This document shows, one piece after another, positions 1-64,000 of a DNA stretch of 64,000 bases. Position numbers and translations under genes: made by a program. Source of the DNA: Pleurocapsa minor GSE-CHR-MK 17-07R (GTDB lineage Bacteria > Chloroflexota > Anaerolineae > Aggregatilineales > Phototrophicaceae); assembly GCA_019359125.1 (NCBI GenBank), contig JAHHHY010000001.1, forward strand, positions 1 to 64,000. Reading direction: 5' to 3'. The notes below the pieces were generated by a model. That model was not told where the DNA came from and made no database searches. It was given only the letters and a program-made list of their open reading frames with translations. The stretch's first letter is position 1. The number at the start of each line of letters is the position of its first letter.

Positions 1-161
1 AAAGATATGGATTATAATGTCTTCTGTAGTCACGGGGTGCACTCCACTCGAATTCGCACTTTAAGTGTGTGCCGTCCTCGTGACTACTTCAAATTTCCAT
101 CCTCATAAAACCCGCACCACTGGTTATATATCACCCGGCAAACGGGTTTCTGGAGTTTGGC
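1..161. other. AT-rich non-coding start of the window
   Basis: No convincing reading frame is seen here. The only structure is a weak 5-bp hairpin (ACCCG, loop GCAAA, CGGGT, positions 133-147) followed by TTCTGG, which could be a poor terminator for a gene left of the window. Base composition is clearly lower in GC than the genes that follow. Confidence 0.4.
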
Positions 162-398
162 TTGATAGATTACAGATTGAGGTCTGCCGAAGAAATCGGT
201 TCGCCAGTGAGAAAGTTACATTTTGAGCTTATGGACAAAGTGAAGGATACACGTGAAACACTGCTGAAAATGATGTACCAACTTTTCATCCTCATGCATG
301 GCGAAACAGACAAAACTGTGACGTCAGAAGACTTGCTGAGGCTTGGGTTCGATGAGGCTACGGCGCCTAAAGAGCGGGACTACTGGGATCAAATATAG
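162..398 (+). CDS. Small hypothetical protein, 78 aa
   Basis: I do not recognise this protein. It begins with TTG, with a TGGAG-like ribosome site a few bases upstream, and ends before the carbamate kinase gene. It is charged, has no membrane segment or cysteine motif, and its middle (around residues 22-47) looks helical. The surrounding 500 bases are about 43% GC against about 62% for the rest of the window, so this gene may sit in a transferred or degraded stretch. It could be a real short gene or a remnant of a longer one that starts outside the window. Confidence 0.4.
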   Translation: MIDYRLRSAEEIGSPVRKLHFELMDKVKDTRETLLKMMYQLFILMHGETDKTVTSEDLLRLGFDEATAPKERDYWDQI

Positions 399-504
399 TT
401 TCAAATCGACAAAATCGTGTTTCAAAAAAAGCACACGCTTTGCATAGATACTGCATTTGATGGCATGGATTGCGTTTTCTAAACTTAATTGAGGTAACCC
501 TAAG

Positions 505-1449
505 ATGGTTGCAAAACTGGCAGTGGTGGCAATCGGCGGCAATTCGCTGATTACGGACCCCAAACATCCTGAAGTCAGCCAGCAGTGGGAGGCAGTGCGC
601 ACCACCTGCGAGCATATCGCCGATATGATCCTCGAAGGCTGGGCGGTCGTCGTCACCCATGGCAATGGCCCGCAGGTGGGCTATATCCTGCGCCGGTCAG
701 AGCTGGCCGCCGACCAGGTGCACACGGTGCCGCTCGACCTGATCGTGGCGGATACGCAGGGCAGCATTGGCTACATGCTTCAGCAGTCGCTGGACAACGC
801 GCTGCGCCGCCGCGGCATCAACCGCACCATCGTGACCGTTGTTACGCAGACGCGCGTGGATGCCGCCGATCCCGCGTTCCAGAAGCCGAACAAGCCCATC
901 GGCAGCTTCATGACCGAGGAAGTCGCCCGCAAATATGAAGCGGAAGGCTGGAGCGTGATGGAGGATGCCGGGCGCGGCTGGCGTCGCGTCGTCGCGTCTC
1001 CCAAACCGCTGGCCATCCAGGAAATCAACGCCATCCGTGGGCTGATTCTGAGCGACTATGTGGTGATTGCGGTGGGCGGCGGCGGCGTGCCGGTCGTGCG
1101 CAGCGAACAGGGCGAATTGCATGGCGTATATGCGGTGATCGACAAAGACCGCGCATCCAGCCTGCTGGCCCAGCAGCTGCGCGCCGATATGCTGGTGATT
1201 TCCACGGGCGTGGAGAAAGTCGCCATTAATTTCAACAAGCCCAACCAGGAAACCCTCGATGCGATGACGCTGTCACAGGCGCGGACGTATATGGAGGAAG
1301 GGCATTTCGCGCCCGGCAGTATGCTGCCCAAAATTGAGGCGGCTGTCGATTTTGTGCAGATGGGCGGCCCGATGGCGCTCATCACCGATCCGTCAAATCT
1401 GGCGCGGGCGCTGCGCGGGGAAACCGGCACGCGCATCATGCCCGGCTGA
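505..1449 (+). CDS. arcC: Carbamate kinase
   Basis: This cytosolic enzyme makes ATP from carbamoyl phosphate and ADP, the last energy-yielding step of arginine, agmatine or purine/allantoin breakdown. The family signatures are clear: the N-terminal AIGGNSL, HGNGPQVG near residue 52, VGGGGVPVV in the middle, VIDKDRASSLLA, and the C-terminal MGGPMALITDPSNL. Length (314 aa) is normal. A GAGG ribosome site sits 10 bases before the ATG. No arginine deiminase or ornithine transcarbamylase gene is nearby. Because ssnA and YqeB/YqeC genes occur in this window, a role in purine-derived carbamoyl phosphate use (like E. coli YqeA) is likely, but that is inference. Confidence 0.93.
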   Translation: MVAKLAVVAIGGNSLITDPKHPEVSQQWEAVRTTCEHIADMILEGWAVVVTHGNGPQVGYILRRSELAADQVHTVPLDLIVADTQGSIGYMLQQSLDNALRRRGINRTIVTVVTQTRVDAADPAFQKPNKPIGSFMTEEVARKYEAEGWSVMEDAGRGWRRVVASPKPLAIQEINAIRGLILSDYVVIAVGGGGVPVVRSEQGELHGVYAVIDKDRASSLLAQQLRADMLVISTGVEKVAINFNKPNQETLDAMTLSQARTYMEEGHFAPGSMLPKIEAAVDFVQMGGPMALITDPSNLARALRGETGTRIMPG

Positions 1450-1460
1450 CCTTTTTTCGA

Positions 1461-1980
1461 ATTTAACCACAGAGACACAGAGGTCACAGAGGAAGCGTGT
1501 TAGAGTGAGTGTATCGGCTTCAGAGGCTATGCAGAGTCTCACAGGCGACGTTATCGGGGCGGCGATTGAAGTACACAAAGTGCTTGGTTCCGGATACCTG
1601 GAGTCTGTCTATGAAGCGGCACTGGCGGTGGAAATGCAGCTTCGAGGCCTTGCATTTGCCCGCCAGTACGTCATTCCTCTCGCTTACAAAGGCCATTCTA
1701 TTGGAGAAGGGCGACTCGACTTTCTGGTGCAAAACCAGTTGGTTGTGGAGCTGAAAGCCGTGGACGCGCTTGTTCCTGTACATACGGCTCAGGTCATTTC
1801 GTACCTGCGGGCTACGCGAACGAAGCTGGCCTTGCTGATTAGCTTCAATGTCCCTGTTTTGAAATCCGGCATTCGGCGCATTATTCTCGACTGAATCGGG
1901 CATGTTTCCGCTACACTTAAATCTGTTCTCTGTTAATTTGATATGTAACTCTGCGTTCTCTGTGCCTCTGTGGTTTAATT
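1461..1980. repeat. Inverted repeat pair enclosing the GxxExxY gene
   Basis: The left arm (about 1461-1491) carries three CACAGAG heptamers at 1468, 1476 and 1485. The right arm (about 1949-1979) is its reverse complement, with CTCTGTG at 1958 and 1966 and the variant CTCTGCG at 1949, in the same 8-then-9-base spacing. Hand alignment gives 26 of 31 matching positions. The arms enclose only the GxxExxY reading frame, and the enclosed DNA is lower in GC than carbamate kinase and threonine synthase on either side. No target-site duplication is evident. Confidence 0.75.
1505..1894 (+). CDS. GxxExxY family protein (PD-(D/E)XK nuclease-like)
   Basis: The protein has the family hallmark GSGYLESVYE near the N-terminus after a conserved GAAIEVHK helix, then a D-x(n)-ELK motif (DFLV...VVELKA) that resembles the PD-(D/E)XK nuclease core. 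At about 129 aa it matches the usual size. I chose the GTG at 1505, behind a GAGG at about 1489; the ATG at 1529 would remove part of the first helix, and the open frame extends upstream only through carbamate kinase out of frame. Members of this family are common in planctomycetes, Chloroflexi and Leptospira, and their role is unknown. The gene sits inside an inverted repeat and has lower GC than its neighbours, which suggests a small mobile cassette. Confidence 0.85.
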   Translation: MSVSASEAMQSLTGDVIGAAIEVHKVLGSGYLESVYEAALAVEMQLRGLAFARQYVIPLAYKGHSIGEGRLDFLVQNQLVVELKAVDALVPVHTAQVISYLRATRTKLALLISFNVPVLKSGIRRIILD

Positions 1981-2006
1981 GCTTTCTGTAAGAGTGACTG
2001 GTCAAA

Positions 2007-3248
2007 ATGGCTGAAGTTCGTATCCTGAAGTGTTCGGTGTGCGGCGCGGAATATGCGCCTGATGCCGTGCAGTATACCTGTCCTGTTTGCGGTGAAGTGG
2101 GCACGCTGGATGTGCTGTTTGACTATCCGGCGCTGGCCGCCGCGACCGACCGCGATCGGCTGGCCACCTCGCGTGAGCCGTCGATGTGGCGCTATCGCGC
2201 ACTGCTGCCGCTGGCCCCGGACGCCGCCGTGCCGCCGCTGACGGTGGGCATGACGCCGCTGTATGACACGCCGCGCCTGGCCGCCGACCTGGGCGTGCGT
2301 GCTGCCTGGGTCAAGGACGACGGACGCAACCCGACCGGTTCGCTGAAAGACCGCGCCAGCGCCCTGATCGTGGCGCGCGCCATGCAGAATGGCATCAGCA
2401 CCATCAGCACGGCCAGCACGGGCAACGCGGCCGCGGCGCTGGCTGGCATCTGCGCGTCTGTCGGCTACACGCCGATTATCTTCGTGCCCGCGTCCGCGCC
2501 AGAAGCCAAAATCGCGCAGCTCTTGGTCTATGGCGCGCAGGTCGTGCTGGTCGAGTCGAACTATGACACGGCGTTTGACCTGTGCACGCAGATGTGCCTT
2601 GAACAGGGCTGGTACTGCCGCAACACCGGCATGAACCCGTACACGGCCGAGGGCAAGAAGACCGTTTCGTTTGAAATGGCCGAGCAGATGGCCTGGCAGG
2701 TGCCGGATGTGGTCGTGGTGACCGTGGGTGATGGTAATATTATCGCAGGGGTGCACAAAGGCTTTGCCGACCTGTACCGGCTGGGCTGGATCGAGAGGAT
2801 TCCGCGCCTGATAGGTGTACAAGCAGAAGGTAGTTCGCCGCTCGTGCAGGCCTGGCAGCAGGGCACGCAGGCGCAGGACATGCTGCCGGTGGACGCGCAT
2901 ACCATCGCCGACAGCATTTCAGCGGGCCTGCCGCGTGACCGGTCGAAGGCGCTGCGGGCAGTTCGCGAAACGCACGGCGCTTTTGTGGCGGTGTCGGACG
3001 ACGAAATAATACAAGCCATTCCGACACTGGCGCGCCTGACCGGCGTGTTTGCCGAGCCTGCTGCCGCGGCAGCGTATTCAGGCGCAAAACATGCCGTCGC
3101 ACAAGGCTTCATCCGGCCTGATGACCGCGTCGCCCTGCTGCTGACGGGCAACGGCCTGAAAGATGTCAAGCGTGCGCAGCAGTCGGTAAGCGGGGGACTT
3201 CGCGTGCAGCCCTCGCTGGAAGCGATTCGCCGCGCCCTGAACCTGTGA
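2007..3248 (+). CDS. thrC: Threonine synthase
   Basis: This PLP enzyme converts O-phospho-L-homoserine to threonine. The N-terminus holds a CxxC...CxxC zinc ribbon (residues about 8-31) typical of the longer bacterial/archaeal class. The PLP lysine lies in GSLKDRAS (about residues 111-118), followed by STGNAAAAL for substrate and cofactor phosphate binding and a GDGN loop. The 413 aa length is normal. No strong Shine-Dalgarno precedes the ATG, perhaps because the inverted-repeat cassette lies directly upstream. No other threonine-pathway gene is close. A related fold-type II PLP enzyme is encoded at 4528-5922. Confidence 0.9.
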   Translation: MAEVRILKCSVCGAEYAPDAVQYTCPVCGEVGTLDVLFDYPALAAATDRDRLATSREPSMWRYRALLPLAPDAAVPPLTVGMTPLYDTPRLAADLGVRAAWVKDDGRNPTGSLKDRASALIVARAMQNGISTISTASTGNAAAALAGICASVGYTPIIFVPASAPEAKIAQLLVYGAQVVLVESNYDTAFDLCTQMCLEQGWYCRNTGMNPYTAEGKKTVSFEMAEQMAWQVPDVVVVTVGDGNIIAGVHKGFADLYRLGWIERIPRLIGVQAEGSSPLVQAWQQGTQAQDMLPVDAHTIADSISAGLPRDRSKALRAVRETHGAFVAVSDDEIIQAIPTLARLTGVFAEPAAAAAYSGAKHAVAQGFIRPDDRVALLLTGNGLKDVKRAQQSVSGGLRVQPSLEAIRRALNL

Positions 3249-3257
3249 GGCCATGAG

Positions 3258-4286
3258 ATGACCAGCACCCACCCGTCTATTTCCGTAATCGCGCCGATCT
3301 ATAACGAAGAAGGCAATATCGACCTGTTGTATGAGCGCATCGTCAGGGTGATGGAAGCCAGCGGTGAATCATGGGAGCTGATCCTGGTCAATGATGGCAG
3401 CCGTGACAAGTCACCCGAAATGATGGATGCGCTGGCCGCCAAAGACCCGCGCATCAGGGTGATCCATTTTGCGCGCAACTTTGGCCACCAGACTGCCGTC
3501 ACCGCCGGCATCGACTATGCCACTGGCGATGCTACCGTGCTGATCGATGCTGATCTGCAAGACCCGCCGGAGCTCATCCACGAGATGATCGAACGCTGGC
3601 GCGCGGGCTATCAGGTGGTGTATGCCGTGCGCGAACAGCGGGCGGGCGAAAGCTGGTTCAAGCTGTTCAGCGCCAAGCTGTTCTACCGCGTGCTGTATCG
3701 CATCACCGATGTGAATATTCCGGTCGACACGGGCGACTTCCGCCTGATGGACCGCAGTGTGGTGCGCGTGCTCCAGCAGATGCGCGAACACAATCGCTTC
3801 ATCCGCGGCATGACGAGCTGGGCCGGCTTTAAGCAGACCGGCGTGCTGTACAAACGTGAGGCGCGCCACAGCGGCGAGACCAAATATCCGCTGCGCAAGA
3901 TGATCCGCTTTGCCATGGACGCCATCACCAGTTTCTCGTATTTCCCGCTCCAGATCATGCTCTACGTGGCGGTTGTACTGGGATTTCTGGCGCTGCTGGC
4001 GATTCCCGTGGTGGCGATCCTGCGCCTGTCCCTGGGCAATGACTTCTTCGGCGGCCAGGCGACCACGATCATCGTCGTGCTGCTGATGAGCGCGTTTCAA
4101 TTCTTCTTCATGTTCTTCCTGGGCCAGTACGTCGCCCGCATCTATGACGAGACGCGAGACCGCCCGCTGTATGTGGTAGCGCGCGCCGAGAACTTTGCCG
4201 ACGATCCGAATCGCCCTTCGCCCCTGCATGCGGGGGTGCCCGTGCGCAATATTGCGCCGACCAATGAGACAGGGGATCGCGCATGA
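3258..4286 (+). CDS. Glycosyltransferase family 2, DPM1/GtrB-like
   Basis: The N-terminal GT-A domain (about residues 1-230) shows SVIAPIYNEEGNI, a DGSRD nucleotide-binding motif and the DADLQDPPE metal-binding motif. Two hydrophobic helices near residues 235-290 form a C-terminal membrane anchor. This layout is that of enzymes that load a sugar onto polyprenyl phosphate (dolichyl-phosphate-mannose synthase and GtrB types). The product would feed the GT39-like membrane transferases found elsewhere in the window. It starts 9 bases after thrC and overlaps the next small gene by 4 bases. Confidence 0.88.
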   Translation: MTSTHPSISVIAPIYNEEGNIDLLYERIVRVMEASGESWELILVNDGSRDKSPEMMDALAAKDPRIRVIHFARNFGHQTAVTAGIDYATGDATVLIDADLQDPPELIHEMIERWRAGYQVVYAVREQRAGESWFKLFSAKLFYRVLYRITDVNIPVDTGDFRLMDRSVVRVLQQMREHNRFIRGMTSWAGFKQTGVLYKREARHSGETKYPLRKMIRFAMDAITSFSYFPLQIMLYVAVVLGFLALLAIPVVAILRLSLGNDFFGGQATTIIVVLLMSAFQFFFMFFLGQYVARIYDETRDRPLYVVARAENFADDPNRPSPLHAGVPVRNIAPTNETGDRA

Positions 4287-4531
4287 GCGAATCGCAGGGG
4301 GATATGCACTCGATGATGCAGCAGTATCGTGAGATCGTGGGGTCTTACGAGAAGCTGGATCACGAAATTGATGCGCTGCTGATGAACTACGGCGGTGCCA
4401 GCGAGAATATGCCGGCCCCTGAGCTGGCAAAATATCGGCGCATGGCGCTGCAGCGCGACAGCCTGTACAACGAGATGCGGGCGATGGAACAGATTTTGCT
4501 GAACGACAATGAATTTGGAGATGGCACATGA
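4283..4531 (+). CDS. Small hypothetical protein, 82 aa
   Basis: I do not recognise this protein. It is a soluble, helical, charged polypeptide with no cysteine and no membrane helix, and it could form a short coiled coil. It overlaps the glycosyltransferase stop (ATGA, 4 bases) and the start of the PLP enzyme (ATGA, 4 bases), so it is translationally coupled on both sides. That tight packing makes it very likely a real gene of the same operon. Confidence 0.7.
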   Translation: MSESQGDMHSMMQQYREIVGSYEKLDHEIDALLMNYGGASENMPAPELAKYRRMALQRDSLYNEMRAMEQILLNDNEFGDGT

Positions 4532-5922
4532 TTACCGGACCAACCTTTGAGGAAATGCTGCATCCTCAGAAAATCAATGCGAGCATCCGCGCGCAGGCCG
4601 TGGCCGCGCTGAAGGACGACCCGCTCAACCCGATCAACCTGTTCAACATCACCTGGCGCGACGCCAGTAACGAGATTATGCATGTCGTGCTGCCGAAAGA
4701 GCTGACCGGCGTTGACGCGGAAATCGTCGTCATGTTCGGCAAGTATTTCCCGTCGGGCAGCCACAAAGTCGGCGCGGCCTATTCGATCCTGCTGGAAAAA
4801 GAGCTGTTCGGCGAGGTCGACCCGCAGGTGAACACGCTGGTGTGGCCGTCTACCGGCAACTTCGGCATCGGCGGCGCGTGGGTGGGTGGGCGCATGGGCT
4901 GCAAGAGCCTGGTCGTGCTGCCTGAAGGCATGAGCAAGGAGCGCTTTCAGCGCATCGAGAACTACGGCGCAAGCGTCATCAAGACGTATGGCTCCGAGAG
5001 CAACGTCAAGGAAATTTACGACGAGACGCACCGCCTGCGCAACAGTGACCCGAATATCCGCATCCTGAACCAGTTTCAGGAGATGGGCAATTACCGCTTC
5101 CACTACCACGTCACCGGCAATACGATCGTCGAACTGGCGGCCGAGCTGCAGGCGAAAGGCATCGGCAACGGCAAGATTGCCGCGTTTGCCTGGGCGCCCG
5201 GCAGCGGTGGCACCAATGCAGCAGCCGACCGCATCAAGCAGGTCTTCCCGGATGCCAAGAATGTCGCGCTGGAGCCGATCCAGTGCCCGACGCTGTACAA
5301 CAATGGCTATGGCAGCCATGATATCCAGGGCATTGGCGACAAACACGTCACCTGGATTCACAATGTGTGGAACATCGATGCGGTCATGTGCCTCGATGAC
5401 ATGACCTGCAAGAAGGCGCTTCAGGCCCTGACCGAGCAGGCGGGCATCGACGCGCTGGTGAAGCGCTACGGCGTGGATGAGGCGGTCGCGCTTCGCCTGA
5501 GCACGCTGTTTGGCATCAGCGGCATGTGCCATGTGCTGGGCGCTATCAAGACCGCCAAATACTATGGGCTGGGCAAGGGCGATGTCGTCGTGACAGCCGC
5601 CGCCGACAGCATCGACCGGTACTACAGCGTGATGGACGAGATGCGTGCGCAGTTTGGCGCGCTGGATGAGGCCGCCGCGGTGGGCCGCATCGAGGGCACG
5701 TTCCACGCCGCGACCACCGATTGGGTGCTGGACGGCACGCGTATGAACCGCGAACGCTGGCACAACCTGAAGTACTACACCTGGGTGGAGCAGCAGGGCA
5801 AGACGGTGCAGGAGCTGGATGCCCAGCGCGACCCGGCGTGGTGGGAAGGCCATCAGCAGAAGGTGGCCGCCATCGACGCGCGCTTGAACGAACTGCGCCA
5901 GGGCCAGCCCGCGCAGGCCTGA
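4528..5922 (+). CDS. PLP-dependent enzyme, fold type II (tryptophan synthase beta superfamily)
   Basis: The probable Schiff-base lysine is in SGSHKVGAAYS (about residue 82). WPSTGNFGIGGAW follows, as in cysteine synthase and threonine synthase, and a GSGGTNAA loop near residue 225 fits PLP phosphate binding. The 464 aa length is longer than cysteine synthase, and the C-terminal 100 residues, rich in Trp and Tyr, look lineage-specific. The exact reaction is unknown. In E. coli the purine cluster encodes a PLP lyase (DpaL/YgeX) near arcC and ssnA, but the lysine motif here differs from DpaL, so I do not assign that function. Confidence 0.78.
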   Translation: MITGPTFEEMLHPQKINASIRAQAVAALKDDPLNPINLFNITWRDASNEIMHVVLPKELTGVDAEIVVMFGKYFPSGSHKVGAAYSILLEKELFGEVDPQVNTLVWPSTGNFGIGGAWVGGRMGCKSLVVLPEGMSKERFQRIENYGASVIKTYGSESNVKEIYDETHRLRNSDPNIRILNQFQEMGNYRFHYHVTGNTIVELAAELQAKGIGNGKIAAFAWAPGSGGTNAAADRIKQVFPDAKNVALEPIQCPTLYNNGYGSHDIQGIGDKHVTWIHNVWNIDAVMCLDDMTCKKALQALTEQAGIDALVKRYGVDEAVALRLSTLFGISGMCHVLGAIKTAKYYGLGKGDVVVTAAADSIDRYYSVMDEMRAQFGALDEAAAVGRIEGTFHAATTDWVLDGTRMNRERWHNLKYYTWVEQQGKTVQELDAQRDPAWWEGHQQKVAAIDARLNELRQGQPAQA

Positions 5923-5925
5923 GCG

Positions 5926-6372
5926 ATGATGTATCCGGAAGACCGCGTGCTGGTGGGCGTGGTCAACCGGAAACGCGATCTGCGTGCTGCGCTTGAAGAC
6001 CACTGGTATCGCGTGCCGGTTGACCGCTTTCAGCGTCCCTTCGACTTTGAGGTGATGGGGCTGTTTCTGGCGCGCGCGTTTGGCGAACGGAATGGCGGCG
6101 TGCACTACTACGCCCGTGTGCTGGGTGTGGAGCTGGCGCGCCGCCGCGATCTGCTGCCTGACGAGGCCGATCATCCGCGTGCCGACCGGCTGTATCTGAA
6201 GGTCGCGCTGGGACAGATGGCCGAAAAGACGCCGCCCATCGTGAACAGGCGAGGGCGGCGTCTCAGCTTTATCCTCACGACGTGGGACCGGTTTCAGGCG
6301 GCCGACAGCATCACCGATCTCTACAGGACAGGGCCGCCGTTTGTGGATAGAATCTTTTACGCGCTGAGGTAA
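5926..6372 (+). CDS. Conserved hypothetical protein, 148 aa
   Basis: I cannot assign a family. The protein is basic, has no signal peptide or membrane helix, and contains the distinctive segments VGVVNRKRDL, HWYRVPVDRF and LSFILTTWDRF. The pattern of a short N-terminal beta strand plus a Trp-Tyr-Arg-Pro motif recalls small RNA- or nucleotide-binding folds, but that is only an impression. It begins 4 bases after the PLP enzyme and ends 7 bases before ssnA, so it is probably in the same transcript. Confidence 0.65.
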   Translation: MMYPEDRVLVGVVNRKRDLRAALEDHWYRVPVDRFQRPFDFEVMGLFLARAFGERNGGVHYYARVLGVELARRRDLLPDEADHPRADRLYLKVALGQMAEKTPPIVNRRGRRLSFILTTWDRFQAADSITDLYRTGPPFVDRIFYALR

Positions 6373-6378
6373 AACATC

Positions 6379-7728
6379 ATGCTGATCGTGAACGGCCGCG
6401 TGGTCACATATGACGCAGAAAATAGCATCCTGGATGGCCATGCTGTGCTGGTGCAGGGCGATACCATCGCCGCCATCGGCCCGCAGGCTGCGCTGGAAGC
6501 GGCTTATCCCGCCGAGGAACGCATCGACGCGGGCGGCCAGCTCATCATGCCGGGGAATATCTGCGCGCACACGCACTTCTATGGCGCCTTTGCACGTGGC
6601 ATGGCGATTCCCGGCGCGCCCGCGAAAGACTTTCCCGAAATTTTGCGCCGACTGTGGTGGCCGCTCGACAAGGCGCTTGATCGCGACGCCGTGCGGGCCA
6701 GCGCGCTGGTGTGCCTGGTGGACGCGGTCAAACACGGCACGACCACGCTGATCGATCATCATGCCAGCCCGAACTTCATCGACGGCAGCCTGGATGTCAT
6801 CGCCGACGCGGTGGATGCTGCCGGGCTGCGCGCGGTGCTATGCTATGAAGTCACTGACCGCGACGGCCGCGAGAAGGCGGAAGCAGGCATCGCGGAAAAT
6901 GTCCGCTTTATGCAGGCGAGTGCGACGCGCGCCCGTGTGCGCGGCACCTTTGGCCTGCATGCCAGCCTGTCGCTGACGCCGGAGACCCTGCGTGCCTGCG
7001 CAGATGCCAACAGCGCATGGGGCGGGGTGCATGTGCATGTGGCCGAGCACGAGGCCGACGAAGACGACAGCCTGGCCCATTACGGTAAACGCGTGGTGCA
7101 GCGCCTGCATGAATACGGCATGCTGGGGGCTAAGACGATCACGGCACACTGCGTCCATATTGACGATGCCGAGCGTGCGCTGCTGGCAGATACCGGCACC
7201 TGGATCACGCATCAGCCACGCTCGAACATGAACAATGCTGTCGGCGCGATGCGGTTTGATGCGTTTATGCGGGCGGGAATGCGCGTGTGCATCGGCAACG
7301 ACGGCTTCAGCAATGTTATGTGGGACGAATGGAAGGCGGCCTATCTGCTGCACAAGATCGCCCATCGCGACCCGCGCATGGCCAACGGTTCCGATGTGTT
7401 CACAGCCGCGACGCGCAATAACGCCGCGCTGGCTGGTGTGTTTTTCCCTGAAGCGCCAATTGGCCAGTTGAAGGCTGGCGCACGAGCGGATATGATTTTT
7501 GTAAATGCCCATCCGTTCACGCCGCTGACCAGCGGAAATCTTCCCTGGCACATCCTGTTTGGGTTTGAATCGTCGTCGGTCACGTCCACGATGGTGGATG
7601 GCCGTTTTCTGATGCGCGACCGCGAACTGCTGACGCTGAATGAGGCAGACATCGCGGCAGAAGCGCGTGCGCTTGCGCCCGACGTGTGGGCGCGTTACCA
7701 GTCTTTTGCTGAAAGGGTAAATGAATGA
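6379..7728 (+). CDS. ssnA: Putative aminohydrolase SsnA (amidohydrolase superfamily)
   Basis: This is a metal-dependent deaminase/hydrolase of the chlorohydrolase/guanine deaminase group. Metal ligands are visible as HTH near residue 61 (CAHTHFYGAFARG), the histidines in VHVHVAEH (about 220), the HCVH motif and a late Asp in IGNDGFSN. Length (449 aa) matches SsnA. In E. coli and clostridia ssnA belongs to the selenium-dependent purine hydroxylase cluster with arcC, yqeB, yqeC and mocA, all present in this window. The substrate is not proven; guanine or a related purine is plausible. Its stop overlaps the F420 reductase start by 4 bases. Confidence 0.82.
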   Translation: MLIVNGRVVTYDAENSILDGHAVLVQGDTIAAIGPQAALEAAYPAEERIDAGGQLIMPGNICAHTHFYGAFARGMAIPGAPAKDFPEILRRLWWPLDKALDRDAVRASALVCLVDAVKHGTTTLIDHHASPNFIDGSLDVIADAVDAAGLRAVLCYEVTDRDGREKAEAGIAENVRFMQASATRARVRGTFGLHASLSLTPETLRACADANSAWGGVHVHVAEHEADEDDSLAHYGKRVVQRLHEYGMLGAKTITAHCVHIDDAERALLADTGTWITHQPRSNMNNAVGAMRFDAFMRAGMRVCIGNDGFSNVMWDEWKAAYLLHKIAHRDPRMANGSDVFTAATRNNAALAGVFFPEAPIGQLKAGARADMIFVNAHPFTPLTSGNLPWHILFGFESSSVTSTMVDGRFLMRDRELLTLNEADIAAEARALAPDVWARYQSFAERVNE

Positions 7729-8396
7729 CCGACAATGCTGGCAATATCGTCACCGTAGCCGTGCTGGGTGGCACTGGCAAGGAAGGCTCTGGCCTGGCCG
7801 CGCGCTGGGCGCTGAATGGCTATCGCGTGATTATCGGCTCGCGCGATGCCGAGAAGGCCAAAGCGAAAGCCGCCGAGCTGAATGGCATCCTCGGCGGGGA
7901 ATATCTGGTGGGCGCCGATAACGTGACCGCTGCGACACAGGGTGACCTGGTCGTGCTGACGGTGCCGTATGGCGCGCATAAAGACACGCTGCTGGGCGTG
8001 AAGGATCAGCTTTCTGGCAAGGTGCTGGTCGATGTGACCGTGCCGCTGGTGCCGCCGAAGGTGCGCACCGTGCAGCTTCCTGATGGCAAGTCGGCTGCGC
8101 AGGAAGCCCAGGCGCTGCTGGGTGAGACTGTCCGTGTGGTGTCGGCCTTCCAGAATGTCAGCTCTGAAAAGATGGTCGATCCCTCTGTCACGGTCGACTG
8201 CGACGTGCTGGTAACCGGCGATGATGCCGACGCCAAGGCCGATGTCATTCGCCTGGTGGAAGCCTCCGGTATGCGCGGCGTTGATGCCGGGCCGCTGGCC
8301 AATGCCATCGTCGCGGAATCGCTCACGCCTGTGCTGCTTTACATCAACAAAAAGTATGGGGCCCATGGCAGTGGCATCCGCATCACCGGAATCTAG
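7725..8396 (+). CDS. npdG: NADPH-dependent F420 reductase
   Basis: The enzyme moves hydride between NADPH and coenzyme F420. The Rossmann motif VAVLGGTGKEGSGLA starts near residue 10, and the conserved GSRDAEKA and TVPYGAH segments match the family. The end, with a conserved glycine-rich HGSGIRITGI, is typical. The 223 aa length is normal. It overlaps ssnA by 4 bases and lies 3 bases ahead of cofE, so it is the first gene of an F420 synthesis-and-use block. It is distinct from 6-phosphogluconate dehydrogenase-like proteins because of the short length and GTGxxG signature. Confidence 0.9.
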   Translation: MTDNAGNIVTVAVLGGTGKEGSGLAARWALNGYRVIIGSRDAEKAKAKAAELNGILGGEYLVGADNVTAATQGDLVVLTVPYGAHKDTLLGVKDQLSGKVLVDVTVPLVPPKVRTVQLPDGKSAAQEAQALLGETVRVVSAFQNVSSEKMVDPSVTVDCDVLVTGDDADAKADVIRLVEASGMRGVDAGPLANAIVAESLTPVLLYINKKYGAHGSGIRITGI

Positions 8397-8399
8397 GTC

Positions 8400-9173
8400 T
8401 TGAACGGCCAACCTGCGCGCAGCATCTCGATGACTGCGCTGCCCGGTATTCCGCTGATCGCGTCGGGCATGGATCTGTCCGCCGTGCTGCTGGACGCGCT
8501 GGCCCAGGCTGGCCGGGCGCTGACGCATGGCGATGTCGTGGTGGTGACATCCAAAATTGTTTCGAAAGCTGAGGGACGGTCGGTGCGTCTGAACGACGTG
8601 CAGCCGTCCGCAGAAGCGCTGCGCCTTGCCGTCGTGACGGATAAGGATCCGCGGATCGTGGAGCTGGTGCTGCGCGAAAGCACGGCTGTATCGCGCGCCA
8701 GCCGGGGTGTGCTGGTGGTGCGTCATCGGCTGGGCTTCGTCAGCGCCAATGCCGGCATCGACCAGTCGAATGTGGCAGGTGGGGAACAGACTGCCTTGCT
8801 GCTGCCGCTCGACCCGGATGCCTCGGCGCGGGCCATCAGTGATGCGCTGCTGGAGCGCACTGGCGCACGGGTGGGTATCGTCATCAGCGACTCGCACGGG
8901 CGGCCGTTTCGCATGGGCAACGTCGGCGTGGCGATCGGCGCGGCGCGACTTCCCGCCCTGCGTGACCTGCGCGGTGAGCCGGATTTATACGGGCGTGCGC
9001 TCAAAATCACGCTCCAGGCCTATGCCGATATGATTGCGTCGGCCTCGGCCCTGCTGACTGGCGAGGGCGCTGAAGGACTGCCTGCTGTGCTCATCCGCGG
9101 CCTGCCCGAATATTCGTCGCATAACCCGGCCAGCACGCTGAACCGGCCTCTGGAACAGGATTTGTATCGATAG
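8400..9173 (+). CDS. cofE: Coenzyme F420-0:L-glutamate ligase
   Basis: CofE adds glutamates to F420-0 with GTP. Conserved blocks are [16 protein letters not shown] (about residues 39-54), [13 protein letters not shown] (about 113-125) and [17 protein letters not shown] (about 161-177). The length matches the single-domain archaeal form, without the fused FMN domain of mycobacterial FbiB. A nitroreductase gene follows 4 bases later and probably supplies that activity. The TTG at 8400 lies 3 bases after npdG; the ATG at 8430 would also keep the whole domain. Confidence 0.9.
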
Positions 9174-9177
9174 CCTC

Positions 9178-9792
9178 ATGACTGCGATCAATGCTGAATC
9201 TTTGCAGGCACGCATCCTGTCGCGGCGCAGTATCCGCCGTTACCTGCCGGATGCCGTGCCTGAGACGCTGATTGCCCGCCTGCTGGAGGCGGCCATCTGG
9301 GCGCCGTCTGCCCATAATCGCCAGCCGTGGCGTTTCTGCGTGATTACGTCCGTTGAGACAAAACAGTCCCTGGCTGGCGCGATGGGCGCGCGTCTGCGCC
9401 GTGATCTGGCCCGTGACGGCGCTCCCGAAGCCGTAATTGAGGCCGATGCGGGCCGCTCGTACCAGCGCATCACGCAGGCCCCTGTGCTGATCGTGCTGTG
9501 CCTGTCGATGAGCGACATGGACGTGTATCCTGATGCAGCGCGCGCCCAAAATGAATATTTGATGGCGGTGCAGAGCACGGCGATGGCCGCGCAGAATCTG
9601 CTGCTGGCCGCCCATGATGCCGGGCTGGGCGCGTGCTGGATGTGTGCGCCGTTGTTCTGCCCGGACGTGGTGGGGGCGACGCTGAACCTGCCGGAAGACT
9701 GGCAGCCGCAGGCGCTGATCACGCTGGGGTATCCTGCCGAGTCTAAAGAAAAACCGAGAAAGCCTGTCGAAATGAGCGTGTTGTGGCGCTGA
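9178..9792 (+). CDS. Nitroreductase-family FMN protein, probable dehydro-F420 reductase
   Basis: The family signature is clear: [14 protein letters not shown] at the start, then [13 protein letters not shown], a central helical stretch and [10 protein letters not shown]. These are FMN- and dimer-contact segments of nitroreductases. The gene lies between cofE and cofD, overlapping cofD by 10 bases. In mycobacteria the CofE domain is fused to a nitroreductase domain (FbiB) that reduces dehydro-F420-0 made from phosphoenolpyruvate. By position, this separate protein likely does the same step. The family call is firm and the specific role is inference. Confidence 0.8.
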
Positions 9793-10733
9793 AAACGGAA
9801 CTGCGCGTGGTCGCGCTGGTGGGTGGGGTGGGCGGCGCGAAGCTGGCCTACGGCCTGTCGCAATTGATTGCCCCGGAAAACCTGACCATCCTCGTCAACA
9901 ATGGCGATGATTTCTGGCATTACGGCCTGCGCATCTGCCCGGACCTCGATACCGTGATGTATACGTTGTCCGGCCTGGTCGACAAGACGAATGGCTGGGG
10001 CGTGGCTGGCGATACGATTGCCATGCTGGACGCGCTGCGTAACCTGGGCGAGCAGCCCTGGTTCCGCCTTGGTGACCGCGACCTGGCGACGCATCTGGTG
10101 CGCACCAGCCGCCTGCGCGCAGGGGAATCGCTGACCGATATCACGCGGAGTTTGTCTGCTGCGCTGGGCATTCAGGCATCCCTGCTGCCGGTGACCAATG
10201 ATGATGTGCCCACCATCGTAAGCACCCGCGAATATGGCGATCTTGATTTCCAGACCTATTTTGTGCGCTATCGCTGGCAGCCCAGTGTAAGCGCGATTCG
10301 TTATCAGGGTGCGGAATCTGCGCGCCTGTCGGACAGCGCGCTGGCCGCCATTCAGTCGGCCGACCTGATCCTGATCGCGCCTTCCAATCCGTGGTTGTCG
10401 GTTGGGCCGATGCTGGCGATTCCGCCGATGCGCGAGGCGCTGCTGGCGCGCGATGTGCCGCGTATCGCCATCAGCCCGATTGTGGCCGGGCAGGCCATCA
10501 AAGGGCCAGCGGCCAAGTTGATGGCCGAGCTGGGATATTCAGTAACGCCACACACGGTTGCAGCGTATTATGGAGATATCATTAACGGGTTTGTCTACGA
10601 CCGTCAGGATTCCGATCTCGTGGTCGAGACCGTCCGCACACTGGTAACGGATACTGTGATGAAGAATGAGGCAGACCGCGTGCGCCTGGCGGGTGAAATT
10701 CTGGCGTGGGCCGCAAGGGATGACGTGCGATGA
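9783..10733 (+). CDS. cofD: 2-phospho-L-lactate (or PEP) transferase
   Basis: CofD/FbiA joins the phospho-lactyl or phosphoenolpyruvyl nucleotide to FO, forming F420-0 or dehydro-F420-0. [16 protein letters not shown] lies at the N-terminus and [24 protein letters not shown] contains the conserved NxxDD motif. The 316 aa length is normal. It starts at a GTG inside the end of the nitroreductase gene and overlaps cofC by 4 bases. The neighbouring nitroreductase suggests the PEP route. Confidence 0.93.
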
Positions 10734-11377
10734 CAAACTGGGCGATCATTCCGGTCAAGCCGCTCACGCGGGCCAAGAGCCGCCTGGCCGGTATCCTGTC
10801 TCCAGAGGAACGGCAGGTGCTGGCCGAGCGCCTGATGCGCCACGTCGTGACCACGGTCAGCGCGGCACGCGGCATTCACGGCGTGCTGGTCATCAGCCGT
10901 GACCCGCATGCCCTGGCGCTGGCCCGTGATTTGGGCGCGAATACGGTGCAGGAAAGCGGCGCTCCAGAGCTGAACAGCGCGCTCATGCGTGCTACCCAGG
11001 TCATCACGGCCTGGCGGGGCAGGGCTGTGCTTGTGCTGCCGGCAGACCTGCCGCTGGTCACCTCGGACGATGTCTCGGCCATGCTGGATATGGGCCGCGA
11101 GGAAGGCTGTCTCGTCATCGCGCCCGACCGCAACAACGATGGCACCAATGCATTGTTCACGCGTCCGCCCGGCCTGATCGCCTACGCCTATGGTGAGGGC
11201 AGTTTTCAGCGCCATGTCGGGCTGGCCCAGCAGATCGGCGCAACCGTGCGCATTATGGATTCCCCGCGCCTGGCGCTGGATATCGATGTGCCCGCAGACC
11301 TGGCCAGCATGCTGGCGCTGCGCCCCGATTTTGAGCTTCCCTTTGATCTGGCTGCGCGCTTTTCCACCCAAAGCTGA
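10730..11377 (+). CDS. cofC: 2-phospho-L-lactate/PEP guanylyltransferase
   Basis: This nucleotidyltransferase activates phospholactate or PEP with GTP for CofD. It shows IIPVKPLTRAKSRLA near the start, a ...VLPADLPLVTSDDV metal-binding segment in the middle and DGTNALFTRPPG later. The 215 aa length is usual. It is the last gene of the F420 run; a strong hairpin follows about 65 bases downstream. The FO synthase gene (cofG/cofH or fbiC) is not in the window. Confidence 0.9.
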   Translation: MTNWAIIPVKPLTRAKSRLAGILSPEERQVLAERLMRHVVTTVSAARGIHGVLVISRDPHALALARDLGANTVQESGAPELNSALMRATQVITAWRGRAVLVLPADLPLVTSDDVSAMLDMGREEGCLVIAPDRNNDGTNALFTRPPGLIAYAYGEGSFQRHVGLAQQIGATVRIMDSPRLALDIDVPADLASMLALRPDFELPFDLAARFSTQS

Positions 11378-11441
11378 TTTCACAGTCACGCGCTTTACAC
11401 GCCAGTTTTGATTCCCTGTGCTCTCATCTTCTTCTGTTCTT

Positions 11442-11470
11442 CCCCTGAAAGTTATCTGCACTTTCAGGGG
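11442..11470. terminator. Perfect 10-bp hairpin after cofC
   Basis: CCCCTGAAAG (11442-11451) pairs exactly with CTTTCAGGGG (11461-11470) across a 9-base loop. There is no T-run after it on either strand, so it is either a factor-assisted terminator, an mRNA-stabilising end or a regulatory structure in the leader of the DUF3179 gene. The 274-base gap 11378-11651 holds no other clear structure and no credible gene. Confidence 0.5.
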
Positions 11471-11651
11471 GAATGTCTGCATATGTCGCGTAGTGGCCTG
11501 TAATTTCGCAACCCGTTCCAGCTTAATACATGGTGAAGTTAGTGAATTTCGCGTGAAGATCGCCAGATTTGGTACCGAAGTCCTGTATATTTGCTATGAC
11601 TAAAGAGCATCTCACACGTTGCCGACATCGACACATGACAGGACTCATCCA

Positions 11652-12653
11652 ATGCGCACACCGTTTAATCCTGACCGCTTCATTCCGCTCGACTTTCATG
11701 GCGAAGGCCAGCAGGTGAATGTCACCGAATTGCGCCCGCTGTCTGAGGCGCTGAAACAGAATGTGCTGTTTCCGAACACGCCCGTGTTGTATACCACGCG
11801 CAATGACACTATTTACGTATTCCAGACACGCCACTTCTCGCTCTACAACGTGATGCAGAACCTGCTCGATCCGTCCCCGTGGATGGCGACGTTCTGCGCT
11901 GTGTGTAACGCCGGGATGAGCTTTTCGCCCGTGCTGGACGGCAAGACCTACGACTTCTACAGCGCCGGCTTTTACGATGCCATGACCCTGCTGGCCGACA
12001 AGCAGACGCGCTCATACTGGGACCACATCACCGGCGAATGCGTTGAGGGCGAGCTGAAGGGCAAGCGCCTGGAGCGGCTGGCGAATATGACCCATGCGAC
12101 TGCCTCGGTGGTGGAAGCCATGTTCCCCGACGCAAAGCTGGTGGTGTCCTCGCTGGATGCCGGGCGCGCCACGATGGATGATCTGGCCGAGGGCCTGCGC
12201 ACGCAGGAGAAGCCGGAATGGCTGCCCTTCCTGAATGGCTCGATCGATGCCACCATGGAAGATACCCGTCTGGCGCGCCTGGAAATGGGCCTGGGCGTGT
12301 GGGTGGGCAAAGACGCGCAGTTCTTCCCGTTCCGCACGATTCACATGCAGGACAACATCATTTTTGACGAGGTTGGCGGCCAGCGCGTGCTGGTCTACGT
12401 CGATCCCGACACGACCACGCCGGCCGCGATTTTCACCGAGGCAAAGACGGCCAGGTGGCGCGGGGACGTGCTGGTGCTGGACAATGGCGAATCGGTAGAC
12501 AACGGCCGCCTGATGAAGGATGGCGAAGTCATCCCGTCAAAGCGCCCGCTCCAGCTCTTCCAGCGCTGGTACGGCTTTGCGATCACCTTCCCCGGTTGCC
12601 GTATCTTCAAGTCGAAAGACCCTGTGGGCATGTTTGCTTCGATGCCGAACTGA
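11652..12653 (+). CDS. DUF3179 domain-containing protein
   Basis: The family pattern is recognisable: a short FCAVCNAGMSFSPVLDG stretch with a CxxC pair, then FYSAGFYDAMTLLADKQTRSYWDHITGECVEGELKGKRLERL, whose Asp, Trp and Gly spacing is typical of DUF3179. The function of the family is unknown. I chose ATG 11652 because the longer frame from 11619 adds an unsupported N-terminus. There is no clear signal peptide in this form. The gene stands alone between two strong hairpins. Confidence 0.8.
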   Translation: MRTPFNPDRFIPLDFHGEGQQVNVTELRPLSEALKQNVLFPNTPVLYTTRNDTIYVFQTRHFSLYNVMQNLLDPSPWMATFCAVCNAGMSFSPVLDGKTYDFYSAGFYDAMTLLADKQTRSYWDHITGECVEGELKGKRLERLANMTHATASVVEAMFPDAKLVVSSLDAGRATMDDLAEGLRTQEKPEWLPFLNGSIDATMEDTRLARLEMGLGVWVGKDAQFFPFRTIHMQDNIIFDEVGGQRVLVYVDPDTTTPAAIFTEAKTARWRGDVLVLDNGESVDNGRLMKDGEVIPSKRPLQLFQRWYGFAITFPGCRIFKSKDPVGMFASMPN

Positions 12654-12682
12654 TCGGCATTCCTCTGCGGTGACGCTGTCTG

Positions 12683-12723
12683 AACGGACGTGTTGGGTCT
12701 TTTTTCGGGACTCCACGTCCGTT
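12683..12723. terminator. 10-bp hairpin after the DUF3179 gene
   Basis: AACGGACGTG (12683-12692) pairs exactly with CACGTCCGTT (12714-12723). The 21-base loop contains six T in a row and may fold further. No T-run follows the stem, so termination efficiency is uncertain. It lies 30 bases past the DUF3179 stop and ahead of the next gene, whose leader has a TAGAAT at 12730. Confidence 0.45.
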
Positions 12724-12798
12724 TAGCGTTAGAATAGGCGCACAACTTTCATGCGCGGGGCACTCCCGCCGCCTATTGGGCTTGTGAGGACATCGACT

Positions 12799-13806
12799 AT
12801 GGCAGACCGTGTAGCACTCTACCTGCAGGACGCACATCCTATCCAGGATGCCATCGGCTACGTGCAGTACGCTGAAAAGAAGGGCTTCGAGGCTGTCTGG
12901 CAGGCGGAGAGCCGCCTTGTGCGTGACGCGATTGTGCCCATGGCTGCCTTTGCCGCCACCACCAGCCGCATCAAAATCGGCTCTGGCGTCATCAATAACT
13001 GGACGCGCAACGCGGCCGTCATCGCGGCGACCTATCTCACGCTGGACGACCTGGCGCCCGACCGTATCATCTGCGGAATTGGCGCGTGGTGGGACCCGCT
13101 GGCCGCCAAAGTGGGCATCAAACGCGAGAAGCCGCTGCTGGCCATGCGCGAGTGCGTGACGGTGGTGCGCAGCCTGCTGGCCCGCGAACGCGTCACCTTC
13201 CACGGGGAATTTGTCCATCTGGATGATGTCGAGCTGGACGTGGTGCACGGGCGCAAAGAGCCGCGCAATGTGCCGATTTACATCGGCGCGACTGGCCCGC
13301 AGATGATGGCCCTCACAGGTGAAATCGCCGATGGCGCGGTGCTGAACTACCTCGTCTCGCCGAAGTACAATCTGGGCGCGGTCGAGCAGCTGGAAGCAGG
13401 CGCCCGCAAGGCTGGCCGCAGCATCGACGAGATTGATCGCCCGCAGCTGGTCGTGTGCTCGGTGGACAATGATCGCAAGAAGGCGCTGGACGGCGCGCGC
13501 AAGCTGGTGACGCAGTATCTGGGCCAGCAGCCGCATATTATGAAGGCCAGCGGCGTCAGCCAGGAACTGCTGGATGAAATTGGCCAGGTGCTGACGTGGC
13601 CTGCCACTGAAGAACAGATTATGGAGGCGATGCGCCTGGTGCCCGACGATGTGGTGCAGATGATCACCGCCAGCGGCACGCCCGAAGAAGTGCGCGCCAA
13701 AGTGCGCGAGTATGTGGCCAACGGCGCGACCTGCCCGATTCTGTATCCGCTGGGGCCGGACGTGAAGATGATGATCGACACCTTTGAGAATGGCTATTCG
13801 AACTAG
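12799..13806 (+). CDS. LLM-class oxidoreductase, probably F420-dependent
   Basis: The protein has the luciferase-like TIM-barrel pattern: an early [15 protein letters not shown], then [10 protein letters not shown], and [15 protein letters not shown]. The similarity is closest to methylene-H4MPT reductase-like, F420-using members, which fits the F420 genes upstream, but FMN use is not excluded. I chose ATG 12799 with a GTGAGGA ribosome site 8 bases before it; the longer open frame from 12751 has no support. It ends in a strong intrinsic terminator. The substrate is unknown. Confidence 0.83.
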
Positions 13807-13834
13807 CCCGGACCAAACGTAGCGCACCCCAATA

Positions 13835-13883
13835 CAGGCGATCCGCGTTCCGCATCATGCGGGATGAGGTTCGCCTGTTTTTC
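13835..13883 (+). terminator. Rho-independent terminator after the LLM oxidoreductase gene
   Basis: CAGGCGA (13835-13841) pairs with TCGCCTG (13871-13877), an inner CCGCAT/ATGCGG stem lies inside, and TTTTTCT follows. It sits about 30 bases past the stop and ahead of the membrane glycosyltransferase gene. Confidence 0.7.
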
Positions 13884-13899
13884 TGCTACACTACCCCGC

Positions 13900-16407
13900 A
13901 TGATGACCATTGTTTCCCGTAAGACCAACCTGACTTTGTGGGCGCTGTGCTGCGCGGCAGCGGCGCTGAGCTTTCTCGTGTTTGCCGGGCTGAGCGCCTC
14001 GGCCGGGCGCGGCCCGCTGATGCCGCTCGACGACGCTTACATCCATTTTCAATATGCGCGCCAGCTGGCTGCTGGCCAGCCCTATGTGTATAACCCCGGC
14101 CTGCCGCCCACCAGCGGCGCCACCAGCTTCGCCTATCCGTATCTGCTGGCGGGCGGCTATCTGCTCGGCTTCGTCAATGAAAATCTGGCGCTGTGGGCGG
14201 CGGCTATCGGCGCGCTGATGCTGGCGCTGAGCGCGTGGTGCATCGTGCGCATCGGACTCACGCTGGGCGCGACCCCATTTGTGGCCGGCGTTGTCGGCGT
14301 CGGCTTTGCGCTCAGCGGGGCGGCGGGCTGGCATGCCGCCAGCGGCATGGAGACGCTGCTGATGTGCGCCTGCCTGCTGTGGCTGCTGCTGGCCATGCTG
14401 CGCGGGCGTGCCGGCCTGGTGATTGTGGCGGCGGCCTGCTGCGCGCTGGTGCGGCCTGAAGGCGCAGTCGCTGCCGGGCTTGCGGTAATTGTGCTGGCCG
14501 CAGAGCGCGTTTTTGTGGCCCATCGTGCACGCAGTTTGCCCGCTGTGCTGGGCGTGCTGCGCCGTGAACTGCGCTGGTTTCTGCTGCTGCTTTTGCCTGT
14601 GCTGGCGGTTGGGATTCAGCCGCTGGTCAATCGCCTGGTCACCGGCAGTAGCGTCGCATCGGGCAGCGCGGCCAAGTCGCTGTTTGGCCTCATTCCATTT
14701 GACTTAAGCTATGTGCTGGGGCGCATCGCGTCGGGATTCACGCGCTTTTTCACCGAGCTGGCCGATCCGGCGGGGTATTTGTGGTACGTTGGCCCGTTCC
14801 TCGCGGTGCTGGCCGTGATCGGCATGGTCGCGCTGTGGCGGGTGAACCGGCGTGGATGTGTCTGGCTGGTCGGCACGGTCGCGCTGACCATGCTGGCCAT
14901 CAGCACGCTCGATACCGCCTTCTGGCATTTCAAACGCTATCAGATGCCGCTGATTGCGCTGGTCTGGGCGCTGCTGCCGCCGGGCATCATGGCGCTGGAA
15001 AAAATCATCCGGCAATTGGGTGTGCGCCGGTTAGGAACCGGGCTGGCGGTCGCCGGCCTGCTGCTCAGCGTGGCGCTGAGCCAGCGATTTATACCCGCCT
15101 ATGCCGCAAATATCGGTTATGTGGCTGCCCAGCCACGGGCGATGGCGGACTGGCTTGCTGAAAATACGCCGGTGGATGCGGTCGTTGCCGTGCACGATGT
15201 GGGCGCGATGCGCTATTTTGGCGGGCGCACCACGCTGGATATTGTCGGGCTGACGACGCCGGGTGCGGCCGATTACTGGCGCAGCGGCGTGGGCAGTGTG
15301 GGCGAATACATCGCGCTGATGCGGCCCGACTACATCGCGTCGTACGGGCAGGGGCACGGTCTGGGCCTCGGCTATCTGGCCGACAGCGACCTGTATGCCA
15401 ATCCGCTGATTGAATTCACGGTCGCTGCCGACCCGCTGGTGAATGTCGCGCTGGCGGCCGATACGCAGGGCATTTATGTGCCAGACTACAGCGCGGCGGA
15501 GCGTGCAGCGCTGCCGCTGGCCGTGCCGCAAATCTCGCCTTATCTGGACGGCATGACGCTGATCGAAACCGTGAATGTGGCGGATGTGGCGGACGAACGC
15601 GCCGCGGCATATGACTGGCGGCTGAATGGCCCGACGGGGAGCTTCCCGTCCGAGTATTATGCGTTCGAGACGCTGGGGTGTTCCGGGGCGTGTCGGGCGA
15701 TGGAGGGCGGGCGCCGCATCAATGGCACGGAACGCTTCACGGTGAATGTTCAGCGCGACCTGGATGCCGTGCTGGTGACGCGTCTGCATCCGATGGGGCA
15801 GGGCAGCTATGAGGTGTGGGCGAATGGTGCCCGCGTGGGCGTGCGCGTTGTGCCGATGATGCCCGGCGCATGGCTGGAAGTGCCGCTGCTGATTCCTGCC
15901 GCGCTGGTCACCGATGACGAGCTGGTGCTGGAGATTCGTCCGCTGGGCGAGGGCACTTTTTATGCGCCGTACCGGCACTGGCTGTATCAGGGCGCGTATG
16001 CCCGGGCAGAGCGCGTGACCGAGCCTGTGAGTGCCTTCGGCGACGGGTCGATTATGCTGGCCGATGTATCCACCGAGCTGGCCGGGGCGCAGGTCGATGT
16101 CGCGCTGACCTGGCAGACGGGCGACGCACTTCCCACGGGCGACTTCAGCATTTTCGTGCATGTGCTGGATGCCGACGGGAACATCGCTGTACAGGCAGAC
16201 CGCAGGCCGGGGAATGGTGCGCTGCCGCCCGGCAACTGGCTGCCTGGTACACTCACAGATACGTTCGCGCTGGATGCCTCCGCGCTGCCCGCGGGCGAGT
16301 ATCGCGTCATGATCGGCCTGTACGACCCGGTCTCGTTTGCGCGGCTGACCCCGACAGGCGGTGACGAATTTTCCCGCCTGCTGATCGGTTCGTTTACGGT
16401 AAACTAG
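13900..16407 (+). CDS. Large membrane glycosyltransferase-like protein (GT39/ArnT type)
   Basis: About ten hydrophobic segments fill residues 10-400. An early MPLDDAYIHFQYAR contains the acidic pair placed where GT39/GT83-type enzymes bind polyprenyl-phosphate sugar. A soluble part of about 400 residues follows, and its last 110 residues are a beta-sandwich-like module (IFVHVLDADGN, DRRPGNG, PAGEYRVMIGLYDP). I chose ATG 13900; an upstream in-frame ATG at 13864 lies inside the terminator region. The acceptor is unknown. The same end module recurs in two other membrane proteins of this window. Confidence 0.78.
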   Translation: MMTIVSRKTNLTLWALCCAAAALSFLVFAGLSASAGRGPLMPLDDAYIHFQYARQLAAGQPYVYNPGLPPTSGATSFAYPYLLAGGYLLGFVNENLALWAAAIGALMLALSAWCIVRIGLTLGATPFVAGVVGVGFALSGAAGWHAASGMETLLMCACLLWLLLAMLRGRAGLVIVAAACCALVRPEGAVAAGLAVIVLAAERVFVAHRARSLPAVLGVLRRELRWFLLLLLPVLAVGIQPLVNRLVTGSSVASGSAAKSLFGLIPFDLSYVLGRIASGFTRFFTELADPAGYLWYVGPFLAVLAVIGMVALWRVNRRGCVWLVGTVALTMLAISTLDTAFWHFKRYQMPLIALVWALLPPGIMALEKIIRQLGVRRLGTGLAVAGLLLSVALSQRFIPAYAANIGYVAAQPRAMADWLAENTPVDAVVAVHDVGAMRYFGGRTTLDIVGLTTPGAADYWRSGVGSVGEYIALMRPDYIASYGQGHGLGLGYLADSDLYANPLIEFTVAADPLVNVALAADTQGIYVPDYSAAERAALPLAVPQISPYLDGMTLIETVNVADVADERAAAYDWRLNGPTGSFPSEYYAFETLGCSGACRAMEGGRRINGTERFTVNVQRDLDAVLVTRLHPMGQGSYEVWANGARVGVRVVPMMPGAWLEVPLLIPAALVTDDELVLEIRPLGEGTFYAPYRHWLYQGAYARAERVTEPVSAFGDGSIMLADVSTELAGAQVDVALTWQTGDALPTGDFSIFVHVLDADGNIAVQADRRPGNGALPPGNWLPGTLTDTFALDASALPAGEYRVMIGLYDPVSFARLTPTGGDEFSRLLIGSFTVN

Positions 16408-16443
16408 TGCGTATGATGCCTGTCATGCTGAGGAGCAAGCCCC

Positions 16444-17286
16444 ATGGATGATGTCCGGCCCGTATACGAAGCGATCCTGTCTGCCCACAGTTCAGGGGAA
16501 TCCGCTGCGCTGGCGACGATCATCCATGTGCAGGGGAGTGTGCCACGCCATGCCGGCAGCAAGATGCTGGTGCGCGCCGATGGCTCATTCGTCGGCACGG
16601 TCGGCGGCGGCAAAATGGAATCACTGGTGATTATGGCAGCGCAGGCCTGCATCGCCGATGGCCAGTCGCGCACCGAGAGCTATACGCTGAATGACATCGC
16701 GTCTGGCGACCCTGGTATCTGTGGTGGAACGGTACAGGTATTTATCGAGCCGCTGCTGGCCCCGCCGACGCTGTTGGTGGTGGGTATGGGCCATGTGGGA
16801 AAGGCCGTGGCCGAGCTGGGCAAATGGATGGGCTATCGCGTGGCCGTGTGTGACGACCGGGCGGAATTCTGTACGCCGGAGTACATTCCGGGCATGGACC
16901 AGTACATTGTGTGCAAGCCGGCAGATGTGGCCGCGCACATCCCGCTGACGCCGAACACGTATGTCGCGGCGGTCACGCGCGGTCTGCCAGTGGATATTGG
17001 GCTGATTCCGGTGCTGCTGAAAAGTGACGCCGCGTATATGGGGCTGATCGGCAGCCGCAGGCGCTGGGCCATCACCGTGAATGCGCTCAAGGCTGATTAC
17101 GGGCTGACCGATGCCGATCTGGCGCGGATGCACGCGCCGATTGGCCTGGAGCTGGGGGCGGAAACCCCGCGCGAAATCGCGCTCAGCATCCTGGCCGAAA
17201 TCACGGCGGTTCGGCGCGGCGCCAGCGCCCAGCCGATGCGCTGGCTGGGCACGCGGGCGGAAGCCGAGGCCGAAAGCAGCGGCTAG
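16444..17286 (+). CDS. xdhC: XdhC/CoxI-family molybdenum hydroxylase maturation protein
   Basis: XdhC proteins bind the molybdenum cofactor and protect and insert it, after sulfuration, into xanthine dehydrogenase-type enzymes. The N-terminal XdhC domain has HVQGSVPRHAGSKMLV and GGGKME; the C-terminal Rossmann-like domain begins with LLVVGMGHVGKAVAELG and contains IGSRRRW. The 280 aa length is normal. A GAGGAGC ribosome site precedes the ATG. Its enzyme is probably the one at 43348-49244, 27 kb away. It stops 4 bases into the convergent small gene on the other strand. Confidence 0.88.
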   Translation: MDDVRPVYEAILSAHSSGESAALATIIHVQGSVPRHAGSKMLVRADGSFVGTVGGGKMESLVIMAAQACIADGQSRTESYTLNDIASGDPGICGGTVQVFIEPLLAPPTLLVVGMGHVGKAVAELGKWMGYRVAVCDDRAEFCTPEYIPGMDQYIVCKPADVAAHIPLTPNTYVAAVTRGLPVDIGLIPVLLKSDAAYMGLIGSRRRWAITVNALKADYGLTDADLARMHAPIGLELGAETPREIALSILAEITAVRRGASAQPMRWLGTRAEAEAESSG

Positions 17287-17492
17287 AGGACGATGCGCCC
17301 CGTGGCCAGCAGCAGCGCCAGCCCGATGATGAGCACGTTCATGAAGAAGAACAGGCTGAGGAACATGCGCTCGACGGCCGTCATGCCCAGGAACTTCTTG
17401 TCGGTGGTGCCTTCAGACGGCACGAATACATTTTCAGGGATATCCGGTTCGTCGAAATTGCCCTGAGTGCTGCTGCGCAGATCGTCAAGCAT
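17283..17492 (-). CDS. Small single-pass membrane protein, 69 aa
   Basis: The protein is a short acidic N-terminus, then a strongly hydrophobic helix (FLSLFFFMNVLIIGLALLLA) and a tiny tail. I recognise no family. I chose ATG 17492, 9 bases after AGGGGA; a GTG at 17510 is less likely. A perfect TATAAT at 17540-17545 (minus strand) suggests its own promoter. The stop overlaps the convergent xdhC end by 4 bases. Confidence 0.65.
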   Translation of the reverse strand: MLDDLRSSTQGNFDEPDIPENVFVPSEGTTDKKFLGMTAVERMFLSLFFFMNVLIIGLALLLATGRIVL

Positions 17493-17539
17493 CGCCTGTC
17501 CCCTTTGCACTGCCTGTGAAAATCAACCCTTATGCCCAC

Positions 17540-17569
17540 ATTATAGCCCGATGCCGTGGCTGGCAACAA
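17540..17569 (-). promoter_or_regulatory. Sigma-70-type promoter for the small membrane protein
   Basis: On the minus strand TATAAT (17540-17545) has an upstream TTGTTG at a spacing of 18 bases. The -10 match is perfect and the -35 weak. The start point would lie about 40 bases before ATG 17492. Confidence 0.45.
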
Positions 17570-17579
17570 TTCGAGCTGT

Positions 17580-18830
17580 TTATCCCGTGCGCGTCCATGC
17601 CCCGTTGATCAGCGCAAAGGTGAACTGCACGGCCCCGTTGGCATTTGTGCCGGAGGCGGTGATGATCGGGTTGCCGCCGCCATCAGACGACAGGGTCGCG
17701 CTGACGAGCTGCGCCGTGATGCCTTCCTGGCCCAGCCGCCACGCCAGATAATCGCGCCAGTCCAGCGCCGGGTCAGACGCGGGCGCGGGATACTCCGGGG
17801 ACGTGAGCGCCGACACGATCGGCTCGCCTGTGGTCACGCGGCCCAGGAACAGCATCAGGCCGGAAGCGCCGCGTGACGCCAGCACGCTGTCGATCAACGT
17901 CGCGCCGGAAGGCACGTTCAGGAACTGGCCCACCAATGCCGAGGCTGCCGCCCGATGCGCGTAGGCTGCATCGCCTGAGGCGTCTGGCGCGGGTTGCAGG
18001 GCGCGCTCCACCAGCAGGCGTGCGACCAGATTGGCCGCCTCCAACTGCTGCACCGGGTCAAACAGCGCGTCGGTGCGCGCGCCGCGCAGATACGGCGACT
18101 GCATCTCCAGATAGGGCGGATCCTGCGACAGCCACTGCGTCGCCACATTGTCCGCCGGGGTGATGACCACGCGCATGTCGGGCGCTGTACAGCCGAGCAA
18201 TTCGCAGCCCCGGCTCAGCCAGATGCTGATTTGTTCTGAGGCGGCCTGCGCGAAGCGGCTGTCGAGCCCCTGATAACTCACCTCCACGCTGCCTGCGCGG
18301 ATCGTGCCGGGATCGCCCCAGAACGTGAAATCGGGCGGCACATGAAACCAGCCGTCTTCGTAGCGCCAGTAGAACCAGACGCGGGCATACGGTGCGCCGC
18401 CGATAATTTCCTCGACGATCACGCGGCCGCGCTGGCCGTCAACGGCGATATCGCGGATGGTGCCTGCCAGCGATACGTCCGACTGCTGCTTGAGCGCCTG
18501 ATAATTGTCGAATGAGGCGCGCTGGACAGTCAGCCAGTCTTCCGATGCGCTGCGCTGCAAACGCAGAAACAGGTCGCTGTCGCCCACTCGCAGGGCGGTG
18601 ACCTCGCTGGAGACTGTGTCGCGCAGGGCCTGCTCTACTTCAAAATCGACATAACGCAGGCGCAGCAGGATGGCTGCCACGATGCCGCCGACCACCAGCA
18701 GCAGCACCAGCAGCAGGCCGATGAAGCGCAGCAGCGCCCGGCGTCCGGCGTGGGCCAGCTCCATGTCTTCGCCCATGTCGGGCAGGCGTTCGCGCTCGGC
18801 CTCAATTTCCCAGTTTACTTTAAAGCCCAT
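17580..18830 (-). CDS. Hypothetical membrane-anchored protein, 416 aa
   Basis: An N-terminal cytoplasmic tail of about 35 residues is followed by one membrane helix (residues about 35-58, rich in Leu, Val, Ile) and a large extracytoplasmic domain. I recognise no enzyme motif. The outside part has two cysteines close together (RGCELLGC) and many Trp, Asp and Gly, and resembles a secreted all-beta or peptidase-like fold without a visible catalytic set. It starts 19 bases after birA ends, on the same strand, so the two are probably co-transcribed. Confidence 0.65.
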   Translation of the reverse strand: MGFKVNWEIEAERERLPDMGEDMELAHAGRRALLRFIGLLLVLLLVVGGIVAAILLRLRYVDFEVEQALRDTVSSEVTALRVGDSDLFLRLQRSASEDWLTVQRASFDNYQALKQQSDVSLAGTIRDIAVDGQRGRVIVEEIIGGAPYARVWFYWRYEDGWFHVPPDFTFWGDPGTIRAGSVEVSYQGLDSRFAQAASEQISIWLSRGCELLGCTAPDMRVVITPADNVATQWLSQDPPYLEMQSPYLRGARTDALFDPVQQLEAANLVARLLVERALQPAPDASGDAAYAHRAAASALVGQFLNVPSGATLIDSVLASRGASGLMLFLGRVTTGEPIVSALTSPEYPAPASDPALDWRDYLAWRLGQEGITAQLVSATLSSDGGGNPIITASGTNANGAVQFTFALINGAWTRTG

Positions 18831-18849
18831 TGTCGGGTCCTCTTTTTGG

Positions 18850-19611
18850 CTAGGGGGACGTGATGACGAGAATATCCCCGGCGGTCACCACGTGTATATG
18901 GCCATCGTCGTGCTCGATCAGCAGCGCGCCGTCTGGCGAGACATCGCGGGCGATGCCTGCCACCGGGCCCTCTGCTGTGGAGACCTGCACGCGGGTATTG
19001 AGCATGTTCAGCGCATCGCGCCATGCGTGAAACAGGGCCGGTTCGGCCATGCGCACGCGCCAGAAATCCAGCCGTTCCAGCACAGACTGCAAAAGCTGGG
19101 CGCGGTCGATGGTGCGGCCGAGCGCCGTTTCAGCGCTGATCGCCGTCTCGCGGAAGGGTGTGTCCTCAAAGTTGATGCGCACATTCAGGCCGATGCCCAG
19201 CGCCACGCCGATGCTGTCGCCGTTCCAGGCCGCTTCTGCCAGCACGCCGCACACCTTTTTGCCGCCTATCTGCACATCATTCGGATACTTGATGCCCAGT
19301 CCGCTGATGCCTGATGCCTGCAGTGCCTGCAGCACGGCCAGCGCCCCCAGCATCGTCGCCCGCACGGCAAGCTCGCGCGGCGGATGAAACAGGTAGGTGA
19401 ACATGAGCGCGCTCCCCGGCGGCGCAAACCAGGAACGACCCAGTCGGCCGCGCCCGGCAGTCTGTTCGTCCGCGACGACGATGCTGCCATCGGGACAGCC
19501 CGCGGCCAGCCACGCCAGCCCGATCGTGTTGGTGCTGGGCGTGTCGTCAAAATACCGGAATGATCTTGTGCCCGGAAGCTGCGCCAGGCGCGCATGCGAC
19601 AAATCAGACAT
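18850..19611 (-). CDS. birA: Biotin-[acetyl-CoA-carboxylase] ligase
   Basis: This protein attaches biotin to carboxylase carrier proteins. The biotinyl-AMP loop GRGRLGRSW is clear at residues about 54-62, and the KYPNDVQIGGKKVCGVLAE block carries the catalytic lysine. It has no N-terminal helix-turn-helix, so it is the monofunctional class and not a repressor. I chose ATG 19611, which gives about 253 aa; the longer frame to 19734 runs into the HIT promoter. It is divergent from the HIT gene. Confidence 0.9.
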   Translation of the reverse strand: MSDLSHARLAQLPGTRSFRYFDDTPSTNTIGLAWLAAGCPDGSIVVADEQTAGRGRLGRSWFAPPGSALMFTYLFHPPRELAVRATMLGALAVLQALQASGISGLGIKYPNDVQIGGKKVCGVLAEAAWNGDSIGVALGIGLNVRINFEDTPFRETAISAETALGRTIDRAQLLQSVLERLDFWRVRMAEPALFHAWRDALNMLNTRVQVSTAEGPVAGIARDVSPDGALLIEHDDGHIHVVTAGDILVITSP

Positions 19612-19662
19612 GTTGGATGCGGCTCCTGTGGGCCATTTTACCATGAGCAACCTGTGATGATA

Positions 19663-19692
19663 TTGGCCACATCGGCTGGCAAAGGCGTATAA
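19663..19692 (+). promoter_or_regulatory. Sigma-70-type promoter for the HIT gene
   Basis: TTGGCC (19663-19668) and a perfect TATAAT (19687-19692) are separated by 18 bases. The ATG follows at 19726, giving a leader of about 25-30 bases. Confidence 0.55.
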
Positions 19693-19725
19693 TTTCAGGC
19701 GATTTGCCCACGCCAGAGGCACGCA

Positions 19726-20232
19726 ATGGATCATCTGTATACCCCGTGGCGGATGGCCTACATCCGCGGTGAGAAAACGCCTTCGTCAGGCTGCCTGTTC
19801 TGCACAGCGCCGACGCAGCCCCCCGCCCAAAGCCAGGTGGTGGCGCGCAGCCAGCATGTGTATGTGATCATGAACCGCTATCCGTATAACAACGGACACG
19901 TGATGGTGGTGCCGTTTGCCCACGTGGCCAGCATGGAAGAGATGCTGCCAGATGCGTTGCTCGACCTGATGCAGACGACCAACCGCGCCATCGCCGCCCT
20001 GCGTAAGCTCTATAATCCTGCGGCCTTCAATATAGGGGCGAATATCGGCCAGGCTGCCGGCGCGGGCATCGCTGAGCATTTTCACCTGCATGTGGTGCCG
20101 CGCTGGCCGGGCGACGCCAACTTTATGACCGTGACAGGCGATACCCGCGTTATCGCGGATACCATCGAGAATACTTTTCATGAGCTAGTGGCCGTCTGGT
20201 CACAGCTATACACGCACAAGGACGAGACATAA
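19726..20232 (+). CDS. HIT-family nucleotide hydrolase/phosphorylase
   Basis: The histidine triad HFHLHVVPRW lies near residue 124 and is the active-site signature for nucleotidyl transfer or hydrolysis of dinucleotides such as Ap4A. A CxxC-type N-terminal segment (SGCLFCTA) could hold zinc, as in the AP4A phosphorylase-like branch. The 168 aa length is normal. A GAGG ribosome site sits just upstream. The next gene, a thiolase, begins 6 bases after the stop, so they may share a transcript. Confidence 0.87.
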   Translation: MDHLYTPWRMAYIRGEKTPSSGCLFCTAPTQPPAQSQVVARSQHVYVIMNRYPYNNGHVMVVPFAHVASMEEMLPDALLDLMQTTNRAIAALRKLYNPAAFNIGANIGQAAGAGIAEHFHLHVVPRWPGDANFMTVTGDTRVIADTIENTFHELVAVWSQLYTHKDET

Positions 20233-20237
20233 CCATC

Positions 20238-21449
20238 ATGCACAGCCAGAAGCACGCACAAGACATCGTCATCGTTGGCGCAGCACGCACCCCGATTGGT
20301 AAATTCCTGGGCGGGCTGTCAGGCGTCAGCGCCGCTGAGCTGGGCCAGATTGCTGCCAAGGAAGCCCTGGCGCGCTCTGGCGTGAACCCCGCCTCCATCG
20401 ATGAAGTGATCGTGGGTAATGTGATCAGCGCGGGCGTTGGGCAGGCGCTGCCCCGCCAGATCAGCATCGGTGCCGGGATTCCTGACAGCGTGGGCGGCCT
20501 GACTGTCAACAAGGTGTGCGGCAGCGGCCTGAAAGCCGTCATGCTGGCCGCCAATGCGATCAAATCCGGCGACGGGAATCTGTATCTGGCGGGCGGCGTG
20601 GAGAGCATGAGTCGCGCGCCCTATCTGGATGATACGCATCGCATGGGCAACAAATACGGCCATGTGCAGCTGCGCGACAGCGTGCTGACCGATGGCCTGT
20701 GGTGCACCTTCTGCGAGGCGCCGATGGGCAATTCGGCCGAACATGTGGCGCGCGTGGTGGGGGTGTCGCGTGCGGAAATGGACGCGTTTGCGCTGCGCAG
20801 CCACCAGAACGCGCACGACGCTACCGAGAACGGCCGCTTTATGGCTGAAATCGCGCCGGTCGTTATCAGGGGCCGCAAGGGTGACACGGTCATCACGCGT
20901 GACGAGTCGATTCGCCCGGATACCAGCCTGGAAGCGCTGGCGAAGCTGGCCCCTGCGTTTGAAAAAGACGGCGCGGTCACGGCGGGCAATGCACCCGGCC
21001 TGAACGATGGCGCGGCCTTCACCGTGGTCACCAGCCGCGAGTATGCCGACCAGCACGGCCTGGCGCCGCTGGCCCGCGTGGTCGCTTACGGCCAGGCGGC
21101 CATGGAACCGGCGATGATTTTCTACGCGCCGGTGAAGGCGATTCCTGCTGCGCTGCTTCGCGCCGGCTGGACCATCGACGATGTCGACCTGTTTGAGATC
21201 AACGAGGCGTTTGCGGCGCAGGCGGTGGCCGATATCAAGGGCCTGCGCAACGAAGGTTACGCGATCGATGAAGCAAAAGTCAATGTGAACGGTGGCGCGA
21301 TTGCGCTGGGTCATCCGCTGGGCGCCAGCGGCGCGCGCGTGCTGACCACGCTGATTTACGCCCTGCGCGACCGTGGCCTGAAGCGCGGCATCGCGGCGCT
21401 GTGCCTGGGCGGTGGCGAGGCCGTCGCCATGGCAGTCGAGCTTGAATAA
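20238..21449 (+). CDS. Acetyl-CoA C-acetyltransferase (thiolase)
   Basis: The enzyme condenses or cleaves acetyl-CoA and acetoacetyl-CoA. The catalytic Cys is in VNKVCGSGLKAV (about residue 94), the His in GGAIALGHPLGASGAR, and the second Cys in LCLGGGEAVA near the C-terminus. The 403 aa length suits the tetrameric biosynthetic or degradative class II enzyme. Neighbours do not include other beta-oxidation genes, so a role in acetyl-CoA metabolism or mevalonate/PHB-type supply stays open. Confidence 0.92.
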   Translation: MHSQKHAQDIVIVGAARTPIGKFLGGLSGVSAAELGQIAAKEALARSGVNPASIDEVIVGNVISAGVGQALPRQISIGAGIPDSVGGLTVNKVCGSGLKAVMLAANAIKSGDGNLYLAGGVESMSRAPYLDDTHRMGNKYGHVQLRDSVLTDGLWCTFCEAPMGNSAEHVARVVGVSRAEMDAFALRSHQNAHDATENGRFMAEIAPVVIRGRKGDTVITRDESIRPDTSLEALAKLAPAFEKDGAVTAGNAPGLNDGAAFTVVTSREYADQHGLAPLARVVAYGQAAMEPAMIFYAPVKAIPAALLRAGWTIDDVDLFEINEAFAAQAVADIKGLRNEGYAIDEAKVNVNGGAIALGHPLGASGARVLTTLIYALRDRGLKRGIAALCLGGGEAVAMAVELE

Positions 21450-21473
21450 CCCGAAACCTGAGGAGGCGTGACC

Positions 21474-22463
21474 ATGCAGTACGTACGGCTGGGCAATACC
21501 GGCGTGAAAGTCTCACAGCTGTGCCTGGGTTGTATGACCTATGGCACCAGCAAATGGCGCGCATGGGTGCTGGACGAAGCCGAGTCGCGCCCGTTTATCG
21601 CCCGCGCCCTGGAGCACGGCATCAACTTTTTCGATACCGCGGATATGTATTCGCTGGGCGAAAGCGAGGCCGTGCTGGGGCGCGCATTGCGTGAGCTGGG
21701 CGTCGCCCGCGAAGATGTGGTGATCGCCTCCAAAGTGTATAACCCGATGGGTCCGAAGCCGAATCAGCGCGGGCTGTCGCGCAAGCACATCTTCGAGGCG
21801 GTTGATGCCTCGCTGCGCCGACTGGGCATGGACTACATAGACCTGTACCAGATTCATCGCTGGGACGACGACACCCCAATCGAGGAGACACTGGAGGCGC
21901 TGAACGATCTGGTGCGCATGGGCAAGGTGCTGTACCTGGGCGCCAGCACGATGTGGACGTGGCAGTTTGCCAAGGCGCGCTACCTGAGCGCCGCCAACGG
22001 CTGGTCGCAGTTCGTGACCATGCAGAATCACTATAACCTGATTTACCGCGAGGAAGAGCGCGAGATGATCCCGTTCTGTATCGATCAGGGCGTGGCGGTC
22101 ATCCCGTGGAGCCCGCTGGCGCGCGGCTTCCTGGCCGGCAACCGCACCCGCGAGGGCGCCGCCAAACAGGGCGATACCATCCGCGCAAAGACCGATGATT
22201 ACGCGCAGAACATGTATTATCAGCCGGAAGACTTTGCCGTGGCCGAGCGCGTGGGCGAAGTGGCGGCGAAATACGGCGTGAAGAATGCGCAGGTCGCGTT
22301 GGCATGGGTGCTGCATCGGCCGGGCATCACCGCGCCGATTATCGGGGCCAGCAAGATGTACCAGCTTGACGAGGCCGTGGCTGCACTCGACCTGAAACTG
22401 AGCGAAGATGATATGCGCGTGCTGGAAGAGCCGTACGTGCCGCACGCCACACTCGGATTCTGA
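21474..22463 (+). CDS. Aldo/keto reductase
   Basis: The (beta/alpha)8 reductase signature begins with YVRLGNTGVKVSQLCLGCM. Catalytic residues are visible as Asp-Tyr in FDTADMY, Lys in IASKVYNPMG and His in LYQIHRWDD; IIGASKMYQLDEAV near the end binds NADPH. ATG 21474 lies 7 bases after a perfect AGGAGG, so this start is better than the GTG at 21468. Substrate unknown. Confidence 0.93.
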   Translation: MQYVRLGNTGVKVSQLCLGCMTYGTSKWRAWVLDEAESRPFIARALEHGINFFDTADMYSLGESEAVLGRALRELGVAREDVVIASKVYNPMGPKPNQRGLSRKHIFEAVDASLRRLGMDYIDLYQIHRWDDDTPIEETLEALNDLVRMGKVLYLGASTMWTWQFAKARYLSAANGWSQFVTMQNHYNLIYREEEREMIPFCIDQGVAVIPWSPLARGFLAGNRTREGAAKQGDTIRAKTDDYAQNMYYQPEDFAVAERVGEVAAKYGVKNAQVALAWVLHRPGITAPIIGASKMYQLDEAVAALDLKLSEDDMRVLEEPYVPHATLGF

Positions 22464-22493
22464 CAAACGTGCTTCGACGCGCTCTGTTTAACA

Positions 22494-22523
22494 TTAACAA
22501 CTGTTAAGCGCGTGTTATATAAA
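22494..22523 (+). promoter_or_regulatory. Promoter with palindromic operator before the BMP gene
   Basis: TTAACA (22494-22499) and TATAAA (22518-22523), spaced 18 bases, each match sigma-70 boxes at 5 of 6. The -35 box is one arm of the palindrome TTAACA-AC-TGTTAA (22494-22507), and another TTAACA lies at 22488. A repressor could bind here. The leader to the TTG start is about 130 bases and holds a small stem CTGCA/TGCAG (22524-22536) followed by T-rich DNA. Confidence 0.55.
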
Positions 22524-22660
22524 CTGCACAATGCAGCGTTTTTGGGGTCAGGACGCACAAAAAATTGCACCTGAACGTTGTGCGCCTCGCGCTAACGCGT
22601 TTTGGATGGCTGCGATAGACTGCACTTTGGACAAGGTATTTGCCCTGAGGAGGGTTCACT

Positions 22661-23851
22661 TTGCGTTTCAAAGTACTGTTGATCGTGGCTTTGCTGTTGG
22701 TAGTTGGGGTCTTGCCGGGTGCTGCGCAGGACGACGAATTCGTGTTCGGCCTGGTGCTGGTGGGGCCGCGTACGGATCAGGGATGGAGCCAGGCGCATTA
22801 CGAAGGCGCGCAATATGTGGAAGAAAACGTGCCAGGTGCCCGCGCGCTGGTGTTCGACAGCCTGAACCCCAGTGACGCGCCGGAAACCACGCTGCGTGAC
22901 GTAGTTCAGAACATGGTGGATGAGGGCGCCCGCCTGATCATCACCACATCGGACGCATTTGAAGAAGATACCAATATCGTCGCCGAGGCATTCCCGGACA
23001 TCGTGTTCGTGAACGTCACCGGCAGCAATGTGCTGCAGGGCGCTCCGCCGAACGTGGGCAATTACAATGCCCAGCCTGAGTGGACGCAGGCCATCAATGG
23101 TTGTGCGGCCGCGCTGACCACCGAAACCGGCAACATTGGTTACCTTGGCCCGCTTATCAACACGGAAACCCGCCGTCTGGCGGCGTCCAGCTACCTGGGC
23201 GCGCGCTACTGCTGGGAAAACTATGCCGGCATGAACCCGGATGACCTGACCTTCACGGTGACGTGGATCGGCTTCTGGTTCAATATCCCCGGCGTCACGC
23301 TGAACCCGACCGAAGAAGCAAATTCGTTCTTCGACAACGGCGCGGATGTGGTCATCGGCGCCATCGATACCACCGAGGCACTGGTGGTGGCGGGGCAGCG
23401 CCGCGAGGCAGGCGAGAACGTGTTTGCCACCGGCTACGATTACATCAATGCCTGTGACCAGGCGCCCGAAGTGTGCATCGGCGTGCCCTACTACAACTGG
23501 GGCCAGTACTACTCCGAGCTTGTCGAGCAGGTGCGCGATGGTGCTTGGGAGCAGGAATGGATCTGGGAAGAGCCGACGTGGGACAACATCGTCGATTCGA
23601 CCACTGCCTCGGCCGCCGTCAGCATCGGTGACGCGCTGAGCGAAGAAGACCGTGTGTTGCTGGACGAATTTATCGCGGAGATGACGGCGTTCGGCAGCGA
23701 CCCGGCCAACGACGAGCGCATTTTCCTGTGGGAAGGCCCGCTCACACTCCAGGACGGCACCGTGCTGGCTGAAGAAGGTGAATTCGTGCCGCTGCTGGAC
23801 ATTTGGTACCTGCCGCAGATTCTCGATGGCATGATCGGCTCCAGCAACTAA
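22661..23851 (+). CDS. BMP-family solute-binding protein (PnrA-like)
   Basis: This is an exported ligand-binding protein of an ABC transporter. It starts with a signal peptide (residues about 1-22), then the Med/BMP fold with GLVLVGPRTDQGWSQAHYEGA near the N-terminus, typical of nucleoside/purine-binding PnrA-type proteins. There is no lipobox cysteine at the cleavage site, which is unusual for a monoderm-like cell. TTG 22661 has a strong GAGGAGG site. No ABC permease or ATPase genes follow, so its partners must be elsewhere. A purine-nucleoside ligand would fit punA and the xanthine dehydrogenase genes. Confidence 0.88.
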   Translation: MRFKVLLIVALLLVVGVLPGAAQDDEFVFGLVLVGPRTDQGWSQAHYEGAQYVEENVPGARALVFDSLNPSDAPETTLRDVVQNMVDEGARLIITTSDAFEEDTNIVAEAFPDIVFVNVTGSNVLQGAPPNVGNYNAQPEWTQAINGCAAALTTETGNIGYLGPLINTETRRLAASSYLGARYCWENYAGMNPDDLTFTVTWIGFWFNIPGVTLNPTEEANSFFDNGADVVIGAIDTTEALVVAGQRREAGENVFATGYDYINACDQAPEVCIGVPYYNWGQYYSELVEQVRDGAWEQEWIWEEPTWDNIVDSTTASAAVSIGDALSEEDRVLLDEFIAEMTAFGSDPANDERIFLWEGPLTLQDGTVLAEEGEFVPLLDIWYLPQILDGMIGSSN

Positions 23852-23871
23852 ATTACAGAAGTCTCTGAACC

Positions 23872-23880
23872 TGTTAGAAT
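23872..23880 (+). promoter_or_regulatory. Extended -10 element before the Rieske gene
   Basis: TG-T-TAGAAT forms an extended -10, with TG at 23872-23873 and the hexamer at 23875-23880. No good -35 is seen. The start point would be about 50 bases before ATG 23937. Confidence 0.35.
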
Positions 23881-23936
23881 CATGGGAGGTGTCGCGCTGC
23901 GATGCCTCTCATGCTGTATGGAAGGATAATCCCCCC

Positions 23937-24902
23937 ATGATTCAGGACCCGGTGCTGTTGAACGAATGGCATGTGGTGCGGCCGGCAAGCCAGGTGCCAG
24001 TTGGCGTGCCTGTGCCCGCCCGCCTGCTGGACGAGGATATTGTGCTGTGGCGCTCGGGTGACCAGCTCATGGCCTGGCAGGACCTGTGCATCCACCGCGG
24101 CACCAAGCTGTCGCTGGGCAGGGTGGAGGGCGAGTGCCTGATCTGCCCATACCACGGCTGGGTGTATGACGAAGCCGGGAAGTGCGTGAAGATTCCGGCG
24201 CATCCGGACCAGGTGCCGCCCGACAAGGCGCGCGTGCAGACCTATCATGTGCAGGAAAAATATGGCTGGATCTGGGTATGCATGGGCACGCCCAGCCACG
24301 AGATTCCCCCGTTTGCCGAGTGGGACCAGGAGGAGTTTCGCAAGATCGCCTGCGGCCCGTATAAGTTCAAAGCCAGCGCCCCGCGCGTGCTGGAGAACTT
24401 CCTCGACATCGCGCATTTTCCGTTTGTGCATGAAGGTTACCTGGGCGACCCGGACCACACCGAAATCAGCAACTACGAGGCCGTCGTGGATGAAAACGGC
24501 GTGACCGCCGACGATATCCGCGTGTGGCAGCCCGACCCGGACGGCACGGGTGTGGGCAAGCATGTGGTGTATACCTACCGCGTGCTGCGTCCGCTGCTGG
24601 CCTATTTCGTCAAACGCGAGGCGCGCCAGTTCTCGATCCTGTTCGCCGTCACGCCGGTCTCTGAATTCGAGAGCGAAGGCTGGATGTGGATGAACATGAA
24701 CTACGGCTATGACGTGCCGTATGACGAGATGGTGCAGTTTCAGAATACCGTCGCCGGGCAGGATATCCCGATTGTGGAGAGCCAGCGCCCGGAGCGCCTG
24801 CCGCTGGACTTGCAGGCCGAGCTGCATCTGCGCAGTGACCGCACGGCGATTGCCTATCGCAAGTGGCTGCGCGAACTGGGGCTGACGTTCGGCACAGCGT
24901 AA
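23937..24902 (+). CDS. Rieske [2Fe-2S] aromatic ring-hydroxylating oxygenase-type protein
   Basis: The Rieske cluster motif is CxH-x17-CxxH (CIHRGTKL ... CPYHGW, about residues 46-70). The C-terminal part is the alpha-subunit catalytic domain with the EDFLDIAHFPFVHE-like sequence (here ENFLDIAHFPFVHEGYLGD) that holds the mononuclear iron ligands. The family includes vanillate demethylase and pheophorbide-type oxygenases. No reductase partner is next to it. ATG 23937 with GGAAGGA upstream is preferred over the longer frame at 23889. Substrate unknown. Confidence 0.87.
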   Translation: MIQDPVLLNEWHVVRPASQVPVGVPVPARLLDEDIVLWRSGDQLMAWQDLCIHRGTKLSLGRVEGECLICPYHGWVYDEAGKCVKIPAHPDQVPPDKARVQTYHVQEKYGWIWVCMGTPSHEIPPFAEWDQEEFRKIACGPYKFKASAPRVLENFLDIAHFPFVHEGYLGDPDHTEISNYEAVVDENGVTADDIRVWQPDPDGTGVGKHVVYTYRVLRPLLAYFVKREARQFSILFAVTPVSEFESEGWMWMNMNYGYDVPYDEMVQFQNTVAGQDIPIVESQRPERLPLDLQAELHLRSDRTAIAYRKWLRELGLTFGTA

Positions 24903-24911
24903 TCATATGTG

Positions 24912-24940
24912 CCACGGGGTGAGCAAACCTCGCCCCGTGG
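24912..24940. terminator. Bidirectional hairpin between convergent genes
   Basis: A 12-bp stem (24912-24923 with 24929-24940, one G-U pair) closes a 5-base loop. It lies between the Rieske gene end and the minus-strand SDR gene end. No long T-run follows, but a role as shared terminator is likely. Confidence 0.55.
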
Positions 24941-24970
24941 TGGCAAATCAAAACCGCCTGACTCAACTAA

Positions 24971-25681
24971 CTACCAGGGCAGCGGCTGGCCGTCCTGAAA
25001 GAATGCACCGGTCGGGCCATCATCGGGCAGGGTGACTGCCCACACCACGCTAGCCGCGCCGTCTGGAATCGGTCGACCGCCGGGGCCGCCCATTTCGGTA
25101 TCCACCCAGCCAGGACAAATACTGTTCACCAGAATCCCCTCGGACTTCAGATCGACGGCCAGCATGCGCGTGACCGCGTTCAGCGCGGCTTTGGTCATGC
25201 TGTAGATGGCGCTGTCGTAGCTGGTCTTCATGCGCGCGATCGAGCCAGATTCGCTGGACACATTGACGATGCGCACATGCGTCCCTTTGCGCAGCAGTGG
25301 CAGGAATGCCTGCGCCATCTGCCACGCGCCCAACACATTGGTCTGCACGGCTGCCTGCGCCAGTGACAGGTCGACATTGCTGGCTTTCTGGCGCGTCATG
25401 TAGTAAATGGCCGCGTTGTTCACCAGCACATCCAGCCGCCCATACTCCTGCGTGACCTGTGCGGCAGCCGCCTGAATGCTGGCCGGGTCGCTGATATCGA
25501 GCTGAAGCGGGCTGATGCTGAAGCCCTCTGCACGCAGCGCCTCGGCGGCCTGCGCGACTTTGGCGGCATCGCGGCCGCTGAGCAGCACATGGTAGCCCAG
25601 CCTGCCCAGCTGACGCGATACTTCAAAGCCAATGCCGCGATTTGCGCCGGTCACCAGCGCGATACGCCCGGATGTCGCCAT
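24971..25681 (-). CDS. Short-chain dehydrogenase/reductase
   Basis: NAD(P)-binding TGANRGIG is at residues about 8-15, NNAAIYY in the middle, and the catalytic Ser and Tyr-x3-Lys (NVSSESGS, YSMTKAALN) are present. The protein resembles carbonyl reductase-type SDRs. ATG 25681 gives 236 aa and has a GAGAGG upstream; the longer frame to 25717 overlaps the DUF3224 gene by 11 bases. The last of a minus-strand gene block. Substrate unknown. Confidence 0.9.
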   Translation of the reverse strand: MATSGRIALVTGANRGIGFEVSRQLGRLGYHVLLSGRDAAKVAQAAEALRAEGFSISPLQLDISDPASIQAAAAQVTQEYGRLDVLVNNAAIYYMTRQKASNVDLSLAQAAVQTNVLGAWQMAQAFLPLLRKGTHVRIVNVSSESGSIARMKTSYDSAIYSMTKAALNAVTRMLAVDLKSEGILVNSICPGWVDTEMGGPGGRPIPDGAASVVWAVTLPDDGPTGAFFQDGQPLPW

Positions 25682-25706
25682 GGTCGTTCTGCCTCTCAGA
25701 AATGGG

Positions 25707-26129
25707 TTACTGGTCAAACGAATAGGTAAAGTCCATCGGGTAGCTTTCCTGATGCCCGATGATGCGGATGGTCGCCTTGCCGCTGATGCCGGTCAGGCCA
25801 CCGTGGCCGGAGCCGGGGATGATCTCCAGCGTGCCGACCACTACACCCGCCTCGTCGACAATGCCGTTGTGCAGGAAGGTGAATCCGCCCTCGCGCCCAT
25901 CGACGCTGCCGGTGATGACTTCCAGCCCGGTGTAGACGACCGTGCCGGTTTCGCGGTAGTGCATCAGGTACTTGAGCACGCCTTCGCCTACGATCGCGCC
26001 CTTGTACACATATACGATATCGGAAACCGTCGCCTTTGCGCCAGTGACGTCGCGCGCGATACGGCCATCATAGGTTACTTCGGCCCAGCTTTTCACGGAA
26101 AATTGTACGTTTGTCGGATGTTCGGTCAT
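25707..26129 (-). CDS. DUF3224 domain-containing protein
   Basis: The 140 aa protein matches the DUF3224 pattern, with a long beta-barrel-like run and the conserved GSGHGGLTGISGKATI near the C-terminus. Function unknown; such small barrel proteins are common beside detoxification genes. AGGA lies just upstream of the ATG. It sits between the SDR and GNAT genes on the same strand. Confidence 0.78.
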   Translation of the reverse strand: MTEHPTNVQFSVKSWAEVTYDGRIARDVTGAKATVSDIVYVYKGAIVGEGVLKYLMHYRETGTVVYTGLEVITGSVDGREGGFTFLHNGIVDEAGVVVGTLEIIPGSGHGGLTGISGKATIRIIGHQESYPMDFTYSFDQ

Positions 26130-26203
26130 GGCTATCCTCCACGGTGCATATAGAACTGATGCTCTATGGCATGGGCTGGATGTGGTGTGACACAGATGAG
26201 AGA

Positions 26204-26659
26204 TTACAGGTCCAGCCGCAGCATGAGCAGGTCGCGGATGCGGATGCCGTTTTCGTAGGCGGGCTGGGCCAGGTCATCGAAAAAGCCTTTGCGCACGCTG
26301 TCCATGCGGAAACCGCACTTCTGGTAGAAGACGATGTTGCCTATGCTGGCATTGGCGGTGCCGACGAGCAGGAATCCCACGCCCAGCGAACGCATCGCAT
26401 TGGCCAGATGTGACAGGATATCGCGCCCATAGCCGTGACCGCGCAGCTCAGTCGGTACGGCCAGATAGACGATTTCGGCATGCTCAGGCGCCCGGCACAG
26501 CACGAGCGCGCCAATGACGCGCCCGTCTGCATAGGCCAGATAGGATGTGTTGTCACGGTTTTGCAGCGCCTGGGCGATGCGCCTGTCATCTTCGTCGGCG
26601 TCGTGCAGCAGATGCAGCAGCGTCGCGAAGTAGCGGCTTTCGATCAGGCTGATGCCCAT
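26204..26659 (-). CDS. GNAT-family N-acetyltransferase
   Basis: The GNAT fold is visible: V-L-CRAPEHAEIVYLAV as the beta4 strand, then the acetyl-CoA loop RGHGYGRDIL and a final beta strand NIVFYQKCGF. Length (151 aa) is usual. The substrate cannot be read from sequence. The gene begins 4 bases after the ABC exporter gene ends, so it is part of that transcript; an acetyl-transfer role in resistance or transport is possible. Confidence 0.82.
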   Translation of the reverse strand: MGISLIESRYFATLLHLLHDADEDDRRIAQALQNRDNTSYLAYADGRVIGALVLCRAPEHAEIVYLAVPTELRGHGYGRDILSHLANAMRSLGVGFLLVGTANASIGNIVFYQKCGFRMDSVRKGFFDDLAQPAYENGIRIRDLLMLRLDL

Positions 26660-26663
26660 CGGG

Positions 26664-28487
26664 CTAGTCTCCCGCCACCGGCTCGCTCAGTTCCTGCTTC
26701 GCGCCCTCGATGTATTCCAGGCTCTGATGACGGAAATAGGTGTTGTACAGCTCGGCATAATGCCCGTTCTGCTCGATCAGGCTGTCGTGATTGCCCTGTT
26801 CGATAATCGCGCCGTGGTCGAGCACGATGATGCGGTCGGCGCTGCGCACCGTGCTCAGGCGATGCGCAATCAGGATTGACGTAGAGCGCTGAAGGATCAG
26901 GTCGAGCGCCTCCTGAATCTGCGCCTCGGTGAACGGGTCGATGCTGGCCGTGGCCTCGTCGAGGATGAAGATCGACGGCTGCTGCACCAGCACGCGCAGC
27001 AGGCTGACGAGCTGGCGCTGGCCCATGCTCAGGCGGCCGCCGCGTTCGCCCACTTCGCTGTACAGGCCGTTGGGCAGGTTGTCCATCCATTCGCCGTCGC
27101 CTATCGTCGTGGCCAGCTCGGTGATTTCCTCATCGGTGGCTTCCGGGCGCGCATAGCGGATATTTTCCATCACCGTGCCGCGAAACAGGAATGGCTGCTG
27201 CGGCACCAGCCCCAGCTGGCGGCGGAAGCTGTGCAGGTCCAGCCCGCGGATATCATGCCCGTCCACGCGGATGGTGCCTTCCTGAAACTCATAGAAGCGC
27301 GTGATCAGCTTGATGATCGTGCTTTTGCCCGCGCCGGTGTGTCCCACAAACGCCACGCTTTCGCCCGGCTTGATATTCAGGCTGAAGTCATTGAGGATTT
27401 TCTCGCCGGTGCGATAGGCAAACGTGACATGGTCAAAGTCGATCGCGCCCTGAATCGGCGGCGTCGGCTGATGGGCCGTCTGAATCACGGTGTTCTCGGC
27501 ATCCACCAGCGCGAAGACGCGCTCGGTCGCGCTCAGCCCGGCCTGAAGCTGGCTCCAGTAACCGCTCAGGTTGATGAACGGCCAGAAGAAGCGGTCGACG
27601 CCCTGAATGAACAGATACCACGCGCCCACATCGATCGTGCCCAGCAGCGCCGCACCCGCGCCGAAGTAGGTCAGCGCAGCAAAGGCAATGCCGCCCAGCG
27701 CGTTCAGCGCGGGAAAGACCATCGCCAGCACGAAGCCGCGCCACAGGTTGATGCGGTACGACTGGTTGTTCACATTCGTGAATTCGTCGTAGATCATGGC
27801 TTCGCGGCGGAAGTTCTTGGCCACGCTGATGCCGGTCACGCTCTCCTGGATATTGTCGTTGACGGCGGCCATGGCGCGCGAGCCCTGGCGCGTGGCGCGG
27901 CGGGCCAGCGCCCGGAATCCGATGGAGACGGCAACAATGCCGGGGAGCATTAGCATCAGCAGGAGTGTCAGCTCCAGATTGATGCTGAGCAGGACAAAAA
28001 ACAGGATCAGGAATTCGAGGAACTGGCCGACGATGTCACCCGTGATGACGATAATTGAGTTCAATTCCTGTGTGTCGCTGGTGATGCGGCTGACGATCTT
28101 GCCGGTTTTGTTCTCGTCATAAAATGACAGGTCGCGGTTGATGGCGGCGCGGAAGGCATCCTCGCGCAGCGTGCCGATGACCTCGGCCACCACGCGGCCG
28201 ATCAGCCGGCGGCGCAGCCAGAAGAAGACATAGTCGGCGATGGCGAAGCCGAAGATGGCGGTCATCATTGGCAGCACCGCGCTCAGCGGGTCGCCATTGT
28301 TGATCGACTCCAGCACACGCGACATAAAGATGGGAATCTGCGAGAAGGCGATCGACCCCGCAGTGACCATGGCGATCGCACCAAGCAGCTCTTTGCGGCG
28401 CGGCTTGAAGTACTGCCACAGCCGCACCAGCAGCTCGCTGTCTTTGTATTTGCGGTCGTATTTGTCCGCGCTCAGATTGCCAAACAT
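26664..28487 (-). CDS. ABC exporter half-transporter, catalytic-site subunit
   Basis: A six-helix membrane domain (about residues 35-310) precedes an NBD. The Walker A is GHTGAGKST, the Q-loop QQPFLF, the signature LSMGQ, and Walker B ends in FILDEATASID with the catalytic Glu; the H-loop is IAHRLST. The signature departs from LSGGQ. Together with the next protein (28491-30323) it forms a heterodimer of the BmrCD/TM287-288 type, in which one ATP site is degenerate. The two genes are 3 bases apart. Confidence 0.93.
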   Translation of the reverse strand: MFGNLSADKYDRKYKDSELLVRLWQYFKPRRKELLGAIAMVTAGSIAFSQIPIFMSRVLESINNGDPLSAVLPMMTAIFGFAIADYVFFWLRRRLIGRVVAEVIGTLREDAFRAAINRDLSFYDENKTGKIVSRITSDTQELNSIIVITGDIVGQFLEFLILFFVLLSINLELTLLLMLMLPGIVAVSIGFRALARRATRQGSRAMAAVNDNIQESVTGISVAKNFRREAMIYDEFTNVNNQSYRINLWRGFVLAMVFPALNALGGIAFAALTYFGAGAALLGTIDVGAWYLFIQGVDRFFWPFINLSGYWSQLQAGLSATERVFALVDAENTVIQTAHQPTPPIQGAIDFDHVTFAYRTGEKILNDFSLNIKPGESVAFVGHTGAGKSTIIKLITRFYEFQEGTIRVDGHDIRGLDLHSFRRQLGLVPQQPFLFRGTVMENIRYARPEATDEEITELATTIGDGEWMDNLPNGLYSEVGERGGRLSMGQRQLVSLLRVLVQQPSIFILDEATASIDPFTEAQIQEALDLILQRSTSILIAHRLSTVRSADRIIVLDHGAIIEQGNHDSLIEQNGHYAELYNTYFRHQSLEYIEGAKQELSEPVAGD

Positions 28488-28490
28488 GCG

Positions 28491-30323
28491 TTAGTTTCCC
28501 CCTGACTGCGGCGAGACAGCCTGTGTTTCGCCGGTGGCTTTGGTCGGCCTGGATGGATTCTCGTAGCGGGCGAAAATGCGCCGGTACGCGTTCGAGGTGG
28601 CCATGAGCTGGTCATGGTTGCCCTGCGCCACGATGCGCCCCTTGCGCAGCACCAGAATGTGATCGGCCCAACGAATCTGCGACAGGCGGTGCGTAATCAG
28701 CAGCGTGGTGCGTCCTTCGGCTGCCGTCCAGATAGCTTTCTGAATCTTGTCTTCGGTGGCGCTGTCGATGGCGCTCGTGCTGTCGTCCAGCACCAGGATC
28801 GGCGGATTGGTGACGAAGGCGCGCGCCAGGGCCAGGCGCTGCCGCTGACCGCCGCTCAGCGTCACGCCGCGCTGGCCGACCATGGTGTCATAGCCTTCGG
28901 GGAAGCTGAGGATAAAGTCATGCGCCTGCGCTTTTTTCGCGGCTTCCATCACTTCGTCCAGCGTGGCCTCCGGCTTGCCGAAGCGGATATTATCGGCGAT
29001 GCTGCGGCTGAACAGGAAGATATCCTGCTCGATGATGCTGATCTGCGAACGCAGCGATTGCAGGTTCCAGTCGCGCACATCGATGCCGTCGATCAGCACG
29101 CGCCCTCTGTCCACGTCATAGGTGCGGTTGACCAGCTTGGTGATGGTGCTCTTGCCCGCGCCTGTCTGGCCGACGATGGCGACCGTTTTGCCCGCAAACA
29201 CTTCAAAATTGACTTCATGCAGGGCGGGGACGCCTTCATCCTTGCGATAGCCGAATTCAACGCCCTCGAAGGTGATGGCGCCCTTGATCGTCTGGCTGAC
29301 ACCCTGGGTATTCTGGTCCAGCTCGGATTCAGAGTTGATCAGTTGCAGGATGCGCTTTGCGCTGGCGCGCCCTAACGCCAGGTTGGTAAATGACGAAATC
29401 GAGCTGAAGACGGGGAAGGCGAACAACTGCAATTGTCCGCTGTAGGCCAGCACCGTGCCGAAGCCGATTTCGCCGCGCAGGAACAGCCACACCGCGAAGG
29501 CGAATCCTCCGGCGATGACCAGCCCCAGCAGCAGCACCGGAATATACAGCGCTTCCATGTCGTACTGGCGGATGACCTGTTTCTGCACCGCCTCGATCAG
29601 GGTGCGGAAATGCTTTTCTTCCGCTTCTTCCTGGGCCGCGCCCTTGACGACCTGCAGGCCTTCCAGCGTTTCTTCCACGTCGGCGTTCATATCGCCAAAG
29701 GTCTCGCGCACGGCCTCGGCCACCGGGCTGAGCCGGCGCAGGTATATGACCTGCGCGGTGCCATACAGAATCAGGAACAGGGCAGGCGGGATAATCAGCA
29801 GCGGGTGAAACAGCGGCGCGGCCAGCAGTGGCACCAGCAGGAACATGCCCGACCCGATGATCAGGTTGATGCCCGGGTTCATCATGAAATTCAGTTCGCG
29901 CACGTCGTTGGTCACGCGCGCCATGATTTCGCCCACCGGCTGCAGGTCATGGAACGTCATGCTTTTGCCCAGCAGGCTGGCATACAGCTCGTCGCGCACG
30001 TCGCGCTCGATGCGCTGGGCGAAGGTCTCTGCCGAGAAATTGCGCATGAGCTGCAGGATGGCGCGGATGATCTGCGAAATCACGATCAGGATGGCGAAGT
30101 TGCCCATGGCGGCCAGGCCTTCGCCCGCGTTCAGCGCGTTAAATGCCTCGCCGACAAAGTAAGGCACGAGCGCCGCCAGCGCAGCATTGCTGAACGCGCC
30201 GATGAGCATCATCACGCCGTACACGGGCTGTCGCCGGATATGCGACCAGATGAAACGGAGCGCGCCACGCCGGTCACTGATGAAGGCTGACTTGGAGAGA
30301 AATTCTGCTGTCGCGTTTGTCAT
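28491..30323 (-). CDS. ABC exporter half-transporter, degenerate-site subunit
   Basis: This partner has the same layout: a membrane domain then an NBD with GQTGAGKST, EQDIFLF, LSGGQ and Walker B LVLDDSTSAID, where Asp replaces the catalytic Glu. Composite sites use Walker A/B from one subunit and the signature from the other, so the weak site is this Walker B plus the LSMGQ of the other subunit, and the strong site pairs the Glu with this LSGGQ. The pattern fits the heterodimer family exactly. The substrate is unknown; multidrug or lipid export is typical. Confidence 0.93.
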   Translation of the reverse strand: MTNATAEFLSKSAFISDRRGALRFIWSHIRRQPVYGVMMLIGAFSNAALAALVPYFVGEAFNALNAGEGLAAMGNFAILIVISQIIRAILQLMRNFSAETFAQRIERDVRDELYASLLGKSMTFHDLQPVGEIMARVTNDVRELNFMMNPGINLIIGSGMFLLVPLLAAPLFHPLLIIPPALFLILYGTAQVIYLRRLSPVAEAVRETFGDMNADVEETLEGLQVVKGAAQEEAEEKHFRTLIEAVQKQVIRQYDMEALYIPVLLLGLVIAGGFAFAVWLFLRGEIGFGTVLAYSGQLQLFAFPVFSSISSFTNLALGRASAKRILQLINSESELDQNTQGVSQTIKGAITFEGVEFGYRKDEGVPALHEVNFEVFAGKTVAIVGQTGAGKSTITKLVNRTYDVDRGRVLIDGIDVRDWNLQSLRSQISIIEQDIFLFSRSIADNIRFGKPEATLDEVMEAAKKAQAHDFILSFPEGYDTMVGQRGVTLSGGQRQRLALARAFVTNPPILVLDDSTSAIDSATEDKIQKAIWTAAEGRTTLLITHRLSQIRWADHILVLRKGRIVAQGNHDQLMATSNAYRRIFARYENPSRPTKATGETQAVSPQSGGN

Positions 30324-30422
30324 TTGAAAAACTTTGAATGTTCTGCGCGCTGATATCGTATCAGGTTATGGGAATCCATGTAGGTCCATCCTGTTATTGT
30401 GAAGGATAAACGCTTTTCTGGC

Positions 30423-32243
30423 TCACGGAAAATTTTCCGCCAGCGTGATGCCATCGCGGCCATCGGGCAGGAGCAGGCGCTCCCCGTCCCACGGCTGATA
30501 GACGATCAGCCGTATGTCACAGCAGCCCGGCTTCAGCTCGCCCTCTGTTTCGATGCTGCGCCGGTCCTGATAGATCATGTCAGACACCATGCGCGAGGTC
30601 TGGATGACGTTTCCGAAATGGGACAGCGGCCCGTCAGACTGGCCGATCAGGCGGCCGTCAGCATCCAGGATGTGCACGGCAATCGAATAATCCTCCAGCG
30701 GCGGTGAATCGGTGCGCCAGTACAGGCGGGTATTCAGGGTGTCGGCTTCACTCAGGCTGACCTGTCCGCCGTAAAACGGCATCACGCCGCCGAAGATTTC
30801 CGGCACTGCCAGCGGCGGCGCCTGCAATAACTGTGCCACGAAACACCACTGGCGTACGCAGTCACCCAGCACGGTCTCCAGCGGGTGAGACGGCTCAATT
30901 TCCTGAAAGCGCGCCTGCACATCGGCATCCAGCAGCCTGCCGGTCATGAACCAGATGCGCCGATAACCCAGCAGATCGCCCGCTGCTGGCTCGACCAGGC
31001 GCGGGACATCCCCGCGCAGATACTGGCGCTCATTCCACGCGATCACGCGGTCTTCCGGGTCAGCGCCGACATAGGCGATCACATCCCCAGGCTGAAGGTC
31101 GCGGCTGATGACGAGGTAGATGTCGCGGTAGGGGATGCGCTGTGGCGTTGGCAGGTAGGTCATCACCTGGGCAGCCTGCGCGATAACCAGCGCGATGCCT
31201 GCCAGCACGCCAAGACGACGGGGAAGTACGGACAGCCCGGCCCCGGCCAGCAGCGCCAGCCCGACCGTCGCGGTGGCCACGTAGCGCGGCGCATACACGG
31301 CCATAATCAGATTAAGCAGGAGAGACAGCGCCGGAATCCCGAACGCCCACAGCGTGATGAGCCCGCTGGACGGCCGCCTGCGCATCGCCCACAGCCCCAG
31401 CGCAATCAGCACGACATAGACCGGCCACAGGCCGTTGGTAGTGGTGTTAATCAGCTCAATGATTTCAGCCGGGGTGGTGAAAATCTGATTGTAGGCCGAG
31501 CCGAGCGTTGTGCCATAGGCCTGGCCCGCCTCAGTGGTGGCGCGGCGCAGGCTGTTGATCTGGTGCAGCATGGCGGGCAGCCACGGCCCCCAGAGCAGCG
31601 CAAACGTCGCCGCGCTGCCCGCAAGCTGACGGACGGGCAGGGCACGCCTGTCGCGCACGAGCTGCCAGACCAGCCAGACCGCCTGTACCATCAGCACGAA
31701 GCCAAGATAGTAGTGGGTGTACAGCATAGCTGCGGCGAAGCCCGCCCAGGCGAGGCCCCACATGCGCTTTTGGGTCTGATGCCAGCGCAGCAGGGCGGCC
31801 ATGCTGCCGGTCGCCAGCAGCATCCCCAGCGCGTACGGGCTGATTTCCACGCTGTGGTAGGCGAATAGCGCGCCCGTGCACAGCAGCGCAGCCGCGATCC
31901 ACCCGGGAAAGTGCTGCTTTGTCCAGGCGCGGCCCAGCCGCATGACCCCGGCCAGCGTGACCATGCTGAAGCAGATGGCGAGGAATCGGCCGGTAAACTC
32001 GCTGATGCCCGTCAGGGCATTCCATAGCCAGAACAGCGTGAACCACAGCGGCGGAAAGACGTCCTGTTCGGTCACATAACGCAGCGAGCCAGACAGCGTG
32101 TCAGCCGTGAAACGGTATTTGAGTTCTTCATCGTGATGCAGGTAAACGCTGCCGCTCACTCGCAGCAGGAACCAGAAAGCCAGCATGAGCAGGGTGAGGC
32201 CAACGAACAAGGGACGGAGGCGGCGCTGTGAGGAGGTCTTCAT
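30423..32243 (-). CDS. Membrane glycosyltransferase-like protein (GT39 type)
   Basis: About eleven hydrophobic segments follow an early VYLHHDEELKYRF, where the DE acidic pair sits where GT39-type catalysts bind. The last part (residues about 480-606) carries the shared beta module (DYSIAVHILDADGRLIG). ATG 32243 has a strong AGGAGG-like site (GAAGACC context) and avoids a questionable 22-residue extension. Expressed away from the ABC genes by a gap of 99 bases. Sugar and acceptor unknown. Confidence 0.75.
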   Translation of the reverse strand: MKTSSQRRLRPLFVGLTLLMLAFWFLLRVSGSVYLHHDEELKYRFTADTLSGSLRYVTEQDVFPPLWFTLFWLWNALTGISEFTGRFLAICFSMVTLAGVMRLGRAWTKQHFPGWIAAALLCTGALFAYHSVEISPYALGMLLATGSMAALLRWHQTQKRMWGLAWAGFAAAMLYTHYYLGFVLMVQAVWLVWQLVRDRRALPVRQLAGSAATFALLWGPWLPAMLHQINSLRRATTEAGQAYGTTLGSAYNQIFTTPAEIIELINTTTNGLWPVYVVLIALGLWAMRRRPSSGLITLWAFGIPALSLLLNLIMAVYAPRYVATATVGLALLAGAGLSVLPRRLGVLAGIALVIAQAAQVMTYLPTPQRIPYRDIYLVISRDLQPGDVIAYVGADPEDRVIAWNERQYLRGDVPRLVEPAAGDLLGYRRIWFMTGRLLDADVQARFQEIEPSHPLETVLGDCVRQWCFVAQLLQAPPLAVPEIFGGVMPFYGGQVSLSEADTLNTRLYWRTDSPPLEDYSIAVHILDADGRLIGQSDGPLSHFGNVIQTSRMVSDMIYQDRRSIETEGELKPGCCDIRLIVYQPWDGERLLLPDGRDGITLAENFP

Positions 32244-32324
32244 GCCCAAAAATATAGCATGTGCGCTGTGAAACAGACAGACCGCGGCGTTGCGCAGCGC
32301 GTCCTGCACAGGTAGTATGGCGGC

Positions 32325-33803
32325 ATGGATGTCTTCTCGTCACTTCTCCCATATCTGGCGATTGCGCTGGCTTTGGCCGCCGCTGCCCCCACGGCGATCG
32401 TATTCTGCGCGCGGGCCGACCGTCAGCCGCCGGGGCTGGCGCTTGTGCTTAGCATGACGATCGCCGTGGCATTCGGCGGGCTGTCGCTGCTGATGCTGCT
32501 GATGCAGACCATCGGCCTGCCGCTTTGGCCCGCTGACGTGCTCGTGCTGTATCTGCTGGCTGCGCTGCCCGGCGCGTTATGGTGGTGGCGGCGCGATAAG
32601 CGATCGCTGCCGACACGGACAATCAGCCGCGATGCCTGGCTGCTGCTGGGCCTGTGCGGGCTGGTGTGCGCGGCTGTGCTGCTGAACGCGATCAATCTGC
32701 CGTTTTTCCGCGATGACGCGCTCGGCATCTATCAGCCGCAGGCGCTGGAAATCGCCCGCACGGGCCGTCTTATTCCACTGACAGGGGGCGACAGCCTGTA
32801 CCGCGCCTATCCGATGCTGGCGCAACTGAACTATGCGTGGGCGTATATGCTGGCGGGCTGGCAGCACGACTATGCGGCCAAGCTGATGACCACCCTGCTG
32901 GCGGTCGCCAGTGTGCCAGCGGCCTTCGCGCTGGTGGCCGAGAGCGGGCGCAGGCGCGCGCGGGCGGGCGCGTGGCTGGCGGCACTGCTGATCGTGACCG
33001 CGCCGACCTTTGCCAGTTGGGCGTCGTCGGGCTATGTCGATCTGCCGATGGGCACCTTTCTTGTGCTGACGCTGGTCTATCTGGCGCGCATGTGGCGCGA
33101 CGGCCATCCACGCGACGCGGCCGCCGCAGGGCTGATGTTTGGCCTGGCCTGCTGGACGAAGAACAACGCGCTGATCCTGGCGCCGTCGCTACTGGCCGCG
33201 CTGGTTGTCATGGTGCTGGCGCGCCGAATCCCGCTGCGCACTGCCGTGCTCACGCTCTGCTTTGGGCTGGTCGTGACCGCCCCGTGGTATGTCCGCAACC
33301 TGTTCGGCGCTGGCTTTCTGCTGCCGGATACCACCTGGGTGGAGCAGGCAGAGCGGACGCTGGCGACGCTGTTGGTATTTATCACCACGCCGAATAATTT
33401 CCTGCTCACAGGCTGGCTGGTGACCGCTGCGCTGGTCCTCGCGCCGCTGGCGTGGCTGCGTCACCGTGCGCAGGCATATCCTGAGCTGCTGATTCTGCTG
33501 TTCGCCGGGCCATTTTTCGCTGGATGGTGGTTATTTGCCAGCTATGACGAGCGTTTCCTGGTTGCCATCCTGCCGATGCTGGCGGCTCTGGCCGGGCTGA
33601 TCCTGCCTGACCTGGTGGCGGGCTTGTGGTCGCGGCGCGTCGTGAGGCTGGGTGCGCTCAGCCTGGCCGTGGCCATGTGCGCGTACTGCGCCTTTATCGC
33701 CGTGCAGTATAAAGACGAGCTGGCGCGCGAGCCGTTCATGAGCGACGCAGACCGCCGCATCATGGTCGGCCGTCTGCCTGACTCGTCTATTCCGGCACCG
33801 TGA
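32325..33803 (+). CDS. Membrane glycosyltransferase-like protein, 492 aa
   Basis: This multi-pass protein (about ten helices) has PFFRDDALGIYQPQALEIARTGR near residue 125; the paired Asp is as in the lipid-linked sugar transferases of the GT39/GT83 group. No soluble C-terminal domain is present, unlike two neighbours. It is divergent from the gene at 30423-32243 and its end overlaps the convergent neighbour by 17 bases. Function inferred by fold only. Confidence 0.72.
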   Translation: MDVFSSLLPYLAIALALAAAAPTAIVFCARADRQPPGLALVLSMTIAVAFGGLSLLMLLMQTIGLPLWPADVLVLYLLAALPGALWWWRRDKRSLPTRTISRDAWLLLGLCGLVCAAVLLNAINLPFFRDDALGIYQPQALEIARTGRLIPLTGGDSLYRAYPMLAQLNYAWAYMLAGWQHDYAAKLMTTLLAVASVPAAFALVAESGRRRARAGAWLAALLIVTAPTFASWASSGYVDLPMGTFLVLTLVYLARMWRDGHPRDAAAAGLMFGLACWTKNNALILAPSLLAALVVMVLARRIPLRTAVLTLCFGLVVTAPWYVRNLFGAGFLLPDTTWVEQAERTLATLLVFITTPNNFLLTGWLVTAALVLAPLAWLRHRAQAYPELLILLFAGPFFAGWWLFASYDERFLVAILPMLAALAGLILPDLVAGLWSRRVVRLGALSLAVAMCAYCAFIAVQYKDELAREPFMSDADRRIMVGRLPDSSIPAP

Positions 33804-36138
33804 GCGACAGGGGCAGCACGCCGATCACGCCATCCAGCGTATTTTCACCCGTGACGGGCAGGTCACGTGGCGCGCCATCCGGCCCGAAATCATACAATTT
33901 GACCCACACCTGATACGTGCCGGGCGCGAGCCCTGCCGGAATCTCCAGCGCGTGATGATCCCAGTGCACCGAGCCAGCCGTCCACAGCGACGTGAGCGGG
34001 AAGCCGCCTGCGGGCGAAGCGTCAATCTGCGCTACTGGCAGGCCGGCGGCATCGCGAATGTATACAGCCGTCGTCAGGATGCGATCTGTTGGTGTTTCAG
34101 CTTCCCACAGCAGCGACAGCGTGAATGTTTCCCCTGGCCGTATAGTGGTCGCCCCGTGGGCCATGCCCGCCAGCGCCATAAACTCGCCGTACAGCAGGTC
34201 TGTGCGCACGGCAGGCTCTTCAAACATGCGGTCTGTCGGCGCGGCCTGTAGCGTGTAGGGAATCAGACGGGTGATCGGGCCCGTCGCGATGACCTGACCG
34301 GGATAGTAATGACTGTGCATGTAGCGTTCGACCGGGCGCGTCGTCCACCACAGGTCTGGCCCGCCGTCCATCAGCACAAATGCACGCGGATAGAGCGTTG
34401 CGATGCGACCGATCAACTGGGCTGTCCGGCGCAGCAGCAGACGGTCCGGGTCAGGCGAGGTAATCTCGGCGGGCTGCTCCGGGCTGGGGCGTTCGCCGGG
34501 CTGAAGCGGCAGCGCGATTACCCGCGCCCCGTTCAGGCGGTGACCGTAATTGGCGAAGAAGGGCTGCAAGGACGGGGAAGACAGCAGCACAATGTCGCCC
34601 GGCCCGGCGGACTGGTTGAGGCGGCCGAGCATGTCAAACAGCGTGCTGTCCCATGCGCGGTAGCGTTCATCGGTACGATACAGGGTCGCCAGCGTCAGGC
34701 CAACGGTCAGGGTGATGCTGATGGCCGAGACTCCCAGCATCAGCCCCGCGCCGAATTGTTTCTGGTGGATGCACAGCAGCGTAACCAGGCTCAGCCCACA
34801 GGCCAGCAGGCAGGCTATCCCCACGATCGGCAGATTGAAGCGCAGCCAGGCGATTTCCGTGCGGCCGGTCGCCCACAACCCCGGCGTGATGACCGTGCGG
34901 AACCAGGCTGGATCATACGATGCGCCCGGCCAGTCCAGAAAGCCGTTCGCCTGTTCGGGCAGCGCATCGGCATACGCGCCCCAGGGCAGGCTAACCCCGC
35001 AAATCTGCGTCCACAGGCCGTAAGCCAGCACGATGCCAACGGGCAGCCAGGCCCATGAGGATCGTCCGGCCAGCCGGTCAAAGACGGGCAGGGTGAGTAC
35101 CATCAGCAAGGGAATCAGTGGCACCAGAAAGCGCGGCGGCCAGCTCAGCCCGCCGAACCAGTACGGGCCATTCAGCAGCGCATAGCCAACCGCAAAGCTG
35201 AGCGTAAGCACCAGCGCCGTCACGGCATAGCGCAGATGGCCGCCCCGCACCAGCATGACCGCGCCGACAAAGCCCAGCAGCAGCACAGGCGAGGTCGCCC
35301 ACAGGCTGGCCCCCGGGCTGAGCAGATAGGCGCCCAGCGCCACGGCCAGATTCTGCGTGGTGGCGATGTCCAGCCGTGTGAAGATGTTGTAGCGCGCCGC
35401 GAAGCCGGTCAGGCCGCCGGTCAGCCCCAGCAGCAGATACAGGCCCGCCAGCAGCGCCAGCACCACCCCCACAGGAATGAGCACGCGCTGCACCAGTCGT
35501 CTGCTCAGGTGGCGTCTGGCCGGCAGAATCAGCAGCACCAGCGCGGGCACGGCCAGCAGGCCGGATGCTTTCGTCAGCACCAACCCCAGCAGCGCCAGCA
35601 GGCAGCAGGCCAGCCAGCCAGGCGCACGATACTGGCGCTGGCGCGCAGTTTCCAGGCAATAGGCCGTCAGCAGCAGGAAGAAACCGGTCAGCGGTTCACG
35701 GAAAAATGTCGCGCTGTACACCCAATAAGCGGTGGTCAGCCCAAAAGCGAATGCCGCAATCAGTGCGACGCGGTCGCGGTAGCCCAGGCGCAGCGCGTAG
35801 TCAAACAGCAGGATCGCTGTGCCGGCACTGATGAGGATATTGAATAGCCACACGGTGTGCACTGCCCCGAAGCCCGGCACGAGACGGGCTAGCAGGTATA
35901 GCGGGGCAGACAGCACCATCTGCATCGGCTCGACAGCGGCATTGGCCAGTCCGATTGCGTTGGGATCGTCAAATGCGTCGGCTGGGAAGCTGTCGGCGCT
36001 GCCATCAAGCAGCAGATCGCCATGGTCGACCAGGCTGGTCATGCCGTCAAACAGGCGCGCTGAATCGCCCGATTCTGCCACGCCGGTAAAGCTTAGAAAA
36101 TACACGCTGCAGAGGAACACAAAAAGGGCGGTTCGCAT
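33787..36138 (-). CDS. Large membrane glycosyltransferase-like protein, 783 aa
   Basis: The protein has an N-terminal hydrophobic segment then GDSARLFDGMTSLVDHGDLLL, about ten further helices and a soluble end with a beta module (ILTTAVYIRDAAGLPVAQIDASPAGG, PGTYQVWVKLYDFG). It resembles the two other proteins with this module. The start is doubtful: the ATG at 36136-36138 lies in the loop of a terminator-like hairpin, no Shine-Dalgarno is visible, and only GTG codons at residues 7 and 12 are alternatives. Confidence 0.72.
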   Translation of the reverse strand: MRTALFVFLCSVYFLSFTGVAESGDSARLFDGMTSLVDHGDLLLDGSADSFPADAFDDPNAIGLANAAVEPMQMVLSAPLYLLARLVPGFGAVHTVWLFNILISAGTAILLFDYALRLGYRDRVALIAAFAFGLTTAYWVYSATFFREPLTGFFLLLTAYCLETARQRQYRAPGWLACCLLALLGLVLTKASGLLAVPALVLLILPARRHLSRRLVQRVLIPVGVVLALLAGLYLLLGLTGGLTGFAARYNIFTRLDIATTQNLAVALGAYLLSPGASLWATSPVLLLGFVGAVMLVRGGHLRYAVTALVLTLSFAVGYALLNGPYWFGGLSWPPRFLVPLIPLLMVLTLPVFDRLAGRSSWAWLPVGIVLAYGLWTQICGVSLPWGAYADALPEQANGFLDWPGASYDPAWFRTVITPGLWATGRTEIAWLRFNLPIVGIACLLACGLSLVTLLCIHQKQFGAGLMLGVSAISITLTVGLTLATLYRTDERYRAWDSTLFDMLGRLNQSAGPGDIVLLSSPSLQPFFANYGHRLNGARVIALPLQPGERPSPEQPAEITSPDPDRLLLRRTAQLIGRIATLYPRAFVLMDGGPDLWWTTRPVERYMHSHYYPGQVIATGPITRLIPYTLQAAPTDRMFEEPAVRTDLLYGEFMALAGMAHGATTIRPGETFTLSLLWEAETPTDRILTTAVYIRDAAGLPVAQIDASPAGGFPLTSLWTAGSVHWDHHALEIPAGLAPGTYQVWVKLYDFGPDGAPRDLPVTGENTLDGVIGVLPLSLTVPE

Positions 36139-36149
36139 CAGGAACCGCC
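36116..36149 (-). terminator. Intrinsic terminator-like hairpin containing a start codon
   Basis: On the minus strand GGCGGTTC and GAACCGCC (36142-36149 and 36127-36134 on the plus coordinates) form an 8-bp stem with loop CTGATGC and then CTTTTTGT. It lies 33 bases after the TPR gene stop. The ATG of the next gene is inside the loop, so this may be a terminator for the HTH-TPR transcript and at the same time part of that gene's leader. Confidence 0.55.
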
Positions 36150-36181
36150 GCTGTGGTGTCGATCGTTCTGCTGCCGTGCGT

Positions 36182-36733
36182 TTAACTGCCGCTGCCAGAG
36201 CCGCCCCCGCCTGTTAGTCTGTTCTTGATGCCGATCAGGCCCTTGAGCAGTTTCTGGCTGCCCGAAAGCTGATCCAGTTCTTCAAGGCCAGCCTCATACG
36301 TGGCCGCCGCGGCGTTGATCTTGCGCTCGCTCATTTGCAGGTCAGCGATGGCCAGCAGCGTCTCGCCGTGCATCTTCTTCTCACCCAGTTCTTCAAACAG
36401 GTCGGCTGCCTCGCGGAAGCAGTTCAGCGCCTGTTCCTTGTCATTCAGCGCCTTGTACACGCTGCCCAGGTTGCCGAGCACCATTGCCTTGCGCAGGGTA
36501 TCGCCGCCCGCATCAAACACCTGTAGCGCATCCTGCATCAGGTCCAGCGCCTGCTGATGTTCGCCCATCGAGCGGCGCACCAGGCCCAGATTGACGTTCA
36601 TTTCGGCGGCCATGTCCGGGCGTGCTTCAGCCGTATAGGCATCGTAGGCCTGCTGAAACACGCGCGCTGCGTCTTCATATTCTTTCTGGTGGAAAAGCTG
36701 AATGCCCTGTTCTTTGAGCTGGTCTGCGCCCAT
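36182..36733 (-). CDS. Tetratricopeptide repeat protein, 183 aa
   Basis: Three to four helical repeats of TPR type are seen, for example LFHQKEYEDAARVFQQAYDAY, MAAEMNVNLGLVRRSMGEHQQALDLMQDAL, and KAMVLGNLGSVYKALNDKEQALNCFREAADLFEELGEKK, ending in a Gly/Ser-rich tail. It is soluble and probably a protein-binding adaptor. A GAGAGGAA ribosome site precedes the ATG. It lies 24 bases after the double-HTH gene on the same strand, which suggests a two-gene unit. Confidence 0.85.
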   Translation of the reverse strand: MGADQLKEQGIQLFHQKEYEDAARVFQQAYDAYTAEARPDMAAEMNVNLGLVRRSMGEHQQALDLMQDALQVFDAGGDTLRKAMVLGNLGSVYKALNDKEQALNCFREAADLFEELGEKKMHGETLLAIADLQMSERKINAAAATYEAGLEELDQLSGSQKLLKGLIGIKNRLTGGGGSGSGS

Positions 36734-36757
36734 GGGTCTGTTCCTCTCGCAGCTAGA

Positions 36758-37516
36758 TTACATAGTGATATCAAGGACACTTTTGCCCAGCCGGCGCAGG
36801 CGATCCGCGGGCATCTGGGCCAGCATAGCGGCAACTTCGATGAATCCGATGTTCAGGGGATTGGCGGCAAACTCGCGCAGGTCGTCAGGCAGCTCGGCAA
36901 AATGATGCCACTTTTCGCGCATATTCAGCAGGCGGCCGATATAGCTGGAGCTTTCCAGGAAGTAGGTCAGGTTTTTGCCCACGGCATCCGCCAGCACGGT
37001 CAGCTGGTGCATCGGCACCGAGACATCACCGTATTGATAATCACTGATGGTGGCGGCGTCGATGTGTGTGGCGGCGGCCAGATCGTCGATGCTCATGCCG
37101 CGTTCCTGCATGGCAAAGCGCAGCAGCGCGCCAATCATGCGGTCGCGCAGGCTGAGATAGTCGGCCTGTGCGCTGGCCACATCGCGTTCGGTGCTTTGCA
37201 GGGTGCGCAGGCCCCAGAAATGGCTGACCGGCACATCCAGATAGTAGGCCAGCAGCTCGATCTGCGGCATGCTGGGGGAGGTCTCGCCGGTTTCCCACGA
37301 CTCAATCTCGGCTTCGGTCGTGTGCATCATGCGGGCGCAGTCTTCCTGCGAGCGCAGTGCGCTCACGCGGGCATCACGCAGCAGCACACCGACCATGCGC
37401 GCGCGAATCCTGAAGGCCTCGTCTTTGGCGCCGTTGGCCTGTGCAGGTGTCGGCGCGCTGGCGTCGGCAGTATCAAGGGACTGCTCGTACCACGCAGCAG
37501 ATTCATTTCCAGCCAT
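36758..37516 (-). CDS. Double helix-turn-helix regulator (XRE type)
   Basis: Two XRE-like HTH domains occur in tandem: the first in MVGVLLRDARVSALRSQEDCARMM... (about residues 40-105), the second in RDRMIGALLRFAMQERGMSIDDLAAATHIDAATISDYQ (about 125-200). Such a duplication in one chain could let it bind a direct or inverted repeat alone. I chose ATG 37516, about 10 bases after an AGGAG; a GTG at 37525 is too close to it. It is divergent from the histidine kinase. Target unknown. Confidence 0.82.
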   Translation of the reverse strand: MAGNESAAWYEQSLDTADASAPTPAQANGAKDEAFRIRARMVGVLLRDARVSALRSQEDCARMMHTTEAEIESWETGETSPSMPQIELLAYYLDVPVSHFWGLRTLQSTERDVASAQADYLSLRDRMIGALLRFAMQERGMSIDDLAAATHIDAATISDYQYGDVSVPMHQLTVLADAVGKNLTYFLESSSYIGRLLNMREKWHHFAELPDDLREFAANPLNIGFIEVAAMLAQMPADRLRRLGKSVLDITM

Positions 37517-37552
37517 GCGATTCACACTCCTGCGGTTACAAACCGTGCAGCA

Positions 37553-37581
37553 ATCATACCTGACTTTGCAGTGCGCAACAA
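37553..37581 (-). promoter_or_regulatory. Possible promoter for the HTH gene
   Basis: On the minus strand TTGTTG and TATGAT are spaced 17 bases. The -10 matches 5 of 6, the -35 only 3 of 6. It is in the 178-base divergent gap to the histidine kinase gene. Confidence 0.35.
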
Positions 37582-37694
37582 TTTATGTCCCTCAAAGCAG
37601 GGCGGGGAACTGGCATGTATTAGGTGCGAAAAACGTTGGAACGGCTTATACTAGCGTATGAAACTTCCTGGTTATCTTTAGCGAACAGGCGTAC

Positions 37695-39767
37695 ATGGAA
37701 GCACCGTCTGCTCTTCCCATTTCATCCCCGCCGGCCCCTGACTGGGCCAGCCTGGTCGATCTTCAGACCCGCCTGAACACCATCCTTGATTTTGAGGCGC
37801 TGGTGCAGGAAGCCCTGCGGGAATCGGCAGCGTTTTCAGGTGCCGCGCGTGCCGTCATTCTGTTTACCGATGATGTCGCGGCGACGGAGGATTCGGTTAT
37901 TCGCCCGGTTGGCGTGACCGGATACGTCCCTGCCACGCTGCGCTCTCTGCGCGAGACGATCGCGTTTTCCACCCACGATGCGGACCCGGCGATTGCGGCC
38001 TGGTCGCGCCGTGAGGTGTATCACGATGCAGCACACGAAGCGCTCCGTTCGCTGGTGACGGCGGTGGAGATGCAGGCCTGGGTGGGTCTGCCGATTGTGG
38101 TGCGCGGGATGCTGATGGGCGCGCTGATTCTGGATCTGCCTGAGCTTCCGGCGGCCCCGGTGGTCGCCTGGCTGAAATCACTCGCCAACAGCATTGGCGT
38201 GGCGCTGCGCAATGCGCGGCTGCACTCGCAGGCGACTTCCAGCCTGAACGCGCGTATGAATGAACTGGCCATCCTGCAGCGCATCGACCTTGAGCTGAGC
38301 GAGCAGATTCATGCCAGTCATGTGTTTGACATGACGCTGGACTGGGTGCTGCGCTATACCGGTTCAAACGCGGGTACGATCGCTGTTTACGACGAAGACT
38401 CGGATGTGTTGAAATTTGTCGCTGAAATTGGCTATGAAGCGCCAGAAGCCACACGCACGATGGTGCGCAATGCGGCGGATGGCGGCATCGCCAAGCGCGT
38501 CGCCCATTCGGCCCGCTCCGAGCTGATCCCCGATGTGTCGAATGACCCGGACTTCGCGCCGGTCTCCACCGTGATGCGTTCGCACCTCAGCGTGCCGGTC
38601 ATGAAAGAAGATCGCGTGATCGCGGTCATCTCGGTCGAGAGCCGCAAGCTGAATCATTTCAACGATGACCATCTGACGTTCGTGGAGCGATTGGCGGCCC
38701 GCGCTGGCAATGCGATGGACAATGCGCGCCTGTTCAGTCAGACAAGCTCTGAACGTGAAAAACTGGCCAATATCCTGCTGAACATCACGGACGTTGTGGT
38801 GGTGTTCAACGCGGAGGATCGCCTGGTGCTGATGAACCAGTCGGCCTACCCGGTGCTGCGCCTGTACACCGATGGCAAGTATGAGGGCCAGTCGGCTGAG
38901 GCCGTGCTGGAAGGCACTGATCTGCTGCCCGTGTACACAGAAGCCCGGAAGTTGCAGGACACCATTTCGCAGGAACTGCAGATGCCCAATGGACGCACGT
39001 ACAGCGCGCACCTGTCATTCCATTCACATGTGGGCTGCATCATAGTGCTGCAGGACATCACCGAAGCCAAAGAAACGGATCAACTCAAGAACGAGCTGAT
39101 TGCCACCGTCAGCCACGACCTGAAGCAGCCGCTGACCGTCATGCAGGGGTATCTGGAACTGCTGCTGATGTCCACGCAGATGGAAGGCCGCCCGCTGGAG
39201 TATGTGCGCGCGGCCCAGCGATCGATTGCCAATATGCGCGGCCTGATCGACGACCTGCTCAGCCTGGCAAAGATCGAAAGCGGCATACAGCTCAATATGC
39301 GGGCGCTGGACCTGAAGACGATTCTGGACCGCTGCATCAGCGACCTGGGCGCTTCGGCCGAAATGAAATCGATTAGCATCAAACTTGATGTGCCGGACGG
39401 CCTGATGGTGCAGGGTGATCACCTGTCGCTGGGCCAGATTTTCAACAACCTGATTGGCAACGCGGTCAAGTACACCCCCCCGGAAGGCAAAGTGACCGTC
39501 AACTGCGAACGGCGCGGCGATGTGGTCGTGGTGACGGTGGCCGATACCGGCCTCGGCATCAGCCCGGAAGACCAGGCCAAGATTTTCAACCGCTTCTATC
39601 GCGTGCGCCGCCCCGAAACCGAAATGATCGATGGCACGGGCCTGGGCCTGGCGATCGTCAAGCGGCTGGTGGAGCTGCATCGCGGGCATATCGGCGTGGA
39701 CAGCCGTCTGGGCGAAGGCAGCCGTTTCATTGTCACGCTGTCCGCCGGAAAAGACCCCGAAATTTAA
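37695..39767 (+). CDS. Sensor histidine kinase with two GAF and one PAS domain
   Basis: Two GAF domains (about residues 20-175 and 190-345) are followed by a PAS-like domain (about 360-465), a dimerisation/phosphoacceptor domain with ATVSHDLKQPLTVMQGYLELL and a HATPase domain with GNAVKYT, DTGLGISPED and GTGLGLAIVK. The phospho-accepting His is about residue 474. No transmembrane segment is seen, so it senses a cytosolic signal. No response regulator gene is adjacent, so its partner is unlinked. Ligand unknown. Confidence 0.92.
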   Translation: MEAPSALPISSPPAPDWASLVDLQTRLNTILDFEALVQEALRESAAFSGAARAVILFTDDVAATEDSVIRPVGVTGYVPATLRSLRETIAFSTHDADPAIAAWSRREVYHDAAHEALRSLVTAVEMQAWVGLPIVVRGMLMGALILDLPELPAAPVVAWLKSLANSIGVALRNARLHSQATSSLNARMNELAILQRIDLELSEQIHASHVFDMTLDWVLRYTGSNAGTIAVYDEDSDVLKFVAEIGYEAPEATRTMVRNAADGGIAKRVAHSARSELIPDVSNDPDFAPVSTVMRSHLSVPVMKEDRVIAVISVESRKLNHFNDDHLTFVERLAARAGNAMDNARLFSQTSSEREKLANILLNITDVVVVFNAEDRLVLMNQSAYPVLRLYTDGKYEGQSAEAVLEGTDLLPVYTEARKLQDTISQELQMPNGRTYSAHLSFHSHVGCIIVLQDITEAKETDQLKNELIATVSHDLKQPLTVMQGYLELLLMSTQMEGRPLEYVRAAQRSIANMRGLIDDLLSLAKIESGIQLNMRALDLKTILDRCISDLGASAEMKSISIKLDVPDGLMVQGDHLSLGQIFNNLIGNAVKYTPPEGKVTVNCERRGDVVVVTVADTGLGISPEDQAKIFNRFYRVRRPETEMIDGTGLGLAIVKRLVELHRGHIGVDSRLGEGSRFIVTLSAGKDPEI

Positions 39768-39771
39768 CCGC

Positions 39772-39804
39772 GCAGTCAGGCTGGTGGATCCGCGGCCTGA
39801 CTGC
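39772..39804. terminator. Hairpin after the histidine kinase gene
   Basis: GCAGTCAGGC (39772-39781) pairs exactly with GCCTGACTGC (39795-39804) around a 13-base loop. There is no T-run, so the strength is uncertain. It ends the kinase transcript ahead of the gyrA promoter. Confidence 0.5.
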
Positions 39805-39861
39805 CTGCACACAACCCCTGAATTTACGTGATAAAAAAGAACTTCTGTGCTAGTAATGGCG

Positions 39862-39891
39862 TTGGATTTTTGCTGCTTCTTAAGGTATAAT
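39862..39891 (+). promoter_or_regulatory. gyrA promoter
   Basis: TTGGAT (39862-39867) and a perfect TATAAT (39886-39891) are 18 bases apart. AGAAGG at 39902-39907 follows as the ribosome site. Supercoiling control of gyrA is usual, but I see no extra sequence that proves it here. Confidence 0.6.
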
Positions 39892-39927
39892 TTTAATGTT
39901 TAGAAGGTATCGAACGGCGTGGTGACA

Positions 39928-42438
39928 ATGGATTACGTAGGTCAAATTCGCCCGATCAACATTAATGAAGAAATGCGTGGCAGCTACCTCGACTACGCCA
40001 TGAGCGTGATTGTGGCGCGCGCGCTGCCTGATGCCCGTGACGGGCTGAAGCCCGTACACCGCCGCATCCTCTATTCGATGTATGACATGGGCATGCGCGC
40101 AGGCTCGCAGTACCGCAAAAGCGCGCGTATCGTTGGCGATGTGCTGGGCAAGTATCACCCGCATGGCGACAGCTCGGTGTATGACGCGATGGCGCGTATG
40201 GCGCAGGATTTCTCGCTGCGCTACCCGCTGGTGGATGGCCAGGGGAACTTCGGCAGTGTGGACGGCGACAGCCCGGCGGCCATGCGTTATACCGAGGCGC
40301 GCATGGCCCGCATCTGCGAGGAAATGCTCGTCGACATCGAGATGGATACTGTCGACTTTGTCGATAACTATGACGGCACCACGCAGGAACCGTCGGTGCT
40401 GCCGGCGCGCCTGCCGAACATGCTGCTCAATGGCGCCAATGGTATCGCAGTGGGTATGGCGACGAATATTCCGCCGCACAACCTGCGCGAGCTGGCCGCA
40501 GCCATCGCTTACATGATCGATAACTATCATACGCTGGACGACATCAGCGTCGATGACCTGATGCAGTTTGTCACCGGGCCGGATTTCCCGACCGGCGCCG
40601 AAGTGGCCGCAGGCGACGAAATGAAGGAAGCCTATGCCACTGGCCGCGGCCGCGTGATTGTGCGCGCCCGTGCCGAGCTGGAGGAAGGTCGCAACGGCCG
40701 CTTCCGCATCGTGATCAGCGAGATTCCGTATCAGATCACCAAGACCTCGATCATCGAGCGCATCGTTGCGCTGGTGCGCGAGGGGCGTCTGCCGCTGGTG
40801 GCTGACCTGCGCGACGAGAGCGACCGTAATGGCCTGCGCCTTGTGGTGGAGCTCAAGACGGGCGCCCAGCCGCAGAAGGCGCTCAACCAGCTCTATAAAT
40901 ACACCCAGTTGCAGAGCACGTTCAGCATCCAGATGCTGGCGCTGGTCAATGGCGAGCCGCGCACGCTCAGCCTGAAGCGCATGCTCCAGATTCACATCGA
41001 GCATCGCTTTGACGTCATCACGCGGCGTTCGCGTTTCGAGCTGGGCAAGCGCCGCGCTCGTGCGCACATTCTGGAAGGCCTGCTGAAAGCCCTCAGCAGC
41101 ATCGATGCCATCATCCAGACGATTCGCTCTGCCGATGACACCGAGGCCGCCCGTGAAGCCCTGATGACGCGCTTTGGCCTCAGCGAGGCGCAGTCAAATG
41201 CGATTCTGGAACTTCAGCTGCGCCGACTGGCTGCGCTGGAACAGCAGAAGCTGACCGACGAGTACAACGAAGTGGCAGCGCGCATTGCCTACCTGGAAGA
41301 CCTGCTGCAATCGCCAGACAAGATTCTCGCCCTGATCAAGGACGATATCCTGGAGCTGAGCGAAAAGTTTGGCGACGACCGGCGCACCAAGATTCATTAT
41401 GGCATCGTGTCAGACATCGATGAAGACGACCTGAATACGCGCGAACAGGTGATCATCCTGCTGACGCGCCAGGGCTATATCAAGCGCGTGAGCGCCAGCG
41501 AGTATCGTGCCCAGCGCCGTGGCGGAAAGGGTGTGAAGGGCGTGCGCATGCGCGACGAAGACGGCCCGCAGGCGCTGGTCTCGGCCAGCAGCCACGACAC
41601 GCTGCTGTTCTTCACCGATCGCGGCAAGGTGTACAGTGTGCGCCGCGCTTATGACCTGCCGCAGGCCTCGCGCGACAGCCGTGGCTCGCTGGTGCAGATG
41701 ATGCTGGCGGTCTCCCCGGATGAGCGCATCACGGCCATTGTGCCGGTCGAGCGTTTCGACATCGATGGCTACTTTGTGCTGGCCACGCGTTACGGCCGCA
41801 TCAAGCGCGTGCGCCTGGATGAATTTGATGCCGTGCGTTCCAGCGGCCTGATCGCGATGGCGCTGGACGATGGTGACACGCTCAACTGGGCCATCTATAC
41901 AGACGGCGACCAGGACATCATCGTGGCGACGCAGAATGGCAAGATTACGCGCTTCCACGAGAAAGAAGTGCGCGCGATGGGGCGTGGCGCAGCGGGCGTG
42001 ATGGCTGTCCGCCTGATTGGCGAGGATATCGTGGCCGGCGTCGATGTGGTGCGCGAGAAAGATTCTGAAGTGCTGGTGGTGACCGACCAGGCCTATGGCA
42101 AGCGCACGCCGCTGGATGCGTTCCGGTCGAAGGGCCGCTTCATTCAGGGCAATCGCGCTATGAGCAACGACGAGCGCCTAGGTCGTATTGTCGATATGCG
42201 CGTGATGAACCCGGCCGATGACATCCTGGTGCTGACGACCAACGGCATCGTCATGCGCACACGGCTGGATGAAGTGCGCCAGACCGGCCGCATGGCCATG
42301 GGCACCCGCCTGATTCACCTGAGCAAGTCTGATTCGGTGGCCAGTATCGCCATCATGGAAGGTTCGGTTGAGCCTGATGAATCCGAAGAAGGCGAAGAAA
42401 ATGGCGTTGAAGTCGTCGATGGCGGCGGAGAATCGTAA
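39928..42438 (+). CDS. gyrA: DNA gyrase subunit A
   Basis: The breakage-reunion subunit. The active-site Tyr in AAMRYTEAR is about residue 121, close to Tyr122 of E. coli. The [12 protein letters not shown] segment keeps the Ser and Asp whose change gives quinolone resistance, so the site looks wild type. The canonical GyrA box QRRGGKG near residue 525 supports gyrase, not topoisomerase IV. The acidic C-terminal tail is typical. GTG codons at 39919 and 39922 are alternative starts and fit the AGAAGG spacing better than ATG 39928. A strong terminator follows. Confidence 0.97.
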
Positions 42439-42516
42439 ATGAAGCGATCCCCCTGGTCGGGCTGCCTGTATTGCAGTAAGTGCGGGCGGTGTCGCGGCGG
42501 GGATGACAGATAATCG

Positions 42517-42567
42517 ACAGGCGCAGGGGAAGGGGGAAACAATCACCTTTCGCTGCGCCTGTTTTTT
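42517..42567 (+). terminator. Rho-independent terminator of gyrA
   Basis: ACAGGCGCAG (42517-42526) pairs exactly with CTGCGCCTGT (42553-42562), and five T follow directly. It lies about 80 bases past the gyrA stop. Confidence 0.85.
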
Positions 42568-42603
42568 AACCGGGATTTTTCGGGCATCCGGCGTCAGGCG
42601 CGC

Positions 42604-42609
42604 TATAAT
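42604..42609 (+). promoter_or_regulatory. -10 element before the metallophosphoesterase gene
   Basis: A perfect TATAAT occurs inside GCGCGCTATAATG, and the identical GCGCGCTATAATG context recurs before punA (around 51771-51783). No good -35 is visible. Confidence 0.4.
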
Positions 42610-42641
42610 GCGCCCGCAACGCTGAGGTGAATAGGGTTCAG

Positions 42642-43265
42642 GTGAAGATACTTTTTGTGAGCGACCTGGTGACGCAGCAGCTTGAGAATGCCGCGCACAT
42701 GCGTCGTCGTTACAGCGATGTCGAGCTCGTGGTCAGCTGCGGCGATATGCCCAGCGGTTACCTGGAATTCATCACGTCTGTGCTCAGCGTGCCGCTCTTT
42801 TACGTGTGCGGCAACCACGATATCCATTACGAGGAGCGACCGCCTGGCGGTATCAATCTGCACCGGCGCATTCTTGAGTACAAAGGCCTGACCTTTGTGG
42901 GCCTGGAAGGCTCGATGCGCTACAACAAGGAGCCGCTCCAGTACAGCGATCGCGATATGGCCTCGATGGTGTGGAAGTTCGGCTTTCCGCTGTGGTTCAG
43001 GCGGATGCGCGGCATCGGTGTGGATGTGTTTGTGACGCACAGCCCGGCGAAGGGCATCCACGACCTGCCGGATCTGACCCATACCGGCTTCAAGTCTTTT
43101 TTGAAGTTTATGGATCGCCATAAGCCGCGTTATATGGTGCACGGCCATGTGCATACCTACGACAATCGTGTGCAGACGATCACACAGTATAAAGAGACCT
43201 GCATCATGAACGTGTATCCGTTCAAGGTCCTGGACATTGAGCCCGTCGTCCGAGGAACAAAATAA
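42642..43265 (+). CDS. Calcineurin-like metallophosphoesterase
   Basis: The protein has VKILFVSDL (with the early Asp), CGDMPSGYLE, VCGNHD and VHGHVHTY, the metal-ligand motifs of this superfamily. Length of about 207 aa is normal for a small cytosolic phosphodiesterase or phosphatase. I chose GTG 42642, which keeps the first beta strand; an upstream GTG at 42627 adds five residues. The substrate is unknown. It stands between gyrA and the molybdenum hydroxylase genes. Confidence 0.85.
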   Translation: MKILFVSDLVTQQLENAAHMRRRYSDVELVVSCGDMPSGYLEFITSVLSVPLFYVCGNHDIHYEERPPGGINLHRRILEYKGLTFVGLEGSMRYNKEPLQYSDRDMASMVWKFGFPLWFRRMRGIGVDVFVTHSPAKGIHDLPDLTHTGFKSFLKFMDRHKPRYMVHGHVHTYDNRVQTITQYKETCIMNVYPFKVLDIEPVVRGTK

Positions 43266-43281
43266 GCAGAAATCGCGCAGA

Positions 43282-43316
43282 TTTCCCGCTCCAAAACGGG
43301 AAAGCGGCGGTATAGT
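43282..43316 (+). promoter_or_regulatory. Hairpin and -10 before the molybdenum hydroxylase operon
   Basis: TTTCCCG (43282-43288) pairs with CGGGAAA (43297-43303), and a TATAGT -10 lies at 43311-43316 (5 of 6). The -35 region is inside the palindrome, so it could be an operator. AAGAAGG at 43331 is the ribosome site for ATG 43348. Confidence 0.4.
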
Positions 43317-43347
43317 GTGAATAAGATCTGAAGAAGGTTGGAAATCC

Positions 43348-44784
43348 ATGTGGCAGTCATACTACAGTGTCACTTCTCTTGCAGAAGCTGCCGACCTGCT
43401 GGCAAAGTACGGCGATAAAGCGCGCATCATCGCAGGGGGCACCGACCTGCTGATTGAGCTGGAGCGCGGGCAGCGTCCGCATCTGGAAGCGATCATCGAT
43501 ATTTCGCGTGTGCCCGGCCTCGCTGACATCACCATCGAAGGCGACGATATCGTGATGGGGCCGCTGGTGCTGCATAATCACATCGTCGAATCTGCCCTGC
43601 TGCATGAGGCGGCTCTGCCGCTGGCACAGGCCTGCTGGGAGGTGGGTGCGCCGCAAATCCGTAACCGTGCCACGCTGGCCGGCAACCTGATCACCGCATC
43701 ACCAGCCAATGACACCATCAGCCCGTTCATGACGCTGGATACACGCGTGACGCTGCTGTCTGCGTCGGGCACACGCACGGTTCCGCTGTCTGAGTTCTAT
43801 ACCGGCCTGCGCAGGACCGTCATGCGCCCGGACGAAGTGCTCAGCGCAGTGCGCATCCGCAAAATGGGCGCGAACGAACGGGGCATCTTCATCAAGCTCG
43901 GCCTGCGCCGGGCCCAGGCTATCAGCGTGATTAACGTGACTGCTGTCATCGGCTTTGCTGACGATGGTGAGACGATTCGCACGGCTGCGCTGGCATTGGG
44001 CTGCGTCGCCCCGACGATTATCCGCCTGCCTGAGGTGGAAGCCTCGCTGGTCGGCCAGCGCCTGACGCCGGAGGTCATTCGGGCTGCGGCACAGGCGGCA
44101 GCGGCGGTGCCCACGCCGATCGACGATGTGCGCGGTTCGGCGGAATATCGCGTGGAGATGATCCGCGTGCTGGTGTCCCGTGCGCTGAAAGCGATTGCTG
44201 CTGGTGAGCAGGCCAATGCGTTCCCGCAGCACCCGCCGCTGCTGTGGGGCGATCTGGCCGGTCAGCCCGCCGATGGACTGGCGCACATGGCGATGCACGA
44301 CGCCAGCGCGCCCATTGTCACGCATATCAATGGGCAGGAACGTGTGATTTCGACCGGCCAGAGCAAAACGCTGCTGCGCCTCCTGCGCGAAGACGCTGGC
44401 TTGCCGGGCACAAAAGAGGGCTGTGCCGAAGGTGAATGTGGCGCATGCACCGTGTTTCTCGATGGCGCGGCGGTGATGGCGTGCATGGTGCCTGCGCCAC
44501 GCGCACACGGCGCCTCGATTGTCACCGTAGAGGGGCTGAAATCAGAAGATGCGCTGCATCCCTTGCAGCAGGCATTTGTCGATCATGCGGCTGTCCAGTG
44601 TGGCTACTGCACGCCCGGATTCATTATGGCTGGCGCGAAGCTGCTGGAGGAAATCCCTCAGCCGACGCGGGCCCAGGCTGAACAAAGCATCACCGGTAAC
44701 CTGTGCCGCTGCACCGGTTACTATAAAATCGTCGACGCGTTATTGGATGCTGCCGCGCGCAGCGCTAAAGGGGAACATGCATGA
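43348..44784 (+). CDS. Molybdenum hydroxylase FAD/2Fe-2S fusion subunit
   Basis: This combines two of the three subunits of a xanthine dehydrogenase-type enzyme. Residues about 1-290 form the FAD domain, with IIAGGTDLLIELERG and the conserved GAPQIRNRATLAGNL. Residues from about 324 hold a 2Fe-2S domain with CAEGECGAC and CGYCTPG...CRC, the plant-type and helical clusters. The FAD part is first and the iron-sulfur part last, the reverse of animal XDH. The next gene overlaps by 4 bases. Confidence 0.9.
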   Translation: MWQSYYSVTSLAEAADLLAKYGDKARIIAGGTDLLIELERGQRPHLEAIIDISRVPGLADITIEGDDIVMGPLVLHNHIVESALLHEAALPLAQACWEVGAPQIRNRATLAGNLITASPANDTISPFMTLDTRVTLLSASGTRTVPLSEFYTGLRRTVMRPDEVLSAVRIRKMGANERGIFIKLGLRRAQAISVINVTAVIGFADDGETIRTAALALGCVAPTIIRLPEVEASLVGQRLTPEVIRAAAQAAAAVPTPIDDVRGSAEYRVEMIRVLVSRALKAIAAGEQANAFPQHPPLLWGDLAGQPADGLAHMAMHDASAPIVTHINGQERVISTGQSKTLLRLLREDAGLPGTKEGCAEGECGACTVFLDGAAVMACMVPAPRAHGASIVTVEGLKSEDALHPLQQAFVDHAAVQCGYCTPGFIMAGAKLLEEIPQPTRAQAEQSITGNLCRCTGYYKIVDALLDAAARSAKGEHA

Positions 44785-45164
44785 CCAGCCAGGTTACGAT
44801 TGCCGAGAAGAAAAAGAGCCGTCGCTTTTTGCCCGTTGCGGGCTTCATCATGATTGTGGTGCTGGCCGCCATTGCGTATCTGGTGGCGCCCGCGGTCATG
44901 GACTGGACGCGCGCCAATCTGCGCGGATTTACATTCAGCGGCAATGACCGCGAAACCGTGCGCCTGATGTTCGCGGGCATCATTTTCCTCACGCTGGGCG
45001 GCATTTCGGCCATGATTGTCGCGCTGTTTGCGCCCAAGAAAGCCACCAACATCAAGGACAGTGACCTGATGGAAGAACGCAAGGCGATGCAGGACAAGAA
45101 AAAGATGGACCGCCTGCGCCAGCGCAAGGTCAACCGTGAGATGCGCCAGGTTAAAAAGGGCTAA
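44781..45164 (+). CDS. Small two-helix membrane protein of the hydroxylase operon
   Basis: Two hydrophobic helices (about residues 17-37 and 68-88) flank a short polar stretch, and the C-terminal part (about 89-127) is Lys/Arg-rich and probably a cytoplasmic coiled coil. I recognise no family. It overlaps the end of the FAD/2Fe-2S gene (ATGA) and lies 18 bases before the DUF6909-like gene, so it belongs to this operon. It could anchor the enzyme or a partner at the membrane. Confidence 0.7.
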   Translation: MTSQVTIAEKKKSRRFLPVAGFIMIVVLAAIAYLVAPAVMDWTRANLRGFTFSGNDRETVRLMFAGIIFLTLGGISAMIVALFAPKKATNIKDSDLMEERKAMQDKKKMDRLRQRKVNREMRQVKKG

Positions 45165-45182
45165 TCCAAAGGATCTGCGATT

Positions 45183-46991
45183 ATGGATCGTACAGTGCCC
45201 AAGACAGGCAGCGAAGATATCGAGCTGTACATGCGGACGTATTACTCGCTGCTGCGCTCCAGCCAGACGTTTCAACTGGAGACGCTGGTAGAGGCGCACA
45301 TGGCGATGGAATCGTCGCTGCATGTGAAGGCGCGCCTGCCCGTGCCGGATATTTCGGCGCTGATTTACAGCACGCTGCGCCTGCCTGCCTGCATGGTCGA
45401 TGTGACCAGCGTGGTGCTGGGGCAGATTGAAAAATCGTTCACGGATGCCAGCTATGCCGTCAATGAATGGGAGCGTGTGACTGCCCCCGGTCGGCGTCGC
45501 CGTATGCATTTCGATGGCACAGGCACGCTGGCGGTGTTCATCGCCAGTCGGTCTGACATTGATGACCTGATTCCTATGCTGACGGCCTATCAGATCGAGT
45601 GGAACAAGGTACATGTGCTGCTTCAGGGGCCGGTGGCGCGGCTGTTTCTGGCCCAGCATGGCGAGCGCACCGAGCCGCTGAGTATGGCCGAGCGCAGCCT
45701 GCTGGCAACCGCCTTGCAGACCGATGAAGAAGACCTGCGCCGCCTGGAATCCATCTGGGGCGACCGCTTCATCGCGGTGCTGAGCAAGATGGGCGCACGG
45801 CGCAAGCAGATCGGCCTGAAGCAGACGGCCGGTTCGGTGGCAGATTATCGCCGTGCGACGGCCCACTGGTGGGACGATATCAGCATACATCTCAAACAGC
45901 AGACCTCGCCGGTGATTGACCTGGAGGACCGGCCGGTCTATTTCATCAGCAGCAATACGCATTCGCTGGTAAACCTGCTGACGGGCTTTGCCTTGCGCGA
46001 GGAACGCAACCTGATCGACTATATGGAGTCGAAAGGGCACGAGGCGCTGATTGCCGAATACCGCCAGGTGCTTTCGGACGAAGGCGCGACGCACAAGAAC
46101 AACTTCCTGTACTACGTGCAGAAGAAGTATCTCTCGGATGGCGACGCGGCTGTGCGCCGCCGTGCCCGCGATGTCGAGCGCGAGCTGAATATTCAGCGCA
46201 TCCCCAGCAAGCATGGCAGCGACCTGGAGACGCAGATTATCGAGCTGCGCCGCCTGAAATCCGACTGGATCGACCCGCGCCTGATGCCAGGCGTGAATCC
46301 GATGCTGTTCGCCAATTCAGACGCCGTGATCGTCAATGTGGATTACCCGCTGGGGCTGGCGGCCTATGAGCTGCTGGCGCGCCTGTCCGAGCGAGCGGCC
46401 CTGCTGGGTGTGTATGTGATGGGCAAGGCCGCCACGCTGAATGGACGCATCGGCGATGTGATGATTTCCAACGTCGTGCATGACGAGCATTCGCAGAATA
46501 CCTACATGTTCCAGAACTGTTTCGCCGCTTCTGACGTGGCGCCACACCTGACCTACAGCATGGTGCTGGACAACCAGAAGGCGATCAGCGCGCCGGGGAC
46601 ATTCCTGCAGAATCCGCGCTATATGGACGTGTTTTACCGCGAAGGCTATACCGTCATCGAGATGGAAGCCGGCCCGTATCTGTCAGCGGTGTACGAGGCC
46701 ACGCGCCCGAAGCGCCATCCGCAGAACGAAATTGTCAACCTGTATGCCGCGCCGTTCGACGTGGGCTTCCTGCATTACGCGTCGGATACCCCTTTCACCA
46801 AGGGGCATAATCTGGGCGCCAGCAACCTCAGTTATGCGGGCATCGACCCGACCTATGCGTCGACCGTGGCGATCATGCGCCGGATTCTTGAGCGCGATAT
46901 GACCCGCCTGAAACCCGTGCTGGATGTCCATCATTTCGCGCAGGCGGAACCTGCTGATGCCGAGACTGCGCTGAACGGAACTGTATCGTAG
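45183..46991 (+). CDS. Nucleoside phosphorylase-like protein of unknown function (DUF6909-like)
   Basis: Residues about 1-370 are an uncharacterised domain; from about 377 (SDAVIVNVDYPLGLAAYELL) the sequence looks like a nucleoside phosphorylase-like fold, with VVHDEHSQNTYMFQNCF and, near residues 493-495, IEMEAGPYLSAVYE. The Glu-Met-Glu pattern is where PNP/UDP phosphorylases bind ribose. I believe this is the family catalogued as DUF6909, but I cannot verify it. It lies between the FAD/2Fe-2S and the Mo-subunit genes, which suggests purine metabolism. Whether it is a phosphorylase is not shown. Confidence 0.72.
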   Translation: MDRTVPKTGSEDIELYMRTYYSLLRSSQTFQLETLVEAHMAMESSLHVKARLPVPDISALIYSTLRLPACMVDVTSVVLGQIEKSFTDASYAVNEWERVTAPGRRRRMHFDGTGTLAVFIASRSDIDDLIPMLTAYQIEWNKVHVLLQGPVARLFLAQHGERTEPLSMAERSLLATALQTDEEDLRRLESIWGDRFIAVLSKMGARRKQIGLKQTAGSVADYRRATAHWWDDISIHLKQQTSPVIDLEDRPVYFISSNTHSLVNLLTGFALREERNLIDYMESKGHEALIAEYRQVLSDEGATHKNNFLYYVQKKYLSDGDAAVRRRARDVERELNIQRIPSKHGSDLETQIIELRRLKSDWIDPRLMPGVNPMLFANSDAVIVNVDYPLGLAAYELLARLSERAALLGVYVMGKAATLNGRIGDVMISNVVHDEHSQNTYMFQNCFAASDVAPHLTYSMVLDNQKAISAPGTFLQNPRYMDVFYREGYTVIEMEAGPYLSAVYEATRPKRHPQNEIVNLYAAPFDVGFLHYASDTPFTKGHNLGASNLSYAGIDPTYASTVAIMRRILERDMTRLKPVLDVHHFAQAEPADAETALNGTVS

Positions 46992-47012
46992 CCAAACAAG
47001 TGATTGACTGAC

Positions 47013-49244
47013 ATGACGAAAAAAGACCAGATTGCAATTGGCCACAGCGTGAAGCGGCTGGATGGCGTCGGCAAAGTGACCGGCGAGTCGCCGTATCCGG
47101 GCGATATTGACCTGCCGGGCCAGTTGTGGATGAAGATCCGCTTCAGTGATCGTGCCCATGCCTGCATCCGTGCCATCGATACGACGGAAGCGGCAGCCAT
47201 GCCCGGCGTGGTGCGCGTCTTCACGGCGGCGGATGTGCCTGTGAATGAATACGGCCTGGTGTGGAAAGATCAGCCGGTGTTGTGCGGGCCGGGCAGCGAC
47301 AAACCGGGCGCCGATATCGTGCGCTGCTACATGGACATGGTGGGGCTGGTGGTGGCCGAGACGGAAGCGCAGGCTGCCGCTGCCGCAGCGCGCATTCACA
47401 TCGACTATGAAGACCTGCCCGCCGTGTTTGATATGGACGCCGCGATGCAGGACGGTGCGCCGCAGATTCATCCCCAGTGCGAACAGAACATCATGGCGCA
47501 TTACCGGATTCGCCTCGGCGACATGGATGCGGGCTGGGCGCAGGCCGATGTCGTGGTCGAGGGTGAATTCGATACCGGCTATCAGGAACATGCCTATTTG
47601 CAGCCTGAGGCTGGCCTCGGCTACATCGATGAGCTGGACCGCGTGACGGTCATCGTTGCCGGGCAGTGGGTGCATGAAGACCAGGATCTGATCGCGCATG
47701 CGCTGGCGCTGCCGCCCGAACAGGTGCGCGTGGTCTATCCGGCGATTGGCGGCGCGTTCGGCGGTCGTGAAGACATGTCGGTGCAGATCGTGCTGGCTTT
47801 GGCCGCACATGTGCTGCGCCGTCCGGTCAAGATCGTGTGGAGCCGCGAGGAATCGATCCAGTATCACCACAAGCGCCATCCGGTGCGCATTCATGCCAAA
47901 TGGGGCGCGACCTCCGATGGGCAGATTGTGGCCTGCGAGGCGACGGTGACGGGCGATGCCGGGCCGTATAACTACACCTCGACCAAGGTGATGGGCAATG
48001 CCTCGCTCATGGCGACCGGCCCGTATGTGATTCCCAACTGCCATATCGACACCCTCGCTGTGGCCACCAATAACATCTGCACGGGGGCGTTTCGAGGCTT
48101 TGGCGCGCCACAGGCTGCCTTTGCCGCTGAGGGCATGATCAATCGGCTCGCCGACGCGCTGGGCATGGACCCGATTTCGCTGCGGCTGAAGAACAGCATC
48201 CGCGAAGGCAGCATCATCTCGGTCGGGACGCCGCTGCCTAAGGGCGTCAGCATGCCGCAGGTGATCGAAGCCTGCGCCCGCGAGTCGTTCTGGCAGCAGA
48301 CCGGCGATGGGGATAGCTGGTCGCGCAAGGCGATCAGCCAGCCGGCCAATCCGTCGCTGCGCCGTGGCGTCGGCTTTGGCTGTGGATTCAAGAATGTCGG
48401 TTTCAGCTTTGGCTTTCCAGAGCAAAGCTGGGCCACGGTCGAGCTGTATGGCGACGCTGAAATTCAGGAAGTCGTCGTGCGCCATGCCGGGGCAGAGGTC
48501 GGCCAGGGCACGCACACCGTCATGCGCCAGATGACCGCCGAAGCGGTGGGCGTCCCGCTGGAGAAGGTGCGGCTGATCGGGCACGACACCGCCGAGACGC
48601 ACACGTCCGGCAGCGCGTCGGCCTCGCGCATGACCTTCATGGCGGGCAATGCGATCGTGGGTGCGGCAGAACGGGCGCTGGCGCAGTGGCACGCCGAGGA
48701 ACGCCCGGCCAAAGCGACTTTCCAGTATCGTCCGCCGCGCACGACCATGTATGACCCGACCACCGGCAAGAGCGAACCAAATTTCGCCTATGGCTATGTG
48801 GCCCAGGGTGTCGAAGTGGAAGTGGACATCGACACCGGTTTCGTCAATGTGCTGCGCGTGATTTGTGCCGACGATGTCGGCCATGCCATTAATCCTCAGC
48901 TGGTGCAGGGGCAGGTGGAAGGCGCTGTCGTGCAGGCGCTAGGCTATGCCGTGATGGAAAACCTGATCTCGCGCGACGGCAAAATTCGCAATCCGTATTT
49001 ATCGACCTATCTGATTCCCACGGTGCTGGATGTGCCCATCGAGGTGAAGTCGGTCATCCTGGAGTACCCGGACCCGATTGGCCCGTTTGGCGCACGCGGC
49101 ATGGCCGAAATGCCGTTTATCCCGCTGGCCCCGGCGATTGCCGCGGCTGTGCATGATGCCACCGGCGTGTGGCTGGACGAACTGCCGATGATTCCGGAGC
49201 GCGTGGTGAGGAAACTGAGGGCGCATGGCATTGGCGGCATTTAG
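47013..49244 (+). CDS. Molybdenum hydroxylase molybdopterin-binding subunit (xanthine dehydrogenase family)
   Basis: The large Mo subunit has the expected blocks: SVKRLDGVGKVTGESPY, the Mo-proximal GGAFGGRED, TGAFRGFGAPQAAF, and the C-terminal GARGMAEMP with the catalytic Glu. The 743 aa length is usual. ATG 47013 is chosen over TTG 47004. My hand alignment places Glu in the bovine Glu802 position but Asn near Arg880, so purine specificity is not settled. The gene overlaps yqeB by 20 bases. With YqeB and YqeC it is probably a selenium-dependent hydroxylase, which would carry a labile Se at the Mo. Confidence 0.9.
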   Translation: MTKKDQIAIGHSVKRLDGVGKVTGESPYPGDIDLPGQLWMKIRFSDRAHACIRAIDTTEAAAMPGVVRVFTAADVPVNEYGLVWKDQPVLCGPGSDKPGADIVRCYMDMVGLVVAETEAQAAAAAARIHIDYEDLPAVFDMDAAMQDGAPQIHPQCEQNIMAHYRIRLGDMDAGWAQADVVVEGEFDTGYQEHAYLQPEAGLGYIDELDRVTVIVAGQWVHEDQDLIAHALALPPEQVRVVYPAIGGAFGGREDMSVQIVLALAAHVLRRPVKIVWSREESIQYHHKRHPVRIHAKWGATSDGQIVACEATVTGDAGPYNYTSTKVMGNASLMATGPYVIPNCHIDTLAVATNNICTGAFRGFGAPQAAFAAEGMINRLADALGMDPISLRLKNSIREGSIISVGTPLPKGVSMPQVIEACARESFWQQTGDGDSWSRKAISQPANPSLRRGVGFGCGFKNVGFSFGFPEQSWATVELYGDAEIQEVVVRHAGAEVGQGTHTVMRQMTAEAVGVPLEKVRLIGHDTAETHTSGSASASRMTFMAGNAIVGAAERALAQWHAEERPAKATFQYRPPRTTMYDPTTGKSEPNFAYGYVAQGVEVEVDIDTGFVNVLRVICADDVGHAINPQLVQGQVEGAVVQALGYAVMENLISRDGKIRNPYLSTYLIPTVLDVPIEVKSVILEYPDPIGPFGARGMAEMPFIPLAPAIAAAVHDATGVWLDELPMIPERVVRKLRAHGIGGI

Positions 49245-50046
49245 CTGGAAGACGATTCCACGGGCGGTGGTGCTGGGCGGGGGCGACCTGGCCAGCGGCG
49301 TGATTCTGCGCCTGCACCGCGCCGGCTTTCATGTGGTCGTGCTGGAGCTGGCCACGCCGCTGCTGGTGCGCCGGGCAGTCAGCTTTGGCGATGCCGTGTT
49401 TTCGGGCGAGCGCACGGTCGAGGGCGTGGTTGCGCGTTCGGTCGGCTTTTATGGCGTGGATGCTGCGCTGCGCGCCGGTGAAGTCCCGGTGGTGGTCGAT
49501 CCGAACGGCATGGCGATGACGCATCTGCATCCCGATGTGCTGGTGGATGCGCGCATGGAGAAGCGCAACCTGGGCATCACCCTGAAAAGCGCGCCGGTTG
49601 TGATCGCGCTTGGGCCGGGTTTCACGGCCGGGCAGGACTGCCATGCGGTCATCGAGACCAACCGCGGCCATAATCTGGGCCGGGCGATTTATGCGGGCCC
49701 GGCCGAGCCGGACACGGGGGAGCCGGGCAGCATCGGCAGTCAGACGCATTCGCGGGTGCTGCGTGCCCCGGCAGATGGCTTCGTGCTGCCGCAGGCCGAC
49801 ATCGGCGATCTGATTCCTGAGGGAGCGGTCATCGCCACCGTGGACGGACAGCCGATCAGGGCCGCATTCACCGGCACCTTGCGCGGCATCATCCATGAAA
49901 GCGTGCCGGTGAAAGCGGGCATGAAGGTGGGCGACCTGGACCCGCGTGCGAAACGCGAGCACTGCTTCAGCATCTCCGACAAATCACTCGCGGTGGGCGG
50001 CGGCGCGCTGGAAGCGGCGCTGTTTCTGCTGCATCAGCTGAAGTGA
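49225..50046 (+). CDS. yqeB: Selenium-dependent molybdenum hydroxylase system protein YqeB
   Basis: YqeB proteins accompany YqeC and the selenium-dependent hydroxylases and are thought to help make or insert the Se-Mo site. The N-terminus has AVVLGGGDLASGVILRLHRAGFHVVVLE, a Rossmann-like start. Length is normal at 273 aa. It begins inside the end of the Mo-subunit gene (20-base overlap) and overlaps the YqeC gene by 4 bases (GTGA), so translation is coupled. The precise biochemical step is not established for the family. Confidence 0.85.
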   Translation: MALAAFSWKTIPRAVVLGGGDLASGVILRLHRAGFHVVVLELATPLLVRRAVSFGDAVFSGERTVEGVVARSVGFYGVDAALRAGEVPVVVDPNGMAMTHLHPDVLVDARMEKRNLGITLKSAPVVIALGPGFTAGQDCHAVIETNRGHNLGRAIYAGPAEPDTGEPGSIGSQTHSRVLRAPADGFVLPQADIGDLIPEGAVIATVDGQPIRAAFTGTLRGIIHESVPVKAGMKVGDLDPRAKREHCFSISDKSLAVGGGALEAALFLLHQLK

Positions 50047-51401
50047 AGCTGGCCGACGCATTTGCCGTTCGCCGTGGCGACGTGGTGTCGTTTGTCGGCG
50101 CGGGCGGCAAGACCAGCACCCTGCTGGCCCTGGGCAAAGAACTTGCGGACGCGGGCTGGCGGGTGCTGGCCACCACCACCACACGCCTCGCGGCCGACCA
50201 ACTGAATCTGTTCCCCGAAGCACTGCCAGCCGATGTGCCACGCGCCAGCCTGGTCCGTGCGCTGGACGAAAAGCGGTTCATCTGTCTGTATCACGACATC
50301 GAGCAGGGCAAGGCGCTGGGCATCCCGCCTGAGCTGGTGAGCCAGTTTCTGGATGATGCTGATGCAGACGTTATGCTGGTGGAGGCGGACGGCGCCCGCG
50401 GCCTGCACTTCAAAGCGCCGCGCCTGCACGAGCCGGTCATCCCGGCCGAGACCACGCTGGCGGTGCCCACGGTGTCGATTGGGGTGCTGGGCCAGCCCTT
50501 GAATGAGGCGCATGTCATGGGCGCAGGCCTGATACATGACGCGTTTGGTTTTCCGCTGGACGAGCCGGTCAAGTCGCCGTGGGTGGCGCAGGTGCTGCGC
50601 GATCCGGCCTTCGGGCTGAAGGGCGTTCCGCCAGGTGCGCGGGTTGTCGGCTGGGTTAATCAGGTCCCGCCCACGGGCTATATGCTTGGCCGTGCGCGCA
50701 TGATCGCCAGCCTGATGCTGCGCCAGCCTCGCATCAGCGCGGCCGCGTTTGGCAGTGCCCAGGCACCCAATCCTGTCCATGAAGCGCGCTCACGCGTCGG
50801 CGCGGTGATTCTGGCGGCGGGTATGAGCACGCGCATGCAGGGCGAGATGAAGGTGCTGCTGCCGTGGCAGGGCCAGCGCACCATCCTGGAGCATCTGATT
50901 CAGCGGCTGTATGATGCCAAAGTGGATGACGTGGTGGTCGTGACCGGCCATCGCGCGCCTGAAGTGAAAGCTGCCGCCGAGCGCATGGGCGCACGGGTGA
51001 CGCATAACCCGCGCTATGCCAGCGGCGAAATGCTGTCGTCACTTCAGGCGGGGCTATCTGCTTTGGGGGCAGGGGTGTCGGCCGCGATGGTTGTGCTGGG
51101 CGATCAGCCGCGCCTGAATCCGCCCATCCTCAGGCAGGTCATGGAGACCTATTTCGGCGGCAGCGCGCTGATCGTTGCACCCAGCTACCAGCACCGTCGC
51201 GGCCATCCCATCCTGATTGATCGCCGTCTGTGGCCGGAGCTGCTGGCCCTGCCAGACGGATCCGCCCCGCGTGACGTGATAAACCGCCACGCGGATCAGA
51301 CCGCGTATGTGGTGACGACAGATGATGGGGTGGTCAATGATGTGGATACCCCGCAGGCTTATCGCGAGGAGCGCCGTCGTGCAGGGCTGGGGGATGGCTG
51401 A
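50043..51401 (+). CDS. YqeC-MocA fusion: selenium cofactor factor and molybdopterin cytidylyltransferase-like protein
   Basis: Residues about 1-245 are YqeC, with FVGAGGKTSTLLALG, a P-loop-like nucleotide-binding motif, then VLATTTTRL. From about residue 252 (VGAVILAAGMSTRM) a nucleotidyltransferase domain of the MocA/YgfJ type follows, with GDQPRLNPPIL in the middle. In E. coli yqeC and mocA (ygfJ) are separate genes. A fusion implies that the two steps work on the same cofactor. The start is GTG in a 4-base overlap with yqeB. Confidence 0.87.
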   Translation: MKLADAFAVRRGDVVSFVGAGGKTSTLLALGKELADAGWRVLATTTTRLAADQLNLFPEALPADVPRASLVRALDEKRFICLYHDIEQGKALGIPPELVSQFLDDADADVMLVEADGARGLHFKAPRLHEPVIPAETTLAVPTVSIGVLGQPLNEAHVMGAGLIHDAFGFPLDEPVKSPWVAQVLRDPAFGLKGVPPGARVVGWVNQVPPTGYMLGRARMIASLMLRQPRISAAAFGSAQAPNPVHEARSRVGAVILAAGMSTRMQGEMKVLLPWQGQRTILEHLIQRLYDAKVDDVVVVTGHRAPEVKAAAERMGARVTHNPRYASGEMLSSLQAGLSALGAGVSAAMVVLGDQPRLNPPILRQVMETYFGGSALIVAPSYQHRRGHPILIDRRLWPELLALPDGSAPRDVINRHADQTAYVVTTDDGVVNDVDTPQAYREERRRAGLGDG

Positions 51402-51412
51402 TGTGTGGTGCC

Positions 51413-51667
51413 CTAAAACTGACGCCCTAACCAGCGCAGCAGGCGGTGTTTTCTGGCAGGAGACGGTGAACAGTCTTCGATCGTGAGTTGGTTTTCGTCA
51501 ATGAGCCTGCGGGTGAGCACAGCCAGTTCATGCGCGTGCATCTTCACCCCGTTTACCACCACCCAGTCACCGCGCAGCGCGCGAACATCCCCGGCTGGCT
51601 TTTTGTAGATCTTCTCATAGACCTGACAATAGCTGGCGAGCACTTCTTCGACTAAATTTTCCGGCAT
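51413..51667 (-). CDS. Small hypothetical protein, 84 aa
   Basis: A basic, soluble polypeptide with no membrane segment or cysteine motif. I recognise no family. Its tail (RKHRLLRWLGRQF) is strongly basic. It faces the hydroxylase genes at a 12-base gap and is divergent from punA. A possible DNA- or RNA-binding role is a guess. Confidence 0.55.
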   Translation of the reverse strand: MPENLVEEVLASYCQVYEKIYKKPAGDVRALRGDWVVVNGVKMHAHELAVLTRRLIDENQLTIEDCSPSPARKHRLLRWLGRQF

Positions 51668-51754
51668 ATGAAACGTTTAACAGTCCCGACTTATATAACG
51701 ATATAGCTAACATTCTAAGGTTCATCTCATTTTTTGTCCAGACCACTTTGGGCA

Positions 51755-51782
51755 TTTGTGGCAAAAGGCGGCGCGCTATAAT
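51755..51782 (+). promoter_or_regulatory. Promoter before punA
   Basis: TATAAT (51777-51782) is perfect and sits in GCGCGCTATAATG, with a weak TTTGTG 16 bases upstream. The GTG start is at 51819. Confidence 0.45.
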
Positions 51783-51818
51783 GAAAGGCCTGTGCAAGGA
51801 TCCACCGGAGAGACCAAC

Positions 51819-52664
51819 GTGACCGAACAAAGCCCGTATGAAGCCGCCGCAGCCGCCATTCGCACTTTCACATCGCAGTCTGTTCAGGTCGGTCTTGTGC
51901 TGGGCAGCGGATTAGGCGGCCTGGCCGACACGGTTGAAAACGCGGTCAGCATCCCCTATAGCGAGATTCCGGGGTTCCCGGTGTCGACCGTGCACGGGCA
52001 TCGCGGCGAGCTTGTGATTGGCCAGCTGGAGGGCTGCGGTGTGGCCGTACAGCGCGGACGGGCGCACTTTTATGAGGGCTATACGCCGCAGCAGGTGGTC
52101 TTTCCCATTCGCGTGATGAAATATCTGGGCGCACAGACCGTCATCCTGACCAACGCGGCGGGCGGTGTGAACAAGCAGTTTCGGGTGGGCGATATCATGA
52201 TCATGAACGACCACATCAATTTTGTCGGGCTGGCGGGACACAATCCGCTGGTGGGCCCGAACGATGACAGCCTGGGCACGCGCTTCCCCGGTATGTCGCA
52301 GGCCTATGACCGGGTCCTGCGCGCTGTGGCGCGTGCTGCGGCCGTCGATGCTGGTGTGCCGTTCCACGAAGGCGCATACTGCTGCGTCAGCGGGCCTATG
52401 TTTGAATCGCCCGCCGAGATCCGGATGCTGCGCACGATTGGCGCCGATGCGGTGGGCATGTCCACGGTACACGAGGCGATCGCGGCGCGTCATGCCGGCA
52501 TACGCGTGCTGGCGATGTCTGGCATCACCAATGAATGTATCGACCAGGTCGATACCACCATGGATGCCAATCACGAAGAAGTTCTGGAAGCGGGTGTGAT
52601 GATCGTGCCGCGCATGACCGCGTTGATTCGCGGCGCGCTGCGCGGCATTGCTGCAGGCAAATAG
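51819..52664 (+). CDS. punA: Purine nucleoside phosphorylase
   Basis: The enzyme splits inosine or guanosine with phosphate to base and ribose 1-phosphate. The trimeric PNP family blocks are present: GLVLGSGLGGLAD, HGHRGELVIG, LTNAAGGVN, GPMFESPAEIRML and SGITN. The Asn in SGITN (about residue 238, matching Asn243 of the bovine enzyme) favours 6-oxopurines, since methylthioadenosine phosphorylases have Asp there. GTG 51819 has a CCGGAG site; the longer frame to 51756 has little support. Its place beside the hydroxylase genes suggests the product base is then oxidised. Confidence 0.93.
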   Translation: MTEQSPYEAAAAAIRTFTSQSVQVGLVLGSGLGGLADTVENAVSIPYSEIPGFPVSTVHGHRGELVIGQLEGCGVAVQRGRAHFYEGYTPQQVVFPIRVMKYLGAQTVILTNAAGGVNKQFRVGDIMIMNDHINFVGLAGHNPLVGPNDDSLGTRFPGMSQAYDRVLRAVARAAAVDAGVPFHEGAYCCVSGPMFESPAEIRMLRTIGADAVGMSTVHEAIAARHAGIRVLAMSGITNECIDQVDTTMDANHEEVLEAGVMIVPRMTALIRGALRGIAAGK

Positions 52665-52697
52665 CCGCACCGCAAGCATTGGAGGGAGGTCGGCCCT

Positions 52698-53513
52698 ATG
52701 GCTGCCCTGGTATTTCTGATCGAACAATGGGCGACTGGCCTGTACATCATTTTCGGGGCCTTGTTCGTCTTGCAGTTGTGGCGGCTGCGCGCCGCCCGAA
52801 TGAGCCTGCGCGCGACGCAGTTTGAGCTGGAGCGGTCGCTGGGCCGTTTCCGCCTGGCGAATACCGCCACCTACAGCATCCTGCTGCTGGAGGCCATTCT
52901 GGTGGTGGTGGGTGTACAGCAGATCGTCGCGCCGACCGTGCGTGCCCAATTGGGCGACACGATTGGCACCGTGCTCATCACCGCCAGCGACGGGGACTTT
53001 CGCACGCCCACGCCAGTGCCGCCGTCCGGCCAGTTTGTCATCGATTCCAGCGGTGTGCAGCTTGGCGAGGTCAATCCGGCCAATCAGATTCAGCCGACCC
53101 CGACGCTGACGCCCACCTTTGTGGGCACCATCATCCCGAATTCACCGGCCGTCGTGGGGTGTGATACGCCGAATGCGCAGCTTCAGGTGCCGGCCAATGG
53201 CATGATTGTGTTCGAGCCGATTATCGTGCGCGGCACCGCGTTCACTGATGACTTTGCGTTTTACAAGTTCGAGCTGAACGGCCCGGCCACCTTTGGCAAT
53301 TTTGCGCCGCTGGCGATTGATGGCGCGCAGCCTGTCATCGAAGTGGGCGAGCTGGGACAGTTTGTGCCCGCGTTTTACAGTACCGGCGAGTACCGGTTCC
53401 GGGTTGTGGTGTTTGACGTGAACAATGTGGCGCGTGCATCGTGTGAGCTGACAATCTATATTCAGGATCCGATTCCGACGCCGACGCCGCTGGGCACTGC
53501 GGCTGGCAGCTAG
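52698..53513 (+). CDS. Hypothetical membrane-anchored protein with Pro/Thr linkers
   Basis: Two hydrophobic segments (about residues 1-28 and 52-78) are followed by an outer part with Pro/Thr-rich linkers (TPTPVPPSG, PTPTLTPTF) and a beta-rich domain. A last Pro/Thr stretch ends the protein. Linkers of this kind are common in exported Chloroflexi proteins. No enzyme motif seen. It precedes the pantothenate genes by 3 bases but is not obviously related to them. Confidence 0.65.
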   Translation: MAALVFLIEQWATGLYIIFGALFVLQLWRLRAARMSLRATQFELERSLGRFRLANTATYSILLLEAILVVVGVQQIVAPTVRAQLGDTIGTVLITASDGDFRTPTPVPPSGQFVIDSSGVQLGEVNPANQIQPTPTLTPTFVGTIIPNSPAVVGCDTPNAQLQVPANGMIVFEPIIVRGTAFTDDFAFYKFELNGPATFGNFAPLAIDGAQPVIEVGELGQFVPAFYSTGEYRFRVVVFDVNNVARASCELTIYIQDPIPTPTPLGTAAGS

Positions 53514-53516
53514 GCG

Positions 53517-54398
53517 ATGACGGAGCCGGTGCGCATGCTGAACATTGGCATTATCGGCGCGGGCAGGGCCGGGCGACTGCTGGCGCTGGCGCTCCATCGC
53601 GCCGGATGGCCCGTGACCGGCATCTTCAGCCGAACGCAGGAAAGTGCCGGTCGGCTGGCGGGTGCGATGGGTGCGCAGACTGTGGATGCGATTGCCGGCC
53701 TGCCTGCGCTGTGTGACCTGATATTAATTGCCGTGCCTGATGATGCGATTGCCTCAGTGTCGTCGGCGCTGGCGCAGTTCGGTAAGCTGGCAGGGCGCAT
53801 CATCGTCCATACATCAGGGGCACACGACAGCGGCGCGCTGGTGGCTGTGGCGCAGGCTGGCGCACGCACAGGCAGTCTGCATCCGGCCTTTGCCATCAGC
53901 GATGAAGCCTATGCGCTGGCCCATGTGCATGAAGCGACGTTTGCCGTGGAGAGCGATGATGCGTCGGTGCGCGCTGTGCTGTTTGGGCTGGTGCATGCAA
54001 TGGGCGCGACTTCAGTGGAGATTCCGCCGGGGATGAAGGCGCAGTATCATGCCGCGACAGTCATCGCCAGCAACTATCTGGTCACGCTGTATGCGGCATC
54101 GGCTGGTCTGCTGGCAGAGCTGGGCATCGACCGCAAGGCTGCCGCCGGTCTGCTGGAACCGCTGATGCGGGCCGCCCTCGGCAATATCGCGGCACAGGGC
54201 GTGCCCGCTGCGCTGACCGGCCCGATTGCGCGGGGCGATGCCGGCACGGTTGCGCGGCATATTGCGGCGCTGGCCGACCGCGCGGATACTATACTGGAGA
54301 TGTACCAGGTGATGGGGCGTGCGACGCTCCCACTGGCTCAGGCACGGGGACTGGATGCCGCGCTGATTGACGCGCTGCGAACCACCCTGAAAGGATGA
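53517..54398 (+). CDS. Rossmann-like DUF2520 protein next to panB
   Basis: An N-terminal NAD(P)-binding motif IGIIGAGRAGRLLALAL (about residues 9-25) is followed by DLILIAVPDDAIASV and a C-terminal helical DUF2520 domain with GMKAQYHAATVIASNYLV. This family resembles ketopantoate reductase-like enzymes and often lies with panB and panC. By context it may make pantoate from ketopantoate, but this is inference and a classical panE is not in the window. It overlaps panB by 4 bases. Confidence 0.83.
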   Translation: MTEPVRMLNIGIIGAGRAGRLLALALHRAGWPVTGIFSRTQESAGRLAGAMGAQTVDAIAGLPALCDLILIAVPDDAIASVSSALAQFGKLAGRIIVHTSGAHDSGALVAVAQAGARTGSLHPAFAISDEAYALAHVHEATFAVESDDASVRAVLFGLVHAMGATSVEIPPGMKAQYHAATVIASNYLVTLYAASAGLLAELGIDRKAAAGLLEPLMRAALGNIAAQGVPAALTGPIARGDAGTVARHIAALADRADTILEMYQVMGRATLPLAQARGLDAALIDALRTTLKG

Positions 54399-55240
54399 CC
54401 GCTATGCGGATGAGTGTGCGCGATTTCCAGAAAATGAAACACGACGGCGTGCCGATCACGATGATCACGGCCTACGATGCCACCAGTGCACGCCTGTCTG
54501 AAATGGCAGGGATTCCGGCCATGCTGGTGGGCGATTCGCTGGGCATGGTGATGCAGGGCCATGATGTGACGATACCGGTCACGCTGGATGACATCATTTA
54601 CCACGCGCGCATCGTCACCCGCGTGACGAGCAAGGCCTTCGTGGCGGGCGATCTTCCCTTCATGACCTACACCATCAGCCCGGAGCAGGCCATGCACAGC
54701 GCCGCCCGCCTGATGCAGGAAGCGGGCGTGAGCGCGGTCAAGCTGGAAGGCGGCGAGAGCATCGCCCCGACGATCAAACGGCTGGTGGAAGCGGGTATCC
54801 CGGTCATGGGGCATATTGGACTGCAACCGCAGAGCGTGTACAAGCTGGGTGGCATGAAGGCACAGGGGCGCGACCTGGAATCGGCGCGCCAGCTGCTGGC
54901 CGACGCAGAAGCTGTGGAGCAGGCTGGTGCATTCGCCATGGTGATCGAGGCCGTGCCAGCGGCGCTGGCGCAGATGATTTCCCAGCGGCTGGAGATTCCG
55001 ACCATCGGCATTGGCGCTGGTGTGCACTGCGATGGCCAGGTGCAGATTTTTCATGACCTGCTGGGGCTGTTTGAGGAATTCGTCCCGCGCCACACACGCC
55101 GTTATGCCACGCTGGCCGATACGGCCAGGGGGGCGCTGTCTGCCTATCGCACGGACGTGGAATCACGCGCCTTCCCGACTGATGAGCAGAGCTTCTCGAT
55201 TCGGGAAGAAGTCATGACCGAGCTGCGCAAGGCGGACTAG
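54395..55240 (+). CDS. panB: 3-Methyl-2-oxobutanoate hydroxymethyltransferase
   Basis: PanB adds a hydroxymethyl group from methylene-tetrahydrofolate to ketoisovalerate to form ketopantoate. The motifs ITAYDATSARL, VGDSLGMVMQGH (metal/substrate), GDLPFMTY and IGAGVHCDGQVQIFHDLLG are as expected. Length 281 aa is normal. The gene overlaps the DUF2520 gene by 4 bases and lies 19 bases before panC. Confidence 0.95.
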   Translation: MTAMRMSVRDFQKMKHDGVPITMITAYDATSARLSEMAGIPAMLVGDSLGMVMQGHDVTIPVTLDDIIYHARIVTRVTSKAFVAGDLPFMTYTISPEQAMHSAARLMQEAGVSAVKLEGGESIAPTIKRLVEAGIPVMGHIGLQPQSVYKLGGMKAQGRDLESARQLLADAEAVEQAGAFAMVIEAVPAALAQMISQRLEIPTIGIGAGVHCDGQVQIFHDLLGLFEEFVPRHTRRYATLADTARGALSAYRTDVESRAFPTDEQSFSIREEVMTELRKAD

Positions 55241-55259
55241 AAACGGCAGCCTGAAGACC

Positions 55260-56141
55260 ATGCACATCATTCGCACAGCACACGAGATGCAGGCGCTGCG
55301 TCGGGCCATGCATGGCCGCGTGGGCGCCGTCTATACTATGGGCGCGCTGCACGAGGGGCATCTGGCGCTGGTGGCTGCTGCCCGCCACGCGCACGATCAT
55401 GTTATCGCCAGTATTTTCGTCAACCCCACTCAGTTCGCCGCTGGCGAAGATTTCGACAAGTATCCGCGCGACGAACAACGCGACCTGGAACTGTTTGCGG
55501 CCGCTGGCGTCGAGGCTGTGTTTATGCCGTCGCCTGCCGAGGTGTATCCGACCGGCTTCCAGACTACCATCCGCCTGTCTGGTGTCACGCAGGGGCTGGA
55601 GGGCGCGCGCCGCCCTGGCCACTTTGACGGCGTCGCCACAGTAGTCGCCAAGCTGTTTAATGCCACGTCCCCGCACGCGGCATTTTTTGGCCAGAAGGAT
55701 GCGCAGCAGGTTGCCGTGGTGCGGCGCATGGCGCGTGACCTGAATTTTCCGGTCGACATCGTCGTGGTGCCCACACTGCGCGAGTCTGATGGCCTGGCCA
55801 TGAGCTCGCGCAATCGCTATCTGACGCCCGCACAGCGGGCCGCGGCTGCCGTGGTGCCGCGCGCGATGCGTGCTGCTGTTGCGGCCTATGGCGCGGGCGA
55901 GCGCGAGACTGCCCGCCTGCTGGAGCTCGTGCGCCGGGAAATCAGCGCCGAGCCACTGGCATCGCTGGACTATGTCTCGCTCAACGACCCGTCCACGCTG
56001 CTGCCCAGCCTGGACAGGCTGGACGGCCCGGCGCTGCTCTCGCTGACGGTGCAGGTGGGCGCGACGCATCTGCTGGATAACTGCCTGCTGCCCGACAGCC
56101 TGAATACGCAGGATGGCCTGACCGCTGTGTTGGGCGCGTAA
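55260..56141 (+). CDS. panC: Pantothenate synthetase
   Basis: PanC joins pantoate and beta-alanine with ATP. The HxGH motif (TMGALHEGHLALV) is near residue 28, SIFVNPTQFAAGEDFDKYPR near 55, FGQKDAQQVAVVRRM in the middle and MSSRNRYLTP later. Length 293 aa is slightly longer than usual. panD is not adjacent, so beta-alanine comes from elsewhere. Confidence 0.95.
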   Translation: MHIIRTAHEMQALRRAMHGRVGAVYTMGALHEGHLALVAAARHAHDHVIASIFVNPTQFAAGEDFDKYPRDEQRDLELFAAAGVEAVFMPSPAEVYPTGFQTTIRLSGVTQGLEGARRPGHFDGVATVVAKLFNATSPHAAFFGQKDAQQVAVVRRMARDLNFPVDIVVVPTLRESDGLAMSSRNRYLTPAQRAAAAVVPRAMRAAVAAYGAGERETARLLELVRREISAEPLASLDYVSLNDPSTLLPSLDRLDGPALLSLTVQVGATHLLDNCLLPDSLNTQDGLTAVLGA

Positions 56142-56272
56142 ACTGCGCCATCTGGCCTACACGCTCCCCGTCTACATGGCGTATTTTTGCGCCTTCGATA
56201 CCCCATCAACGCAAAGCGGATGTATGATCAGGGTCAGATGATTCTGCTTGTGGCATGAATAAGGAAGACCTT

Positions 56273-56968
56273 ATGTTCTTCGATACGAACTATCTGCTGT
56301 TGGTGATGCTGCCGACGCTGATTTTGTCCGGGCTGGCGCAGATGTATGTGCGCTCGGCCTATGCAAAGTGGACGCAGGCGCGCAACAGCCGGGGCATCAA
56401 CGGCGTTGAGGTGGCGCAGGCGATCTTCCAGCGCACCAATGTGCGGCCGATTAACCTGCAGGGCACGCCGGGCGAGCTGACTGATCATTTCGACCCCGGC
56501 AAGAATGTTGTGCGCCTGTCTGCCGGCGTGGCCGAACAGCCCAGCGTGGCGTCGATGGCGATTGTGGCGCACGAGCTGGGCCATGTGCAGCAGTATCAGA
56601 CCGGCTCGGCGCTGATTTCCGCGCGTCAGTTCCTGGTGCCCGCTGTGCGCTTCAGCCCGATGCTGGCCTCCATCCTGCTGATTGCCGGTTTCGCGCTTCA
56701 GATTTCCGGACTGGCGTGGGCCGGGGTTGCGTTCTTTGCTGTGACGACCGTATTTGCGCTGCTGACGCTGCCAGTCGAGCTGGATGCCAGCAATCGCGCC
56801 ATGAAGCTGCTGGATGAGGCCGGCTTGCTGGCCAGCGATGAAGACCGCCGTGGTGCGCGCAGCGTGCTGAATGCCGCAGCGGCTACCTATCTGGCCGCCG
56901 CTCTCACGTCCGTGCTGCAACTGTTGTATTACGTCTCGCTGGTGTCCCGCCGAAGCCGCCGAAGCTAG
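56273..56968 (+). CDS. Membrane zinc metallopeptidase (YugP-like)
   Basis: This family has several membrane helices and a HExxH zinc motif, here AHELGHVQQYQ (about residues 100-110). A hydrophobic start, two central helices (about 121-160) and a C-terminal helix fit the YugP-like zinc peptidase group. ATG 56273 has AAGGA upstream; ATG 56255 is an alternative. It is alone, with a strong terminator after it. The substrate is unknown. Confidence 0.88.
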   Translation: MFFDTNYLLLVMLPTLILSGLAQMYVRSAYAKWTQARNSRGINGVEVAQAIFQRTNVRPINLQGTPGELTDHFDPGKNVVRLSAGVAEQPSVASMAIVAHELGHVQQYQTGSALISARQFLVPAVRFSPMLASILLIAGFALQISGLAWAGVAFFAVTTVFALLTLPVELDASNRAMKLLDEAGLLASDEDRRGARSVLNAAAATYLAAALTSVLQLLYYVSLVSRRSRRS

Positions 56969-56991
56969 GCAGTCGTCATCGACTCGGCAAT

Positions 56992-57022
56992 AAAAATGGC
57001 GGCCCGTCGGGTCGCCATTTTT
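56992..57022. terminator. Bidirectional intrinsic terminator
   Basis: AAAAATGGCG (56992-57001) and CGCCATTTTT (57013-57022) are perfect complements; A- and T-runs flank the GC-rich core, so the structure works on both strands. It separates the zinc peptidase gene from the convergent fabH. Confidence 0.85.
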
Positions 57023-57057
57023 CATTTGCATGGGTGCTTCACATAGTGAGCGGACCA

Positions 57058-58320
57058 TCACTCAAACGGCTCGCGTTCCACGCGTTTCCTCAGACGCTCC
57101 ATCTTGCCCTGCGGGCGCAGGCGACCGATCAGATTATTCAGGCGGCGCGAGACACGCTGCAGCGTGCGCCGGAACGTGGCCAGGTTGTAGGCAAACAGGC
57201 GGCGCTGGCGGTTGATGAAGTTGGTCGCTGCCGGGGCAGACTGGGGCGCGCCCCATTTCAGCACCATCGCCGCCCACGTCAGGCCGCCGCCAAATCCGAC
57301 AAAGCCCACGTAGTCGTCGGGCAGGATGCGCCCGGTCTGCACGGCCTCGCACAGCGCAATCGGAATGGATGCTGCCGAGGTATTGCCGTAGCGGTCGAGA
57401 TTCATCATGAACTGCGATTCATTGATTTTCAGGCTGCGTGCAGCGGCCTGCAGGATGCGAGCATTCGCCTGGTGCGGCACAATCACTTTCAGGTCCGACA
57501 CCTTGATGCCGGCCTGATCGGTGGCCTGCGTCAGGCTTTCACCGATCACGCGTGTAGCAAACTTGAACACCTCGCCGCCGTTCATATGCATCTTGCCCTG
57601 GCGGTGACCGTTGGCAATCTCGACCACGCCATCGATGTCGTTGCTGCCGAAACCAGGCAGGCCCAGCAGGTCGCCCCCGGTGCCATCCGAACGCAGGATC
57701 GCGCTCAGCACGCCGCCTTCGGTGTCGCTGGCGCGCAGCACGACTGCCCCGGCGCCATCGCCAAACAGGATGCAGGTGCCCCGGTCAGACCAGTCCACCA
57801 CGCGGCTCATCGTCTCTGAGCCGATGATGACCGCGGTGCGTATCGCGCCAGAGCGAATCGACTGGGCTGCCATCTGCATGCCGTAGACAAATCCGCTGCA
57901 TGCCGCGCTCAGGTCAAACGCCCCGGCGTTGGTAGCCCCCAGCCACGCCTGGATCAGGCTGGCGGTGCTGGGGAAAATATGCTCCGCCGACGAGGTGGCG
58001 ACGATCACCAGATCAAGCTCGGTGGGCAGCACATCGGCGATATCCAGCGCCCGCTGGGCAGCCTTCAGCCCCAGCGTCGCCGTCGATTCTTTATCGCTGG
58101 CGATGCGCCGTTCCTTGATGCCCGTGCGCGACTGAATCCACTCATCGGTGGTATCCACGATGGCGGACATGTCGTCGTTGGTCATGATTTTGTCGGGGAC
58201 AGCCATCCCCCAGCCGACCACGTGTGCGTAAATGCCGGTGTCCGGCAGGCCGATGGGCCGTCCCGCACGCTGCCCGGCGCGGCCGCTATTCGTGGTGGCC
58301 ATTCTCGCCATACTTGCCAA
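57058..58320 (-). CDS. fabH: 3-Oxoacyl-ACP synthase III
   Basis: KAS III starts fatty acid synthesis by joining acetyl-CoA or a branched acyl-CoA with malonyl-ACP. The Cys is in DLSAACSGFVYG, the His in VIVPHQANARI and the Asn in DRYGNTSAASIP, the normal catalytic triad. An extra C-terminal region of about 70 residues, rich in Arg and Gln, is not part of the usual fold. It is on the minus strand after fabF, with a 35-base overlap. ATG 58302 is an alternative start. Confidence 0.92.
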   Translation of the reverse strand: MASMARMATTNSGRAGQRAGRPIGLPDTGIYAHVVGWGMAVPDKIMTNDDMSAIVDTTDEWIQSRTGIKERRIASDKESTATLGLKAAQRALDIADVLPTELDLVIVATSSAEHIFPSTASLIQAWLGATNAGAFDLSAACSGFVYGMQMAAQSIRSGAIRTAVIIGSETMSRVVDWSDRGTCILFGDGAGAVVLRASDTEGGVLSAILRSDGTGGDLLGLPGFGSNDIDGVVEIANGHRQGKMHMNGGEVFKFATRVIGESLTQATDQAGIKVSDLKVIVPHQANARILQAAARSLKINESQFMMNLDRYGNTSAASIPIALCEAVQTGRILPDDYVGFVGFGGGLTWAAMVLKWGAPQSAPAATNFINRQRRLFAYNLATFRRTLQRVSRRLNNLIGRLRPQGKMERLRKRVEREPFE

Positions 58321-59548
58321 AAATCAGCACGGCGTTGTGCCCGCCGAATCCGAACGAGTTGCTCATGGCGATGTCAATCTTGCGCGCGACGCCCACCTTT
58401 GGCGTGTAGTTCAGGTCGCAGGCCGGGTCCTGATTATCCAGGTTGATCGTGGGCGGCACCCAGCTGTTACGGATGGCCATGATCGTGAACACGGCTTCCA
58501 CCGACCCGCCGGCGCCCATCAGGTGGCCGGTCATCGACTTGGTGGAGCTGATCGGAATCTCGTAGGCGGCCTCGCCCAGCGCAATCTTCATGGCGATTGT
58601 TTCCGAGGCGTCATTCAGCGGTGTGCTAGTCCCGTGCGCGTTGATGTAGTCAATGTCCTGCGGCGTCAGATTGGCATCTTCCAGCGCCAGGCGCATCGCC
58701 TCGGCCGCACCTTCGCCGGTATCCAGCGGGGCGGTCACATGGTACGCGTCGGAGGTCTGGCCGTAGCCCAGCACCTCGGCATAGATTTTGGCGCCGCGTG
58801 CCAGCGCATGATCGAGTTCTTCCAGGATCAGCGTGGCCGAGCCCTCACCGATGACGAAACCGTCGCGGTCTTTGTCGAACGGGCGCGAGGCACGTTCGGG
58901 GTCATCGTTGCGGCGGCTGATGGCCGTCATGTTGTTGAAGCTGGCGATCGCCAGTTCCACCAGGCCGGCTTCGGTGCTGCCTGCGATGGCCGCGTCAATG
59001 TGGCCATTGCGGATCATCTCGGCGGCATGGCCGATACTGTCGTTGCCGGTAGCGCAGGCGGTCGAGATGGCGAAGTTCGGCCCGCGCAGGCCAAATGTCA
59101 TCGAGATCTTGGCGGCCGGCGAATCCGGCAGCATCATCGGCACCAGCAGCGGGCTGACGAAACGTGCGCCTTTTTCCAGATAATCCTTGATGCCTTCGAA
59201 CAGCGTGGTGATGCCGCCGATGCCGGAGCCCATCAGCGCGCCGATGCGATACTGATTTTCCGGCGTGACCTGCAATCCGCTGTCATCCCATGCCTGCTTT
59301 GCCGAGTACAGCGCGAGCTGGGTGACACGATCGGTGCGGCGAGCCTCACGACGACCGAGGATGGCTTCGGGGTCGAAATTCTTTACTTCACCGCCGAAAT
59401 GGTTTTCAAGATGGGATGTATCAAACCGCTGAATCGTTCGGATGCCCGTTTTGCCTGCGGCGATATTGGCCCAGGCTTCATCCACGTTGTTTCCTGTTGG
59501 ACAGATAATGCCCATCCCGGTGACGACGACGCGCCGATCCTTACTCAT
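58286..59548 (-). CDS. fabF: 3-Oxoacyl-ACP synthase II
   Basis: KAS II elongates acyl-ACP chains. The active-site Cys is in STACATGNDSIGHA, the two His in INAHGTSTPLND and SMTGHLMGAGG. The 420 aa length is normal. The start has an AGGGAG site. It is read before fabH. The acyl-carrier gene and fabD/fabG are not in the window. Confidence 0.96.
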   Translation of the reverse strand: MSKDRRVVVTGMGIICPTGNNVDEAWANIAAGKTGIRTIQRFDTSHLENHFGGEVKNFDPEAILGRREARRTDRVTQLALYSAKQAWDDSGLQVTPENQYRIGALMGSGIGGITTLFEGIKDYLEKGARFVSPLLVPMMLPDSPAAKISMTFGLRGPNFAISTACATGNDSIGHAAEMIRNGHIDAAIAGSTEAGLVELAIASFNNMTAISRRNDDPERASRPFDKDRDGFVIGEGSATLILEELDHALARGAKIYAEVLGYGQTSDAYHVTAPLDTGEGAAEAMRLALEDANLTPQDIDYINAHGTSTPLNDASETIAMKIALGEAAYEIPISSTKSMTGHLMGAGGSVEAVFTIMAIRNSWVPPTINLDNQDPACDLNYTPKVGVARKIDIAMSNSFGFGGHNAVLIFGKYGENGHHE

Positions 59549-59605
59549 GCTCCCTCCAACGCGGAACCTGTGCCCGCAAACAATCTCATCTGCATTCAGA
59601 TGTTA

Positions 59606-59633
59606 ACCATATCAAAGCTTATGTAATACTCAA
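59606..59633 (-). promoter_or_regulatory. Possible fabF promoter
   Basis: On the minus strand TTGAGT and TATGGT (59628-59633 and 59606-59611) are 16 bases apart; matches are moderate. It lies 58 bases ahead of fabF. Confidence 0.4.
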
Positions 59634-59677
59634 GCTCTAACACCACGAGCGCCCAAGGGTTACTCGGTCTGCCGCCT

Positions 59678-59687
59678 GTGATATAAT
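59678..59687 (+). promoter_or_regulatory. Extended -10 promoter before the NDUFA9-like gene
   Basis: TGA-TATAAT has a perfect hexamer (59682-59687) with the TG extension at 59679-59680. The -35 is weak. It drives the gene at 59718 in the gap shared with fabF. Confidence 0.5.
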
Positions 59688-59717
59688 CCTGCGGCGATTT
59701 ACAGGAAGCGACAAGAC

Positions 59718-60671
59718 ATGATTCTGGTAACGGGCGGCACCGGCTTTATCGGCACTCAACTGGTACGCAAACTGCATGCCGAGGGCAGGGAATTCCGCCT
59801 GCTGCTGAATGCAAGCCGTGCCCGCCACGCGGCGACCCTGTTTGACTTTCCGGTCGATATCGTCGAAGGCAATATCCTTGATGACGAGTCGCTGTTCCGC
59901 GCGGTATCGGGTGTGCATGTCATCCTCCACCTCGAGAACGCGCAGTGGTGGGGCCGCCTGCGCGATCTGGAGCGCGTCGAGCTGAATGGCATCCGCAGCC
60001 TGATTACCGCTGCCCGCGCCGCCCGCGTGGGGCGCATCATCACGCTCAGCCATCTAGGCGCCGCCCCTGCCTCTGCCTATGCGCTGCTGCGCATCAAAGG
60101 CATGGTCGAAGAAGCGATCCGGTCCAGCGGGCTGGCCTATACCATCCTGCGCACCGGCCCGGTCTTTGGCCCGAACGACGCATTCTTCAATCACATCGCC
60201 ATGCAGATTCGCGCCAATCCATTCTTTTTTATGATGCCGGGTCGGGGTGAAATCGTACTGCATCCAATCTATATTGAGGATATCCTCGATGCGCTGGTCG
60301 GTTCGCTGTCGGTGATCGACACCATCGACAAAGTGATCGATCTGGGCGGGCCGGAATACATCTCGTTTGAAGACCTGATCCGCACAGTGATGCGCGTCAG
60401 CGGGGCGGGGCGGCCGATTATTGGGGTGCCGCCCTATCTGTTTCGCTGGCTGACGCAGTTTTCGTCGCGAGTGCTGCCGCGCTCCCTGATTACGCCGCAG
60501 TGGCTGGACCTGCTGGCGACCAACCACACAGCCCGCATTGGCAACGGCTACCAGTATTTCGGGATGCGTCCGGCGCGGCTGGAAGACACCCTGCTGACCT
60601 ACATGCGGGGTCGACCGTATGCGCGCATGCTGCTGGCACGTACCTTCCGGCGACGTCCGCGTGTTCTCTGA
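59718..60671 (+). CDS. NAD(P)-binding protein, NDUFA9-like atypical SDR
   Basis: The protein opens with ILVTGGTGFIGTQLVRKL and contains LSHLGAAPASAYALLRIKGMVEEAIRSSGLAYTILRTGPVFGPND, a pattern typical of complex I subunit NDUFA9-like SDRs and related quinone/lipid-associated reductases. Length of 317 aa fits. The role is unknown; a link with the NADH/quinone enzyme at the end of the window is speculative. Confidence 0.84.
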   Translation: MILVTGGTGFIGTQLVRKLHAEGREFRLLLNASRARHAATLFDFPVDIVEGNILDDESLFRAVSGVHVILHLENAQWWGRLRDLERVELNGIRSLITAARAARVGRIITLSHLGAAPASAYALLRIKGMVEEAIRSSGLAYTILRTGPVFGPNDAFFNHIAMQIRANPFFFMMPGRGEIVLHPIYIEDILDALVGSLSVIDTIDKVIDLGGPEYISFEDLIRTVMRVSGAGRPIIGVPPYLFRWLTQFSSRVLPRSLITPQWLDLLATNHTARIGNGYQYFGMRPARLEDTLLTYMRGRPYARMLLARTFRRRPRVL

Positions 60672-60709
60672 ATGATTCGAACCAAGTGAACTTAGCGATT
60701 GTGAGGCCG

Positions 60710-61624
60710 ATGAATATGGCGGAAATCAGTATCAAGGCGCTGAAAGACCTGCAAGAGATGCACGCGGTGGTCGAGCTGCAGCGGGCGTACTGGGGAGACA
60801 GCCTGGAATCAGTGATTCCAGCGCATATGCTGTTTTCGATTGCCCGCCATGGGGGCCATGTGTTGACCGCCTACGACGGTGTGCAGCCGGTGGGCGTGCT
60901 GGTGGGCTTCATCGGCACGGGCGATCAACTGAACAATCCGCGCCCGGCGATGACCAACCTGCAGGTCGTCAGCAAGCGCATGGTGGTGCTGCCGGAGTAT
61001 CGCGGGTCTGGCGTGGGCTACAGGCTGAAGCTGGCTCAGCGCGATATGGCTATCGCCCAGGGCATCCGCCTCGTGGAGTGGACGTTTGACCCGCTGCTCA
61101 GCCTGAATGCGCACCTGAATGTGCGCAAGCTGGGCGTCATCTGCTCGCACTATCTGCAGGATTACTACGGCACCGCCGACACGGGTGGCCTGACCGTGCT
61201 TGGCTCTTCGGACCGGCTGGTGGCCGAGTGGTGGGTGACCAACCGGCGCGTGGAAGAACGGCTGAAGGGCTCGCGCCCGCCGCTGACGATGCAGCAGTAT
61301 CTGGAGGCCGCTGCCCCGCTGGTAAATGCCTCGCAGGTGACCAGCGACGGCATGATGCTGCCAAATACGGAAGATACACTGATGGACTTGCAGGGGCGCT
61401 CGATGGCGCTGCTGGAAGTGCCGCTGAATTTTCCTGATCTGGTGCGCGACAGCGCGGCCCTGGCCGGCCGCTGGCGCACGCACACGCGCGCGCTTTTCAT
61501 GCAGTTATTCAATCGCGGCTTCGTGGTGACCGATTTCGTACGCGCAAAATACGAGAACCGTGAACGTGGTATGTATGTGCTGAGCTACAACGGCCCGCAA
61601 AGTGACACAAGCCTGCTAAACTGA
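60710..61624 (+). CDS. GNAT-family protein linked to an NSAR/OSBS enolase (probable N-succinyltransferase)
   Basis: The N-terminal half has a GNAT pattern with VGVLVGFIGTGDQ and the later MVVLPEYRGSGVGYRLKLAQRDMA acyl-CoA loop. This is the COG3375-like type. ATG 60710 has GAGG upstream; the longer frame starting at 60500 overlaps the previous gene and is not supported. It is 45 bases before the enolase-superfamily gene. In Geobacillus a GNAT of this kind and NSAR act with a desuccinylase to turn D- into L-amino acids, which I take as the best guess here. Confidence 0.8.
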   Translation: MNMAEISIKALKDLQEMHAVVELQRAYWGDSLESVIPAHMLFSIARHGGHVLTAYDGVQPVGVLVGFIGTGDQLNNPRPAMTNLQVVSKRMVVLPEYRGSGVGYRLKLAQRDMAIAQGIRLVEWTFDPLLSLNAHLNVRKLGVICSHYLQDYYGTADTGGLTVLGSSDRLVAEWWVTNRRVEERLKGSRPPLTMQQYLEAAAPLVNASQVTSDGMMLPNTEDTLMDLQGRSMALLEVPLNFPDLVRDSAALAGRWRTHTRALFMQLFNRGFVVTDFVRAKYENRERGMYVLSYNGPQSDTSLLN

Positions 61625-61669
61625 GTGCGATTCGTCCCGCCAGCGGGACCCTAAAAAAGAAGGAAGCTG

Positions 61670-62821
61670 ATGCGCAGTATCACTGTAAAACACATTGACC
61701 TGTTTTCCATCGCGATGCCATTTGTCGAGAAGCTGCGCACCAGCTTTGGCGAAGAGCCGTTCAAGACAGCCGTCATCGTGCGCCTGACGACCGACGACGG
61801 CCTGGTGGGCTGGGGCGAAGCGCCGCTGGAGATTCATCCGGGCTACAGCTATGAGACGATGGGCACCGGCCAGCATGTGCTGCGCGAGTTTCTGGTGCCC
61901 GCGCTGCTGGGCCAGGTGATTGCCGACCCGACCGACGTGCCCGCGCTGCTGGGCCACACCCGCGGGCATCCGCTGAGCAAACACGCGCTGGAAAGCGCTG
62001 TGTGGGATGTGTGGGCGCAGGCCAATAACCTGTCGCTGGCGGGCGCATTCGCGGCGCATCTGCCTGACGGACATGCCTCGCGCGGGCGCGCCAAAGTGGG
62101 CGTGAGCATCGGCATCAAGCCGAGTGTGGACGAGACCATCGCGGTGATTCGCAAGCGCCTTGATGAAGGCTACGCGCGGATCAAGCTCAAGATTCAGCCA
62201 GGCTGGGACGTGCAGCTTGCGCGCGGCGTTCGCGCCGCTTTCCCCGAAATCATGCTGATGCTGGACGCCAACAGCGCGTATTCGCTGGCCGACGCCGAGT
62301 ATCTGAAGCAGATGGACGAATTCAACCTGCTGATGCTGGAGCAACCGCTGGGCTACACCGATATCTACGAACACAGCAAGCTTCAGCCGCAGCTCAGCAC
62401 ACCCATTTGCCTGGATGAAAGCATCCACAGCGCCAATGATGCGCGTATGGCGCTGAGCATCGGCGCGGCAAAAATCATCAATCTGAAGCCGTCGCGCGTG
62501 AGTGGTTTCAGCGAGAGCCTCGAAATCTATAAGGTGTGCGTGGAGCATGGTGCGCCGCTGTGGGTGGGCGGCATGATGGAAACCGGCATCGGCCGCGCAG
62601 CCAATGTCGCTTTTGCCTCGCTGCCGGGCGTGACGCTGCCGTGCGATATTTCAGCGACCAGCCGTTATTATTTGCAGGACCTGACCGAACCGCCGTTTGA
62701 GCTGCAACCAGACAGCACGCTGCTGGTGCCGGATGGTCTGGGGCTGGGCGTGGCCGTGCACGAAGACCGCATCAGCCGTGCCGCCGGGCTGTGGCAGTCG
62801 GAGTATCCATACAAGGCATAG
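61670..62821 (+). CDS. Enolase-superfamily NSAR/OSBS (N-succinyl amino acid racemase or o-succinylbenzoate synthase)
   Basis: The two catalytic lysines are visible in RIKLKIQPG (about residue 167) and INLKPSRVSGF (about 267), and metal-binding acidic residues lie in MLDAN, LEQPL and CLDESI. Length 383 aa is normal. The family mixes o-succinylbenzoate synthase (menC) with N-succinyl amino acid racemase, and sequence alone does not separate them. The adjacent GNAT favours the racemase role. No other menaquinone gene is in the window. Confidence 0.85.
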   Translation: MRSITVKHIDLFSIAMPFVEKLRTSFGEEPFKTAVIVRLTTDDGLVGWGEAPLEIHPGYSYETMGTGQHVLREFLVPALLGQVIADPTDVPALLGHTRGHPLSKHALESAVWDVWAQANNLSLAGAFAAHLPDGHASRGRAKVGVSIGIKPSVDETIAVIRKRLDEGYARIKLKIQPGWDVQLARGVRAAFPEIMLMLDANSAYSLADAEYLKQMDEFNLLMLEQPLGYTDIYEHSKLQPQLSTPICLDESIHSANDARMALSIGAAKIINLKPSRVSGFSESLEIYKVCVEHGAPLWVGGMMETGIGRAANVAFASLPGVTLPCDISATSRYYLQDLTEPPFELQPDSTLLVPDGLGLGVAVHEDRISRAAGLWQSEYPYKA

Positions 62822-62866
62822 TGCTGCGCAGGTAGTGCTGAATCGACGGGGGCTGAGGGGAAGATC

Positions 62867-63700
62867 ATGGCGCTGGAAAACACGAAAGTCGCATTTATCG
62901 GTAGCGGTGTGATGGCCGAGGCGATGATGAAAGGTCTGGTTCATCAGGGCCTGCTGACGGGCGACCAGATCGTCGCGTCTGACCCGCGTAAAGAGCGCGG
63001 CCACGAGCTGGTGGCCCGCTATGGCGTGAACTTCAGCGCGAATAATGCCGAAGCGGCGCACGGCGCGCAGATCGTCGTCATCTCCACCAAGCCGCAGGTT
63101 GTGGGCGAGGTTGCTAAGAGCATGGCTGGCGCGGCCAAAGACGCTTCGCTGGTGCTGAGTATTCTGGCGGGCGTGCGCATCAGCACCCTGCAAAAGCTGT
63201 TCCAGAACCCAAGTATTGTGCGCGCCATGCCCAATACTCCGGCGCAGATTGGCCAGGGCATCACGGTGTGGACGGCGACGAGTGACGTGGCGCAGGCGCA
63301 GCACGACCAGGCGCGGGCATTGCTGGGCGCGCTGGGCGACGAAATCAATGTCGATGACGAGAAGTATCTGGATATGGCGACGGCGCTCAGCGGCAGCGGC
63401 CCGGCTTATGTGTTCCTGGTCATGGAGGCGCTGATCGACGCGGGCGTGCACATGGGCTTCTCGCGCCGCGACGCCGAAAAGCTGGTGCTGCAAACGATGC
63501 GCGGCTCGGTGGAGTATGCGATGCAGAGCAATATGCACACCGCGCCGCTGCGTAACCAGGTGACCAGCCCCGGCGGCACCAGCGCTGCCGCACTGTATGA
63601 GCTGGAGAAGGGCGGCCTGCGCACGGTCATCGCTGATGGCGTGTGGGCGGCCTTCAGGCGGTCGATTGAACTGGGCGACGCCAGCGAACAAAAACTGTAG
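62867..63700 (+). CDS. proC: Pyrroline-5-carboxylate reductase
   Basis: ProC makes proline from pyrroline-5-carboxylate with NAD(P)H. The Rossmann start KVAFIGSGVMAEAMMKGL, the RAMPNTPAQIGQG substrate segment and TALSGSGPAYVFLVMEAL are conserved. QVTSPGGTSAAAL near the C-terminus closes the family pattern. Length 277 aa is slightly long. It lies 45 bases after the NSAR gene. No proA/proB nearby. Confidence 0.95.
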   Translation: MALENTKVAFIGSGVMAEAMMKGLVHQGLLTGDQIVASDPRKERGHELVARYGVNFSANNAEAAHGAQIVVISTKPQVVGEVAKSMAGAAKDASLVLSILAGVRISTLQKLFQNPSIVRAMPNTPAQIGQGITVWTATSDVAQAQHDQARALLGALGDEINVDDEKYLDMATALSGSGPAYVFLVMEALIDAGVHMGFSRRDAEKLVLQTMRGSVEYAMQSNMHTAPLRNQVTSPGGTSAAALYELEKGGLRTVIADGVWAAFRRSIELGDASEQKL

Positions 63701-63735
63701 CCTGCAAGGTAAAACGTAAGACCCGGCCTTGCAGG
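63701..63735. terminator. 9-bp hairpin after proC
   Basis: CCTGCAAGG (63701-63709) pairs exactly with CCTTGCAGG (63727-63735) across a 17-base loop. No T-run, but it starts directly after the proC stop. Its right arm overlaps the -35 of the ndh promoter. Confidence 0.5.
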
Positions 63736-63756
63736 AGAGTCAATGATTCCTATAAT
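63729..63756 (+). promoter_or_regulatory. Promoter of the ndh-like gene
   Basis: TTGCAG (63729-63734) and a perfect TATAAT (63751-63756) are 16 bases apart. The start point falls inside the palindromic operator. Confidence 0.55.
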
Positions 63757-63774
63757 TGTGACGGTTTTCACAAT
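63755..63774 (+). promoter_or_regulatory. Rex- or CRP-type operator before ndh
   Basis: TTGTGACGGTTTTCACAA (63756-63773) is an inverted repeat (arms TTGTGA/TCACAA, six-base spacer; ATTGTGA/TCACAAT if extended). It agrees with the Rex consensus TTGTGAA-N4-TTCACAA at 13 of 14 positions, and also with the CRP consensus TGTGA-N6-TCACA. It overlaps the -10 and start point, where a repressor would act. Rex senses NADH/NAD and controls NADH dehydrogenase genes in other bacteria. Confidence 0.6.
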
Positions 63775-63790
63775 AAGGGGTAGGTGACCA

Positions 63791-64000
63791 ATGACTGGTG
63801 AACAGGGGCGGGTGGTCGTCATCGGTGCGGGATTTGCAGGACTGGCCGTGGCCAAAGGCCTGCTGGGCAGCGGGGCGCATGTCACCGTGATCGACAAGCG
63901 TAATTTCCATCTGTTCCAGCCGCTGCTGTACCAGGTGGCGACCGGCGGCCTGTCTCCCGCCAATATTGCGACGCCAGTGCGTTCGCTGTTCAGGGGTGAT
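63791..64000 (+). CDS. Type-2 NADH dehydrogenase-like flavoprotein (start only)
   Basis: Only the first 70 residues are in the window. They show an FAD-binding start [17 protein letters not shown], a [20 protein letters not shown] segment and [11 protein letters not shown], typical of NDH-2-type membrane-associated NADH:quinone oxidoreductases. The ATG follows an AAGGGG site by 10 bases. The rest of the gene runs out of the window, so full identity (NDH-2 or a related FAD oxidoreductase) is not certain. Confidence 0.85.

Follow-up and report, generated by a model that had tools for sequence, protein, structure and literature searches.

The closest described relatives of the family studied here are the nucleoside phosphorylases and nucleosidases of the NP-I superfamily. 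A report on E. coli PNP describes phosphate as bound by Arg24, Arg87 and Ser90 together with Arg43 of the neighbouring subunit, which also contributes His4, and has Asp204 protonating N7 (PMC6193948). For AMP nucleosidase (AMN), a second report names M404, E405 and D428 as the purine and ribose contacts, these being the residues conserved among its relatives, and has the 5'-phosphate stabilised by R381 and K436 with H188 and Y189 of another chain (PMC9584410). The Pfam family DUF6909 (PF21850), in comparison, is an entry without a function, and our search of a limited paper collection found nothing naming DUF6909 or PF21850, and nothing joining Chloroflexi, xanthine dehydrogenase, purine nucleoside phosphorylase and operon.

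We computed the family membership, predicted fold, residue conservation and gene order of a DUF6909 protein encoded in the window (the whole 64,000-nucleotide stretch of DNA that was analysed). Its ORF runs on the forward strand from an ATG at 45183 to a stop at 46991 and encodes 602 aa. The protein matched PF21850 over residues 32-570 with 713.4 bits (1.9e-214), exceeding the Pfam gathering cut-off of 27 bits, and is a full-length member of that family; Pfam, AlphaFold2, Foldseek and VIA together mark it as a probable enzyme of the nucleoside phosphorylase/nucleosidase superfamily. The sequence-only reading had placed a gene here between the two subunit genes of a hydroxylase, and that gene is real: the translation contains both motifs it had quoted, VHDEHSQNTY and IEMEAGPYLSAVYE. 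A genome-contig collection contained 287 confirmed relatives, the best 80 of which were kept; nearly all of their named loci are labelled Chloroflexota, which we take as the phylum of the window. Of 201 genomes sampled from this phylum, 65 carried the family, 63 of them with a single match, and none of 14 control genomes did. The 287 relatives and the presence in 65/201 phylum genomes indicated that 45183-46991 is not a chance ORF.

The gene lies within a forward-strand operon for a molybdenum hydroxylase. Upstream are a fused FAD-binding and 2Fe-2S subunit gene (43348-44784, assigned by Pfam and NCBIfam) and, overlapping its 3' end by 4 bp, a small ORF (44781-45164) of 127 aa that looks membrane-like by eye and matched no Pfam family above cut-off. 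Gaps of 18 and 12 bp separate the DUF6909 gene from this small ORF and from the downstream gene for the molybdopterin-binding subunit (47004-49244, TTG start; Pfam and NCBIfam), respectively. Next come genes for a YqeB-type maturation protein (49225-50046; TIGR03309, 336.9 bits, above cut-off) and a fusion of YqeC (residues 15-159) with a MocA-type nucleotidyltransferase (residues 254-417; 50043-51401; Pfam and NCBIfam), in place of which some relatives had a shorter ORF. Further downstream is the gene of an ordinary class I purine nucleoside phosphorylase (51756-52664; NF006054, 353 bits, above cut-off). The locus had been described as a purine hydroxylase operon; molybdenum hydroxylase genes do flank DUF6909, but the purine label is unproven, as the Mo subunit was below the cut-offs of all 13 NCBIfam models listed for it (the best score being that of pucD, 551 bits against a cut-off of 783.65). 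The FAD/Fe-S subunit was likewise below its NCBIfam equivalog cut-off (310.3 bits vs 467).

Side observations were made on this operon and its relatives. The window's own genome had an above-cut-off selD match (G000:C22:304596-305531) with one in-frame TGA, as selenocysteine-carrying SelD proteins have; taken with the operon's YqeB and YqeC genes, it hints that the molybdenum hydroxylase may depend on selenium. At 28 loci of the operon clade DUF6909 was preceded by the small membrane-like protein (about 127 aa), and a different small membrane-like ORF occupied the same place at nine others, L066 included. Genes of F420 type (CofD-like, CofC-like and a luciferase-like oxidoreductase, assigned by eye) lay upstream of the operon at about 20 loci, among them L007, L036-L040 and L066.

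Structure prediction supported the nucleoside phosphorylase-like fold that had been proposed from the letters. An AlphaFold2 model built from a 58-row family alignment had a pLDDT of 89.1 and a pTM of 0.87, and its comparison with the PDB by Foldseek gave 512 chains at E<=0.001. Every one of the 50 matches listed was an NP-I nucleoside phosphorylase or nucleosidase, AMP nucleosidase included. VIA gave Z>=8 for 668 of 999 chains, with Z of 15.4-16.1, rmsd of 2.7-3.4 A and 203-242 aligned residues among the 50 matches listed. MTAN and the DeoD-type PNP/uridine phosphorylase enzymes (class-II NP-I) shared the predicted fold at Z of about 15-16, and class I PNP enzymes were also among the structural matches; AMN was not among the 50 VIA matches listed for the whole model. 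DUF6909 is thus predicted to have the NP-I a/b fold, at an identity of about 7-13% in the structural alignments.

The sequence-only reading had also allotted about 370 residues to the N-terminal domain, a boundary that the model moved. The VIA-aligned span covered residues ~226-573, so the phosphorylase-like part begins near residue 226, and position 370 is, in the model, only the start of the motif-rich half of the fold. The model's secondary structure and the VIA range place b1-a1 at residues 251-267 (45933-45983), followed by a helical insert between a1 and b2 (residues 269-337; 45987-46193) and by the remainder of the fold (residues 338-573; 46194-46901, with hhalign positions 341-565). 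This insert and the extra N-terminal domain are among the features that distinguish DUF6909 from the class-II NP-I enzymes.

At the level of sequence, the superfamily link was much harder to detect. The PF01048 (PNP_UDP_1) model matched none of 58 DUF6909 members, even at E<=10, and DUF6909 is therefore a divergent branch that is not filed under PF01048. Sequence searches of the PDB gave nothing significant for the protein, comparison of five members one-to-one with E. coli AMN, MTAN, DeoD and Udp gave noise (best z 2.1 over 20 pairs), and hhalign of the 58-row alignment against the single E. coli AMN and MTAN sequences placed nothing in register. The detectable signal came from profile-profile comparison with 27 class-II NP-I sequences, in which 141 DUF6909 rows scored 39.3 over 208 columns (probability 47%). 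The controls were 100 column shuffles (at most 24.2) and 33 further ORF families of the DUF6909 loci (at most 29.3; 34 families minus neg17, which was the class I PNP cluster), some of the latter being spurious shadow ORFs and hence easy controls. Two of the 141 rows are distant homologues from Persicobacter (Bacteroidota), for which the best tblastn match had 24.5% identity over 93% cover (2e-17) and PF21850 gave 1.5e-64. The 139 rows without them scored 30.3 over 208 columns (maximum of 100 shuffles 27.0, reversed profile 14.2), and their removal left DUF6909 (30.1-30.8) level with an unrelated response-regulator family (30.5-30.7); the rise to 39.3 was traced to these two rows and not to the identity filter (100 vs 90). 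Scores against the AMN-only profile (20.5) and the class I PNP profile (24.8, level with unrelated families) were low; the class I PNP of the window, although of the same superfamily, is without the extra domain.

The same 141-row alignment bore out the suggestion that the Glu-Met-Glu motif matches the ribose-binding part of phosphorylases. It placed E493-M494-E495 (46659-46667) on the E-M-E of MTAN, which binds the ribose 2'- and 3'-hydroxyls, S534-D535 of S-D-T-P (534-537; 46782-46793) on the catalytic S-D, and G-K-A-A-T-L-N-G (414-421; 46422-46445) on G-S-A-G-G-L. The aligned MTAN residues are, we take it, the ribose-binding Glu174 and the catalytic Asp197. The two Persicobacter homologues, which are about 24% identical, share E495, Met494 and D535 (the last within Y-A-S-D-x-P) with at least 95% of the 139 other family sequences.

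Altogether, 48 positions were common to at least 95% of the 139 sequences and both Persicobacter proteins. Those in the phosphorylase part include S256, N258, H260, N264, Y388, G391, G414, K415, G472-Q476 (without F474), E493-E495, S534, D535 and P537, all at loops that form NP-I active sites. Those in the N-terminal domain are R18, Y62, R66-P68, R104-R106, S124, D128, L133, E139 and K142, followed by W229, which both Persicobacter proteins also keep. The pair W229-W230 (45867-45872) was placed near the His4 position of E. coli PNP by structural-alignment end-points only.

The pocket for the nucleophile differs from that of the phosphorylases. In DeoD, GDPxR forms the phosphate/nucleophile loop; in DUF6909 the b1 loop is S-S-N-x-H, with S-S-N-T-H (256-260; 45948-45962) in the window protein appearing to replace it, and the b5 loop is V-M-G-K-A. 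Residues were mapped onto PNP and AMN numbering by hand, the b1 loop above all, and on this mapping the DeoD-type phosphate site (Arg24, Arg87, Ser90 and trans Arg43) is not retained in DUF6909: the arginines 24 and 87 of E. coli PNP have no counterpart, K415, which is conserved across all clades, replaces Ser90, and N258, H260 and K415 fill the region. Judged by these alignments, DUF6909 retains the purine and ribose residue set and not the phosphate set of PNP. The arginine loss would speak for hydrolysis, and K415 and H260 at the same place would still allow phosphate.

Based on the fold and these residues, we infer, with a probability of roughly 60%, that DUF6909 is a divergent NP-I enzyme cleaving purine nucleosides or nucleotides at the N-glycosidic bond. 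A point against this reading is that the window's own genome encodes three PF01048 proteins besides DUF6909, the class I PNP and two others, so that there is no evident gap at this step. By analogy with E. coli PNP, MTAN and AMN, E495 (with M494) would hold the ribose hydroxyls, D535 would donate a proton to N7 of the purine as it leaves, and C1' would be attacked by water or phosphate from the remodelled pocket of the S-S-N-x-H loop and K415. The 5' end may be bound by W229-W230 and the N-domain arginines R18, R66 and R104-106, an arrangement that would suit a phosphorylated substrate; we raise this idea because of the many conserved Arg and Lys residues and the AMN-like S-D-x-P.

The N-terminal domain (residues 1-225; 45183-45857) was modelled separately as residues 1-228 from 58 rows, with a pLDDT of 91.4 and a pTM of 0.89. 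Its elements (b1 76-80, a1 83-88, b2/b3 97-110, b4 115-119 and a2 123-147) follow the order b1-a1-b2-b3-b4-a2 of the first half of the NP-I fold. Foldseek gave no matches for this model at E<=0.001, with NP-I enzymes making up 49 of the 50 listed, and VIA similarly listed 49 NP-I enzymes of 50 at a best Z of just 4.2, where values below 8 may reflect a common arrangement; the two AMN chains listed were aligned via the AMN catalytic part. The model is consistent with the N-domain possibly being a degenerate half-copy of the phosphorylase fold, the resemblance being weak. Sequence comparison did not show the N-domain to be a detectable duplicate of the C-terminal domain, since the best alignment consisted of seven residues common to both pieces and was equalled in 8 of 60 shuffles; against the class-II sequences, 51 of 60 shuffles scored as high. 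R104-R106 (45492-45500), which at least 98% of the 139 family sequences retain, as do both Persicobacter homologues, lies between b2 and b3 of the model, and we dropped its equation with the trans Arg43 of E. coli PNP on the grounds that secondary structure puts RRR in the b2-b3 turn. We also entertained a bolder proposal, which we hold to be unlikely, of DUF6909 as a single-chain, double-domain version of the phosphorylase fold. The half-lost N-terminal copy would have become a permanent partner of the C-terminal copy and would complete its active site, replacing the subunit exchange by which PNP does so. In this proposal the substrate would be a phosphorylated purine nucleotide, and the phosphate pocket would differ from those of all known members.

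Gene neighbourhoods were compared within 2.5 kb for a near set of 81 loci (the best 80 of 287 relatives and the window's own) and for 60 loci sampled across the phylum, two sets that share at least two identical proteins. At 42 of the 81 loci of the near set, DUF6909 was preceded by the FAD/Fe-S gene and followed by the Mo gene; eight had the FAD/Fe-S gene only, one the Mo gene only, 24 had neither and six were too short to tell. XDH genes thus flanked DUF6909 in 51/81 near relatives vs 1/60 of the loci sampled across the phylum (none at 51, too short at eight). In a FastTree tree, the XDH-link label needed five changes, where shuffled labels took about 40 on average. The 52 linked loci were all within one Anaerolineae-centred clade of 89 rows, so that one gain with later losses of the operon link is the simplest reading. 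One member of the Chloroflexota clade, L015, is a MAG contig labelled Bacteroidetes with a Chloroflexota-type operon; because it groups inside that clade, its label or bin is probably wrong.

The sequence-only reading would have been undone by homologs lying far from any purine gene, and a family-wide purine neighbourhood indeed did not hold outside this one clade. Among the neighbours looked at there, which varied (DNA methylase, LysR, cation efflux, glucan phosphorylase, hydrogenase protease), we saw no conserved purine neighbour; a phosphoribosyltransferase gene was present at at least three of the 60 phylum-sample loci. In the Anaerolineae-type clade, the gene would have been recruited into the molybdenum hydroxylase operon, and the base that it sets free might serve the hydroxylase as substrate. 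These distributions suggest that such a hand-over is a clade-specific use and not the defining role of the family.

The variety of neighbours also bears on what is cleaved. It is unlikely, in our estimate, that the fold and chemistry are as proposed with a non-purine or special substrate (methylthioadenosine/SAH, futalosine, 5'-deoxyadenosine, a modified nucleoside or a pyrimidine) and that the place in the Mo operon is incidental. Such a substrate would suit the mostly unrelated-to-purine neighbours looked at outside the operon clade, and likewise those of one of the two Persicobacter genes, which lie on large plasmids (L209:6935-8623 and L210:4350-6047), the first being located between genes for a SAM methyltransferase and a mechanosensitive channel. 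Against it, the conserved Asp of S-D is the residue that protonates N7 of purines, E. coli Udp having no S/G/T/A-D pair in its last third, and the Mo-hydroxylase link persists in relatives down to about 52% identity.

The idea that DUF6909 is a straightforward AMN homologue that replaces AMN in Chloroflexota draws on the two-domain layout, an extra N-terminal domain plus an NP-I domain, and on S-D-x-P, which a scan of the last third found in 6 of 27 class-II sequences, all six of AMN type, one from E. coli and five from the phylum (SDKP or SDQP in AMN-type sequences, SDTP or SDNP in DUF6909). It also agrees with the absence of AMN above the TIGR01717 cut-off from all 201 sampled genomes, 56 of which had sub-cut-off matches. 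The window's own genome had no TIGR01717 match at E<=0.001. We regard the idea as quite unlikely, as TIGR01717 did not match the DUF6909 protein at E<=0.1 (NCBIfam), the AMN-only profile score was low, and the phosphate-binding R381 and K436 and the trans H188-Y189 are not evidently kept. Of the sampled genomes, 14 had no TIGR01697 match, and by hand comparison DUF6909 was present in eight of these.

The position of the gene between two hydroxylase subunit genes, with the small membrane-like protein, YqeB and YqeC-MocA alongside, would also suit a protein without catalytic activity that has kept a nucleoside-binding fold and serves the molybdenum hydroxylase as sensor, scaffold or maturation factor, and the large conserved N-domain exceeds the needs of a minimal enzyme. 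We consider this improbable, because E495 and D535 are kept at catalytic positions across two phyla and because the two genes occur apart. Comparison by hand across the 201 genomes, with a close Mo-subunit orthologue defined at E<=1e-150, found DUF6909 in 16 of the 33 genomes with the orthologue and in 49 of the 168 without it; the 17/33 genomes with the orthologue and without DUF6909 led us to reject the idea that the hydroxylase requires DUF6909 as a component. A role in defence was likewise rejected within our search scope (the phylum genome sample, the best 80 of 287 relatives, and plasmid, phage and viral collections): there was no PADLOC match and no match to a phage record, PHROGs gave nothing above noise, and the viral contig collection gave no confirmed relative. 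It is highly improbable that the modelling has misled us about the phosphorylase fold and that DUF6909 is something else, since, for all that the sequence support is weak and hinges on two distant sequences, model confidence is high, the matches number in the hundreds with those listed belonging to one superfamily, and the catalytic motifs are in register.

Based on its predicted fold and key catalytic residues, DUF6909 is probably a new branch of the nucleoside-cleaving enzyme group. The assignment of DUF6909 as an NP-I enzyme that cleaves purine nucleosides or nucleotides provides a function that can be tested, residue by named residue, for a family present in 65 of the 201 phylum genomes sampled, nearly always as a single gene, and in Bacteroidota. 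If true, it would add to the superfamily a branch whose nucleophile pocket and extra domain are unlike those of the solved members compared, and would suggest that Anaerolineae-type bacteria link a molybdenum hydroxylase to a purine step not yet described.
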